Positions 1-64,000 of a DNA stretch of 64,000 bases are shown here, piece after piece. The notes beneath the pieces are model-generated. The model searched no databases. It was not told the DNA's origin and saw nothing but the letters and a program-made list of their open reading frames with translations. A program made the translations under genes and the position numbers. Position 1 is the first letter of the stretch, and every line of letters begins with the position of its first letter. Source of the stretch: Panorpa germanica (taxonomy: Eukaryota > Arthropoda > Insecta > Mecoptera > Panorpidae); contig OY783203.1 in NCBI GenBank assembly GCA_963678705.1, positions 21,000,535 to 21,064,534 of the forward strand, read 5' to 3'.

Positions 1-658
1 TTGATCATTTCGTACTGGAACTGCTGCTGAATTATATGTAAAACGGATTTTCTTTCTTCACAAAGACAATGTCTTTGTGAATCGTAATAAAACTTGAATG
101 GTCTTTATAAATTTAAATAATAAGACATACTGGATGTTATGACCACCGATGTTTATTTAGGTAGGCTAGCGGAAAAGATGAAAATGAATAAATTAAATAC
201 AGTATATACTACAACTAAATTTCTATTGGATCTCTATTATTCTTCTCAAGATTGAGATCGATGTACCGACCACCTTGTTTAGTAACAATATCAAAAATAA
301 CAGAAATATTATGTCCTAACATTTAATTTTGTACCCATAATGCTAAAAAAAATGTAGAACTATTTTATTAACACCGGAAATTTTAAATAAAATCGTAGTA
401 ATCTGCAGTTAAGATAACACGAAATCTAGTAAAGTCCTTTTATCCAGAAAACTAGAAAAAGAACTCTATTTCATTTATGGTTACATGGGTCGACTACACC
501 ACCACCCACATAAGTCAATTGCGGTTATTTCGGTAGATTTGTAATTTGTACCACATATTCGTAACACTAATATCAAAAACATTTTGAAAATTACGCGTAA
601 CTATATAGCGCCGACAGTTCACTCTGGCCGAGATAGGCGAGATCGAGTGTATACTGTA

Positions 659-1068
659 GGACCTGTCTGAACTGCTAGAACTCTCAAAGCAAACCGGCTC
701 CTGTGTTCTTTGAATGTGTTGAGTCACAATACATACATACCACGTAACAATACGACAGTACGTCAAGTCAACTTGTGTACTATAGGGTGTATTAGAGTTG
801 TTTTGCACTAACATAATTTATCATGAGAGCAAACTTTTACTTTAATTTTTATCGATACACCACTGTTCTTTAATTCGCTTTCAGTGTATTCGTTTGGTCT
901 CTTTCATGTATATGTTTGGTTAAAATTCGCTTAAATACGGCTGCAGTGTGCGGACGGCTTTGCCATTTGCAGTGTGCGAGGTTCATTACATTTACAAGGT
1001 TCGGATAGGTAAAGCGTAGTAGCGCAAATACGTCCGGTCAAGATACCTTTCCATACTGAGACAAGCCC
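659..1068 (+). mobile_element. Degraded MITE, second copy of the 55.6 kb element
   Basis: The right end (CCATACTGAGACAAGCCC, 1051-1068) matches the right terminal repeat of the element at 55587-56256. Internal blocks also match it in order: the AAGCAAACCG block near 690, the ATGAGAGCAAACTTT block near 823, and the GTTCGGATAGGTAAAGCGTAG block near 1000. The left end near 659 is diverged. The copy is about 410 bp against 670 bp for the other, so it carries internal deletions. It has no coding capacity. Confidence 0.7.
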
Positions 1069-2049
1069 TAGCTCTCGCCTCGTGTTGGCGTACCTCAGTT
1101 GATGAGTGGTCTATTGACACAAGTCAAAGAAAACAATCGACAAATGTTTTGACAATTGTCTCGCCGAGAGTGAACTGCCGACATATACATACTATTTAAA
1201 CTAAAAAGATCTCTATTTGCCATTAAAATAATATTGTAAAAATACTTTTTCCTAATTTTAATGACGGTTTTCTTAATAAAAGAAATGAAACACAAAGTGC
1301 ACAAATGTTTGTGGTTCCGTTGTCAAGTTCAAACTTCTCTGGTCTTGACTACGGCTAGTTCAGTAGATCACTTCCATTCGAATAATTACTGAATCAATTC
1401 ACCATTTAACAATATAATGAGAACAACAGTTAAAATATCATTATAATTTAATGCGTCGACTAAATCGTGGTGCTTGGGAGTATATTGAACCTCTACGACT
1501 GAGTCTACGTAGGTCGTAGAGCCTTGGATGTAGAGCAGAGCTGCACAAAGTCTGGTTTGGTAACTCAACAATTGAAATATTAAAAAGGTGATACACAGAG
1601 ATGTGCACAAAAGTATTTAAATTCAAAAGTCAAATACCTCTTTATTTCTCCATTTCAAATCCAAATTCCAAATTCCTTTCATGTTAGTATTTAAATAAAA
1701 AACCAATAAAATAAAATTCTTTTATGCCAACACAAACACTTTAAATTGATTTATTGGTATTACAAAGTAAAATAATGTTATAAAACTATTTAATGAGCAA
1801 AGCGGATGTAATTTTTAAAAGTATTGTAAAATAAAAATTGATTTTGAAGTAAAAATAATGTAAATCTGGTAAATATATTTAAGACTACATCTCGTCCGGA
1901 GCAAAACCAGTGACGAGTGAACGTAAGTGCAAATAAATAGGCATAAATTTGTGGAATTAGTCATCTTCGTATGAAGCTGATACAACTCCGTGCTTATATA
2001 GTAGTTAACGACAATGGCATTGTGAACCATGCCTTAATTTATATAAAAC

Positions 2050-2400
2050 GGAACCATTTATTAATAAAGTTGGCTACCAGAACCTCAAATGTCCAATTAT
2101 TTTTTAATAACTCCTTATACTTTAGAAGATATTAACAATTAAAAGTCATTTTGCCTCTTGAATTATTAAAGACATCTTACGTTATAGAAAATTCCAATGC
2201 ATTGTCACATTTGACGATTTGCCACATATTTTATACCACAGAGACGCATACGAGTTTGTGTTTGATATGGCATTTACTACTAACAGCTGAGTAGTGTATC
2301 CCATAAAGTATTATATTTCCTGCGGCAAAAACTGAAATTCAAATTTGATATAGCTTTAACTCCGTCAATTTCTGGATATTCACAAAAATAAATATATATT
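2050..2400 (+). repeat. Diverged copy of the 43.4 kb repeat family
   Basis: Segments such as ACCAGAACCTCAAATGTC, the TTTTTTAATAACTCCTTATA block and the AAGTCATTTTG block appear in the same order as in the repeats at 27.97 kb and 43.43 kb. A later part near 2350-2375 (TTTAACTCCGTCAATTTCTG) corresponds to the far end of the family. The copy is old and its ends are not clear. Confidence 0.55.
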
Positions 2401-2879
2401 TGAAAATTTACTTCAATTGAAAATAATAATAAAACGATTATAGCAGAATTACCTAAACTTTATTAATATACTCGTATAACTTTACTGTGAAGTAAAACAG
2501 TAAGTAAACCGCAACCTTCCTTAATCCTTTCCCCTCCTTGTAGTGGTTTATAAGATTTAATTTGAGATATTGTCTAAAAAAAATAGGCCAATCACTACTC
2601 TGATAACACATTGGCTCTCAGTACACAATTCACGATATTTTTAAGTTAACCCTTGAGTACTGACGTGGTATTAATAAGTTTTTAGATTATCTAGAATCAA
2701 AACAAAATAAAATTAATGCGAAATTAACATTTATTTGGCACTTTTTGGCGGGTGCAAATTAATAAGGTTCAAATATGTCTACACGGTGTCTGTGAGATAC
2801 CACTATATTGGGCCCCTTCGCATTATGGTTTGTGCATCCCTGATGCAGCCTACGACCCCGTAACATGGATGCTACATCA

Positions 2880-3026
2880 GATACACCGCCTCGCGCCGCA
2901 CCGTGTTAAACGCGATACACCGCCTCGCGCCGCGCTCTGTGCGAGTACATTCGACTTCCTTGATCTGCCCGTAGTTTGATGGAGGGTTCACGTCCTACGG
3001 CTTACTGCTTACTGCTTACTGCTTAG
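2880..3026. repeat. Short GC-rich tandem duplication plus (TTACTGC)n tract
   Basis: A block beginning GATACACCGCCTCGCGCCGC near 2880 is repeated about 36 bp later, giving an unusually GC-rich patch in this AT-rich DNA. It is followed at about 3000 by several tandem copies of the heptamer TTACTGC. No gene is recognised around it. Confidence 0.6.
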
Positions 3027-3660
3027 GCTTATATTACTGCTGATGTAATTGAGTTAGTATTACATTAATAACAGTAATATCATTTTTAGTATAATATTTG
3101 ATAAAATCAGTGTAATTCAGTTTTCAAATTAACCTTACGCACTATGAAACGATGGGGCCCCAATAAGCAGGATAATGGTAAAGTGGATTAAGTTTTAAGT
3201 TTGTATAAAGGGGGAATATAGAAAGACAAACATTTATAGCAACAGCATAATGATTGACAGCTAGAGTATTTATTTTCAATTGTCAATAACAATAACTTGT
3301 AGTTATTGTCTTATTTCCATCAAGTAACTTTTTTAATGATTACTGATCCATTAGTTTTGATTATTTTTATTCATTATCTACCACTAACTCGACTTACGCT
3401 TCTCCTCCAGTTTATTTAATGCTGTTCATTTTTCTTATTTGTTGTTAGATAATAGAATTATGGCTCTAACTTGTTCCGTATTAATTGCACTATATATTTG
3501 ATATATTGAGGAAAGGGGAAGGAGGGGGAAGGTGGGTACTTGTACACACACAACACAACCGTTTCATACTGTTCATGTTACTGTAAAAGAAGTTCATCGA
3601 CTAACTAATTGACAATGGCAGAAGTGTTCGTTTTAAGAATTTTCGTTAAAGAATTAAGTA

Positions 3661-4058
3661 TCATTCCCACTCACTGTTTTAATTTAATTATTGACAATAC
3701 GCGTAGTCTTTCACAGTACCATTTTTAATTTATTTTTTAAATTTTCTTAGTTTTTTTAGAACGTTACAAGATCCAATGTTTTAAATTAAAAATATTAAAT
3801 TAAGACTGTATTACATTATAACCTCCAAAATGTGACAATCTGTTAGACAAAATGCAGTAGAATTTATATTTAAAATAAGTTTAATGTCAGTTTGTCAAAA
3901 ATAAAGAAATAAAAACAATTTCTATTGCTAATTGTTATTTAAAACAACAATTTTAATTATTTCTTCTTCAATTTTGTCGAACTGTCAAAATTTATATTAC
4001 TAAAGATGCATGCGCACCAACTAAATTAACTAAATTCAAATTAAAACACGAATGTGAC
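3661..4058 (+). mobile_element. Truncated MITE, CATTCCCACTCACTG family
   Basis: It starts with TCATTCCCACTCACTG, the left terminal repeat of the intact copy at 57250-57776, and runs collinearly with that copy (CAGTACCATTTTTAATTTA, the GTCAGTTTGTCAAAAATAAA block, GCGCACCAACTAAATTAACT). Similarity stops after GAATGTGAC at 4058, so the right end is lost. It is non-coding. Confidence 0.75.
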
Positions 4059-4131
4059 TTAAGAATGATTTAGACATTCATACCGTCAGCTTGTAGTATA
4101 CAGCAAGAAGACAAGTTTAACGTAATCGTAA

Positions 4132-4561
4132 AGCCGGTTTTACACCAGAGAGACAGTTTTGAAAACAGTTTTGTTGTCAAAAAAACAAAACAAAATCATG
4201 TTTTGTTTTATTTTAAAACAGTTCTATTTTTCGGTTGTCTGGTTCACACTGAACAGACTAGTTTTGTTTTTAGTGGTTTTCTGTACGTCCCATAAAAATT
4301 ATAAACATGATAAACAACAACTGACAAGCGCAAATTTTAACAAAAAACAAAACTGCGTATTCAAACCAAGCAGACTAAAAAAACAACAACAAACGTGTTT
4401 TCCTTTGATCTTACCGATTTTAGATGGGAATGTGTTTTGTTTATTAAAACAGCAACAAAAAACAAAAATGTTTTAAGAACTGTGTCTTTGGTGTAAACAT
4501 TGATGTTTTTGTTCAGAAAAACAAGTTTTTGTTCGTGTTTTATTGAACTGTTAAGCCGGCA
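4132..4561 (-). mobile_element. Non-autonomous PIF/Harbinger element, copy 1
   Basis: The ends AGCCGGTTTTACACC and GCCGGCA, with internal blocks (AAAACAGTTTTGTT, the GTTCACACTGAACAGACTAG block, TGTCTTTGGTGTAAAC), match in inverse orientation the element at 53554-54215, which still holds a Harbinger transposase remnant. This copy is shorter (430 bp) and internally deleted. The 105-aa open frame across it is an accident of low-complexity AAAAC/GTTTT sequence, not a gene. The left flank has TAA and the right flank TTA, so a target duplication is only partly preserved. Confidence 0.65.
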
Positions 4562-5574
4562 TTATGAGGCAACTAGCACTGAAAATGAATGGCTGTTGAG
4601 GCAAATGAAGTATTTATAACTTGCGTTATAATTATTATAAAGCCTCAATGAGTAGGAGGGCCTGATCGGTGCAGCTAATGGCGATAGTAGCAATACGGTG
4701 GTATTCGTATACAGTCCACAAATGTTCCAACTAAAATAAATAAGCCGAGAAAAAATAGTCCCGTTTTAATAGTATTTAATTGTATAAATTATTTAAAAAA
4801 TAAGATAATATGAAAGACAAAGACGGCGGACATACCACACCACAGCACACCACGTATAATACGAGTTTAATGAAAGTACTGTTTATGCAGTAATTAATAA
4901 AGACAAGAGAAAGTCGGAAGTGTAACAGGCATTAGTCGCTAGGCACTAAGCGTGGAAAGTGCTAAGATTGTTCCATGTATAAATGAAGACAGTCCTATGA
5001 GGCATATTGTGTTAAAACGAATTTAACTTAATTGTGATATACTTGTACTATACTCTACCCTAAAAGTAGTAACCTACTACCACCACCCCTCTACCCCATT
5101 CCACTCCCACCGTCTCTGTCTCACATTCACTGTGTTGATGGTACTAATAAAAGGGCAGTCGTTACTCACTTAAAAAAGTCGTAAATTCATTCTTAAATAA
5201 ACTTGAATGTTTGCTAAAGATTCGTTGTTGTTTAACGCCTCGAGCCAAATTAATAAACAGACCCTGGTCGGCCGCGCAAAACTCTCACACCTTACGACGT
5301 TTTATTTATTTAAGGCGACAATCATTTTTTGAATAATTTTGTAAGATTCAGCCGCTATAGAGATATAGCTCTATCTAAAAAGTAGCTTGAATTATATTTC
5401 ACTTCTAAATTCTATAAAATTGTATTATATATGTATATTGATTAAGTTATCTTTCTGGAGTTTATTTGCGCAGTTAGTTGGTACTGCCAAACTCAATTGC
5501 GGTTTCAAAAATGTACTTAAATTTTGCGAATCCTATTACAATGCTAAATTCCATCACCGACAACTCCCTACTAT

Positions 5575-6328
5575 TATTGTTATTTTATTTTAATGTTTTT
5601 GCCATTTGGCTCTAAATTCTTGTGCCTTAACTCATTTATTTACATATCATTGTGCTTAATTCAATTTTGATTCTTATTATATATAAACATTCTCACTCCT
5701 TCCAAAAGAAGAAAAAAATTATTCTTATAAAAATAAAAACAAAACTGCTACTGCTTCGCCCCTCTTGCTACTTGCTCTCCTGTTGCTACTCTGCCATTCC
5801 TTCTCTTTCCTCGTTCCTTTTCTCTATCTCTGTCTTCCACCTTTTCCCTTTATTGTCTCCCCTTAATAAGTGCCCAATCTTCTTTTCGCTTATTACCTTT
5901 TTCTCACATGAAAATCTAATTTTTATATCTCCATTTCGAACATCCTGCACATCCTTTTCTCGCTATTTGCCCAGTATCTGTTACCTTTCTCCTCGTTTTC
6001 CAAACTGAATCTGGCAATCCTTCTCATGTTCTTTGTGTCTTATTCTCTTAAGTATTGTGGTATCTCTCTCTCCCAAATCTTTATATATCTTTCGTTATAA
6101 TTGCTGTTCTTAATTTTTTTCATTCTTTCCTGTTGTTGTCCACACTTGTGCCTTCTTCTCTTCTTCTCTCTGCCTCCTCTGTCGCCATTCCATTCCTTTC
6201 ATAATACTCCTTTCTCTTTTTCGGGCCTCCTCTCCCACCATCCTTTCTACTCTCCTCCCTAATATATCCTAGAATTTCGCCTTCAGCGTTACTCATTTTC
6301 TTCTCGAACTTGACTGCTGCTTGAACTT
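5575..6328 (-). mobile_element. 5'-truncated R1-like LINE fragment, copy 1
   Basis: The reverse strand matches the LINE fragment at 51453-52188: purine-rich coding remnant (GAAAGAATGAAAAAAATTAA, GGGAGAGAGAGATACC), then a 3' UTR with AAGCACAATGATATGTAA. The remnant resembles the C-terminal end of an R1-type ORF2, broken by stops and frameshifts. CCTACTAT occurs at 5567-5574 and 6329-6336 and may be a short target duplication. The 118-aa forward open frame at 5652-6008 is the antisense of this element. Confidence 0.65.
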
Positions 6329-8184
6329 CCTACTATGTGGGCAGTATTTATAGGGCGCCGCGGCTTCATATATGTGCACTACACCGCTACCTAATAAGTT
6401 TACGATTATGTCATATCAAACCAGAAAATATAATTCTGGTTTATTGGTCGAACCTGAAAACACAGCAGTCTAAGGTTCACGATTTTTACAATCAGCCAGA
6501 GTACATAGTTTTTTACGAATAATACGAAATTATCAAGTTTCACTATTCTAATTCATCTCTCTATAAGCGTCTATTCTGACTAACATAATACGAGTATATA
6601 CATTAGAAGTTGCAAGATTTTAAAATTTATACTAATATACCAAAATACCAAAATACCAGGACCTTGATCTACTTCGAATGCTTCATGTCATGTACACATA
6701 TAATCTTCAGGTTTAAATCATCATCTTTATTTAATAACATTTCAACTAAACTTATTTACTGAGTTTTCAATGTAAACGTGCAAAGTTATTCATTATACGA
6801 AATAACAGATTTTGCAGAACAAAAGGAGAAGTTTTTTAATGATTTAGGGAATTATATTATTCGCATATCGCATTATATTAACGGTAACTTTTACAGTTAA
6901 GAAGTACAATTGGTAAACTTTGTAGAGCATGTAGCGAGCGAGTAGCTCTCTTAGCTCTCTCAGCTCTATTACATCAACAGGCACACGGTGTACGGTGTAC
7001 AGGCATATAATAGCTGCTGGTTAGAGTACCGTACCAGTACCGGTACCGGTAAACCTCATACCGAAACCGGATCTAGATCAGACAATGACGATATCAGCAT
7101 ACAGCATACCAGATCCAGCTCGATATTTACAAATATTTCCTCACTGTTCATGCTCATACAACAGAACTTCTTCGTATTACACAAGCGTAACTTTGCTTCG
7201 TAATTACTGGAGCCTCTGTTCTAGATAGAATCTTTTTTATTCACGCGAATATGGTTCGGTATAACAGTGGATCTCTACGAAACCTTTATGCAATATCTCG
7301 TAAACTATAAATGATAGACAGATCATTTAAATAGAGTGGGTAGTACATATTTAAATGTACATTAGGAAATTATGAAGGAACACATTTTAATTAAATTCTC
7401 ACCGCTTTATTTTACTTTAGTCATGTATTTCTAGATATGTTTCATATTATTTAATAAGGTTTAGTATTGTAAAGGTAGGAAATGAGAACCGATTGATGTT
7501 CTTGTTCGGTACCTTGTGCTAAAATATTATTGATCATCTGAATGTATAGCGCCTATACATATGGCAACTACATTTACATTACACGGTTTTATCAAAATGC
7601 TAAAATATTCGTATTATTCAAAACATTTTTACAGTAGCCGAAAAAAGTATCATGTCTATAGTAATATTATAGTTAAAAGACTCAATATTTTCTTTAAGAT
7701 TGAGGTTATGTAAAATATAAAATCATATTTTTTTTAACTGTTATTCATATCTAGTTATGGTTTATTATAATGTATTCGTTTTGTATCTAGTAAAACGCCT
7801 TCTTAGTAAAATAGATATTTAATGTTTTCCTTATCACAAAAATAAATAAATGAGGTTAACAGTAATGGTAAACAAGATTTTCTATTAGCTGCAGCTTCAA
7901 CAGCAACTACACCTAGCGTAACACATGGCGACAGACTTTCTTGATAACGCTCGTTAGTGTAATCTCTTAACACCTCTTGTTTATGGAATGTTTGGATATC
8001 AGTTTAATCTAACCTTATTTTGTGGTTCTTAATAACGCTTAAACAAGACAACTGATTAGCCGGTTCACATGGACATGGTCACGTTCATGTTCATGTACAC
8101 ATGTTTGCAGACTTAACATAGTTAGGCGGATTGAATTACACATTTATGTGGTATTTTATTTAAGGGGTCGTGTACACCTGTGGT

Positions 8185-8750
8185 TGAACTTTCTTTTTGC
8201 TCAAAATTCTATATTATAATGTTCCAAGTGCAAATTGATTTGTTTATATGTTCATTTGTTTACGCGATTCGTATGGTAGCTGGAAAACGACTCCAGCGAT
8301 TTTTTTTCAAAATTTCCTATTTCGTAGAGAAAAAAATTCTAAGACTTTTGGCGTCCTCGGATTTTCCCCTGAATTTCCTGGAAACCCGAAAAAACATTTT
8401 TACTTTTTGCTCTATAACTTTTAACTTTTTAATTCATAAAATATAGAAAGTTGAAATTTGGCATGTGTATTACGGTGTTCAATGCTAAATTTATTTTAAA
8501 AATTAGAAATTGAAAAATGGGAAAAGGGAGCTTGAGAATATTAGTGGGCCCGGTAGGAAACTTTGGAGAACACTCAAATTTTGGATTATTTAATAATGAA
8601 ATATGTTATTGCCGTTTTTGTACGGCAGTTTTTGCCGAGGTTAAAAATTGAGCTAGAAAGTTGAAATTTTATATATGGGCTAACTTTGGTGCCTAATTTA
8701 CTAATCGAAAAAAATATTGCAAATTTTGAAAAAAAATTGGTCAAATAACC
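8185..8750 (+). repeat. Unclassified dispersed repeat (family D), copy 1
   Basis: This shares long collinear blocks with 59505-60215 and, for its 3' part, with 29786-30085: TTCGTATGGTAGCTGGAAAA, AATTTCCTGGAAACCCG, TAGAAAGTTGAAATTTTATA, GGGCTAACTTTGGT. No terminal inverted repeat, poly-A tail or coding domain could be recognised, so the class is unknown. Confidence 0.6.
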
Positions 8751-9617
8751 TAGTATTCATTATACTTTTATAAATATTATGCAAATACTTTGGGTTCAAG
8801 AACGTACATGAAAAGTAATATTTAAATTTATAACATTTTTATTAAAATTTTAAACTTTTTAAAAATGACTTAATAATTATTATTAATAACTTATTGAACT
8901 TAATTTAATTAATAACTTGTAATATATTAGGTTGCTTCTGTTGCTTAAACGAAGGATATATAGAGGTGTTTTTGTCATATAATTTATAATTATTTTTTAT
9001 AAACCGCTTGTTTATTAAACCATATCGTGGTTACCATATCCATTGAGATGTGTCAAATAAAAGTTAAAAAGTTAACCTGCCAATTCTGGCAAACTATCGT
9101 CTGTGAACCTAGGAAGTCATTTAAAATGTTTTTATAAAAGAAAGAATTTCATTAGGTAATTTTGAAATCAACGCTAAGACATGCGTTCACAATCAAAGTT
9201 GTAAACCGACTTTGGAATATCGCCAAAGGTTTTGCAAAAATAACACGAAAAGGACGATACGAGTCGAGTTTTTGAGACGATTGGATGTAGAGTTGACCTT
9301 TTGCCTAACCTATAATAATAAATAAAGGAAGTCGTATGTAATAAATGGTTTAACAAATACTCGTATAAAAGATATTGTGCAACATCAGAATAAACTGTTA
9401 AGATTAAACCGTGACGTTGGTTGGGATTATACTTATAGCAGCGAATTGCAATTTACGGTGTTTACGGTGTCCATTCGTTCAGAACTTAAAACTATATTTA
9501 AAATATAGATGAAATTTACAACAAACCTTTACCATTAAGTAATAGTACTATAAAATTTGTTCAATGTATTTGTGCACCTATACAATCGTATTTTAATGTT
9601 GTGTTGTTTCTTTGCAG

Positions 9618-11281
9618 ATAAACCTTCGCCTTATTCTAGTGAGTGGGAAGACCAAAGAGTTTTTATTCAGCCCAAGTGACTCTGCTGGTGACATAGCGCA
9701 ACATGTATTTGATAGTTGGCCAGAAGGTAAAATCCCACATTAAATAAACAAAAGCCTGACACACACACACATACACGTAACGTTTCGAACGTAAACATAA
9801 TATAATACAAAACGGTATGTGCACTGTGCCACTGTGCACTATGCAGTGTTCGTCTTCATTTCTTTTCAAGTGTGAATTAGACTTTAAATTATTAAATTAA
9901 ATCAGTTAAACATAATTAAAGCATCAAATTGTTTCTAATGAAGGCATATCATTTTAGAGTGTTAGATAGTTAAGTGCTTCAAATTTATCATTTTATTTAT
10001 ATTTATAAAGTATGTATTCGATTTAGATAATTCAATTAAAATATGTGGAAGCCTTTCAATATAGATTGTCTCACTCTAAATGCAATTATATCCAGTCATA
10101 ATTCAATTTCTTTTTGTATAAGTATACTCAAGAATCTGTAATGCTTGACGCTAGACTGCTGTGTCTTACGGTTCGATCTCCGGACTGGGTTTGGTTGTTA
10201 CCAAATTAAATTGATTATGATCATACATAATCGTAAACTTATTAGGCAGCGGAAATAGGCCGACGTTAAATAAATTAAATAAAAAATACCTTTTATCAAT
10301 TAATTACAAAGGGCCATAATTAATTCATTCCGTTATGAATCTGTACATATATCGCGGTCCCATTATGACGTCTATGTAGCTGTCATAGAAATGACTGTAA
10401 CAAAATCAGATGGCAGATGGCAGATGGCAAATGGCAAGGGTTAATAGGGTTAAATCAATTTACAAACGATCCTTCAACTAGCAAATTAAATGATCATTAA
10501 ATTATCATTATCGTTTATTAGTCTGTGCTGCCGTATAATAGAAGTATTTAGTCACTTTAGTTAATTAACTAAAAAATTTGTTTTTTATGTATTGCCCACT
10601 TAACGAAACATGGATGTTACCTTACTTACTTATTTTATAATCCTTAAAAGGATCTTCTTAAAATGTTTTATGATTGCGTTATTTGACAAAAAATTAGACT
10701 TATTTCTCAAACATAGATTACGTAAGAGATAATTTTTGTTATGTTAGATAAACCTTAAATACATATAACTGTGTTTAGCGGGTGAAATACAAATTTATTG
10801 TTCGTTGTAACCCGATGGACATCAGTATTGATACAAATGGCTATAATATTTATATAAGTTATACATGCATGCTGTCGCATTGTACATTGCACAATACCAA
10901 TATGTTTTCTTTAGACATTACTTTAAAGCATTATCTTCGATTAAGAATAGCAGTATTTTTTTTAGATTGGGAGGATGAGGCGGTCCAGAAAGCAGAAATC
11001 TTACGACTCATCTATCAAGGCCGATTTCTTCACAGTAATGTCACTCTGGGCGCTTTAGGACTGCCTTACGGCAAAACCACCGTCATGCATCTTGTGCCTC
11101 GTGAAAATCTTCCCGAACCAAATTCACAAGGTACGAACAAACCTTTATACATATGTATTAACCTTAAATGTTTGATAATACAGATAACTACAAATTGTTA
11201 TGTATTTTTATTTCAGATCAACGACAGAAAAGCAAAGGCGGCTCAAGCAGCTGCTGTTCTACATCTTGCTGCATTCTTTAA
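9618..11281 (+). CDS. UBL3: Ubiquitin-like protein 3 (membrane-anchored ubiquitin-fold protein), 5' partial
   Basis: Three coding exons are seen: 9618-9726, 10966-11130 and 11217-11281, in phases 0, 1 and 1. They encode 112 residues beginning INLRLILVSGKTKEF and ending CCSTSCCIL. The ubiquitin-like fold (blocks LILVSGKTKEF, LRLIYQGRFL, VTLGALGLPYGKTTVMHLV) and the EPNSQDQRQKSKGG linker match the UBL3 family. The C-terminal CCIL is a CAAX box, so the protein is expected to be prenylated and held at membranes; family members help sort proteins to small extracellular vesicles. The first exon, with the ATG and perhaps 8-10 residues, was not identified. A poly(A) signal AATAAA lies at 11419. An alternative last exon without the CAAX box may exist at 12791. 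Confidence 0.93.
10140..10300 (+). mobile_element. tRNA-derived SINE-like fragment in UBL3 intron
   Basis: It contains a B-box-like promoter element, GGTTCGATCTC (10180-10190), as in tRNA-derived SINEs. Its tail (TTATTAGGCAGCGGAAATAG, GGCCGACGTTAAATAAAT) is shared with the sequence at 54868-54960. A clear A box was not found, so the head is incomplete or diverged. Confidence 0.4.
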
Positions 11282-11418
11282 AGAAACGAGGCTTCGTTCC
11301 TAGCCACCGAACAAATAACTAATAAGGTCGGGAACATCACTTGGACACTAATGAACAAGACCTAACAAGACGGAACGATGCCGAAACACTCATCTCTAGT
11401 GCAATCATCATAGTGCAT

Positions 11419-11424
11419 AATAAA
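11419..11424 (+). terminator. Poly(A) signal AATAAA for UBL3
   Basis: The first canonical AATAAA after the UBL3 stop codon, 138 bases downstream. Further AATAAA motifs follow in this AT-rich DNA, so the real cleavage site is uncertain. Confidence 0.4.
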
Positions 11425-14400
11425 ACATAACATGGATTTATTATATACGAATATACCTAAACATGTATTATGTACTCGTATTTATAATAATCCAATATTA
11501 TGATATTTATAAGTAAAATTCCATTCAGTATCCATTTTATTTATTTTGAGAATAATGAAGAGTCGTGCATGTAAACAATGTTTTCGCCGAACTAATTCAC
11601 CGCTGATAAACTGTTCTGCGTCCTACAATTATTGTTAAACACTGTATTAAACAAAATACGAGTCCTATGGGTCCTATGCATGATGATTAGTACAACCCAT
11701 AATGTTATCGTCTGTGACAGTCTGTCTGTGGTCTGTTTCATGAAAGGTACATAACATTTTGCTGGAACAAATTGATCTCTAAATACAGTTGCTGATAATA
11801 ATTAGACCAGAGATAAGTTGTACGTGCTACATGCGTTTAACTGTGTGGTCCCGGTCCAATGAGGTCATTTTCAGTTCCTCAATTCCAGAAGCTAACAGAT
11901 TTAATTCACAGCCAAGCTGTTTCCAAATTCTGGAATGACGTCGACGGTCAAAAACAAAAGACGACTTATATTTAATTAATGAAAATAATGCCTCTTATCA
12001 TGTTAAATAGTTTACCTTTTATGCTCTTACTAAAATACATGTTACATTTTATTATAGTTTAAATAAATAATAAACTCAGTTATGTAGATCGGTTTTCAGT
12101 ATCTATAAAGTTGTGATAAACGTTATGCCGAGATCAGTAGTGTATATGTATAAATTATTAAAGAAAATCTAAATTTAAACAATTAAACAATATGGCAGAC
12201 TGAAAATAACTAGCCATATAGAAAGTGCAAGTGATTTGTGTTTGTGACACAGTGAAATTATTTATAAATCTGAACTTCGCATTTCACATTACACTCAAAG
12301 TGTAAAAATGTGTGTGCAATTGTACATTGTGCACGGTAAAAGTTAGCCGAAGTCGTGAACAAACAGACTAACAGTAAAATATTAGCGTGTCTGGTACGAG
12401 TAACTTAGGATATCAATTTTAAGAATTTTATTATATTTTATTATAGTACTGTATATTACGCTATTAGTCCTACTTTATGTAATATTACACAAAATGGAGA
12501 CATGTAATTTTTAAAATGAGGAAAAGCGATTACTTGCGATGATTATAAAATGTTTGTTTTGTTAAATGATTTGTAATCAATAATATTGTTCATTTATTAT
12601 TATAATTTTGATTAGCGAATTCAACTTTTCAGCAGCACTTGTACATTTAATTATTTTAATTTTATGTTTGTTATATTTTTGTGAATATTATATATTATAT
12701 TTCCTTTTATTTCATTAATAAATTAGTTATATTATTATGATTTTGTTTTTTTCTTTATTTTGGCTCTGCTACCATTTATTTATTTTGCAGATGAGTTAAT
12801 AGAAGATCAAGACGATGGAACAAATGTTTAATATTCTTGCTTTTTAGCGCATGCGCTTTTTAGACGCAGGTGAGCGTACATGCTACAGTGCCTTCACGAC
12901 TAGTTTAGTTGATTTCATTTTATTTATATATAAAAAATAGTACAAGTATAAATTCGTTTCTTTTATTTCATTTTCATTAACTAATAATTCAAGAATATGA
13001 TAATTAACTATGTATTTGCATTATGAATTATATAGAAATGACAAATAAAAAGCTACGAGTATTAGTAAGCTACCAAAATGATGGCAATTGTACATTCCTA
13101 TAGCTATTTTAGATTAAGTTAACGTTGACAAGCAATAATGAGCCCATGTTTTAAACAAGCGCAATACTTAGTTTTTAATTTGTATTTGACAGAGTTCATT
13201 CTTAGTTTATTTTTGATAAAAGAATTAGTATATATGAAAGATAATAATCTAAATATCATTTGCCTATTACGTGTTTAATTTTTGTCAAATGCTATTATTA
13301 AAATAATTATAAAATAATTTCAAATAAAAAATATTCAAATAATGTGTACATGAATGTTAGTAGAATAATTATATCAAATCTAAAGTATTGGTCGTTGGTC
13401 GTTGGTTTTTTGGAAAGTACAACAAATATTTGACAAAATTATAAAAATATTCTATTTATAAATATATGACAGCAGATTTTTAAAAATTACATATTGTAAT
13501 AATAATTTCTTTATTTCGAATTAGACTGTTATTTAATTTAATAAGTTGTTTAAAAAGAATTATTGAAATCTGTCGTTTTATTTCTTGTTCAAAGTTACAG
13601 CAAATATAAAAAATATGTGGATGATATAAATTATATTTAGTTAAACTTAATAGTCAATGTACAAGAATAAATCTATCACTTTATAAATATTTAACCATGT
13701 TAGAATAAATTATAATCGTCCCGGGTATCAACCCGAGAACTTCAAGCACATGAAAAGTAGAAGTTCTTTCGATGAAAATACTAAAAAATATTTAAAAATT
13801 AAAATATTAAATTATATATTTAAATTGAGTTAAAGTAAGCTAGATATTAAATATCTAGCATGTGTACAATATTATAATATATATTCGTTATAATTCGTAT
13901 ATAGTTTTATTAACTTATTTGTATTTTAAATAATTTTAAAAATAATGGAGATAGGGATTTTAATAAAACCCGGGACTCAAATTGAATTTATATTAATAAA
14001 TATAAACATATATAAATATAACAATGAACTATGTTTTATAAAAAATAAAAAAGTAATAATTGTATAAACAATAACAGTCAACATTAAAAGATATTTGTAA
14101 AAGTATATAACTATTAAATTTATGATGGTAACAATAATACTAATGTTTAAATAATGTTTATATTGTGGGACTGGGCAAGTTAAATGTTTAGTTCTATATT
14201 GAATATGAAAAAACTTGAGGTAAAGAAAACGTTTTTAGTTCAGTTCTGGTCTCAAAAAAATACAATAATGAAATGAGTTCAATCCACCTAGCATGCTAAC
14301 CCTACAGCCATTATTGTTGAATTCCCTGTGGCCCCCACTACTTGTTATTGGTTAAAATATGTATTTCTTTATTAGTATATTACTGAAGTTGCAGATACGA

Positions 14401-16421
14401 AGTATATAGAAATGTAGTTAACAACATAAACTATCATTAATTAGTCAACCTGCAGAGATATTGAGCTGCGATTTGCACTTTAAATTATTTTCAAAATTTC
14501 GTTTGAATTGCTAACTTCTAACAATTTTAATTGCTTAATTACGTGTCTATTACTAATGCCTGCACACTGACTGGTTGTACTTGTGTTCTTGTACCTGAAA
14601 AAATTGTAAATTCACATCTTCTACTGTCACTAGTTCACTGCGCATTTGTTATATGGACCTGAATAAAATAACATTGATCATTTGTTGACACAATTGAATA
14701 CTTTAGTCCAATTTAAACGTATTTATCTCTAGATTTTTTCACGAGCTCTTTGATAAGTATGGTAAAAGTAATTTATCAAAAGAGATATGCTTAGTTGGAC
14801 CAGCAGAAATAAATTCGTTCTTTGACCGCTATTTTATAACTTTTTAAGGGCGCCTGGTTAACATTAGGCAATTTTTCATTTGACTAGGCAACTTAAGTTA
14901 ATCCAAAACTCTCAGTCGATTTTAAATAAAATCAAATTATGTACCATACCTTGGAGCAGGTAAAAGTAATCTGATTTAGAAAAAATACCTAATTGAAAAA
15001 TCACCAAATACGCACTTAGAAAATTACAAAGTAGGAGTTTTGGACTTATTTTACTAATACTAGAGTTGTCAATGTGACGCGGTATTAATAAAAGCAATAT
15101 TAATTAGAAAAAAAACTATAAGATACAGTCATCTTGGTTTGTTCTCGTTTGCTTAGATTCTGGCCTTAGCTACTTATAGACTATTTTACGCGCACTTTAA
15201 TAAAATATGAGTATTATGTTGTGAGGTTCTTTTATATAAAAAATGAACAGCCAGCAAGTATAAATGTATATTTCTTATTTTTTATTAAAGTTATTGACTA
15301 ATCTTAACCATTCACTTACAGTATGCTAACAATATCAAGAAACGTAATGCTGGTACAAACTTTTACATAGATGTATAAAAAAGAGAAAATTTTCCAAATA
15401 TCTTTCTCTTTGTACAATAGATTTAAGCAGAAGTTTTTATAAGCAATGTTGAAAAGGTGAATATATTTAGCACAGGTCATAGTTGCACATGAAAACAAAA
15501 TTCTTCGTTGTAATTAGCGCTAAAATTAAATAAATCGAAATCTTTGCAGTAAACATTGGTAATAGCTGAACTTATATGTGATATTTCTTTATTATTTTTT
15601 ATATATTATTTTTATTTATGTATTTGCTTAGCCTAAATTCGTTATAAAATTGCAACACATAAAAGTTTTATTATAGGTAGTTTATAAAAGCATAAATAAT
15701 ATTACCTATAAAAATGTGTAAGAAGTAAACATTTATTTAATGTTGTATATATTCTATTGTAAATTAATTCGTAATAAATAAATATGGTACTTTAAAAATT
15801 GTATACTTTCTTATTAATTAAAGTTATCAGAAGTTATTTCCTAAAAATGGTATTTCGTAAAACGAAGTTTAATTGGAATCGTATTATATAGAGCTCTAAA
15901 TATATAGTCAAAAGGAGAACCGAGCCAATCTTGTACATGATCGAACAGTAATACATACTCGGTTGAATTTAAATTTGCCTCCAAAAATGTGAAGGCGTTC
16001 GACACAACGAAAATATTACGTGTCTCTGCGCAATAGATCATGTATCAAAGATGAATGGCTACATTTTTAGTTTTTGCATATTTAGAGAAGTCGAATATTA
16101 TTTATTGGTAGAAGAAGTAGATAATGCTAAAGTGAAATTTAAATATTCGTAAAAATAAGTTTACCTACGATTGCTATTTATGTTCTTTTTCAAAATTTGT
16201 CGTCTGAATATAGTAGTGAACAGAACAGTAAAGTGAACGCCAGGACGCGTTACAGCGAACGGTTATATCAATATTCTCTTCTCAGTTCGTTTTATACCAT
16301 ACCTATCAAACCCTACCAGCTTCAATAAATGTTTGGTGAATTTTTGATTTTTCAAAGTGATTTTTATGTTATAATAACTAAATGAAATAGTATCTACAAT
16401 TCAAGAATTAAATATATAGTT
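11425..16421. other. AT-rich region between UBL3 and CPSF6
   Basis: Apart from the candidate UBL3 alternative exon at 12791-12831, no coding exon was found. There is a perfect palindrome around 13838-13858 (TAGATATTAAATATCTA core) and a few tRNA-like B-box motifs, neither supported as a gene. It should hold the UBL3 3' UTR and the CPSF6 promoter. Confidence 0.6.
12791..12831 (+). CDS. UBL3: Candidate alternative last exon of UBL3 lacking the CAAX box
   Basis: A strong acceptor (pyrimidine-rich stretch ending TTTATTTTGCAG at 12790) is followed by 41 bases that read, in exactly the phase left by UBL3 exon 10966-11130, as DELIEDQDDGTNV and then TAA at 12829-12831. As with the normal last exon, the split codon is G+AT (Asp). 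Joined to EPNSQ it would give an acidic, unprenylated C-terminus. What is seen is the acceptor, the phase match and a short open frame; that it is really used is inference. It could be chance. Confidence 0.35.
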
Positions 16422-19400
16422 ATGGCTGATGGCGTTGATATAGATCTCTATGCCGATGATATTGATCCAGATTTTGCCGAGGTAATTCAAAATAATATAA
16501 TCTTTTGCAAATAGCGATGCCGCCTGACCGTCATTTTATTAATATGCCGGTATACGTAAACAAAATGGTTAAATTTAATTGTGATTACATATGAATACGG
16601 TTTATTTTACTATCACGAGTGTATTGTAATGCTTTTTTAAAATTAAATGATTGTTAATATCACAAAAATGTATATTTATAGTAGTGTTTATGTATATTGG
16701 CACAGGATGAATTCGGGGCAGAAAATGTCGACTTGTATGATGATGTGATTGCTGCAGCACCAGGTCCACATGAAGATTCTCCACCAGATTCCAAGCCAAT
16801 ACATATTACTGGAAATCATTTGCCAGAAGATACTAATGGTAGTGTTCCCTATCATCAGCTAGGTAACAATATTGCGCCAAATACTATTGGAAGAAGATAT
16901 CAGTTGTATGTTGGGAATTTGACATGGGTTAGTATTATTTACTGCAAGCTATAATCGATACAGTTACCCCAAGACATTTATTATATTTCAATTGAGGTTA
17001 TCACTTAAAGAATACTATCATTGAATTAAACGATACTAGAGTGGAAATAAATATTTAGTTATAATTGTGTTTTTATAAAGGAATTTTTATATAATATATT
17101 TAAGGTTATGTTTCACGTGACAAACTTACTTTTATATACGTTTGCTGGAATACTTGTATTAAGATATACATTTTTAATACAAGGCTTGTAATTTTTAATT
17201 CTTATATGTTATGTGTCTTTTAATTTTTTTTCTCACTACATCATAATATATTTGGACACGTAAATAGAAGTTTTTTATTTTAATATTTCACTAGTACTTT
17301 ATGTAATCGTAATTATGGTATATAATTTACAATAGCACATACATCAAAGTGTTATTAAGCAATTTATTTCGTCTACAATGCTAATACTATATGCTAAATG
17401 TTAAATAAATGAAAGTCTTAAGTCTTCGTCCACCCTTATATTATATTAAGAGCTTAAATCAAGAGTTAATTTTTAAATTCTTTTTAGTGGTCAACCGATC
17501 AGGACATCACTGCAGCTGTGCAAGAAATAGGCGTTACTGATTTCATTGAAGTAAAATTTTTTGAAAATCGTGCGAACGGCCAATCCAAAGGTTTTTGTGT
17601 AATATCTTTGGGTTCTGAAAATTCTATGCGTCTGTGTATGGAACGATTGCCAAAGAAGGAATTGCATGGTCAAAATCCAGTTGTTACATTGCCAACCAAA
17701 CAGGCGTTAAACACGTTCGAGAGTCAGTCCAAGACGCGGCCCTTACCGCCAACTAATCCAGGCCCTAGGGGTCCACATCCTGGCGCTCCACCACAACATA
17801 TGCAGATCCCGCACGGAGGGCCTGGTGGCCCATCTCCCAGAATGTTACCACCACAACAGGGGCTACGACCTATGGGTCCTCCTGGAATGCCGCAAGGTCC
17901 ACCAAATGGACCTCAAATGAGAATACAGGTAACCGTTATTCTAAAGAACTTACATTATTATTGAAGAACTAAAGGACTATTCGGTTATTTTTTATGTCAT
18001 TGTAACTTTGTTTTGTATTGTATTTATGAAATATTTTATCCAAGTTAAGAATTATTAAGGCCCATTCTCAGCTACTGAGTTTTAGTTTTATTTATATGTT
18101 TTAATTTTGAATGTAAGTTTTCCCTTGTAAAATCATGCGTTAGTAATATTATTTAATAACAATTACTAATTATGTTTATTACAAATTATTATAATTATTT
18201 TTATTTCTCTATATATTTCATAAGATGATTTTACATTTAAGATTAAAATAGAAAATTATACTAATACTCAGTAGCTATGGAAGGGACTTTAGAATTAATA
18301 AATGAAATTTTATTTATTAACACAGGGTATACAATTAATTTTCCAGTGATATTATAGTTTAAGGCACTCAGTTTAATGGAGATGCATTAAAGATTATTCT
18401 TTTTTTTAATTTCTCTAAAACTGGATGACTGTGATAGGAAAAGTGTACCAATTAAAACAGTTGTACAAATTATTTATGGAAATCATTATATTTATTAAAA
18501 CTAGATGCGTTTGAATAGTCATCTATTAAATTGTTTTAGAAAGAAATTAATCTTTATAACTTTTTTAAACAATCAAAGACTGTTAATGAAACATGTAAAA
18601 TATTAGTTTCTTACCTGCATGTAGTAGAGCTTTAGTTTTAATGTTAGAAAAATATTTTTATTATTTATGTTATATTTATAATATTTTTTGTAAAAGGATA
18701 ACTTTATGTTTTGTTCATGTATTTTATATTAATTAATTATTTGTTATATACGGAAAACTGTAAATTTTTAAAAGTGTGCAGAATATGTTAACAGCTATGG
18801 TAAACATGGCAATGAATTTTTATATTTCTCTAACGCATCATATGAAATAGTTATGTTATGTAAATATTTAATTTGTATTTAAAAAAGTATTTATTGTGTT
18901 AACTAATGAATAATATGAGTAGTTATTAAGTTTGTTAGAGATAATTGTTGTTAAAGTTCCTAATTTTTTTTAACACTTTCCTTTTTTGAACAAGGCTTTA
19001 AAAAGATTTTGTTATTTAAAACGAATTCAATTTTTGATTGTATAGTATACAATCAAAACAATACAATATTGAAGTTCATCTAATTTCAATTAAATATATA
19101 AAGAACTTTTAATAAATTGAAGAAAGTGTAAGAAAATATTTTTAATTTATTTATGAAATTGTAATTATAGCTTTTAATTTTGTAGGGACTGTTAAATTTT
19201 TTATGAAATGTCAATTTTTTTGTGATATAGAAATTATCATTGGAATAAATATATCTCTTAATATTAAAGTTTTAGTTAGACTCCACATTATTAAGTCTAT
19301 ATCTACACTTAGCTAGGGCTACTGAATACAACATAATTAAAACATACTTTACGTGATTACATTTAAAAAAGTTCTGGCATAAACAAGATTCACAAGTAAA

Positions 19401-22400
19401 TATTTTATCATTTTCTCAAAGTTTTAATTCTCAAGATTTAATAAAAATTTACAAAATAGAACATGTTAATCCTGAATAATAAAAAATCTAATGCAGACAA
19501 ACTAATCTGCAAAAGTAATTAATTTATTTAATTCTTTTCCTGTTACAATTGTAGTATAATCCTGATCTTTTATTATAAGGTAGATTTGCATATATGTCGG
19601 TTTGATAGCAGTATATAAATATAACTTTTATATACGTTCGCTCTATGTGTTATAAGAAGGTGTAGGTTGCTTGAATATTTTTATTATCATATGTAGGGAG
19701 TGGTTGAGTTTGAATCTGAGTGTAAATGATGAATAAATGAATTATTGTACAAAATAACATCTTTCATTATTTACTTAGTCAAAATCTTTACAAGTTCAAA
19801 ATATATTAAATGTTACTTTCAACCAAAACAAATATAATAAATAATATTTTATTTCCAATCAATTGTTCATTCAGTCCTACGTCGATGTAGATGTCTTTTA
19901 TAGAAAGGGGTTGAGACTTTTTAGTATTTGTAACTTAAATCAAATTTTTTGTTCATTGCTAATTATCAGTTACAGGTTTTTTAGGTAATTTAGTTGAATA
20001 AATTAATATTTATTTAATCTGTTTATTACACAATTGTAGCTACAATAATCTTGTAGTCAAGTATATTATTTTTATTATTAATGGTGGAATAAAAGGATTT
20101 AACAAAGTTTGTCAACGTTATTATTTGTTACTAATAGATACATAGTCAGTGTATGAATGCTTAATGTTACAAAATTCACGGATATGAATGTTAGGAAATA
20201 CATTTTAATCAGGTATGAAATAGTAATTAGTTAATGATGTTTAATAATATTTTTATTTTAATATTTCTTGAAATTATTGTAGGGCCCTCCAATGCACGGA
20301 GGTCCACCTCAACAAGGGCCTCCTCTTCGATTCCAAGGGCAGTGGAATGGTCCTCCAAGACCTAGTGGAGGACCACCACGACCGCCAGGAGTTCCTCAAG
20401 GCCCCCCACAAGGACCACCACAACAAATGAGACCAATGGTTAGTTCAATCTACTATCATTTAATATATTTTACAAAATTAAATTATTCACTAATGACTCA
20501 ATAATTGTTATACTTCTAATATAAAATTAGTTCGAATATAAAAATGTACCACCGATGGACCACTAATTATTGATTACATCTATTAGAGCAAACATAAGAC
20601 AATAGTTCTTCATAGATACTAACTTTTTATTTCATTTAATAGCCTTCGGATATTTACTTAAATGAAGTGCGAAATCTATGTTCTGTACATGTACTAAATT
20701 TGGTTACAGTTTCAAGGTCCTCCTGGTACTGGTATGCCGCGTCCTGGTCCACCTGAAATGAGAGGTCCACGTCCTGATTGGAATAGGCCTCCACATATGG
20801 GTCCCCCGCATCATAGTGGATTCCCTCCTCAACAAGGTCCCCCCGGCCATATTCCTCCTGGAGGTCCGCCTAGAGGTCCACCACAGGGCCCACCCGGAGG
20901 ACCTCATGGTCCACATGGTGGCCCACCACAAGGCCCACCTCAAGGTGGTCCCCAGGTAAAATTTATTATTTGTTAATTTTATGATAGACGGATGGACAAT
21001 ATAGTCACTTAATTTTCGTGGTAATTAAAAATAATTACAATAATTAGTTAATTCTCATATGGAATACTTCAAGCTATCTCTACAGTTAATGTAAAATAAG
21101 AATATTATACGAGTTCAATAATATAATTAAAAGAAATGGTATAGATAAAGCATTAGATTTCTTTCAGGTGTAAGTATTATATGTGACTAATTTTCAGAGT
21201 TTGTGCGTTGTGAACATTGCCTATGGAGTAATAAGTTAAATACATACTATTATATTAATAGAAGAGCAATTCTATTCTACTTCTACTCGTATATATGGTT
21301 CACATATTTAATCATAATCGTAATCTTGTTTTTTAATTTCTTAATGTTTCTTTCACAAATTCGATTAAGATCACCATTGTGTTAATGTTTCATTTGTACA
21401 AATGCAGTGTGTTATAAATTTTGAAATTATTTAAATTCTATGTATAATATATAACGTACTTTATTATACAGTTACATTACATTATTTAAAAGGTACATGG
21501 ACCGCCTGCTCCTCATGTAAATCCTGCTTTTTTCAATCAACCTGGCGGACCACCTCACGGTATTTCACATGGACCTCCTCATGGTCCTCCTCTTGGACCA
21601 CCACATGGACCACCACAAGGTCATCCAAATACAGCTCAACATGGCCCACCACAAGGACATTATCCACAACAAGGCATGCCACCCAGAGCGCCATGGCCAG
21701 GCAAACCTTCTCAACCACCCGTAAAACTAATTGCTCTTATTGAATATAAATCATTTACATCAGAATTTATTTGAATTACCGTTTCTATTACAGAGTTCGT
21801 ATAATGCACCTCCTGAAGCAAATGCACAGCCAGTCTCTGATCAAGAATTTGAAGAAATAATGGGCCGTAATCGTACAGTTAGCAGTTCAGCTATTGCCAG
21901 AGCAGTGTCCGATGCAGCTGCTGGAGAATACGCTAGTGCGATTGAAACATTAGTTACTGCAATTTCTCTTATTAAACAATCAAAGGTATATTATCATTTT
22001 AAATAAATATATTCATAAATAATTTAAAAATAATTTACTTTTTATTATTATTAATTTTGTAGGTTTCAGCGGACGATCGGTGTAAAATTTTAATCAGTTC
22101 TTTACAAGACACGTTGCATGGAGTCGAAACCAAAAGCTATGGATCATCTAGGAGAGATCGTTCAAGATCACGAGAACGATCTCATCGTAGACCACGGCGC
22201 GAGAGATCGGCATCCCGATATAGAGACAGATCTTCAAGGGATCGTGAAAGAGATCGTGATAGGGATCGCGACCGTGAGCGTGATAGGTAATGATTAAAAT
22301 TTAATTATGAAAAGTACTTAGGTATATTTTTAACAAATGAAATTCAAAACCAAGTACAAGGTATATCGCAAAATTTTATTTTTTGTTTTACTTTTTTTTC

Positions 22401-23946
22401 TTTGATTTCAAATTGTTGTAAATAATGTTTGTCTTATTATTGACTTTTTTGCATAAATAAGTTTTCATATTCATATATCATAATTTTATCATGTATATCA
22501 ATAAATAGAGTAGATAAACTTTTATGAAAAATATACTAAATGTTGCCTTATCGTATAGAATCGTGATTCAAAATATATTATAGTTTTTAATTTATTCTGA
22601 ATTCAGATTATAATCAACTGAGTAACCTATTTAATTATCCAGTATTTAAAAGTAAAACAATGTATTGCGATCGATGGTTTGTATTGGAAATTATTTTTAT
22701 TCTAAAATCATATTTGGCATTCGATTTTTGTAAATGATGGTACATATATTTGATCAAAAATATTTATCTTTTAATTAAATTTCAATTAGTTGTAGAATTT
22801 TATTAAAACTTGCATATTTGAATATTTCATTTGTATTTAACACGGATTTTTTTTTTAAATTTATTTTATTTAATGTCTGTCTATTAATTTTATTTTAAAC
22901 TTAAAGACAAAGGGAGACTACTTAATTGATGGTTTCTTTTTTGTAATTATTATTATTAATGTTTTATTAATAGCTCTTTACGATTTTATGTAATTTAAAT
23001 GCGTACCATTAATTTCATTAAATGCGGAATTAAAAATATCTATTTAATAATTTTTGAAGTTGTTTGAAATATTTTAAACAATTATGTATAGTTATACACA
23101 TCTTTAGGGCCGTTTTTTCAATTCTCAGTTAACTGAGATTTAGTATAAACCTTGGTTGGTTCTTTTGTTTCCCAAATCTCACTTTGTTTGAGTGATAGAA
23201 CATAGTCATAGACTAGTCAGAGAATATAACCGTAGCTTAACCAAGTAAAATATCTCAGTTAAATTTTCCGTTATGTAATTGTGGTCGTTCTTTAACGAAA
23301 CTGAAATTGCAAATCCTACTTTTTAGGTTAAACTTCAGTTGTGCTGAATATATATTACTGAATCTATATAGAACTAAATGTAACATAACTGAAGTTTAAC
23401 TGAGAATTGAAAAAACAGCCCTTAATAAGTTAATTGAATCGTATTGTAAACAGGTATTATAATGAGAATTACCGAACAGAGCCCAGAGAGAGGTCGCGTA
23501 GTAGAGACCGGGAGAGACCGGAGCACTATAGAGAAAATCGGGAGGAAAGGTAAGAGCGTACTCTTATCTCGTCAACTTAATATAAATATATATTTACCAA
23601 ACAGATATTTTAATACCGCACGTAATTATTTGGTTTTAGAGATAATATTCCTTGAGACACCATCGATTTATAAAAAGAAACGTAAAACAAATCATAATAC
23701 TTTTGTAATTTCTACTTAGATTGTTAACAAGTTCATTATTATAACAGTTCTGCAAGATCAAATCGAGCCCGCAATAAATCACCTCCAGAACCTGCTGAAG
23801 GTGGAGCACCGGAAGCTCCAAAAAGGAATTACTATGAAGAGAGGTATCGATCGGAAAGGGATCGTGATAGCCGGAGAGAACCTGACAGAGATAGGGATAG
23901 AGAACGCCGAGGTGGCGGAGGGGACGAGCATCGATCCAGACATTAA
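16422..23946 (+). CDS. CPSF6: Cleavage and polyadenylation specificity factor subunit 6 (CFIm68)
   Basis: Ten coding exons: 16422-16481, 16706-16927, 17488-17928, 20283-20438, 20710-20955, 21493-21720, 21794-21985, 22063-22286, 23454-23549 and 23748-23946, encoding 687 aa from [17 protein letters not shown]6 is the large subunit of cleavage factor Im; with NUDT21 it binds UGUA sites and steers poly(A) site choice in the nucleus. An RRM lies at about residues 86-165, with RNP2 LYVGNL and RNP1 KGFCVISL (128-135). A Gly/Pro-Pro-rich low-complexity region spans about 166-450. The conserved block [10 protein letters not shown] to [10 protein letters not shown] follows at about 468-550, then an Arg/Ser/Asp-rich tail of the kind bound by transportin-SR. 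Exons 1-7 all end in phase 0. The largest intron, 17929-20282, carries a MITE; a second lies just before exon 9. Length and domain order are normal for the family. Confidence 0.96.
18059..18287. mobile_element. Small MITE in CPSF6 intron 3
   Basis: The left end (18059 onward, core AGCTACTGAGTTTTAG) and the right end (to 18287) are inverted copies sharing AGCTACTGAGT and TTAGT blocks. The element is about 230 bp with no coding capacity. TTA-like bases flank it, but the target duplication is not exact. Confidence 0.5.
23107..23421. mobile_element. MITE with TTA target duplication in CPSF6 intron 8
   Basis: Terminal inverted repeats: left GGGCCGTTTTTTCAATTCTC (23107-23126), right GAGAATTGAAAAAACAGCCC (23402-23421), differing at one base. 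Both sides carry TTA (23104-23106 and 23422-23424), the target size and sequence typical of PIF/Harbinger MITEs. The 315-bp element ends about 30 bases before the exon-9 acceptor. Confidence 0.8.
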
Positions 23947-24032
23947 TTTAACAAATAGATATTGTGTCAAAAGTAGTCAAATGATCATTAAGCAATAATT
24001 AATTCATTTTCTTATAATTTAAAATAATGACT

Positions 24033-24038
24033 AATAAA
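24033..24038 (+). terminator. Poly(A) signal AATAAA for CPSF6
   Basis: First AATAAA after the CPSF6 stop codon, 87 bases downstream. Other AATAAA motifs occur at about 24127 and 24259, so alternative ends are possible. Confidence 0.45.
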
Positions 24039-24571
24039 GCAATCATGTTATCAATTTGAGTATTAGATTAAACAAAGAATTGTTTTACTAATTTATTTTT
24101 CAATTTTGATGGTTAAGAAAACCATCAATAAAATCATGCGCTTCAATTATCTTTTGCATTTTTGCACAATGTTTATTTGCTATATAACCCTTATATAAAT
24201 TTTAAGTTTTCTTTGATGTTTCTCTACATGCGTCAGTATACTGACCCTATATCAGTCAATAAATATAATCCAATCCGTTTTCTATCTTATTACGGTTACA
24301 TTCTTCATAATTGATAAATGGACAAGTTCAGGAAAACGAATTGAACAACGTTTTTTCGTTGTTCCACTTTGTATATATTATTTGTGGTAGTATATTTTGT
24401 ATGCGATATTTAATCAAGATCGTATTTGGATCAATTCTCTCATATATTATTGCTGTTTGGTTGAGCTATCTATATATCGACGTCTTGACAGTAACTAAAA
24501 GAATTATTGTTGTGTAGGAGTCTGACTGTCGACCGGATGCGACTATTGAAAATAATGAAATCTGTTCAATT

Positions 24572-24745
24572 ATAATAGCTATATATATAAATATATATAT
24601 TTATTTATATATACATATATATTTATTTATTTATACATATATATTTATTTATTTATTTATATATAATATATAAATATATATATAAACATAATATATATTA
24701 TATACTCGTATATGTCTGTATGTATATTTATTTATATATATCATG
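24572..24745. repeat. TATA/TTTA-rich microsatellite tract
   Basis: About 170 bases made almost only of TATATA and TTTATTTA units with short interruptions. Simple sequence in the 3' flank of CPSF6. Confidence 0.85.
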
Positions 24746-26904
24746 AAAATCTTTAATTGAGAAATTATGAATTAACTAGAAACTTCAAAAAATTATAAAA
24801 TAATGTGTACATACCTAAACAATCCATTATTCAAAGTTATATTGTTGCAACATTATTTATTTATTTATTGACTGACCAAAAGTAAACTAAATTTAGATTT
24901 TATTAATCATAAGATATATATTTACTTATATAGAAATTTAGGAATCCAATTTAAAAGAAAATAACATTGTAATTTGATGTTAATACACAAAACTTGTAAA
25001 ATATACATATTGTATTTTTATATTCGTCATTTCTAAAATGATGTTTATTTTTTAAGTTATTTTATAATTTCGTCATATTTTAAATCGCGATTGCATGTTG
25101 TATATATGTAATGTGCGTCTGTAAGTATGGATGTGTGCGTTCATAATAATACAAATAAAATTAGATTTAAATTATTCTCACGTTGGAGACTGGACTAAAA
25201 AGACTCGTGTTAGCAAAATACATTTGAAAATATTTATAACTTTCACAAATGTGCACATGAATATTTACATATATATACGCGAGTGTCTTTTCATAAGTTT
25301 GGCAGGAAAATTGCCAAAGTTATCAAGGATCGAGAAAGAAAATGACTCTTGCATATGTATACGTTTATGTCGATCTTATCTAGAACTATAGTCATTATTA
25401 ATAAGGTTTTTTGTTAAATTCTTTTTAAGATTTGAGGTTCAGTCTTGGAACAGATTAACAACTGAAAACAATAATTTTCTGTTAAAATTACTAAGCAGAA
25501 GTACCAGTTTGTTGAATTCCTGCTCCCTTGTTCAACCTGGTTGCTATAATTTTTAACAGAATGTTTTCTCAATTTAAATTTCACAAGTAAGCTTTAATTA
25601 ATTAGAATTTTATAAAAGTAAAAAATAATATTCCAAATAATCTAACAAAGCTTATAAATTTTCTATTTTTATAATTATCGTTATTGAGATTAGCAAAGTT
25701 TTATAATTATTCCGTATGTAGTTTTTATAACTTATTAGTATTAAAAAATCTTTTAATAATTAATATTTTTATTTAATTTTTAAAGATATTTACTTAAATA
25801 ATTTTATTATTGTAGTTTATTTGGGCGAAGAATCAATTAGTAATTATTTCTTTTTATTTATAGTTTTGAAGGCTAACTAAACATATTGATTATTAATAAT
25901 CAGGTATATATTTAAAAGTAATATATTTTATGATCAATTGTTTTTCTTTAAGAGGATCGTCTCATGAAAATAATTTGTCTTTTATTTATTGTGTTGTATT
26001 GTAACTTGCACGTGCAACTTAGGATGTAACACAAAAAAATATTAAAGGTTTGTATTGATTTAGAATTTCTATAATTTCTGAAAATTGTGTGCTTTTCATC
26101 TAGTCGAAAATGCTTTTTGACTGCACAAAACATTTCCTTTTCTTTAATATTATATCATTTACCGTCGGCCTAATTTTGATCCTAAACGATCTCCTATTAA
26201 TGTTGGATGTTTTTCTGGAGTTGAAGCTGTGCGTCAACACTGAGCCGCCGCGTTATAAAGTAATATTTGTTTACAGAATAATACATTATAATACTAATGA
26301 GACGATCTCCTTGAAGCATATTTTGATTCTGATAAATTTTTCAAATAATTGGTTAGTGTAAACTTTAAAATCAGAAATATATTAGGCTGATATATAATAT
26401 ATGCATATATGCAGGCTGTTAAATATATTTAAATATTTGCATTAAAAAAAATTAATTTACGAATGCGAATTATTTTTATTTGCTTCTACAGATATGCAAT
26501 ATATTATATTAGAAGGAAATATTTTCGTGGAGACGATTTTAAGTCAAATGAAGCTGTTTGTTTATATATTTAATAATTTACAGTATTATGTACCATACCT
26601 AGCCAAGTTTTGTTTTACTTATTTCTAGATATCTAAAAACGCAAATTTTGTATACAATGCTGGAAATATGAACGTGGCAAAATAAATTGCAGGAAATGAA
26701 CATTGTTAAAATCATAAAACATGGCAACAATTGTATGTTGAGACAAAAATGTGATAAACCTAATTTTAATTTAATATATGTTGTTTGTATTTCATAGATC
26801 GAATGTTTAAGTTGAACTTGCATTATTAAGTATTCATAAAGTTTTTTGTAATGTAGTTTTCAATTAATGTGTTGGTTAATTCCTATTAACAATGATCCCC
26901 TTAT

Positions 26905-27522
26905 CTATTTTATTAAATATCTAAATGTTGACGGAGATATAGCAATTAAAAATTTGAATTGTAACATCTCTATAGATATGTCGGCCATTTGTATGACGTG
27001 TATTGTATACGTCAGTTATTTGTTGATTAGGTCAGTGCTGTGGTAATGTGTTGTAGCTATTGGTAGTCGAAATAATCAAGTCAAGTCAAAGAATAATAAG
27101 TTTTTATCTTATTTAACCCTGTTACGGCAGACATAATATTGAAATTTTATTGTTCCTTGAAATAGCTGTACATAATATTTGATATTTTAATATATAAATA
27201 TATACCGCAGAGATTTATGAGCTGTAAGGTTGGTAACCTGTAAACTTGTCAGAGTTCTCTCAAAAATATATCTCTTTTACGCTTTGTTGTATAAAAGAGA
27301 TGGCATCATAGCAGTTTTGAGGTTACATGCATTTGGAATGTTGTACAACGTTGAATCCCTTTAATAATTAAAGAGACAAAATGACTTTTTTAATTGTTAA
27401 TATCTCCTAACATATAAGAAGTTATTAAAGAATAATTGAACATTTGAGGTTATAGTAACCCACTTTATCAATATATAGTACACTTTTATAGGAATTAAGA
27501 CATAGGACACAAGCCCATTACA
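26905..27522 (-). repeat. Repeat family B, copy in reverse orientation
   Basis: The reverse strand is collinear with 43434-44055. It ends at 27522 with GGACACAAGCCCATTA, the family terminus, but has lost the far terminus near 26905. Shared blocks include ATATCTAAATGTTGACGGAG and GTCAGTTATTTGTTGA. It faces the copy at 27972 in inverted orientation about 450 bp away. Confidence 0.7.
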
Positions 27523-27971
27523 CTTTCTTTATCGCTATTTCCAATTTTACGCATTTCAAATATAACTTTATTTTTAAGAACAGCCTAATTTTAAAATTCA
27601 AAATTATAAAAATAATATTCTCATAGAATATATTTAATAAATAAAATGAAAGAACTAAGAAAATGAAATCATAATTATGTTATCATTAATTACGTGATTT
27701 TTAACAAGATCTTTCGGTGAGAAAAACACAAAGTTATTTTTGATAATATCGAAATTCCTTGTTTACAACCTTTGTAATATAATACTTCAAACAGGGCTTC
27801 TGAAAACCAGGAGTTTCAATACCCGCCGGATCCGATTTCGCGAAATCAGAAAAATGTAAAAAAACATCTAAATTATCAAGCAATAATCGCTATTCATTTA
27901 TTTTTGCGTTATTGAAATCTAATTATATATGTAAGATTGAAGAAACTTCTGAATGGTAATAAAAAACAATA

Positions 27972-29600
27972 ATAGGCTTGTGTCCCATGTCTTAATTTCT
28001 ACAAAATTGTACTATATATTGATAAAGTGGGTTACTAGAACCTCAAATGTTCAATTATTTTTTAATAACTCCTTATATGTTAAGAGATATTAACAATTAA
28101 AAAAGTCATTTTGTCTCTTTAATTATTAAAGGGATTCAACGTTGTACACATTCCAAGTGCATGTGACATCACAATCCTTGTGTAAGGTTACCAACCTTAC
28201 AGCTCATAAATCTCTGCTATATGAATATATATATCAAAATATCAAATATTATTTACAGCTATTTCAAGGAACACTCAAATTCCAATATTATGTCTGCCTA
28301 GCAGGGTTAAATAAAATAAAAACTTATTATTCTTTGATTTGACTTGATTATTCGACTACCAACAGCTACAGAAGATTACCACAGCATTGACCTAGTCAAC
28401 AAATAACTGACGTTAAAATGCATTTCACGTGTAACCATCGCACGCCACTGGACTATCAACGATAATACATTAAATTGTAAACATTCAAAGTCGTTGAGTC
28501 CAAAGATGAGTGAAGTAAAGATAAAGCCTGAAGAAGGATTAGAGTTAAACAAATTAGGTTGTAATAAAACAAATATCATTAAGGATGAGTAAGAGTGATA
28601 TTTGGATGAATAAATATTTGACTTTTGGAGATCGAGGGTTAAGCTATATTTGTAATAAAGCAAATATAAAAAAATAAAGCCAATGAGAAGACAGAAGTCG
28701 AAGAAGGCGTATTACAAAAGCAGATAAAAGCCCAGGAACCCGATGGAAGAGAGAACATTCAAATTCAAAAACTTCATAATAGCACTTTAACAACGAATTA
28801 CAACTGAAAACTTTACCTGTAGATTTTTAACACTTTGGCCTTCGCTCGGAGGGGCCGAATAAGTTCACGATTCTTTTTTTAACTATTTGTTACATGTAAT
28901 TTTAAGATTTCTTTTTTGTGTATAATTATATTTTATTATGGTGTTTGAAATATATGTGTTTTTGTTTATTTTAACATGTAAGTAACATATCTTAATTTTC
29001 CCATATCCAATGTGCATAGCGTAGTGTTGGATATCCGGCATTCTTTTAATTAAACTTTTATTAATGATTATGGGCAATACTGGTACGCTTTATATTGATC
29101 GCAAAACTGTCTTAGATCGAACCGAAAGGCGGGGTTGATTAACCCATATGGCTAATCAATAGTTGTATATAATTATTCTTTTTGTTCATTTATAACTTTA
29201 GCATTTTATTAGCTGATTTCCTAATTTACAGCTTAAATTTAAATTAGGTGGCGCTGCTAAATAACTGTAGAGAATTAGTTAAAAGGTTGATTTATTTGAA
29301 TTAAGTCAGTAAAATAATTGGACAAAAAGTAAAATATAAATAAAAAGTTTAAATATTATTAAATGAAAAGAACTCCTCCCACAGTCAACAGAGGGGGGTT
29401 ACACACGTCATAAAAATATGGCCGACCATTTTTAGCGCTAAAACTACGATTCAAACTTTTAATTGCTATATCTCCGTCAATATTTAGATATTTAATAAAA
29501 TAGACACGCTAGTACACATTTATTATCATCAATTTCAATCAACAATTTCAATCAACAATTGAAAAATCGACCACTAAAAAATGAGGACACCCGCCCATTT
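27972..29600 (+). repeat. Repeat family B, copy split by a solo LTR
   Basis: The copy begins with AGGCTTGTGTCCCATGTCTT and ends with GAGGACACCCGCCCATTT, matching the ends of the 43.4 kb copy. About 460 bp of left part and 195 bp of right part are separated by a 974-bp insertion (28430-29403) absent from the other copies. Removing the insertion leaves a normal family member of about 650 bp. Confidence 0.75.
28430..29403. mobile_element. Probable solo LTR inserted in repeat family B
   Basis: The insertion starts TGTAACC and ends GGTTACA, the TG...CA short inverted ends of an LTR. It is flanked by a 4-bp duplication CACG (28426-28429 and 29404-29407). The empty site is seen in the 43.87 kb copy, which reads TTTCACGTCATA without interruption. 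No internal retrotransposon genes are present, so it is best read as a solo LTR of a gypsy- or BEL-type element; the strand and superfamily were not determined. Confidence 0.7.
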
Positions 29601-29785
29601 AAAATATTGCTGAATGAATATGTTCTTGCTAATGGAACTGAAATCGACTGAATACTTTAAGAACTTTTATGCATGATTACCTGTTTATTAATAGATATCA
29701 CTAGTTATTACATCTTATTAATTGTGTAGTAGATTCATTTCATTGCGTCTAGAAGGTTTGCAACCTAACATAATTTTTATTTGGG

Positions 29786-30085
29786 GGCAAAGGGGCGGTT
29801 TTTGGCGAGGGTAAAAATAGGGTTAGAAAGTTGAAATTTTATATATGGGCTAACTTTGGTACCTTATATACAAATAGAAAAAAAATCCCAAATTTTGAAA
29901 AAAAGTTGGTCAACAACTGGAAATTGTCAACAAATTGGAAAAAATATATAGTCAGTTTATATGAAAAATTATTTTTTGTTATATGTAAAATAAATAGGGA
30001 ACGACTTTAATATTTCTATTTAAAAATGAAGAATGAATTTGAAAAGAAATTCAATTCACACACAAAAGACAGTCGTCGTTTACAG
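29786..30085 (+). repeat. Unclassified repeat family D, partial copy 2
   Basis: It shares TAGAAAGTTGAAATTTTATA, TATGGGCTAACTTTGGTACC, GTCAGTTTATATGAAAAATT and CAAAAGACAGTCGTCG with the copy at 59505. Only the 3' half of the family is present. Confidence 0.6.
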
Positions 30086-32483
30086 TTGAAACATTATAAT
30101 ATAGGATTGCGCCAAGACGGTATACAACTTAAATAACATTTTGAGATTAATTGACTTGTTATATCAAAACGGTTTCAATAACAAAGTTAATATTTTTATA
30201 TAGTCAATTAGTAGTCAGGGAAGGAATGTTATAAGCCAACCTTTATGACTAACTTTGAAAATAAGCTTCACTGTTAACAAAATATATATAAAGAAAGAAA
30301 AGAGTTCCCGTTTTTATAAAGTAGAAATAGTTTATTTAATTGTATCAAGAAATTACATTAAACGGATCATGCAAACACATACATTAATATTAGATTAATA
30401 TTAAACACGTATTATACTATTCATAACCTATGAATACTGAATTTAAGACAGTATTTAATATTTATTATATTTGAGAATATCATTGCACAAATATGCATAA
30501 GTATGTATCATATGGCTCATTTCATGTGATATTCAGAGTAATTTCAAATCATAATTTTGTATTACAAAAAATATTACCAAATATTTTACAACAAACAGAA
30601 TACATAAAATTGAATATAAGTTGACTAGTTTACTTTATATAAACATGTATGCTACTATATCTGATTTGTTTGTAATTAAACAAATGGTAGTTAATAAAAT
30701 ATAAGATCTTACTATTTCTGCTCTAAGATAAGATCTTCTATTCTCCTTACTCTTTCTACAGACATTTTATGTCTAAACATGTATCAATACAAAACAAAAT
30801 TGGTCTCCGAGAGTATATTCCTTTCTTTCTTGCCTTCTTTTAAATTACTTTATTCAAATTAAAATGATCATTTTTGCTATTACAAACTGGCATATACTCG
30901 TACTTCATCGTACATCATATACGAGTACACCATTCATTCACACACAAATACTCGCATGCCCTACAAAAAATTTCTGCTGAACACAATGTGACCTTACTTA
31001 GCTGAAAATTTTTTTTAGCTGTTGTGAATTAAAAAAAAATTCAACCCATGTATTTTAAGTTATAATATAATACTCTACTGATTTTGTTGTTAAGTAAACA
31101 CTTTGTCAAAGAAATATCAAATTTACTGCAATAAATTATACGAGCTCAAAACACGTTTAGAAAAGAGTGAAATGAACTATTGATTTTAATAATTATAAAG
31201 TATCAAAATTTTTCATAAGTATGTTCAAATTGTCAAACTCTAAAGAGTAATCTATTGTTTCATCTTGCAGTCGAAAGCTACTATTCTTATTTAGTTATTG
31301 CAAAAACATTACGGAACTATAAGGATAACCTCATACTTCTTATTTATGTCATACGAAAAGCAACTATTATTAAAGTTATTTATTTAATTATTGAAAAAAT
31401 TTAAACCCAAATGGAAATTTTAAGAATGTTTTTTCTTAATAACTATGTTCATATACATATATCTATTAAATAAAACCCATCTACCAAATTCTTAATTGAG
31501 CATTAAATAAGGGATAAAAAGGGTACCATCCAGGTACAGTTAGGACTAGGATCGGGAGCATCGTCAGACTTGAGAAATGTAGCAACTTTTTTGGAATGCA
31601 ATAAAATTTGGCACTAACTTAATATGGTACTGATTTAGTGTTAATAGTATGATTTAGTGTTATGAAATCTGGGATAAGACCCTAATTCATTTCATTTTTG
31701 TTCTAATTAATTTTGACGATTTTATTTAAATATCTGGCTAATTTATAACTACGATGAATAATATCAACAGTAACCATTTGTTTTATGCATAAAAACTTTG
31801 CCCTGTATGAACATTTCAAACGGTGTTTCTCTATGTACTGTCGAACCGAATTTTTTTGATTTTTTTTTTGAAAATATTGAATCCTTACGATAATTATTTA
31901 TGCAAAAATTTAAAAAATATATTTTATAAAAAAAGTTGCGCTTGACTATTTATGTCGTGAGTCATCAGTCACAGAATTATTTAGTACCATCTAAATTAAT
32001 TTACTTATGTGGAAATATGTTTCCATTACCTTAAAATTAATTTTAATTATCAATAATTTCATTTATGTTTTATGCTAATCAATAGCAATATCTTGTGATA
32101 TCACAAAGCACAAGAAATAAATAATTATTTATTTAGACAACAAAATATGTATAAAAAAAAAATAAAAATAAACCGTATAAAAAATATAAATATTTTTAAA
32201 ATCACAAATTAAATTTGTATCACTTACTAAAAAAAACTAGCAAGCTTAATAATAAATTAAAATTTTCTGTTCAATAAATAACTTTCATTTAAAAACACTT
32301 GTCATGTTATGCAAAGAAATTTTAGCTAAAATAATTGTATTGTATAAATCACGTCCCATTTAGTTTTACTTAGGTCCATTTTAGACCTTACTAATCTTTT
32401 AATACTTTACAAGTGTATAAATTTTAGTCTATTATGTATTATATATAAACTACTGTTTTTGGGAGCGCGTACATGAATGATTA

Positions 32484-32489
32484 TTTAAT
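32484..32489 (-). terminator. Candidate poly(A) signal ATTAAA for pod1
   Basis: The variant signal ATTAAA on the minus strand, about 60 bases after the pod1 stop codon. The real end was not determined. Confidence 0.3.
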
Positions 32490-32548
32490 AGTTGTCAATT
32501 GCATATTTACTGATAAGTAGAATTATACTTAAACTGCGTAATAAATAG

Positions 32549-35500
32549 TTAAGGTTCCCATTCTTTCTCATCTACACCTTCCATAGAGTCTTGCTCTAAC
32601 TTCAGATTCATTTCCATACGGCTGCTCACTGCTCGTTGAATCTATTAAATTAAAATAAGCATTAAACAAGTAAAAAAAAAAGTCAAAATAAAATGAATCT
32701 TAACGAATATTTCTAAAAATTACTTCTTCTTGCTTTGATCGTGTTTGACCAGACATTTCCGCATTCCATCCAAGTCTGTTATGTGGTTGAGCAGCTCCAA
32801 CAAAAGTACCTCCAGAATTGCTTTTATTTATCTGAGATTTCTCAACAACTTTTGCCTGTCCTTGAGAAGTAGATACTACAACAAATAACAATAATGAAAT
32901 ATAAATACAGTTATTCTTCATTAGAAGAGGGGCAGCATATATTTTAAAATTATTACAGCAATCCATTCCAGCCGGTTGTAAACTTATTCTTTGAGCAGGT
33001 CTGTCGCTACCGTTAAACCAGTCGGTTGCCTGCATAGATGGCTGCCATGTCACACGGGTGAGAGGAAACAAATCATCTTGGAACAAGTCACTCTACAACA
33101 ACGGTTTATATATAAGAAGCATTATATATATATCATTATACATACCTTAACTTTATATATACCTTAATTCGAGGAACAGTAAACGATAAAGATTCAATAG
33201 CATTATTTGTTAGTCGATAGGCTTTAGCAAATTCAACAGCTGCTACGTCACAAATATTTTTTGGCAAAAATGACAGTCCTTGGTGTAAAGTAGAGCATCT
33301 GTGATGACTTAGAGGACACAAAAAGGGGGCCTCCTCTGTGACTTCAAATGCGTATATAGTAGAATCACCCTACAAAATTTATAAATTACATAAATTCAGA
33401 AAGAAGCCTTTTTAATTTAAATAGTAATAACAGATAAATTACAACGAAGATACTATTATAAATAAATAATCAGTATGCAAAAATATAAACGATAAAACAA
33501 TTAATTCGCCGCTATTGCTTTATTAAAAAAAAGCTATATGTTCATTAACGAAGTATAAAATGGTGATTTACTTTTCCAGTTAAAAACAAAGTGGAACTAT
33601 CTTCCTCGTAAAATGGAATAAGTATAGCCGGTGATACGTCAAGGCCCACTGTGTTCAAGGGTGTACTCAAATCGGATGCACGGAAGATCATAACTTGTCG
33701 TTCAGAAACCCTAAAAAGTAAAAATAAACATTAGTTTTAAAAATATTTTTTTATTGTAAAATTATTCGGATATATAATTCGGAAGTGCATACTTATCAAA
33801 GCCCATGATAACAAGATATCTGCCTTCAAGTGCCCACACGACTCGCGCTCCCCGAGATCCGACAGGTCCAGGTCCTTCCGAAATCGGATGTTCACTCTGT
33901 CGTGGTTTATAAACCTGTATATAAAAAATATAAAATGTACTAAAAAAATGAATATTGTTACCATAATATCGTTTTCATAATTTTTCCTTACCCTGATTTT
34001 GCTATCTTTGCTGACTGTTGCGCAAAATTGTCCACAGGGAGACCATGATAAACTGAACATCTGTTCCGTGTGTCCCTTTAGAGAAATGCATTCATTTAGT
34101 GTCTTTAAATTCCATATTTTTACACTCATGTCGTAAGAAGCAGTAGCCAACACGTCTTGAGCAAGTGGATGATACTTGATGAAATAAATTTTATCGGAAT
34201 GTGCATTTAATTCGTGTTGTGGCGTGTTCGTTGGCTCTGTAAGACCATCTGATGGAATATCCCACAATCGCACTATTCCATCATCACATGCAACAGCCAG
34301 TCGTTGATTGTTAAATGGATCCCATTGGAAATCCATAATGTTACTACCATGGACCAAAGCTGGAATGACTCCATCAGGCAATTTTCCTGTTCGCTTAAGT
34401 TCAAAAACAGCAATGCGGCCACCAGGCCCACTTAATGGTACTGCCACGCGTTCCGCATTTGCTATAATTACATAAATTACTACCAATAAATATGCAACTT
34501 AAATAATTTGTTTGTTGAATAACAATCATTGTACAATAAATATAATATTGATAAAAAAAATTTACTCGCCTTGAAATCCATCACATTCACCAGATATTTG
34601 TCGACTAATATTTCGGACATTTTCAATGTGTGTCGATTTATGTCCTGGCGTTCCTTTTAAATGTCTGAATTTGGACACACGCCCTGCAAAATATGTAAAT
34701 AAAATTTTTGTTTCTATTATTATTAATGATTAATTATTTAATTTACCAAATACTGTTGATGTTCGTTTCGGTGGCGCCACTTGAGGTGGAGGTGAAACAT
34801 CAACCGATTTCCTGGGGACCTGTGGATCGCAAGACAGTTGTCGAACCGGAGCTAAAGGTCGTTTTAAATCATCGTCTTTTGTTTCATCATTCTTTTTGTT
34901 TTTTAAAGAATCTCTTCGTCTAAGAGGAGTAGGAGATCCAGCTTTATCTACAGTAGCAGGACCATCTTGAACAGATTGAGAACGAGACTCGTACATACGA
35001 CGTCGTTCAGCTATACTATTTCTCTGTGCAGAAGATCTTTCAAAATTACCCAACTTATCATCGGTAAGTTCGAAAGCATCCTCGGGTTCTTCCTTTGATC
35101 CAGAGCGGCATTCAAACAACTTTCGTCTTTCCGCAGTACTTGGAGTTTTAGGTTTATAACCGGAGTCACTACTATTTGCATCTTCTTCTAAACTGGACGA
35201 GTCAGATTTACCGTTACCACAATCCTCTTCTCCTACGCAAAAACATAATATTTGGGTTATTAAATAACAAAACACGTGTAAATATGCAACTGAAATACCT
35301 ACTGAAAATTTAAAACAATTAAAATGTCTGAAGAGATTCAATAAATATCTTTTTGAAACAGAACAAATTACTTATTTTTTACTTTTTATTAAATTGCTTT
35401 AACTTTATGCCAAATGTTGAAAATGTTTGCCTGATCCGAAATTCCCCTAGCACTTTTCGAATTTATTGGTTTTAAAACTTTTTCTGTGTGTAAAAGTGTA

Positions 35501-38500
35501 ATAACTATACATACTATATTTCGACTTCTTTTGATACCATGGGCAAAAACTCTTTCAAAACTTATTTTTAGATTATTAAAAATTTAATTTGTTGTATTAT
35601 TTATATTGCACAAAGTGCATAAAATGTGGATTATAATTAGAATAAAAACTTACTTGATGCGTGTGTAGCTTCTACATCGCTCGTTGGAGATTTGTTTGTA
35701 TCACCAGATAAGTTTTTATCAGTGGTATCGTTTCCCGGTACTGCCGGAACTTGGAAAACTTTATCAAATGAAAATTCAGCACTATTACCAGAACTTGAAA
35801 ATGGCTTAGGACCAAGTCGAGGCTAAATAAAAAAAAAAAACAAAAATATATATATGTATCAAACCAATATTTTCAAACAGCAAATATTATTTGGACGCAA
35901 GGTCTCTCAGAGAAAGTATGAGGCCCAAACCAACTTATATTTTTGAGGTCTCTCTATATCGAAAACTGTATTTTATCCAGTTTTTGCTTTGGGACCCGAA
36001 GCTACAGTACAAATTGCCATCTCCCATTACTCACTGAGAGCCCCTGCTTTTATATAATTAATTTAAAAAACATCAGGGTGCAGAATATTGGAATATAGTG
36101 TTGTACTCTTTTTAGTACTAAGATCTACATACTCGTACTTGTGCTAATGATAAAAATTCATAAGACACATTTTAAAACACACAAGCATAAAACACAAAAT
36201 AAATAAATATATAACAACAAATTACAAACAAGCAAAATAATATGTACTAACAAAAAATTCTTAAAACAAAAATATTAAACTCAAGGACTAATTTTAGAGC
36301 TTCAAGATCACAGAGGCTTCTGTGGAACATGCATCACCTTGTAGCCAGTAGCAGCGGGTGTATTCGAGGTTCTAGGTCGAGCTACTGGTCTTGGAGGCTC
36401 ATCCATGCCTTCTGATATAGATCCAGTCCTCGATGCTCTTGGCAAAGGTTTCGGTGGTACAGTACCATTCTGAGTGCCATTTCTTGCATCATGGCTATCG
36501 ATAGCAATTGATTCCATTCTATCATCCAGTTTTTGCTGGTCTATATCTTTGAGTGTTTCTGTTAATGGAGTTTGTTCGACGACTGGTTTGGCCAAACTCG
36601 TAGGTTTAAATGTAATCGGAATTGAAGGTTTACTTATTGGAAGTACTTTGGTATTGGCTATGGCAATGTGTTCACAAATTTCTTGGAATGTTGCAGTGTG
36701 CACCTAGTTTTAACATATTTGTAAGGTCTCAGCACACATAATTTTTAAGAATTACGTTATAGTATATTATCTAAGTTATTCAGCATAAAAATTATGATAC
36801 CTGATTAATAGGATTACAATTTATATGCTAAGAGACGTTACTATTTGAGTGGCGATTTAGGGGTATGCTGCATTCACGTTTAAACTACAGAGATGTACCT
36901 AATTGCTTCATTTGCTCTAATTGGACGATCAATATTATATGTACGAGTATATTCGTTTTATTTAAGTAGTCATATTACTAGCGACTTCCTTTAATTGTGA
37001 TACTTTGTACGATACCGTGGCTTTAATTGCTTTATACATTTATTCTTTAATTATATTTTCTTTCAATATTGAAATTAAATAATGAAACTGATATAATATA
37101 TACTTCAAAAACTTTTATGCAGATTATGTTACAATCTATTTAGGTGCTACACCAAGTAATATTTACAATTTAAGAATATAATAAATATAAAATTTAATTT
37201 ATCACAGAAGTCCATTTCAGTTAGCGACATCTTTTAAAGAGTAGTGGTAAATATAACTATTATTGCGCCAAGACCAACTTTTTTCAATTATGGTACTTTG
37301 TACGATGTCGTGGCTTTATATTGCTTAATACATTTGACTATATATGAGAAGAAAAGAATACATTGAAATACTTTTAAATTAGGATTAGGATGCTTGTGTA
37401 CCAGCACATCTCCCTACATCTAGTCTACTCTTCAAATTTAAACTGTTCACACTGCAGCTTAGGAGATATGCTTGAACACAAGGTACAGCTGAATCGGTTT
37501 ATAACTTCATCCTGATGTTCATTGAGATGTTGCAGATTTCTATGTTAAACATGTTCAATGTTTTTATACATACGCTTATTTGTGGATTAACGAAGAGCCA
37601 CTCCCAAAACATTCACATTTTGTGTAAAACACATTATATTCGCCCTTGGCCTTGATGTATCAATTTAATTTTTACACAAAATTCATATTTTATTATGAAA
37701 TTTCTTAATATGAACACAAAATTATTGATCATTTCTGGAGTCTATTTTACCAATTGGCAGAATAAATATATTCCGGTCCTGTGAATTGTCCTGGCTCGCA
37801 TAGTTGAGTATCACAAATAATAAATAAACTATCTTGGTAGAAAATATAGCGGTGGTATAGAAATCGAGCCCGAAGACACAACTGACTATTCTCCCTCACA
37901 CACTGTACCGTAGACTAATATACTTGTCAGTTTAATATGATGTATAAAAAACGTATTTATACCTCTTAACTTATTTTCTGAAGCAATTCAACGAAGGAAA
38001 ATTATTATTGTAAAAAAACACTTACCACAATAGGTTGATCACAGTTTCCCCTTTTTGCAGGATCTAAACTGATTTTCGGCACTGGAGTATTTGCGCCTCC
38101 TTGCCACTGCTTAGGAGTTAAATTAGATACAGGCCCAGGAGTATCAGGATAAAGATCTGCGTGATAATCTCTATATGACTGTAACGTAATACAAAACATA
38201 TACAATTACACAAAATATTTGTATTATAAACAATATAAGATTTTGCAAATATTACCTTTCTGGGAACCTGGTACATTATCGGTATTACAGTCGATGACGT
38301 CAATTGCATAACGCGATTAACTTCTCCCTCCATAACTTTTAAAGCTCTTTTGGGTACTAGGCAAGCACCCTTTGTTTGTTCTCCAGAATGTCGTATACCC
38401 TCAATCAAATATGGTTCTCGATCAGTCACTTCCATGTATGATATTGTAGAGTCTCCTTTTCCTGCGAGGAAAAGCATGCCAGTGTCAGCATCGTATAATG

Positions 38501-39616
38501 GCATAAGGATTCCAGTGGAACAATCCAATTCTAAAGTCTTCTCCGGTTCATTAAATTTACGTAAATCACGTATCATTATTTGTCTCAAGCGAGCCGAATC
38601 AAACCCTAAAAGTCAATATATAACCATGTATAATAATATTTTAAGAGACACTCTGTTCTAATATAATCTAACAAGAAGTTGTACCAGTGGTCAATATCTT
38701 GTTGTTGTCTCCAAGCCACACTACTCTGGAGTCTTTAATACTTTGGTGGCTTGAGGCTGACATGGATATGCAGTTATCACTTCGAGGATCTACAATATGG
38801 ACCATTTTGTCTTTACACGATATTGACATGATACTTCCGTCTCGTTTCCAACTAACAGATTGAATAATATCACTAAAATCTGAGTTAGCTGCAAAAACAA
38901 ATAAAACATCAGTACAACCGCTTGAGAAACCTAATGACAGTAAATAATGAAATAACCACTCTTCTTACAGAACAGTTCTTCTTGTGCTGCGACATCCCAT
39001 ATTGTTAGAGTTGTGAAAGATGCGGAATGTAATAAACAATCAGCTGTCGGATGAAAGCCTACAGCTTCAACACGTCTTTGTTTATGTGAAAACGTACATT
39101 CTGGAGAACTGAGAGATTCAGTAAGCCCAGCTTCAGGAATATGCCAGATTTTCATCTGTAAATTATACAAAAAAAAATACAGTCTAACAACTCCTTGACG
39201 AGCTTATCATTGACGTTATAAAATATACGTACAAGACAATCTTGAGAACCTGTCACCAATAATCCATCATGAAATGGAGAAAAGTCCATGTCTGTAACAG
39301 TATCTGTGTGTGCATGCAACAATGGCATTGATTTACTTTTCCTGCCACAGTCAGTAATGGGAAGAACAGCAAGACTAGACCCTAACATGAATGACAGCAC
39401 ATTTTTAAATATTTATTTTTTAGACATTTCTTTTAAAAAATGCGTCAGTTAAATACCTGCATGATCCCAGTTAAAAGCCATGAAAGCGGCTGATGCTGCG
39501 ATGTTGTTGCCATAGGTTTGATATGAACCTACACAAATATCTCTAATACAGGATTCCGGTTTCGGTACAATTGGTGCAGCATTTTTGTATTTCGAAGCTT
39601 TAAATCTCCAGGCCAT
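32549..39616 (-). CDS. pod1: Coronin-7 family protein (Pod-1), two-propeller coronin
   Basis: Exons, 5' to 3' on the minus strand: 39616-39457, 39381-39233, 39155-38969, 38888-38685, 38605-38256, 38178-38026, [36703-36338 alternative], 35822-35654, 35232-34747, 34683-34570, 34461-33992, 33914-33793, 33710-33572, 33369-33163, 33092-32957, 32875-32724 and 32641-32549. Without the alternative exon they give 1096 aa, starting MAWRFKASKYKNAAP. Residues 1 to about 390 form the first coronin WD propeller (MKIWHIPEAG, LTIWDV). A Ser/Pro/charged linker with two ERR-K/M-F/Y repeats follows, then a second propeller (IVRLWDIP, SVKIWNLK), and a short acidic tail ending EGVDEKEWEP, typical of coronin 7. 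The family acts on actin and microtubules at growing axons (fly Pod-1) and in Golgi export (vertebrate CORO7). Oddities: one GC-AG intron (34569-34462) and an 81-nt intron that stays open if retained. Confidence 0.95.
36308..36703 (-). CDS. pod1: Alternative exon of pod1 with its own stop codon
   Basis: An acceptor at 36704 leads into an open frame in phase 0 with the exon ending at 38026. It reads VHTATFQEICEHIAIANTK and so on for 131 residues, rich in Pro/Arg towards the end (PPKPLPRASRTGS, PPRPVARPRT), and stops at TGA 36308-36310. Two readings are possible. An internal donor AAG|GTGATG at 36338/36337 would join it in frame to the exon at 35822, giving GYK-PRLGPKPF and a protein of about 1218 aa. 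Or reading through to the stop would give a 532-aa protein with only the first propeller. The conserved-looking coding character is clear; the splicing choice is not. Confidence 0.7.
   Translation of the reverse strand: MHTATFQEICEHIAIANTKVLPISKPSIPITFKPTSLAKPVVEQTPLTETLKDIDQQKLDDRMESIAIDSHDARNGTQNGTVPPKPLPRASRTGSISEGMDEPPRPVARPRTSNTPAATGYKVMHVPQKPL
36991..37336. repeat. Two diverged direct repeats in pod1 intron
   Basis: The blocks at 36991-37041 and 37282-37336 share GTACTTTGTACGAT-like sequence, then CGTGGCTTTA and TACATTT, about 290 bp apart in the same orientation. Probably an old tandem duplication or two old repeat copies. Confidence 0.45.
38257..39456 (-). other. First-propeller exon block of pod1 (short introns)
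   Basis: The introns between the first five coding exons are all about 75-80 bases (39456-39382, 39232-39156, 38968-38889, 38684-38606), close to the minimal intron size of insects. This contrasts with the long intron that surrounds the alternative exon at 36.3-36.7 kb. No transposon lies in these introns. Confidence 0.7.
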
Positions 39617-40284
39617 TTTCGTTTATTAATAAATATATTTACTCCACTTAATGTTCATTCACCACTGCAATAACAATTTAAAACATTGTCAAATAAGAAA
39701 TATTTGGCATTTATGAAAGATGACACATTGGGGTAGGGCTCATACTTGACAACAAAAACAATTGACAATACGGTTTAAGAAAATGTACGGATTTAATATG
39801 CTAACATATTTTGTTATTATTCACTGAAATAAGCACTGTTTCTACTAACATTTTTTGTACTTAACTTACATTGCTCTTTTGAAAAGCGGAAAAACTTGTT
39901 TTCTGACTCACGCCCACCTTGTATATTCCATTTAAAGTTAGAAAGCAATACGGCGTCTAGTATACACGAGTGCTACCAACAGAATGAAGTAAAAACAAAT
40001 ATGTCAATTATTGATAGTTCCAAGAACGTAATCAAATGTAATGTTAATGATAATGAATGTTGCCTACACATATCCTATTTATACATTTTGATAATATTAG
40101 TTTTGATGTTTTGATGATTAGTTGTTTGTTGAATTTTTTAAATTAAATGTACTTTATCTATAAAAAAAATATTTTTTGTTTTCTAATCAATCTAGATTCT
40201 AATCAAATTGCGTGTATGGACCTGAACCCTGGCGAATTAAAAAGAAAAATTATATACTTTTACACTATAATATAAAATTATTTA
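39617..40284. other. Upstream region of pod1
   Basis: This should hold the pod1 promoter and 5' UTR. No TATA box was recognised with confidence. The 72-aa forward open frame at 39896 has no recognisable domain. Confidence 0.4.
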
Positions 40285-40479
40285 TTAATCGGAAATTATA
40301 TATTGATTAAGAGTCACTAACAATCCATGATAGTCTCTTAGATTACAATCCGTAGAATGTAAAAAATCCTGTAAATCCCTTGAATAGTTTGAAACCGTGG
40401 TTTGAAATAGCTCACACTGCTGATTCAGATGCACAAATACAGTGAATCCCAATTTTAATAATAAGTTGAGAAGTGACAT
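40285..40479 (-). CDS. Possible small hypothetical protein, 64 aa
   Basis: An open frame starting MSLLNLLLKLGFTVFVHLNQ and ending NQYIISD. Points in favour: mixed, non-repetitive composition with Cys, Trp-free helical-looking sequence, an AATAAA (40286-40281) overlapping the stop codon, and a good acceptor (TTTTATTCTTTTAG, ending at 40545) upstream that could begin its 5' leader. Points against: it is short, sits in AT-rich DNA, and I recognise no family. It lies 670 bp upstream of pod1 on the same strand. Confidence 0.25.
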   Translation of the reverse strand: MSLLNLLLKLGFTVFVHLNQQCELFQTTVSNYSRDLQDFLHSTDCNLRDYHGLLVTLNQYIISD

Positions 40480-43167
40480 CTCGTGAAGAATAGTATTTAT
40501 ATTTACTTAAAAGATTTCGGTGTGAGTCTTGCTAAGGCATACCGCTAAAAGAATAAAATATTTTCAAATTTTATTATTTAACAAACTTGAAGACTGAAGA
40601 GATAAATCATATAAATAAATTACAGAAAAAATATAGATGATAGATTACCTAAAATTGGTTTTACCTTTTTCAAAAGAAATATTATAAAAGGTTAAGACAT
40701 TGTCAATAAATGAAACAAAATATTTTAATATTCTTATGCTAAATATATTTACATAATACTTTATACATCCATATATATTTTACCTATACAATGTTTAAAT
40801 TATCAATAAATTAGTGTTTGAGCGAAATTTTATAAATTAATGCAAAACTTTGAACTTGCGTATAACATTTGTCATTCAAATATTTAGAATTTCAAATTAT
40901 AGAAAATTCATATTTGAATTTTAATTTCAACAGCTATGGTATGTTGAATATTTCTTAATCATTATTGTTTATAATCTTTGTTATTTTCTAATTGTTATTT
41001 ACGTAAACAGACATTTTTTAAGAATTAGAAACCTGTGGACATGTGACGTGGGTGGACATGTCCCATTCCAACATTCCAAGAAATTCCTTCTTACTCATAC
41101 TTATCATAAGTTTGCGAGTTTGCTTTACGATTAGACTGCAATTATAATGATTGATAATGAAGTATCTCTGTGTCTGATACCCTGTGACATATTACATTAG
41201 TCTAGCGAAATTATTTTCGGAAATATATTTTATGACTTATATTTACAAATTTTAATAGAAAATAATTAAAGTGAATATTTGAATTAGAAAAAATATTCTG
41301 CCGTTATTTCATCCCGTTTTATTTTGGAAATTCATTATTTTTCCAAATAAAAATATTTAATTCACTGAACACAGTCATATATTTTCGTAAAATTTACCTA
41401 TAAATGTATATTTTACATAAATATTACTAAAATGTTACGCATGAGTTTATAGAAACTTATAATATTTAGTACATGCATGGTAAATGTCATAATACAAACT
41501 GTTCTATAAACACAACTGTAGCATTTATGTAATATTCATATTTCAAAGCTACATAACTGTGTTTGTCAGTGCCTGAGTGCATCTGAGTGTTTGAGTGTCT
41601 CGATATAGACATCTTGTTAAATATAAGCTACTCGTATCTTTTATGTGCGAAACATATACTTGACATACACAAGAAGGAAGAAATAACGGTCCGAGATTGC
41701 TCAGGTCGTGAATTGTTGGTTGTCATTCCTGGTCATTCCCTGCAATCACCAAAATAAAGTATTTACATTTTCAATAACGTTGACTAAAGAAATAAAAGGA
41801 AAACAACGTACGTACGTACGAGTTAGTTCAAATTTATTCCGATGTTTTTAAATTGTGAAATAAATATTAACAAGAAAATATATACAAATTCGTACTTATA
41901 TCCCTCAAAACTGAAGCCTGAATTTACCAGTTTTGCAGTTTGCGTTATTTTTATTTCAACCTTATTCTACAATTATATTTATATTAAACCTAGTTCTATT
42001 AATTTATTTGTAAAGTTATTAACTATTTTTTAATTCTCTTTATTTTGTTAAACATTTCATCATACAGGAAGACTTATTTACGATTGTGACTACTTAAGGA
42101 CTTACGGATTTTCATTTAAATATAAGTTTTTTTTTTAATTCGACAACCGTTTAGACAACTTTAGACTTTTTTCTTAAAATATCATGTTTTCAAATATTTC
42201 AAACTTAACAAAATTATCTAATATACTTTTGACAACATCAAGCTTTTTACTAATATTTCAGACAACCATGTATGAAAAAATATTCAAAATTTACAAATAC
42301 TTTTCAAGTTTAATTTTTATTTAATAAGAATTTGGTTTTATAAATCAGAGAAAAGAAATAGAAGTTGAATGCAAGACCTTATTGGAAACCGTTCAGTTTG
42401 TTAATACAAAGCTAGATTATTTGCTCCTTATGGGCCATAAAAGGTCGTGAATTCATCATCAAGATTAAATCTTTTCAGAAACAACTGCGCACGCGTTCGT
42501 TAAATTAATTATTCGTCACTGTGAAGATAGTCACAGAACTTCTTAATATTTGACAATTACAGTCCGACAACTTAACAATTAAACAATATTTTTAAACCAT
42601 ATAGTCTACAGGTTCACAAATATTCAATTTACAATAAGTAATGAACAAATACAACACATTCAACACATCAACATCGACATTGACAGCGGCAGCGACAGCG
42701 AGCACTAATCACAAAACTACTTGCTGCTTGTCTCGTGTTCACTTTATAGTTTATACGTTATTTCTTATTATACAGTTGGTAGTTCTTAGTCTTAATCGCT
42801 AGAATGATTTATATAAGAAAGCATATGATGAGAATTGTTTTTTATGTCAATTATCATTACGTATATTGTATTGTATTGTTTAAGCTAGTAATAAATCTAT
42901 GTAAGCACACAGCACCCATAGTGCCCACAGCACACGCTTTATTTAGTGTGATTTTGGACTTGGACAGATGACTACACACGAGTATACAATACATAGTTAA
43001 ACGCTTAATTTGGTATTTATTTTCATTCAGTAGTTAGTATAGGTATCTTATCACGTATATAATAGCCTTATGGTTAAGTTATGCTTTTATTAGTAATAAA
43101 CAATTTAATCCCTCTGTAACAACAAAACAGTTATATTTGAGAAAGCGAAACATGTATTTCTGTTAAG

Positions 43168-43257
43168 CAGTGACGGATTAAGCAGCCAGGGGTTCGGAAC
43201 GCTACATATAGTTTGATCTTGCTTCATGTTCCTCTAGCACTGATTAATCCGCCTCTG
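43168..43257. mobile_element. 90-bp hAT-type MITE with 8-bp target duplication
   Basis: The ends are CAGTGACGGATTAAG and, inverted, CAGAGGCGGATTAATC. Flanks are CTGTTAAG (43160-43167) and CTCTTAAG (43258-43265), an 8-bp duplication with one mismatch, as expected for hAT. Confidence 0.75.
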
Positions 43258-43433
43258 CTCTTAAGTTCATTTTTTAGTTTTCCTATACTTACAAGTTTCG
43301 AGACATTTTTATAACTTTTCCGATTTAATTTTGTTATTTAAACTATATGCCCGTATATTTACATTTTCTCTTCTTAACACTATTCTAATAATATGTTTGT
43401 CTCAGTAGCATAGACACTCTCTGGATTTTTAGA

Positions 43434-44055
43434 AATGGGCTTGTTGTGTCTTATATCTTAATTTCTATAAAAGTGGATAAAGTGGGTTACTAAAACGTCA
43501 AATATTCAGTTATTTTTTAATAACTCCTTATATATTAAGAGATATTAACAATTAAAAAAGTCATTTTGTCTCTTTAATTATAAAAGGGATTCAACGTTGT
43601 ACTCATTCCAAATGCATGTGACATCACAATCGCTGCCAACCTTATAGGTAATAAATCTCTGCTATATGTATTTATATATATAATATCAAATATTATTTAC
43701 AGCTATTTCTAGGAACAATAAAATTTCAATATTATGTCTGCCATAGCAGGGTTAAATAAAATAAAAACTTATTATTTTTTGACTTGACTTGATATTTCAA
43801 CTACTAACAGCTACAAAACATTACAACAGCACTGACCTACTCAACAAATAACTGACGTTAAAATGCATTTCACGTCATACAAATATGGCCGACCATTTCT
43901 AGTGCTAAAACTACAATTCAAATTTTTAATTGCTATATCTCCGTCAACATTTAGATATTTAATAAAAAAGACACGAAAATATACATTTATTAACATCAAT
44001 TTCAATCAACAATTGAAAAATCGACCACTGAAAAATGAGGACACAAGCCCATTTA
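43434..44055 (+). repeat. Repeat family B, most complete copy
   Basis: It starts AAATGGGCTTGT and ends ACAAGCCCATTT, an inverted pair of 12 bases. The about 620-bp element is non-coding; the 69-aa open frame inside at 43863 is accidental. It represents the empty site for the solo LTR in the 27.97 kb copy. The terminal inverted repeats suggest a MITE, but superfamily and target duplication are not clear. Confidence 0.7.
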
Positions 44056-47000
44056 AAGAACTAGTGAACTAGAGTAGGGAAAAACTAGTGTTTTGTGTTA
44101 TTTACTACATATTAGTTTTGTTAACAAAAGTAATATTCCGACTAATAGTAAAAGTGCAATGCATATTTTACATGTCATTTACATACAATTTTAGATAACA
44201 TTAAAACACTTACAGTAAAGATTATATTCTATGTAGTGTTTACGTTTGCGTTTCGCGTGTTTCGTAATGTTTGAATGAAGAATGTTCTCAATATTTCATT
44301 CATTTCTTACACCCAAGAGCCATCTCTTGCTACTGGGATGAACACATAAAAATACTGCTTTGAAAGAGAAAATATAAAACTAATCATTGACACAGCTAGT
44401 TTAAGTAATATAAGCGAAATATTTAAATATGAAAACCAGCGTGCGAGTGTGTGACAGTACAAGCTTTATATTTTGAGTGTTGCCATTGCAACTGCATTGT
44501 TACTGCCCGCGTGGAAAGCATCTGTCACACTTGACATTTGAAGACCAACACGGTTTAAAGAACAGCTTTTGAAAAATGCTCGAAACTTTTGAATTAACTT
44601 AATACGATTATATACACGTCTAAATTTACATTATGTACTTACGAGTATAAATATTATTTTGATACGTTTTTAATTTGGAAGTTTTTGTTGATATGTTTTG
44701 GTTGATACTTAAAAATACCATTTATATATTTTGACATAATGGTTAAAGTACATGTTAAATTGGTTCCAATTTGCAAAAAAACTATAGTTGTAGTTACAAT
44801 TATTTTAGGTTATGCTTAAGTATCTTAATAAAAATAAATTTGAAACAAGATGTCTTAAAATTGTTTGGCCAAAATATTGGAAATATCATTATGAGTTGTT
44901 TCTCTTTTTCTTCATATGCATAAATAAACTCAATTGGGTAGTTTCCTCAGTTTTAAACGTGTTCTATAATCAAATTGTAATTGTATTGCGACAGTGTTGT
45001 ACTATCGCAGTTTAGACCTGCATTTCAAGGAGGAAAGGAAACTTCCCAATTTATTTATACTTTTAGTATTAGAATACTTGTATATTTTTAATATATCTTA
45101 GTTTACAATGTCTCTATGTTATATAAACAATATGTTTCCGAATTATATTGTGGTAATTGGTTCTTTCAATACGGTGAACTTGTTGACAAGTGTTCAAGTG
45201 TACAAGTGTACAAAGCAACGTAAGATTTCGCGTATTGAACGTCACTTTCATTGTTTCCGTTGTCTTACTTTTAGGATTCCTGTACAGAGTTGCTTAAACA
45301 GAATAATTCCGCATATGATATGTGAAGGCATAATACAGCCAGGGAGGATAAAGAATGCCCTTCGTGAAGAGGTGACATTTTAATTTATTAGGTTATAAAA
45401 ATTTGAGAAGTATTAGAAAAGCGCACCCGCATGTAAAATGTTTTATAATGATAATATTAATTGAACATTTATTTTTCATGAAATTGGTAAAATAACTCTG
45501 CAGGGGATTCCAAAAAGAAAACAAATATTATTGAGTTGGTAGTTGACCTCTCAAAAATCAAGTTAAGCCGAGAATTTAGATTGGATATATAAATAATGTT
45601 TCCTTCTTGATTAAAAGTAGTTCAAACATTTAAAGAAATTACAACCTGGGACTTAACGAGCGTTTTCTGTCTCGAAATCTAATAATTTACAACAAAACTC
45701 TTGACAGTTAAATTAAAAACTATTATTATTTTCAAAATATAATAGTCCCCAAATGTATATGTTGTACGCATTCGTCAAAATTATGTAATTCCGGTTAATT
45801 ATACAATATTTAATATATATTTATCATTGCAAAAGGATATGTATCATTACAATTTGTAAATGTTAATATTTATCTAGTTTAAGCAGTAGTTTGTCATTTC
45901 GCTTCTTACTTCCGTTATGTTACAAATAGTAAAAGCATTTGAAAACCTTGTCGATATAAAATAAATAAATAATATGTACAATCAATAAATTACTTGTTAC
46001 ATGAATAAAAATATTTCAAATATTAATCATAGCGTTGGTAGTTTATAGTTTCTGATTCACAAAAAAGATGTCGCGTCTAAAAAGTATTACAGTTTTTAAA
46101 GCGTAAACCATAGGTTTGTTTCTTAGCTGTTATGTAAACAGGGTTATTTCTTTAATGTGGTAAGTGTGTTCCAGATGGTCTAAGTTGTGGTGGGGCACCC
46201 TAATACATTTAAAAAGATTAGCTCTTTAGCTCAAAGATAAAGACATTAGCTCTATATCCAACAAAATGTAAATTATTAGATTATCATTTACAGTTTATGA
46301 AATATAAGTTTTTATAATGACTCCCCTATTTCAGATGGAATTGACAGATGTTAAAATTTGCGTAAAAATCATACCGTACGTTATTAGAATCAATGGATTT
46401 CTTGTTTCAACAGATTTACTCAAGAAACAAACCTAATATATATTACAACTTTATCTTATACGTTATCTACATAATTTTTAACATAATATTAAATCTTATA
46501 AATAGTATTTTGGTTAAAATAGTTAAACGTTAAAATATAAAGGATTTTATTTGAAAATGTTTCCATTGTATTTCAACAACTCGCCCTTATTATAGAAATC
46601 TGGAATTTGAACCAACACCAATATATTAATGTAATATAACATTAGAATATCGTTTTTGTAAACGCTGGTACGGTACCTAACTTATTGCGCAACTGGATCT
46701 TCTATAGACTAGGACTAAAGATATATAATACAAGGTTTTCAAAGTTAATAATATTTAGTGGCTTATTTTGTAACTTTTTCTCGGATGTTATAAGTTAGGA
46801 ATTAAACTAATATTCAGTTGTTTGTTAATATAGACAAATAAAATTGTAGCGAAAAGGCAACTCTAGTAGCCAATATCATTAAACAAATGAATATCACACT
46901 TATCCAATTCATGACGCATTACGTCAGAGAAGAAGTTACAAAATAGGGCCCTTAGTATGTTTAAATTACGAGTCTTTCTGCATCTAGATTAAGCTAGCTA

Positions 47001-47559
47001 ATACTCCAACTTATTAAAGTTTTGCTCAATTTGTTTTTCTATTTTTATCAAATTGATATACTGCACCATCTTTCATCAGGAAGATGAAGCCAACAACTAT
47101 AATTTCATTTAAAACTGTAAATTAAATATAGTGTCTTTGCTAAAATCAGTAGATGCAGAATGACCTATAAATGTATTTATTATAAAGTTGCTTAGGGTAA
47201 ATATGTTTATCGATACACAATTATTTGAATTAAATATAAAATACAATTCGCACACTCAGTGAGTCAGCAGTGTGGATGTGTGGAGCCGTCATTCTTGCAT
47301 TGAATATGCATTTATGTTTTAGTATTTGTTGCACGTTGCTACGTCCTTGAAGACCCAGCCTTCTTTAGAAGTAAAACACCCAAGTTGAGTACTGAGTTTA
47401 CAAACAATGTAACACTTTTATAGTAGATAATTTATTTGTTCTAAATTATACTATTTATTACAAAAAAATTGTAAACAGCTGAAATAATTGCAATATTTAA
47501 CAAATGTTTTTATTTAAAGTTGAAGTTTTACTTGTATGTAAGTCTGTTACACAGATAAG

Positions 47560-48470
47560 AACTGATAGGCAGTCCGCACATGGGTCGACTGATTGCAAAC
47601 CCTAGCCCCGAATCTGCCCGAACCGAATGAGAATGCAACTGTGTTGTTAGTGAGATAAAACACGAGGAAAGGCACACGAGTTGACTGATTGCAAACAAAA
47701 CGCGAAACGAAGTTTTCAACGAAAACGAGCACGAGCCATGTCGAGCCGTGTATCGTGACTCTGTAGAATTTTTAACAATAGCAAAACAGGGGATTCTATT
47801 GTGTTATATTTGATTGTATGTATGTATTTAAATACTTTTCAATAGTATTCGTAAACCAACAATGCCCTGCGACCGAGAAATATAGTCGCTGAATATATGC
47901 TCAAAACCAGTTTAAAATAAGTTGTTTGTTTTATCTCACTCGTAAACACGTTCGTTCTTGTACTAACAACACAGTTGTAATCACATACTAAGGTCTAAGG
48001 TCTGCAACCAGTCGTGTCGTGTGCTGAGTGCCTTAGGTCGTCCACACATGGGTCGACTGATTGCAAACCTTAGACCCGAATCTGCTCGAACCGAATGAGA
48101 ATGCAACTGTGTTGTTAGTGAGAGAACGCACGTGTATACATGTGAGAGAACACACACGGCACGAACGAAACTAAACTGATTTGAAATTGGTTTTGAGCGA
48201 CTATGTTTCCTGGTCGCAGGGCAATTACGTTGCATGATATTGATGGTGACATCATGAGCAGAGATGTGCACAAATACTATTCAAAAGTATTTAAATACGT
48301 ACATACATACAAATACCTCATAATACGACACAATAAAATCCCATATTATGCTATTGTTAAAAATTCTATAGTCACGAAACACGGCTCGACATGGCTCGTT
48401 TTTCGTTTTCGTTGGAACTTCATTGCGCGACTAGTTTGCAAACAGTCGACCCATATGCAGACGGCCTTAA
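47560..48470. repeat. Foldback element with long inverted arms
   Basis: The left arm (about 47573-47850) and right arm (about 48270-48462) are inverted copies: for example GGGTCGACTGATTGCAAAC against GTTTGCAAACAGTCGACCC, and a GCCATGTCGAGCCGTG block against CGGCTCGACATGGC. Inner segments 47870-47915 and 48173-48216 also pair. A direct repeat of the outer arm (47575-47656) is inserted at 48039-48122. No coding region is present. Confidence 0.65.
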
Positions 48471-48693
48471 CCAAGGTTTACTCTGAGCGAGCCAGTGCAC
48501 GTGCACTTGCACTTATAATACAGCAATGATAGCTCCACAGGTTTGCACATATCGTCAATGGTACAACTATTGCAGATTAGATACGCATACGCCGTTGTTG
48601 TACTTATTATAAAATATAACATACCTAGCTAATAGTATATATTAATATATGATTAGGATGAATATAAAATTAAATAACAAAAAACAACAATGG

Positions 48694-51600
48694 TCACGTC
48701 AGATACGCAACGAAGTTCCTCTCTGGTGCGTCACAAATATTAAACACCAGTGCCCATAAAGTAACAAACAAATTTAAAATAAGAAGTGATTTTGAAGAAC
48801 AAGTTGGAGATACGGAGTTAACTTCAGGTGATACAACTTCAACTTCCGCCATTTTGAAAATTGATAGCAACAAATGGGAACTTAATTCAAAATTTTGGGA
48901 GTTCACTTTTTCGCTAATGTCCTGAAGAAGATGGGAGCATTGAGCCTGTAATGAGATTATTTATTATACATTTTGTTCATTTAATTATTTGCATATTTAT
49001 ACATTAGAATAATTTGTCACCTTTTCTCTATCTAAAACCATTTTGGGGGAAGCAGTGGAGTCATCGGGTACTCTTCCCACGAGGATGACGTTTTCATTCG
49101 TTACGTTGAAAAGCACCAAGCTGCAGGATGTCTGAAAATCAAGTAAAAACTCATAAATATCAGAAGAACTGGAAAATCATTAAATACAAGTATCACAGAT
49201 TTAGATTTTCTCACGTCATTATCAATGTGCTGGCGGACAAACTCTTGAAGAGATCTGACAGCATCAAGAACACTTAGATTAGTGTGTGGTCGAAGAAGAG
49301 CTTCGTCAGTTGAACTGTATCCCAGGAAGAGGAACACTCCTCGAGGAAGGGAGTATTCACCTGCTTGTTGAAAATAGTATTAATAGTGACTGGACAAATT
49401 GATTATGATGAGATCAGATTCTGAAGTGTCTACCTGGCAGAGGTCGCATGCAGATGAATCTACCAGAGTAACAAACACAGCGGCCGCGGTAGGCCTGGTA
49501 GGCGGGAGCTGAGTGACTATAAAATGCAAAGTCTGTCCGACAGGGGACTCGTTCTACGCACAGCGTATGGCAAGAAAGGGACTCCCCTAGTCCGCAATGG
49601 CAGAGCTCGGAGCATTCCGGTTCATCCTCGCGGTACAGCTGCAACCAAAGATCACATTAGGTATCTGCCTAAATTACTAATGGGCCTTTTAGACGATTAA
49701 ATCAGATCTTCAATTTTTTTCAGATTCAGATGAACTTGGCGGATCTGAACCTGAACGTATGGACCATTCTGTAGCGCTTCTGAACCCGACCCGACCCGAC
49801 CCAGACCCAAACTCGGGTAGAAAACCCGACGGATCCAGGCCCGAATGCTTTTGCTGCTGTAAAACCGCTCGAGTTAAACAGCCCAAAAATTTAAAATATT
49901 TGTTCAACATTTATTTCTATACCAATATGTATATTTAACATGATAGTACCGTCACTAAGCAAATAAATCATAAAGTTTAGTAAAGGATTAGTATAAAGTA
50001 TTATATATTAAAAAGGATAGTTCTATTATGATGTCGAGAGGGGCACCAGACACAAGACCAATAACAAGAAAAAACTAACAGGATGAAAGTAATTTAAGTA
50101 GCTATTTAAATTAAAAGAAATTCATAAGTTTCAAATAAGCACTTCATTGAGTTTTCCCAATGAGTTGGAAACTTGCATAAATAGCGAACATGTTATTTCT
50201 ATCATCCGAATTGATTGTAAGTATAGGTCTACTAAACAGGACCTTAAAAGTTTAGCTACGCAGCTAATAAGTAGACTTTTCGCGGATTTGACAGTCAATT
50301 CTACAGAAAACTTAGATATGTTGTTAGTAGATAACAATGAAAAGATATTATCAATGGAAGAGTTAAATTTAATTTAACAAAACCGGTAAAACCAAACAAT
50401 TCGGTAAAACCTGTTGTGAGTGCTGTTATAGAGGCTGAGGATTTTGCAAAATTGAAGCAGGAGCTTACCCTTTTTAGGAATAAAAAATAAAGAACGCTTA
50501 ATCCAGATAAGCTTTATGACGCGCTATGCACGATCAAACCAACTTCGACGGGTAATGAAAGAACATTCTGCAAATTTTTGGCTCCAAATTTAGATCGTCA
50601 TTGGGAGATAAGTTTCTAAATGCTTTGGTATTCCTTAAATATCATTATATTAGATCTAGTAAAATGAAATAAGTTGTAAAATTATAATGTAATTACTTAA
50701 ATAATACGACCCGGATCCGTCGAGTTTTAAAAATATTGGACCCGGCGGGTATTAAAACCCCGGCAGATTTGGCAGATTTAAAATCGAATCGTCTAAGGGG
50801 CCTTTTAAAACAATGATTTTGAAGAATGCAGGATTACTTACTCGTTTGCTTTTCCCTTCTCGAATGTACTGATCCGACTGATAGGGTCTTTGAACTACGC
50901 AGAATCCTGTTGGATAAAATAATTAGTGATCTACCAATATCTAACACTAGTAGCAGATAGTTAAACTAATGGTAACTCTTTAATAACGATAACAATAATC
51001 TATTGTGACAGAAACGTGATCTCATATTTTTTATATTTGTCGAAGTCGAGGTATAATTTCTTAGGTAAACATTTCTTAGCTTATGTTGTAATAGCATAAG
51101 TAAGTACAAATATTTGTACAAGTGTTGCGCTTACTTGGTGGAATCGTCGTCGTGGTCGTAGTGGGGGTGGTGACTTCAACTGTCGTCGTCACAGTGGTGG
51201 TTGTAGCTTTAGGATATGCTTCAAATCCTTTAATTACTCCAAACCCTCCCAATTCAATCTTATGTTCAGGAGGGGGTGGAGTTGGCGGTAATTTCTCAGT
51301 ACGTTGTTTTACCTAAATCATTAAAATAAAATATGACAATATAAAAAAAAGATAAAAAAAACGCAAATTCTGTAACACACGGACAGTAACACATGGAAAA
51401 AAACGGCGGAACTCTTGCCGCGCAAATATTTATTATCATCTGATATTTACCGGCAATCAAATTAGAGGAGAAAATGAGAAATGCTGAAGGCGAGATCCTG
51501 AGGAAAATAAGGGAGAAGGTTAGAGAAGAGGGTGGAAAGGGAGGAGCAAAAAAGAGGTAGGAATATTTTGAAAGGAACGGAATGGCGACAGAGGAGGCAG

Positions 51601-54600
51601 AGAGAAGAAGAGAAAAAACACAAATGTGAGCTAAGGAGCAGAGACAGAGAGATTCAACAGCAGGAGAGAATGGAAAAAATATACAATAGCAAATACAATG
51701 AAAGATACAAGAGGATTTGGGAGAGAGAGAGAGAGATACCGGAATACATACGAAAAAAAGACACAAGGAACATAAGAAGAGAAGATTTAGATTGGGAAAC
51801 GAATAGAAAGGCAGCAGATACTGGTAAAATAGAGAGGAAAAGGATGTGCAGGGCGTGAGGGAGAGAAGTGAAAAGAAGATTGTGCAGCTATTAAAAGGAG
51901 GCAGTGAAAGAACGAGGAAAGAGAAAGAATAATAGAGTAGAAACAGGTGGGAGAGTAGCAGGAAGAGGAAAGCAGTAGGAGTTTAAATTTATCTGTCTTG
52001 TTTGTATTTTTATTTTGTCTTTTGGAAGGAGTGATATTGAGTAGATAGAATAAGGATCATAGAATGTAATTAAGCACAATGATATGTAATTTAGTTATTT
52101 AAGGCGAAAGAATGCAGTGCCTAATGGCACTGAAAAACATTAAAAACAACAAAAAAAAACATTAAAAATAAATAATATAATAATAAATATCTGATATTTA
52201 CCGATTCCTCCGTCAATGTCATCGGAGTCGCATGTAGCGGAGTCAGTTCTGGAAGAGTCACGGGAATTATTGGTGGCACAGTTGATGTTGTCGTCATTTT
52301 AGCAGCTTGTTCTTCTAATCTTCTAATATGAAAATCTTTCTGGGATTCAACTATAATTCGATATTTAGTATATTAAAAAGGGTTCAAGGGTAAATTGTTG
52401 AAGAGGGATTTAGTTTTTGCTTACCAACGCAAGGATTCACCCATAAAAGTCTTTGCCACCCTAAACAGTCATAAAGCTGAGATAAATCTGTCCCTTTACA
52501 TGCACAAGATGATCTTAACTCAGTTCCTAAAATACCCAACATGGCCGCTCGACATTCAGAAGGTGGCCCGGCACATTTTTTGGTCACACTGTCAACAGCG
52601 CAGGACTGCTCGTAAAACTCTAAACGCCCCCTGTGATCAAATCGAAATTTATTGATAGTTTTAATCGTTACGGATAAATACCGTAATCGTGTAGACGATT
52701 TGTGTATGGACGATGGACGAGTACCTCAACTTGAGGTAGCACACAATCAGCATAACCACTTACTTGCATTCTTTGTCTTCACGACAATACTCGGCAAGGG
52801 AATGACAGGTGGGCACTGGAAGGGCTGCGGAGCCAGTAGAGGACTCCTGGCGTTGAGCACATACCGGGTGCAGTTTCTCTTGTGCGATCATACAAGCGTC
52901 TTGCTTGTTTTCAGTTTTCCTTCAAAATGTTTTCATATATTATAACACTTTTTGAAGTTAATAATCTTTAATATTTAACATTTTAAAGGTATGCGAGGCC
53001 TTTGTATGTTTTAATTATTTTAACTGGTAAATATTGTCAAAAAAATTATTACTTGTCAATAACATTTATCAATTGTATTTTCGATACCACGAGTATATTC
53101 AAAAAAACCGTGAGTTGTGTACGAAGACTTAATCGAACGTACAGTCCCGGATTTGGGGGAGGGCAGGCGGGGTTACTGCCCCGGGGCTTCCACAAGAGAG
53201 GGCTCCCCACAATAGAGATAAATACTATACATTTTTGAAAGACTTGACGTAAAAAAATTGTTCCTTTTATTCGGAAAATAATTAGGGGCCTCCGCTTCTT
53301 CGTTGCCCCAGGGCCCCCACACCTCTAAATCCGGCACTGCGGGCGTAAACCATGTATCTATTAGATCATGTAAAGTTACACTGTAAAAAAAAATTCGTTA
53401 GACGCATTTTTCTTAGGTGAAGGCTGCACTGCGAAAAAGATTAGCGCTAAAATAATAATAATAAAAATATAAAAATTAATTTCCGTGCGACTTTTAAATC
53501 AGCAGAGTGCGTGTACATTTATATGTTTTTATATGATTGCATTCTTAGTCTAATGCCGGTTTTACACTAGAGAGACAAATCAACAAAACACGAACAAAAA
53601 CTGTTTTTCTGAACAAAAACACCAATGTTTTGTAAAAACTGAACAGTTCTTAAAACATTTTTGTCTTTAAAAACTGTTTTAGTAAACAAAACACATTCCC
53701 ACATGGAGTCATTTTTCGTCACTTGGTTTGAACACGCACTTTTGTTCTTTGTGAACATTTGCGCTTGTCAGTTGTTTATCATTTGGCTCATTTGGTTCAA
53801 CCATATTTTGGAATATGGTATTTTTCTTAGCGATTTTAGGTCCTACCAAAATAATTAACAGTTCAAAATCAGTACTTGACATTCTTGTAAAGTTGTGAGA
53901 GGAGGATCTTAATGCTTCATTTAACCCAATGTCGTCAGTACTTAAAACATGCATAATTCTTCTGTGCCATAATGAACTCTCCTTTTCAATAGAGAACTGA
54001 CCCAATATCTTCGTTTTTTTCTAATTGGTATCATTATATAGTCGAACATTTTTATGGACACACAGAAAAACACTAGAAACAAAACCAGTCCATTCAATGT
54101 GAACAGTCTGCCTTCGAAAAACAGAACTATTTTAAAATAAAAGAAAACATGTTTTTGTTTTGTTTTTTGAAAACAAAACTGTTTTCGAAACTGTCTCTTT
54201 GGTGTAAAACCGGTATAAGAAAGAGATTTCTAAAGAATTTCTTCGACCAATGTCTTTACAGTGTAGTCATTATTTCGACCTCAGTTTAATTTAAAGACTT
54301 ATTCACAGTTATTCTACATTTTAACCAAAATTAATATTTGTATATATATTAAACCTACTTGCACAAACAAAATGCAATTTCCAAGCTCCAACTTAAGTCA
54401 GGAGTCCTGTAGAAAGCTTGCAGAGCCTCCATACATGCATTTCTACTGCATCGAGTCATATCACAGTTGAGTAATACTGGTTGCAGCGCAGTACGGCAGG
54501 TGCCATTGTTGTTGCAGCTGTTCAAGGCGGTGTGGCACGTACTCTGAAAGGTTTCCTTCCATAATTGCAATTTTCTTACAATTATACTGGGGTAAAAGGT

Positions 54601-56737
54601 AAACATAAAAACAAATACACACTCATGAATATGCAGGGTGTTTCAAAAAATGTTTTACTTGAGAAGTAACAGATTTTATAACGAGTGCGGTTTGAGACTG
54701 CATAAGTTGGCGTAACAAGAGCCGAATTAACCTAAACAGTTAAGTACATATAGCGATACACGTGGCCGAGAACGTTGACGCATGACAACTGTGTCAGAGC
54801 TATATTTTCTGGGTTTGGTTGTATCAAAGATGATGATGTGAGAGTTCACAAATATCTTAAAATTATTAGGCAGTGATGTAGCTCACATATACGAGGCTAT
54901 AATAGTAGCAGTTCGTCGGTGATAGCATAGGAAATAGGCCGACGGTAAATAAATATATTAAAAAAAAAACAGTTTACAAATTACAATAGATTTTATATAT
55001 AATATAGTTTTATTTAATTCATCATTTGAAAATCGGCATGAACTTTGCAAAAAATATATTATCGTCTTCTTTCGCTAACCGAAAACGTAAATTCTGGTTA
55101 TTTTTTAAATTGACAGAGTGATGGATGATATTAGGTATTACGATTGGATAAATAATTGGAGCTTTTGAAATCATTATAAAAAAATGTTTTTAATATACAA
55201 CTAAATATGCCTTTAATAATCTACTGTTCAAGTTAGCTTCTTTTCAACATAAAATACAAGAATATGTATTGGCTAATTGGGCGACGCACTGAACTAAACA
55301 TTAAAAACAAGCTGCTTAGATATAAACAAGTGATAAAGCCAGTGGACGTATGTAGTGCAACTCTGGGGTTGCTCCAAGAAATCGAACGTTAAAGAAATCC
55401 AAACGTTCCAATATAAAGTTATGCGAGGAATAGTTAATGCATCGTGGTATATTCGCAATGACGACATACATAGAGACCTGAAGATTAACACAGTCGGAGA
55501 AGAAATCAAAACTATAGCAGAAAAGTACGAATTGAGATTTCGTAACCACGAAAACATCGCCGTGACGCAAATGTTGCTTGATAGTAGGCCTGTCTCAGTA
55601 TGGGACCGTATTTAAGCGACGGCGTATTCGGACGTAAATCGGCGGTTTGGATGAGCTACAAAGCAAACCGCCTATGTGTGTCACAGATGTATGTAGTCGT
55701 GTATTAGGGGGTGTATTGGAGTTCTTTAACACTTATATAATTTATCATGAGAGCAAACTTTAACTTTAATTTTTATCGATACACTACTGGTATTAAAGGG
55801 ACTTTAGCATTTATTATATATCTGAGTTCTGGTGGGCGTCAATTTAAATTTAGTTCTATCCTATTGGTATGGGCATCCGTGCCCATGATTCACTGAAATA
55901 CAAACATAAACTGCATGCAGAACATACCCATGTCGCCGATAGATTTCATTTGACCGCGTATTGCAGCGTAATAACAAGCGATGTTAGGTATTCCCTCCAG
56001 TCTGACGCGGCTGTTTGCATTTACAAAGGTTCGGATGGATATCGTTGTAGTATTGGTAACGCTTGGATAAAATTCGCCTTTATTCGGTTCTAATGTGCGA
56101 GGTAGTGCCGCCCGTATTCGGACTGCTTTGTAGCGTGCAGTCTGAGAGCTCCAGAGCGATCTCATTACATTTACATGGTTCGGATAGGTAAAGCGTAGTA
56201 GCCCGAATACGTCCGGCAGAAATTCGTTTAAATACGGTGCCATACTGAGACAGGCCTAATGATGTTCAAAGACTTCGCAGGACTAAACCCTCGGACCTAC
56301 TAATCTAATCATGTAGAATTGTTCATTGGAGCAATCTCTACCATACCGTGTAATTATAGAAATGTAAGAACCTAGATAAGTATATCTACACTTAGTTGTA
56401 GTATTATAAAAAAATAAAAAAAACTTGTAGCTAAGCTAGTAAGGTTCGTAAATGCGGGACTTCGACGTAGGGTTAGCAAAATCGACGTATGTCCGTGCTG
56501 GATATACAAAATGCGTTGCTAAAATGATTTTTCTTTCTTTTAGTAGGCTCATTTTAGGGCACCATGTCTTTACAAATACGTACTTAAAGAACTACAAACG
56601 TGAAAATGTATACTGAAAAAACCTGCGCTTACCTGAAATGTGATTCTCGAAAGCTCGAAATTTAAGTCAGATTTTTCGGCATCGTTGGCTCCAACTGAAA
56701 GGTATAACAATATAGATACAATTACTCTTAGATACAT
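48694..56737 (-). CDS. Gfrl: GDNF receptor alpha-like cell-surface protein
   Basis: Eleven exons on the minus strand: 56737-56633, 54543-54359, 52919-52764, 52630-52425, 52350-52202, 51312-51135, 50906-50842, 49638-49434, 49360-49215, 49131-49021 and 48945-48694, with phases closing throughout (585 aa). It opens with a signal peptide (MYLRVIVSILLYLSVGA). Two cysteine-rich GDNF-receptor-like domains follow (about 38-125 and 130-215; CHTALNSCNNNGTCR, CHSLAEYCREDKECK). Next come a Thr/Pro-rich mucin-like linker (about 235-325), a third Cys cluster (about 357-410), an unassigned region, and a hydrophobic stretch SLLILNLFVTLWALVFNI (555-572) with a 13-residue tail. That is a single membrane anchor or an atypical GPI signal. 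In flies the orthologue is a neuronal surface protein linked to Ncam-type adhesion molecules. The introns are loaded with transposons of several classes. Confidence 0.87.
49682..50802 (+). mobile_element. Decayed hAT transposon in Gfrl intron 7
   Basis: The ends are inverted: GGGCCTTTTAGACGATT at 49682 and, reversed, GGCCCCTTAGACGATT ending at 50802. Inside, 50509-50672 reads in two frames as LYDALCTIKPTSTGNERTF and then SLGDKFLNALVFLKYHYIRS, the C-terminal dimerisation region of hAT transposases, broken by a frameshift. The open frame at 50147-50374 may be an upstream part of the same transposase. Most of the gene is missing and it cannot be active. No 8-bp duplication was seen. Confidence 0.7.
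51438..51452. repeat. Left target-site duplication of the R1-like LINE
   Basis: ATCTGATATTTACCG, identical to 52189-52203. On the Gfrl strand it contains a second copy of the exon-5 donor, CG|GTAAATATCAGAT. Confidence 0.85.
51453..52188 (+). mobile_element. 5'-truncated R1-like LINE in Gfrl intron 5, copy 2
   Basis: The fragment encodes a remnant of the C-terminal end of an R1-type ORF2: a charged region with MEKIYNSKYNERYKRIW and REIPEYIRKK (51670-51760), then MCRA where the family has its Cys-rich motif. It then has a 3' UTR with AAGCACAATGATATG and an AATAATAATAAAT tail. It is antisense to Gfrl and flanked by perfect 15-bp target duplications. A second, older copy lies at 5575-6328. Confidence 0.8.
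52189..52203. repeat. Right target-site duplication of the R1-like LINE, overlapping a splice donor
   Basis: ATCTGATATTTACCG. Its last two bases are the last bases of Gfrl exon 5 and the rest is the first 13 bases of intron 5 on the minus strand. Confidence 0.85.
53142..53339. mobile_element. 198-bp hAT-type MITE in Gfrl intron 2
   Basis: The ends are CAGTCCCGGATTTGGGG and, inverted, CAGTGCCGGATTTAGAGG, typical hAT termini. Flanks are CGAACGTA (53134-53141) and CGGGCGTA (53340-53347), an 8-bp duplication with two changes. The interior is unusually GC-rich. Confidence 0.75.
53554..54215 (-). mobile_element. PIF/Harbinger deletion derivative with transposase remnant
   Basis: The ends are TGCCGGTTTTACACTAGAGA and, inverted, TACCGGTTTTACACCAAAGA, with the classic 3-bp TAA duplication on both sides (53551-53553 and 54216-54218). 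The minus strand at about 54003-53830 encodes SLWHRRIMHVLSTDDIGLNE and then MSSTDFELLIILVGPKIAKK, which resembles the N-terminal part of Harbinger/HARBI1-type transposases. The rest of the gene is deleted. It lies in Gfrl intron 2, in the same orientation as the gene. Confidence 0.75.
54868..54965 (+). mobile_element. SINE-like tail fragment in Gfrl intron 1
   Basis: It shares TTATTAGGCAG and GGAAATAGGCCGACG then TAAATAAAT with the SINE-like fragment at 10140-10300, and ends in an A-rich tail. The head is not recognisable. Confidence 0.35.
55250..56440 (+). mobile_element. Jockey-like LINE 3' fragment, split by a MITE
   Basis: The 5' part (55264-55584) encodes the end of a jockey-type reverse transcriptase ORF: MYWLIGRRTELNIKNKLLRY, then after a one-base frameshift near 55345 VQLWGCSKKSNVKEIQTFQY and IVNASWYIRNDDIHRDLKIN. 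Coding resumes at about 56259 with NDVQRLRRTKPSDLLI and a stop, followed by a short 3' UTR and an A-rich tail near 56410-56435. The gap is the MITE at 55587-56256. It is 5'-truncated, antisense to Gfrl, and inactive. Confidence 0.8.
55587..56256. mobile_element. 670-bp MITE nested in the jockey-like LINE
   Basis: Terminal inverted repeats begin GGCCTGTCTCAGTATGG on both sides and extend, with a mismatch, through ACCGTATTTAA, about 29 bp. TA flanks both ends. A second, degraded copy is at 659-1068. Removing this element joins the jockey frame as LLD-NDVQRL. The antisense 117-aa open frame at 55890-56243 shows no transposase motif that I recognise. Confidence 0.8.
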
Positions 56738-57020
56738 TAGTTTAGATACTAAACAACAGTCAAATAATAATTAACGGAAATACCGATGAATCTCAAAATA
56801 GTCACTTGGAAACTAAACGAATGGAATATTTCTGCTCAGAGGAAGAATGTTTTGGGCCTTTCTAAGCTAAGTGAAAAGCGAGACTAGGGTTGAAAAGTTT
56901 AAGTTAATGTGAGTAACGAGGGCACAAAATCGGATCAGCGGTCAGCGGTATAAATAACATTGAAAAGTAAAATAAGTTTATTAAGTCCCATACTCTACAC
57001 ATAATTTTTTTAATAATCGT

Positions 57021-57118
57021 TCGAATCTAATACGATTCCTATACGATTCTAATATGATTCTTATACGATTCTAATACGATCCATTTCGATTTGTACGAAT
57101 CTCAAACGATTCTTATAA
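57021..57118. repeat. Minisatellite of TACGATTCT-type units
   Basis: About eight tandem units of 10-14 bases based on ATACGATTCTA, with point changes, upstream of Gfrl. Confidence 0.75.
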
Positions 57119-57249
57119 GTATTGTTTATAGGGTATAAACACTTCATTATAGAAAACGTTGCAAATGTAGGAGCATGACGAATTTGAGTTATGTAAAGTA
57201 AACTTTCTGATTATGACGTCATTAAGAACGGCTATTAATGAACTAAAGT

Positions 57250-57776
57250 ATCATTCCCACTCACTGCTTTAATTTAATTTTTATTTTGTATTTAATTTAA
57301 ATTGTCTAGCATATGATAATACACGTAGTCATTCACAGTACCATTTTTAATTTAATTTATTTTTTAAGTTTTCTTAGTTTTTTTAGAACCTAAAAATGTC
57401 CAATGTTTTAAATTAAAAATATTAAATTAAGAAAAACTATATTATATTATAACCTCCAAAATTAGACAATCTGTCAAAATGCCGTAGAATTTATATTTAA
57501 AAAAAGTTCAATGTCAGTTTGTCAAAAATAAAGAAATAAAAATAATTTCTATTACTAATTGTTATTAAAAACAGCAATTTTAATTATTTCATCTTCTTTT
57601 CAACTGTCGAACTGTCAAAATTTATATTACTAGAGACGCATGTGCACCAACTAAATTAACTAAACTCAAATTGAAACACGAATGTGACAAGGAAAGCCTA
57701 ATCTGAAAACCTGAAATCAAGCTTAAAATATTAGATAAAAACAGTAAATTAAATATCAAAACAGTGAGTGGGAATG
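57250..57776 (+). mobile_element. Intact MITE, CATTCCCACTCACTG family
   Basis: The 527-bp element starts TCATTCCCACTCACTG and ends CAGTGAGTGGGAATGA, perfect 16-base inverted repeats that continue with mismatches (TTTAATTTAA-like). The interior matches the truncated copy at 3661-4058. It is non-coding and its superfamily is not assigned. Confidence 0.8.
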
Positions 57777-59504
57777 AGGCTTTACGGTAAATTTTGTAAT
57801 AAATATTAATTGTTTATTTTCCTATTGACTGACTAAATTCACGTGTGTGGTTCTCCGAAGCTAATAGAATCTGAAGGTCCACTAAGTGAAACTAGGTATT
57901 TTCCACTGTGTTGAATTCTATAAAACCACAGTAATTACTTGGGTGAAAACATAGCGCAGTAATAATGATTTTCGGCTCTGAAGAAAATCTAAAAGCAAAG
58001 ACTTTCAAATTTAATATTCGTAAAGGAAAGATGCCGTGGAAAGATAGATCCAACGGCGGCGATTAATTGAGCCACTTTCTTTGAGACACTCTGTATTACA
58101 CCATATCATTTTCTCTCATAAACTGGAGTCACGAAATGAATCATCCTAAAATGAAAAAAAAAACTAAGTCTGGAGTAATAATTAATGATTTCAATTTTGC
58201 AAGTTATTATTATATAAAAAAAATTAAATTTTGCGTGGAAATAATAAGAAGATAATATTTTAATTTAAAACTGTCCGGTGTGGAATTGACAGTGACAGAA
58301 TGATCATAAAATGCACCACTTGGAAATGTCGTTGTTATCGTCGTCTGTCTGCTAAGAAGGCTGTAGGTGTTCGTAAGGTACGAGATGGTGTTACGAGATC
58401 AAGCTAAGAAAAATTAAAATAAAAACGTTTAATCTGCCAGCATTTTATTAACACTGCTATAATATTTCTAATAGTTTCTTGAAATTGTATTGCTTTCATA
58501 TAATGTTTGTTTAAAAAGATTTTATTCTGGCACTTTAAGATTTACTTATGGCAAACAACAAATGTTGCATTTATTTTCTTGACCTTACGGGGGGTGGGAG
58601 GTGGTTCAGGTTGCAATTTCTTTTTTATTTATTTATATTAATGTACAATATATTAAGTTTATTGTGTGAAAATTTGAAGTCGATTGGTGTAAAATGTTGG
58701 AGATTTAAGTCTCTGGTCTAACTTTTAAGCGATCCTTTTGAAATTTTGCTCTTCACTCTTTCTTTACATAAGCGTCGAGATAACGCTGTCGAGATGTTTG
58801 CTTTTTTTAGTTTAACGTATTTTAAAATAACAAAGTTTCTGATTTCTTTCATGAAAAATCGGTACTTTGATTCTAAGTGCTGCAAAAAATTCATGAAAAA
58901 TCATTAAAAAAAAACTTTACAGGGTTACCTGCAGAAACTTATCAGCTAATGAAATCATTTTGATTTTTCGATTTCATATAATCCAGTGATGAGTTATGAG
59001 TGACACCGCAATGTTACTTTATTTTGTGAAGTCATTTCTTGATATTTATTTATGAAAATTTCACAAAGTATTCTTTAAATGTTATTTTATCATGTAGTAA
59101 TTATAGAAATAATTATATATTAACTGTGTTGTCTAAAAACATTATCGAAAATATGATTTTTTTATACCGATTTGACGTAACACCCCCCATTTAAAATAGA
59201 AAAGTTTTTTTTGTATTCCATTGCAAAATGACTGTTGTCTTCTGAATGTAACCGTTGTTTTTTTGATGAAAATAATATCCTGTGTATCGAACCCCCAAAA
59301 AGAAGTGCAAAATTAGGGCAACATTGTTTAAATAGATCATCTACAATTAGGTAAAAGCCTAATTAGTTTTTAATTAGAGAAAGGTCTTTTATGGGTGTAA
59401 AAACAATAAAACAGGTAAAACAACGTTATGTATTTCTATGTAAGAACGGTCGCACATTGAACACACGATTTCCTTATTAAACCATGTAAACTTATGTGCA
59501 GTGT

Positions 59505-60215
59505 AAAATGTTTTTATGTATCCTATATTATAATGTCCCAGGTGTAAATTTATATTCTTATATGTTTATATGTTTGGTTCGAATTTTGTATGGTAGCTTG
59601 AAAATGGCTCCAGGGAAGTTTTGGAAAATTTCCTATTTAGTAGAGAAAAAAATTCTGAATTTCCTGGAAACCCGTATTTTTGGAAAAACTGGAAAAAATT
59701 GGGCTCTTTTTGCTATATAACTTTGTATTCGTAAAAGATAGAAATGTGAAATGTCAAAACATCGAAATTTAATAAAAGGGGCCCTGAGAATATTCGGTGG
59801 CCCGTTAGGAAACCTTGGAGAAAGTTTACATTTTGGATTGTGTAATAATTGAATATAATATTTAAAAAAAAAAAAATTCAAAATTTTAAAATTTTATTTG
59901 GTGGCACGGGGGCGGTATTGCCGAGGGTAAAAATTGTGCTAGAAACTTGAAATTTTTTATATAGGCTAACTTTGGTACCTAATTTTCGAATCGAAAAAGA
60001 AAATCCCAAATTTTGAAAAAAAGTTGGTCAATTAACGAATAAATTGAAAATATTTTTTATTTTGTTGAAAAAAATTAATTTTTTTAGTCAGTTTATATGA
60101 AAAATTATTTGTTTTTATATATAAATTTTTAATTTGTTAAATATTTCAGTTTAAAAATGGAATTAAAATTTGAAATGAAATTTAATGCACATACAAAAGA
60201 CAGTCGTCGCTTGCG
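59505..60215 (+). repeat. Unclassified repeat family D, longest copy
   Basis: It is collinear with 8185-8750 over its first part and with 29786-30085 over its second, so it links the two partial copies into one family of at least 700 bp. Blocks include TTGTATGGTAGCTTGAAAAT, GGGCTAACTTTGGTACCTAA and CAAAAGACAGTCGTCG. No ends, tail or protein motif are recognised. Confidence 0.6.
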
Positions 60216-63200
60216 ACGGCGGTACACGCTAGTAATACATATAAATATAGATAACAATAAAAGTAATAGACAACTAGTGGGTGTACTGTGGGGTACTGTG
60301 AGTGACCGACCCATCCACCTTTAAGTTATTAATTTAAATTTTTTCACTTGATTGACATGTCAATTTCCATATTTCAAAATATAAAATATCTCCATAAATA
60401 TATTCTGAAAACGTCAAATACGATATTGATTTTTATTTTTTATCAATAGGATTTTTATTTACGAACTCGTGAATTACTAAATTGTTCTATGCGCTTCTAA
60501 AGATCATTACTCAGTAATTATTGATCTTCAATTACACTTTGTATCCAAAGGAATACGTTTTGTGAGGCTCAGAGAAAGTGGTTGATGTTTGGAAATTTAA
60601 CTCTACTTGTAAGAGAACTTTAACAGCGGTTCTGAATTCAATGGAATAAGGTGTTCAAATATTTTCATCATTTTATGAAAACTACGTGATTTTTAGCACA
60701 ACGCAAATGTATAATATTTGTTTGTGTGTGTGTTTCTTTGTAATATACATACACTATACAGTAATGTTTGCATAATTTCTTAATTTTGGTTACAAATAAT
60801 TTCGTAATTAGAATAAATTAGTGTAACATTCCCGCTAACCGTTGGTCAGTGGGCCTTTCAACAGAATCGTTTGAAGATGTTTTGCATATAATCTGGCTTC
60901 TCCCTCATTTTAAACACCCCCCTCCCTCCAACCTTACCGACACTTGGTCCTTTTCCAAATTCAACAAAATATGTAGCAACGTTGTAGTATAAATGTGTTA
61001 CAATTTGTGTCCCTCAAGAATTTAATTACTGGGATATAACTCATGTATCCACGGTACTCCACACTCCACACTTAACACTACAGACTGCGTTTTGCGTTTG
61101 GCGTTTTGAGCTTTGTGCTCAACCGCTGTTGTACCTTTTAATGTAAATTATCCATGGACCAAGATGGCCAAATCATGTTGAACATGTTCCCTGTTAGTTT
61201 TTAATGCAAAATGTTTCAAATATTGTGAACAGCCTTTAATCAGGAGGGTCAAGAGTGTGATTATCATTTCTAATGCACGAACTTTCAGTTGTATTGCTAA
61301 AGGTGGTTACACGGTTAAACTTTGGCATTATTTACGTCGGAACACTGACCAGAGATATTACAATTGCATTCTGGTCAGGTGAGTTAACGGTATATATTAG
61401 TTATAGCTACTTTCATTGTAGTGTGTGTAGTGCAATGAGTACAAGGCTCGTCTGTCGGTGGAACAGTGACCATATACTCATGGACTCCATAGATAACGTT
61501 GTCAGGAATAACAGCCAACACAGTGGATATTTGGAGCTGATAGAACTCACTGTGCAGAATGTTAAGTTATTATAAAATTAGATATAAAGGAGGAATAGAA
61601 TATTTTAATAATAAACTTTAAATGTCATTTCTTTGATTTCAGGTAGGATAGTATGATTTAAGTTAAAAAGTGTAATTATTATAATGTGTATGTGACTTAC
61701 TAAAATAAAAGTTTTTAATTTCAGAAGCAACACATAAGTTTGATTAAAAATGTACAATTCCTAATAAAACCTCCTTTTCCTTTTAAGAGCCTTAAAAGCC
61801 TTTTAAGGATTTTAAACATTAAATAAATATATTTCGATGCATATAACATATTTGAAATGATTTAGATATTTTTTGAGATTTTTGTGTGCGCTATTTTTAT
61901 AAATCTATCTTTTGTTTCTCTTTTGGTTTATTTATAACGGATTATTTAAGTATCAATCCAGAAGTAGTTAAAAGCTGGATCAGTCTAACATGACGCATTT
62001 CCATAGGTTGTCCTGTTGGTTCTGTTGATGTAAGGAAAGGCAGATTATTACGTGGTTCTCTGAATCTGTCTTAGTTGATATTCAATCTATACAAGCGTTA
62101 CAAATTCTTGACGTCAACTTGATTTAATTCTTAATGTAGCAATGAAGATCGACCTGACGCCAACGCCGACACCGACACCGACACCAAGCGCTGTCGTCTG
62201 GCGACATTCGGCAAGTAACAAATGTCAAATACCGTACCGAATCTCCTTACGCTTGTAAATGCAAAGATCACCTTTTAGTAATGGTAACGCATAATGATTT
62301 CCTCTACTTCTTCCATTATAATAGAAGTGGGAAGCCTCCAGGTCCCTTCTCACACCCTTCCATCCACAGCAGTCCACGCTGCTGCCAATCAAACGTTGAA
62401 TTACTGAATGTGTAAAAGGGTTCTCGGTTTCTCCATTCAGAAATGAGAATGTATAACATTAAAAATACCCTACGACTACTATCACTGCCCTTTCCTCCTA
62501 CCCCTTTCCCTTTCCTGTGTGACGTCATCAAACGACAAAGGGCTTCAGGAAATATACTGTCCGGTAAATTATTTATAATATTTAAAGGGTCACTTACCAC
62601 TATGCGTTGAATAAAAGTCTCTTTATTCAATTTAAGTGCGGATTATTTTTGGATATATCGTATATTTGATAGACTCTTGTATTTACGAGAATATCGTTCA
62701 GATTTCAGGGTCATAATCTTTCAGCCTATGTAATGCGATTATCTTTCCAATAATCTAAAGGGCACGCATTATAGAAATATGAGTGGTAGAGGCTTACGCA
62801 CACGCACACACACACACAGCCTCGACAGTCCCAAATCTGGACAAGTTTATTTCCGTAATGAGTATACGCGTGCTAAGTTTTTCTTTTTTCAATTGTTTCT
62901 CAGATGTGTTAAATACCCAGTACACAATTTGGTGAAGTGTCCTGTTTTGGACGTTTCTATCACTATTACACTTCAATTACAGTTCGTATCAACTTTATCT
63001 TCATTTCTATCCCGAGAAGTGGAGTGGTTTCGCCATTTACAGTCAATAAAATAGACATTTCATAAGAACGACTGTGAGAAACTGAACTGTAAATGAACTC
63101 TTTCATGTCAAAAAAATCATACGCATCTTCAATATGATATTAAAGCGACCTCAAAATGTTTACTGGGTAGTATTCTGCAAAGTAATGCTCTGCTATTCCT

Positions 63201-64000
63201 AGATTATGATTATAACAAGGCGCCTTTCTCGTAAAAACATTTGTTTGTTTTGCTATTGACCACCAGTTCCATTCTTCCATCGAGTCATCGTTTATACTCT
63301 TGGGGACTTTTCACGGGTTATGGCTATTCTTTAGTCTGAAGAACCAGGGCAGAAGATGTCACCATAAGCTAATAACTAATAAATGCAAATATAATAACTG
63401 CTTCGAAATATATTTACATAGCAATTTAGGTTACAGACATCAGTCAGATGATCATTCATTTGCAAATATTTTATTCTATGTTCTCTGCGAGAATGGCAGA
63501 TTCTTTGTCAATTCGAGGTCTTGTTACCTAAATATAGTTTAGCTTACTTTACTTTCTATCTGGTCACCACTATCTAATTTGTCACTTCGAAAGGTGAAAA
63601 ATAATCTGGCAAATACAGTTAATATTGAGAATGCTGTATTCTATGTAGTAGAAGACACAGAGGCTATAAGTTTTCTCTCAGGAATCTATTCCAACTACTG
63701 ATGCGTGCTTGTATATCAGAAAACTTCAAATATAAAATTTACTTTTTTATTTTTATTTCTATAACAATTTTAAATGAAATTAAACTACTGTAATACAAAA
63801 TAAGGCAATGTTATGATTGAAATATTCAATAAGCCTGCAGCAAAGTCGAAGTTAGTCATATACGAAGAAATACGAGTAGACGTAAAGCACATAGAGGCTT
63901 GCAAATGGATCGTTGAATACAGGTTACACAGGATAAAAATATGTGAAGATATTAGTGAAATTATTACCGTAGACCGTGTAGTCGCAGTATACCTGTGCTA

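Follow-up and report, generated by a model that had tools for sequence, protein, structure and literature searches.

Intronic LINE copies of the ordinary, 5′-truncated kind arise by target-primed insertion and carry an A-rich tail, a flanking duplication of the target, and a 5′ truncation point that varies among copies. The insert described here, in the Gfrl gene of Panorpa germanica, differs from such copies in that it happens to straddle a splice donor, so that its target-site duplication contains a second, complete donor. The event itself is genuine yet rather unremarkable, a neat further example of a familiar kind, and its interest is as a clean natural case of a target-site duplication copying a functional splice site.

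The closest published analogue is the canine merle allele of PMEL/SILV, in which an antisense SINEC_Cf with a 15-bp target-site duplication lies at the intron 10/exon 11 boundary and its antisense poly(A) provides both a pyrimidine tract and a cryptic acceptor (PMC7349775, PMC6091007). The splice site concerned is an acceptor, exonization is in frame and has a phenotype, and the allele is assumed to have originated before dog breeds formed. As in merle, the Gfrl insert is an antisense retrotransposon at an intron-exon boundary with a 15-bp duplication carrying a splice site, and its antisense tail is likewise predicted to serve as pyrimidine tract and cryptic acceptor. In contrast to merle, the Gfrl insert is a decayed LINE end that duplicates the donor, and its modelled exonization breaks the frame.

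A second comparison is with Introners, intron-generating transposons that recruit splice sites from the target-site duplication (PMC9860276). They insert into exons, and some families have short duplications and terminal inverted repeats. Whereas Introners create introns, the Gfrl LINE appears to have enlarged an existing one. None of the titles and abstract openings among the literature matches listed mentions a LINE whose duplication carries a splice donor.

A LINE 3′ end in intron 5 of Gfrl

Within the window, the 64-kb stretch of DNA analyzed as a whole, Gfrl lies on the minus strand. It was identified by a GDNF/GAS1 domain (PF02351; E = 1.2e-7) in exon 4 (52425..52630; donor GT at 52424, acceptor end read by eye, supported by homologues) and by 59 homologues among 2814 candidates, the best of which has an E value of 7.6e-127, 56% identity, and 100% coverage of the query. 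Exon 5 (52202..52350, minus strand, 149 nt) is entered in phase 1, left in phase 0, and ends in ...TEES. Exon 6 (51135..51312, minus strand), a Thr-rich linker, was placed by its frame and a Thr-rich match to homologues; its acceptor AG is at 51314-51313 and the next GT at 51134. Exons 4, 5, and 6 (the last read from 51312) join in frame on the minus strand. The start of exon 5 (VESQKDFH) is conserved in homologues but its end is not (the query was aligned with 15 of the 59), so the exact end is placed by sequence and frame only, the linker there not being conserved in the aligned homologues. With the insert, intron 5 (51313..52201, minus strand) is 889 nt long; minus the insert and one 15-bp copy it is 138 nt. 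The 464-Mb assembly has the flank with exons 4 and 5 once only, and an assembly search for an empty-site copy or second haplotype (query 52189-52850) had the locus itself as its sole match.

The insert (51453..52188, plus strand, 736 nt) is the 3′ part of a LINE, antisense to Gfrl, and comprises a remnant of the ORF C terminus, a 3′ untranslated region (UTR), and an A-rich tail that abuts the right-hand copy of the duplication. It belongs to a dispersed repeat with at least 49 genome matches, including the insert itself (40 of 6224 first-look candidates scored), whose copies have an A-rich 3′ end in common while their 5′ truncation points vary. One relative, L010, has an RVT_1 domain (E = 2.6e-17) upstream of the tail, at this one locus only, and the ORF encoding it stops ∼155 nt ahead of the part homologous to the insert. 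The variable 5′ ends, the common 3′ part, and RVT_1 in L010 bear out the initial annotation, which had called the element a 5′-truncated LINE. The R1-like affinity put forward in the initial annotation gained no confirmation from a search with the reverse transcriptase (RT) fragment, which matched 13 of 71 candidates, none with an informative name. Rfam at gathering thresholds gave 0 matches in the 64-kb window.

The window has just two exact copies of the word ATCTGATATTTACCG, at 51438..51452 (left copy, within intron 5) and 52189..52203 (right copy, adjoining exon 5 on one side and the LINE 3′ tail on the other), both given on the plus strand. The same two sites alone are recovered when up to 2 mismatches are allowed (0.28 expected from shuffles), and two or more such occurrences were seen in 2 of 100 shuffles. 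Identity between the copies extends over exactly 15 bp (15/15), the adjoining base differing at either side. Read on the Gfrl strand, both copies are CG|GTAAATATCAGAT; the upstream one is the exon-5 donor and the downstream one a decoy with equal U1 pairing energy. The identical copies flanking the LINE, and their span across the exon-5/intron-5 boundary, had both been noted in the initial annotation, and we confirmed them. It is scarcely credible that this pair arose by chance or by some other type of duplication: the sequence is AT-rich, and flanks of other copies share exact words of up to 11 bp, but 15 exact bases of mixed composition sit precisely at both element borders, a placement that contradicts a chance origin, and 0 of 39 pairings of the insert's 5′ flank with the 3′ flanks of other copies reach 15. 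Elsewhere in the family, L012 has a 15-bp and L011 a 14-bp duplication, both differing in sequence from that of the insert; most other tested copies have no clear exact duplication (≤11 bp).

Insertion mechanism and survival of the donor

The reading that we prefer, with a probability of roughly 80%, is that of an old antisense LINE insertion into a pre-existing intron, by which the donor was duplicated as a decoy. The 5′-truncated LINE would have entered the 138-nt intron 5 by target-primed reverse transcription. Given the known mechanism and the positions, the first nick would have fallen on the gene sense strand at intron +13/+14 and the second on the opposite strand, 2 bp within exon 5. 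Fill-in of the 15-bp stagger would then have kept the ancestral donor on exon 5 and placed a duplicate of equal strength beyond the LINE, on its intron side; both donors are present in the sequence. With nicks that straddle the exon-5/intron-5 boundary, this matches the initial proposal that target-primed insertion on the donor left a working donor and a distant decoy. The accompanying claim, that the gene survived only thanks to the length of the duplication, fails, because survival of the donor depends on the insertion point, at intron +13, alone. The duplication is not what saved it, since a flank together with its own target copy is always uninterrupted ancestral sequence, with any target duplication. 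What the duplication produced is a decoy, which is complete because 2 bp of exon lie inside the duplicated segment.

That the LINE created intron 5, in the manner of an Introner, rather than entering it, is extremely improbable. One splice site does fall within the duplicated target, as it does in certain Introners (PMC9860276), but the acceptor lies outside the element, and the 138-nt segment that remains without the insert and one copy has a T-rich tract, an acceptor, and three adjacent in-frame stops. We rejected such a gain because the 138-nt intron is already present without the insert.

Age of the insertion

Several comparisons within the family suggest that the insertion is probably old. 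The insert differs from the family majority at 69 of 714 compared positions, and at 38 of the 537 sites where its tree neighbour, L012, equals the majority. Its terminal branch is 0.105, against a median of 0.120 (41 tips). The closest copies scored are 77% identical over 671 query positions and 84% identical over 310, although a closer sibling could be missed because scoring covered 40 of 6224 first-look candidates. Across 582 conserved sites there are 43 at which the insert differs, but at just 14 of these does it have a base found in no other copy, which lowers the minimum age. Differences fall at 14/159 first, 11/160 second, and 19/159 third codon positions and at 25/236 noncoding positions; the rate at third positions exceeds that at first and second positions together (25/319), so some of the divergence may be older than the insertion. 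Overall, these family comparisons would put divergence since insertion at about 2.4% to 10.5%. The ORF remnant is frame-broken by 6 of its 7 indels; no other copy has any of the six with the same boundaries, and for two of them no other copy has even a similar one. The two longest indels, gaps of 49 and 31 nt, may be inherited or alignment effects, because gaps also occur there in 22 of the 37 copies that cover the first and in 24 of the 36 that cover the second.

The initial annotation had instead judged the insertion recent from its perfect duplication. A recent, perhaps polymorphic insertion would have to owe its divergence to an unsampled divergent source lineage, which we consider unlikely. 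The limited scoring of candidates, the excess of third-position differences, and the few bases unique to the insert would all suit such a history, as would the 15/15 identity of the duplication and the equally perfect 15-bp duplication of L012. Against it stand the six frame-breaking indels, the differences at first and second codon and noncoding positions, a best sibling (among scored copies) at 77% over most of the length, and an assembly search that found no empty-site contig. The chance of a perfect 15-bp duplication is 3.6 to 8.7% at a divergence of 0.105, 8.2 to 16% at 0.08, and 40 to 51% at 0.03. With a probability of roughly 4 to 50% over the divergence range, it decides little on age; even a perfect match between short copies only weakly favors a recent insertion. 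At the upper age estimate a perfect duplication is unlikely, which counts against old age.

Working donor and decoy donor

Intron 5 has two equally strong donors ∼750 nt apart. The working donor, TCG|GTAAAT (52196..52203, minus strand; intron start 52201), matches U1 at 8/11 positions and the decoy, CCG|GTAAAT (51445..51452, minus strand; would-be intron start 51450), at 9/11, each at −5.5 kcal/mol. Among the 69 GTs examined in 51060-52640, with a listing threshold of 7 of 11 or −6 kcal/mol, no other GT in exon 5 was listed. The locus poses a choice between identical donors, one beside the exon and the other as far from the acceptor as the donor lay ancestrally. For normal protein to be made, 52202 must be joined to 51312 over the enlarged 889-nt intron, and the intact, conserved reading frame suggests that splicing proceeds mainly from the upstream donor.

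Acceptor-like CAGs with pyrimidine tracts of 75 to 90% occur in the antisense LINE, with exon starts at 52129, 51820, and 51497. Two potential cryptic acceptors are predicted on the minus strand: one at 52130..52131, where the antisense tail provides a T-rich tract followed by CAG (cassette to decoy, 679 nt), and one at 51498..51499, with a 90% pyrimidine tract (cassette, 47 nt). Of 10 AGs tested, from 52152 down to the decoy, none gave a cassette open through exon 6, all leading to a premature stop, and exon 5 extended to the decoy meets a stop after 26 extra codons. In the models, splicing from the decoy at 51450 yields truncated products only.

It is quite unlikely that a share of the transcripts splices from the decoy, either together with a cryptic LINE acceptor as a poison exon or as a lengthened exon 5, and so reduces or truncates Gfrl. 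The slightly better U1 match at equal duplex energy, the ancestral 138-nt spacing to the acceptor, and the pyrimidine-rich CAGs would favor such use, but it would be costly because every modelled product has a premature stop. Very doubtful, still more so than decoy use itself, is the idea of a one-step exonization kit, in which pyrimidine-rich acceptors come from the antisense LINE and the donor from the duplication; the resulting truncated Gfrl isoform would keep its GDNF domains, lose the GPI-anchored C terminus, and be either secreted or held by a hydrophobic 26-residue tail. That tail, translated from the LINE A-tail in antisense orientation, is strongly hydrophobic, with a 19-residue mean hydropathy of 2.26.

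Gfrl exon 5 and its duplicated splice donor

Gfrl lies on the minus strand, and a single reading frame runs across its joined exons 4 (GDNF/GAS1 domain), 5 (52350-52202, ending in TLTEES), and 6 (from 51312, beginning VKQRTEKLPP). A protein query built from the window exons yielded 59 matches among 2,814 candidates; the best 4 of the 59 are all insect proteins with 53 to 56% identity, covering 100% (three) or 98% (one) of the query. When the query was aligned with 15 of the 59 homologues, the GDNF domains and the exon 5 start (VESQKDFH) proved conserved but the Thr/Pro-rich stretch containing the exon 5/exon 6 junction did not, so the homologues give no exon 5 end. The predicted end is based instead on the reading frame, on stops nearby downstream, and on the absence of any other GT above the listing threshold within exon 5. 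The Drosophila protein is described as GPI anchored, with secretion of a mutant lacking the predicted anchor and predicted O-glycosylation sites on threonine stretches (PMC3527400).

The window contains just two exact copies of the 15-mer ATCTGATATTTACCG, at 51438-51452 and 52189-52203, separated by 736 nt (51453-52188); their identity ends at 15 bp, the adjacent base being mismatched on either side. On the minus strand, the exon 5 boundary reads GGAATCG|GTAAATATCAGAT, followed by antisense LINE, and the far end of the LINE reads GATTGCCG|GTAAATATCAGAT, followed by the remainder of intron 5. The exon-side copy is the donor and the far copy its duplicate, confirming the initial annotation of identical 15-bp copies at this boundary. 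Intron 5 is 889 nt long; subtracting the insert and one copy gives 138 nt.

The exon 6 acceptor (51305-51314, minus) reads TAG|GTAAAACA, with a U1 match of 6/11 and an energy of −6.7. Joining exons 5 and 6 re-forms a donor-like sequence at GTAAAACA, which resembles a recursive splice site.

Insertion point, duplication length, and the decoy donor

The LINE is in plus orientation and its tail adjoins the right copy, which would place the first nick of target-primed reverse transcription on the bottom strand (the Gfrl sense strand), at intron position +13|+14; from the known mechanism and these positions, the second nick would lie 2 bp into exon 5 on the top strand. A flank together with its own target copy is always unbroken ancestral sequence, so the donor survives with a duplication of any length if the insertion point lies beyond about +6. 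The earlier proposal that the duplication saved Gfrl therefore reverses the relationship: donor survival depends on the insertion point, while the 15-bp length is what made the second copy a complete decoy, with two exon bases and the entire donor in it.

The true donor, TCG|GTAAATAT, matches U1 at 8 of 11 positions and the decoy, CCG|GTAAATAT, at 9 of 11, with equal duplex energies (−5.5 kcal/mol). Because the decoy lies at the ancestral 138 nt from the acceptor, it might be favored if splicing here prefers short introns. Acceptor-like CAGs in the antisense LINE have 75 to 90% pyrimidine tracts (exon starts at 52129, 51820, and 51497). Normal Gfrl requires the upstream donor. Every decoy path tested fails: exon 5 extended into the LINE meets a stop after 26 codons, and none of 10 AGs tested, from 52152 down to the decoy, gave an open frame through exon 6 via the decoy. 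Read-through from exon 5 would add a hydrophobic 26-residue tail in the LINE versus only four residues in the empty intron, the basis for a candidate truncated isoform, made via the LINE or decoy, that keeps the GDNF domains and loses the GPI-anchored C terminus; we consider such an isoform very improbable.

A 228-codon stop-free stretch (51296-51982, minus) crosses the LINE in antisense and then the decoy donor, and reaches into exon 6 in a different frame. It reflects the purine-rich sense strand, and many of the residues it encodes are hydrophobic.

The LINE family and the age of the insertion

The insert is one of a family of repeats dispersed through the 464-Mb genome, with 49 matches (40 of 6,224 first-look candidates scored, insert included). 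We compared it with the other 39 scored loci and a second window copy (5588-6317, minus; 68% identity to the insert), which has a likely 13-bp duplication whose copies differ at one base. The 3' part is common to the copies and their start points differ; at one locus, L010, an ORF for reverse transcriptase (RVT_1, E = 2.6e-17) lies upstream of the insert-homologous part and stops about 155 nt short of it. The family is a LINE; the reverse transcriptase fragment has 13 relatives among 71 candidates, with names uninformative as to R1 or another clade. Exact flank repeats were sought in 40 copies, namely the insert and 39 loci. Of these, the insert and its tree neighbor, L012, alone have 15 bp; the others have ≤11 bp, except for 14 bp at L011 in a wider search. 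The L012 and L011 repeats are perfect duplications of their own. Upstream of the LINE, L010 also carries transposase-like ORF pieces (locus positions 5536-7677, minus), presumably hAT type.

A tree of 41 tips gives the insert a terminal branch of 0.105 (median, 0.120). Of 714 positions compared with the family majority, 69 differ: 25/319 at codon positions 1 and 2, 19/159 at position 3, and 25/236 in noncoding sequence. The third-position excess suggests that part of this divergence may predate insertion. At conserved sites the insert differs at 43 of 582, in 14 cases with a base absent from every other copy; the count is 38 of 537 at sites where L012 has the majority base. Its ORF remnant has seven indels. 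Six break the frame; no other copy shares the exact boundaries of any of these, and for two of them the other copies show nothing similar. Its 49- and 31-nt gaps are possibly inherited or alignment effects, because, of the copies covering these positions, 22 of 37 and 24 of 36, respectively, are gapped there too.

We took 2.4% (14/582) and 10.5% as the floor and ceiling for change since insertion. The probability of a perfect 15-bp duplication is 40 to 51% at 3% divergence, 8.2 to 16% at 8%, and 3.6 to 8.7% at 10.5% (each range running from neutrality of both copies to constraint on one donor); the perfect duplication thus agrees well with the floor but poorly with the ceiling. The insertion is probably old, although a firm age is weakened because the closest-copy search scored 40 of 6,224 candidates. 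A recent insertion, as first suggested from the perfect copies, is unlikely given the branch length, the differences from the majority, and the frame-breaking indels. No empty site was seen; the assembly search returned the flank as one copy.

Two other family copies, L027 and L030, sit on very short terminal branches, of 0.010 and 0.032. Both end at insert position 414 and share an identical best flank word at equal offsets; they may be a single segment that was duplicated and not two separate young insertions.

Expected frequency and known parallels

If a genome of this size has 50,000 to 150,000 donors, a random 15-bp duplication would cover eight donor bases in 0.09 to 0.26% of insertions. 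Applied to the 6,224 first-look candidates, some perhaps false copies, this predicts about 5 to 16 donor-covering duplications before selection. A single survivor is unremarkable against that number. Canine merle is the nearest published parallel found; it is described as an antisense SINE with a 15-bp duplication at a splice acceptor and a cryptic acceptor inside the element (PMC7349775, PMC6091007); the Gfrl insert, in contrast, duplicates a donor. Introners are likewise reported to recruit splice sites from target duplications (PMC9860276). The Gfrl insertion adds a donor version, in an insect LINE, to these splice-site-copying duplications.

Elsewhere in the window, WD40-repeat exons lie on the minus strand at 33737-39412 (WD40 matches for 33737-34498) and resemble a coronin-type gene.
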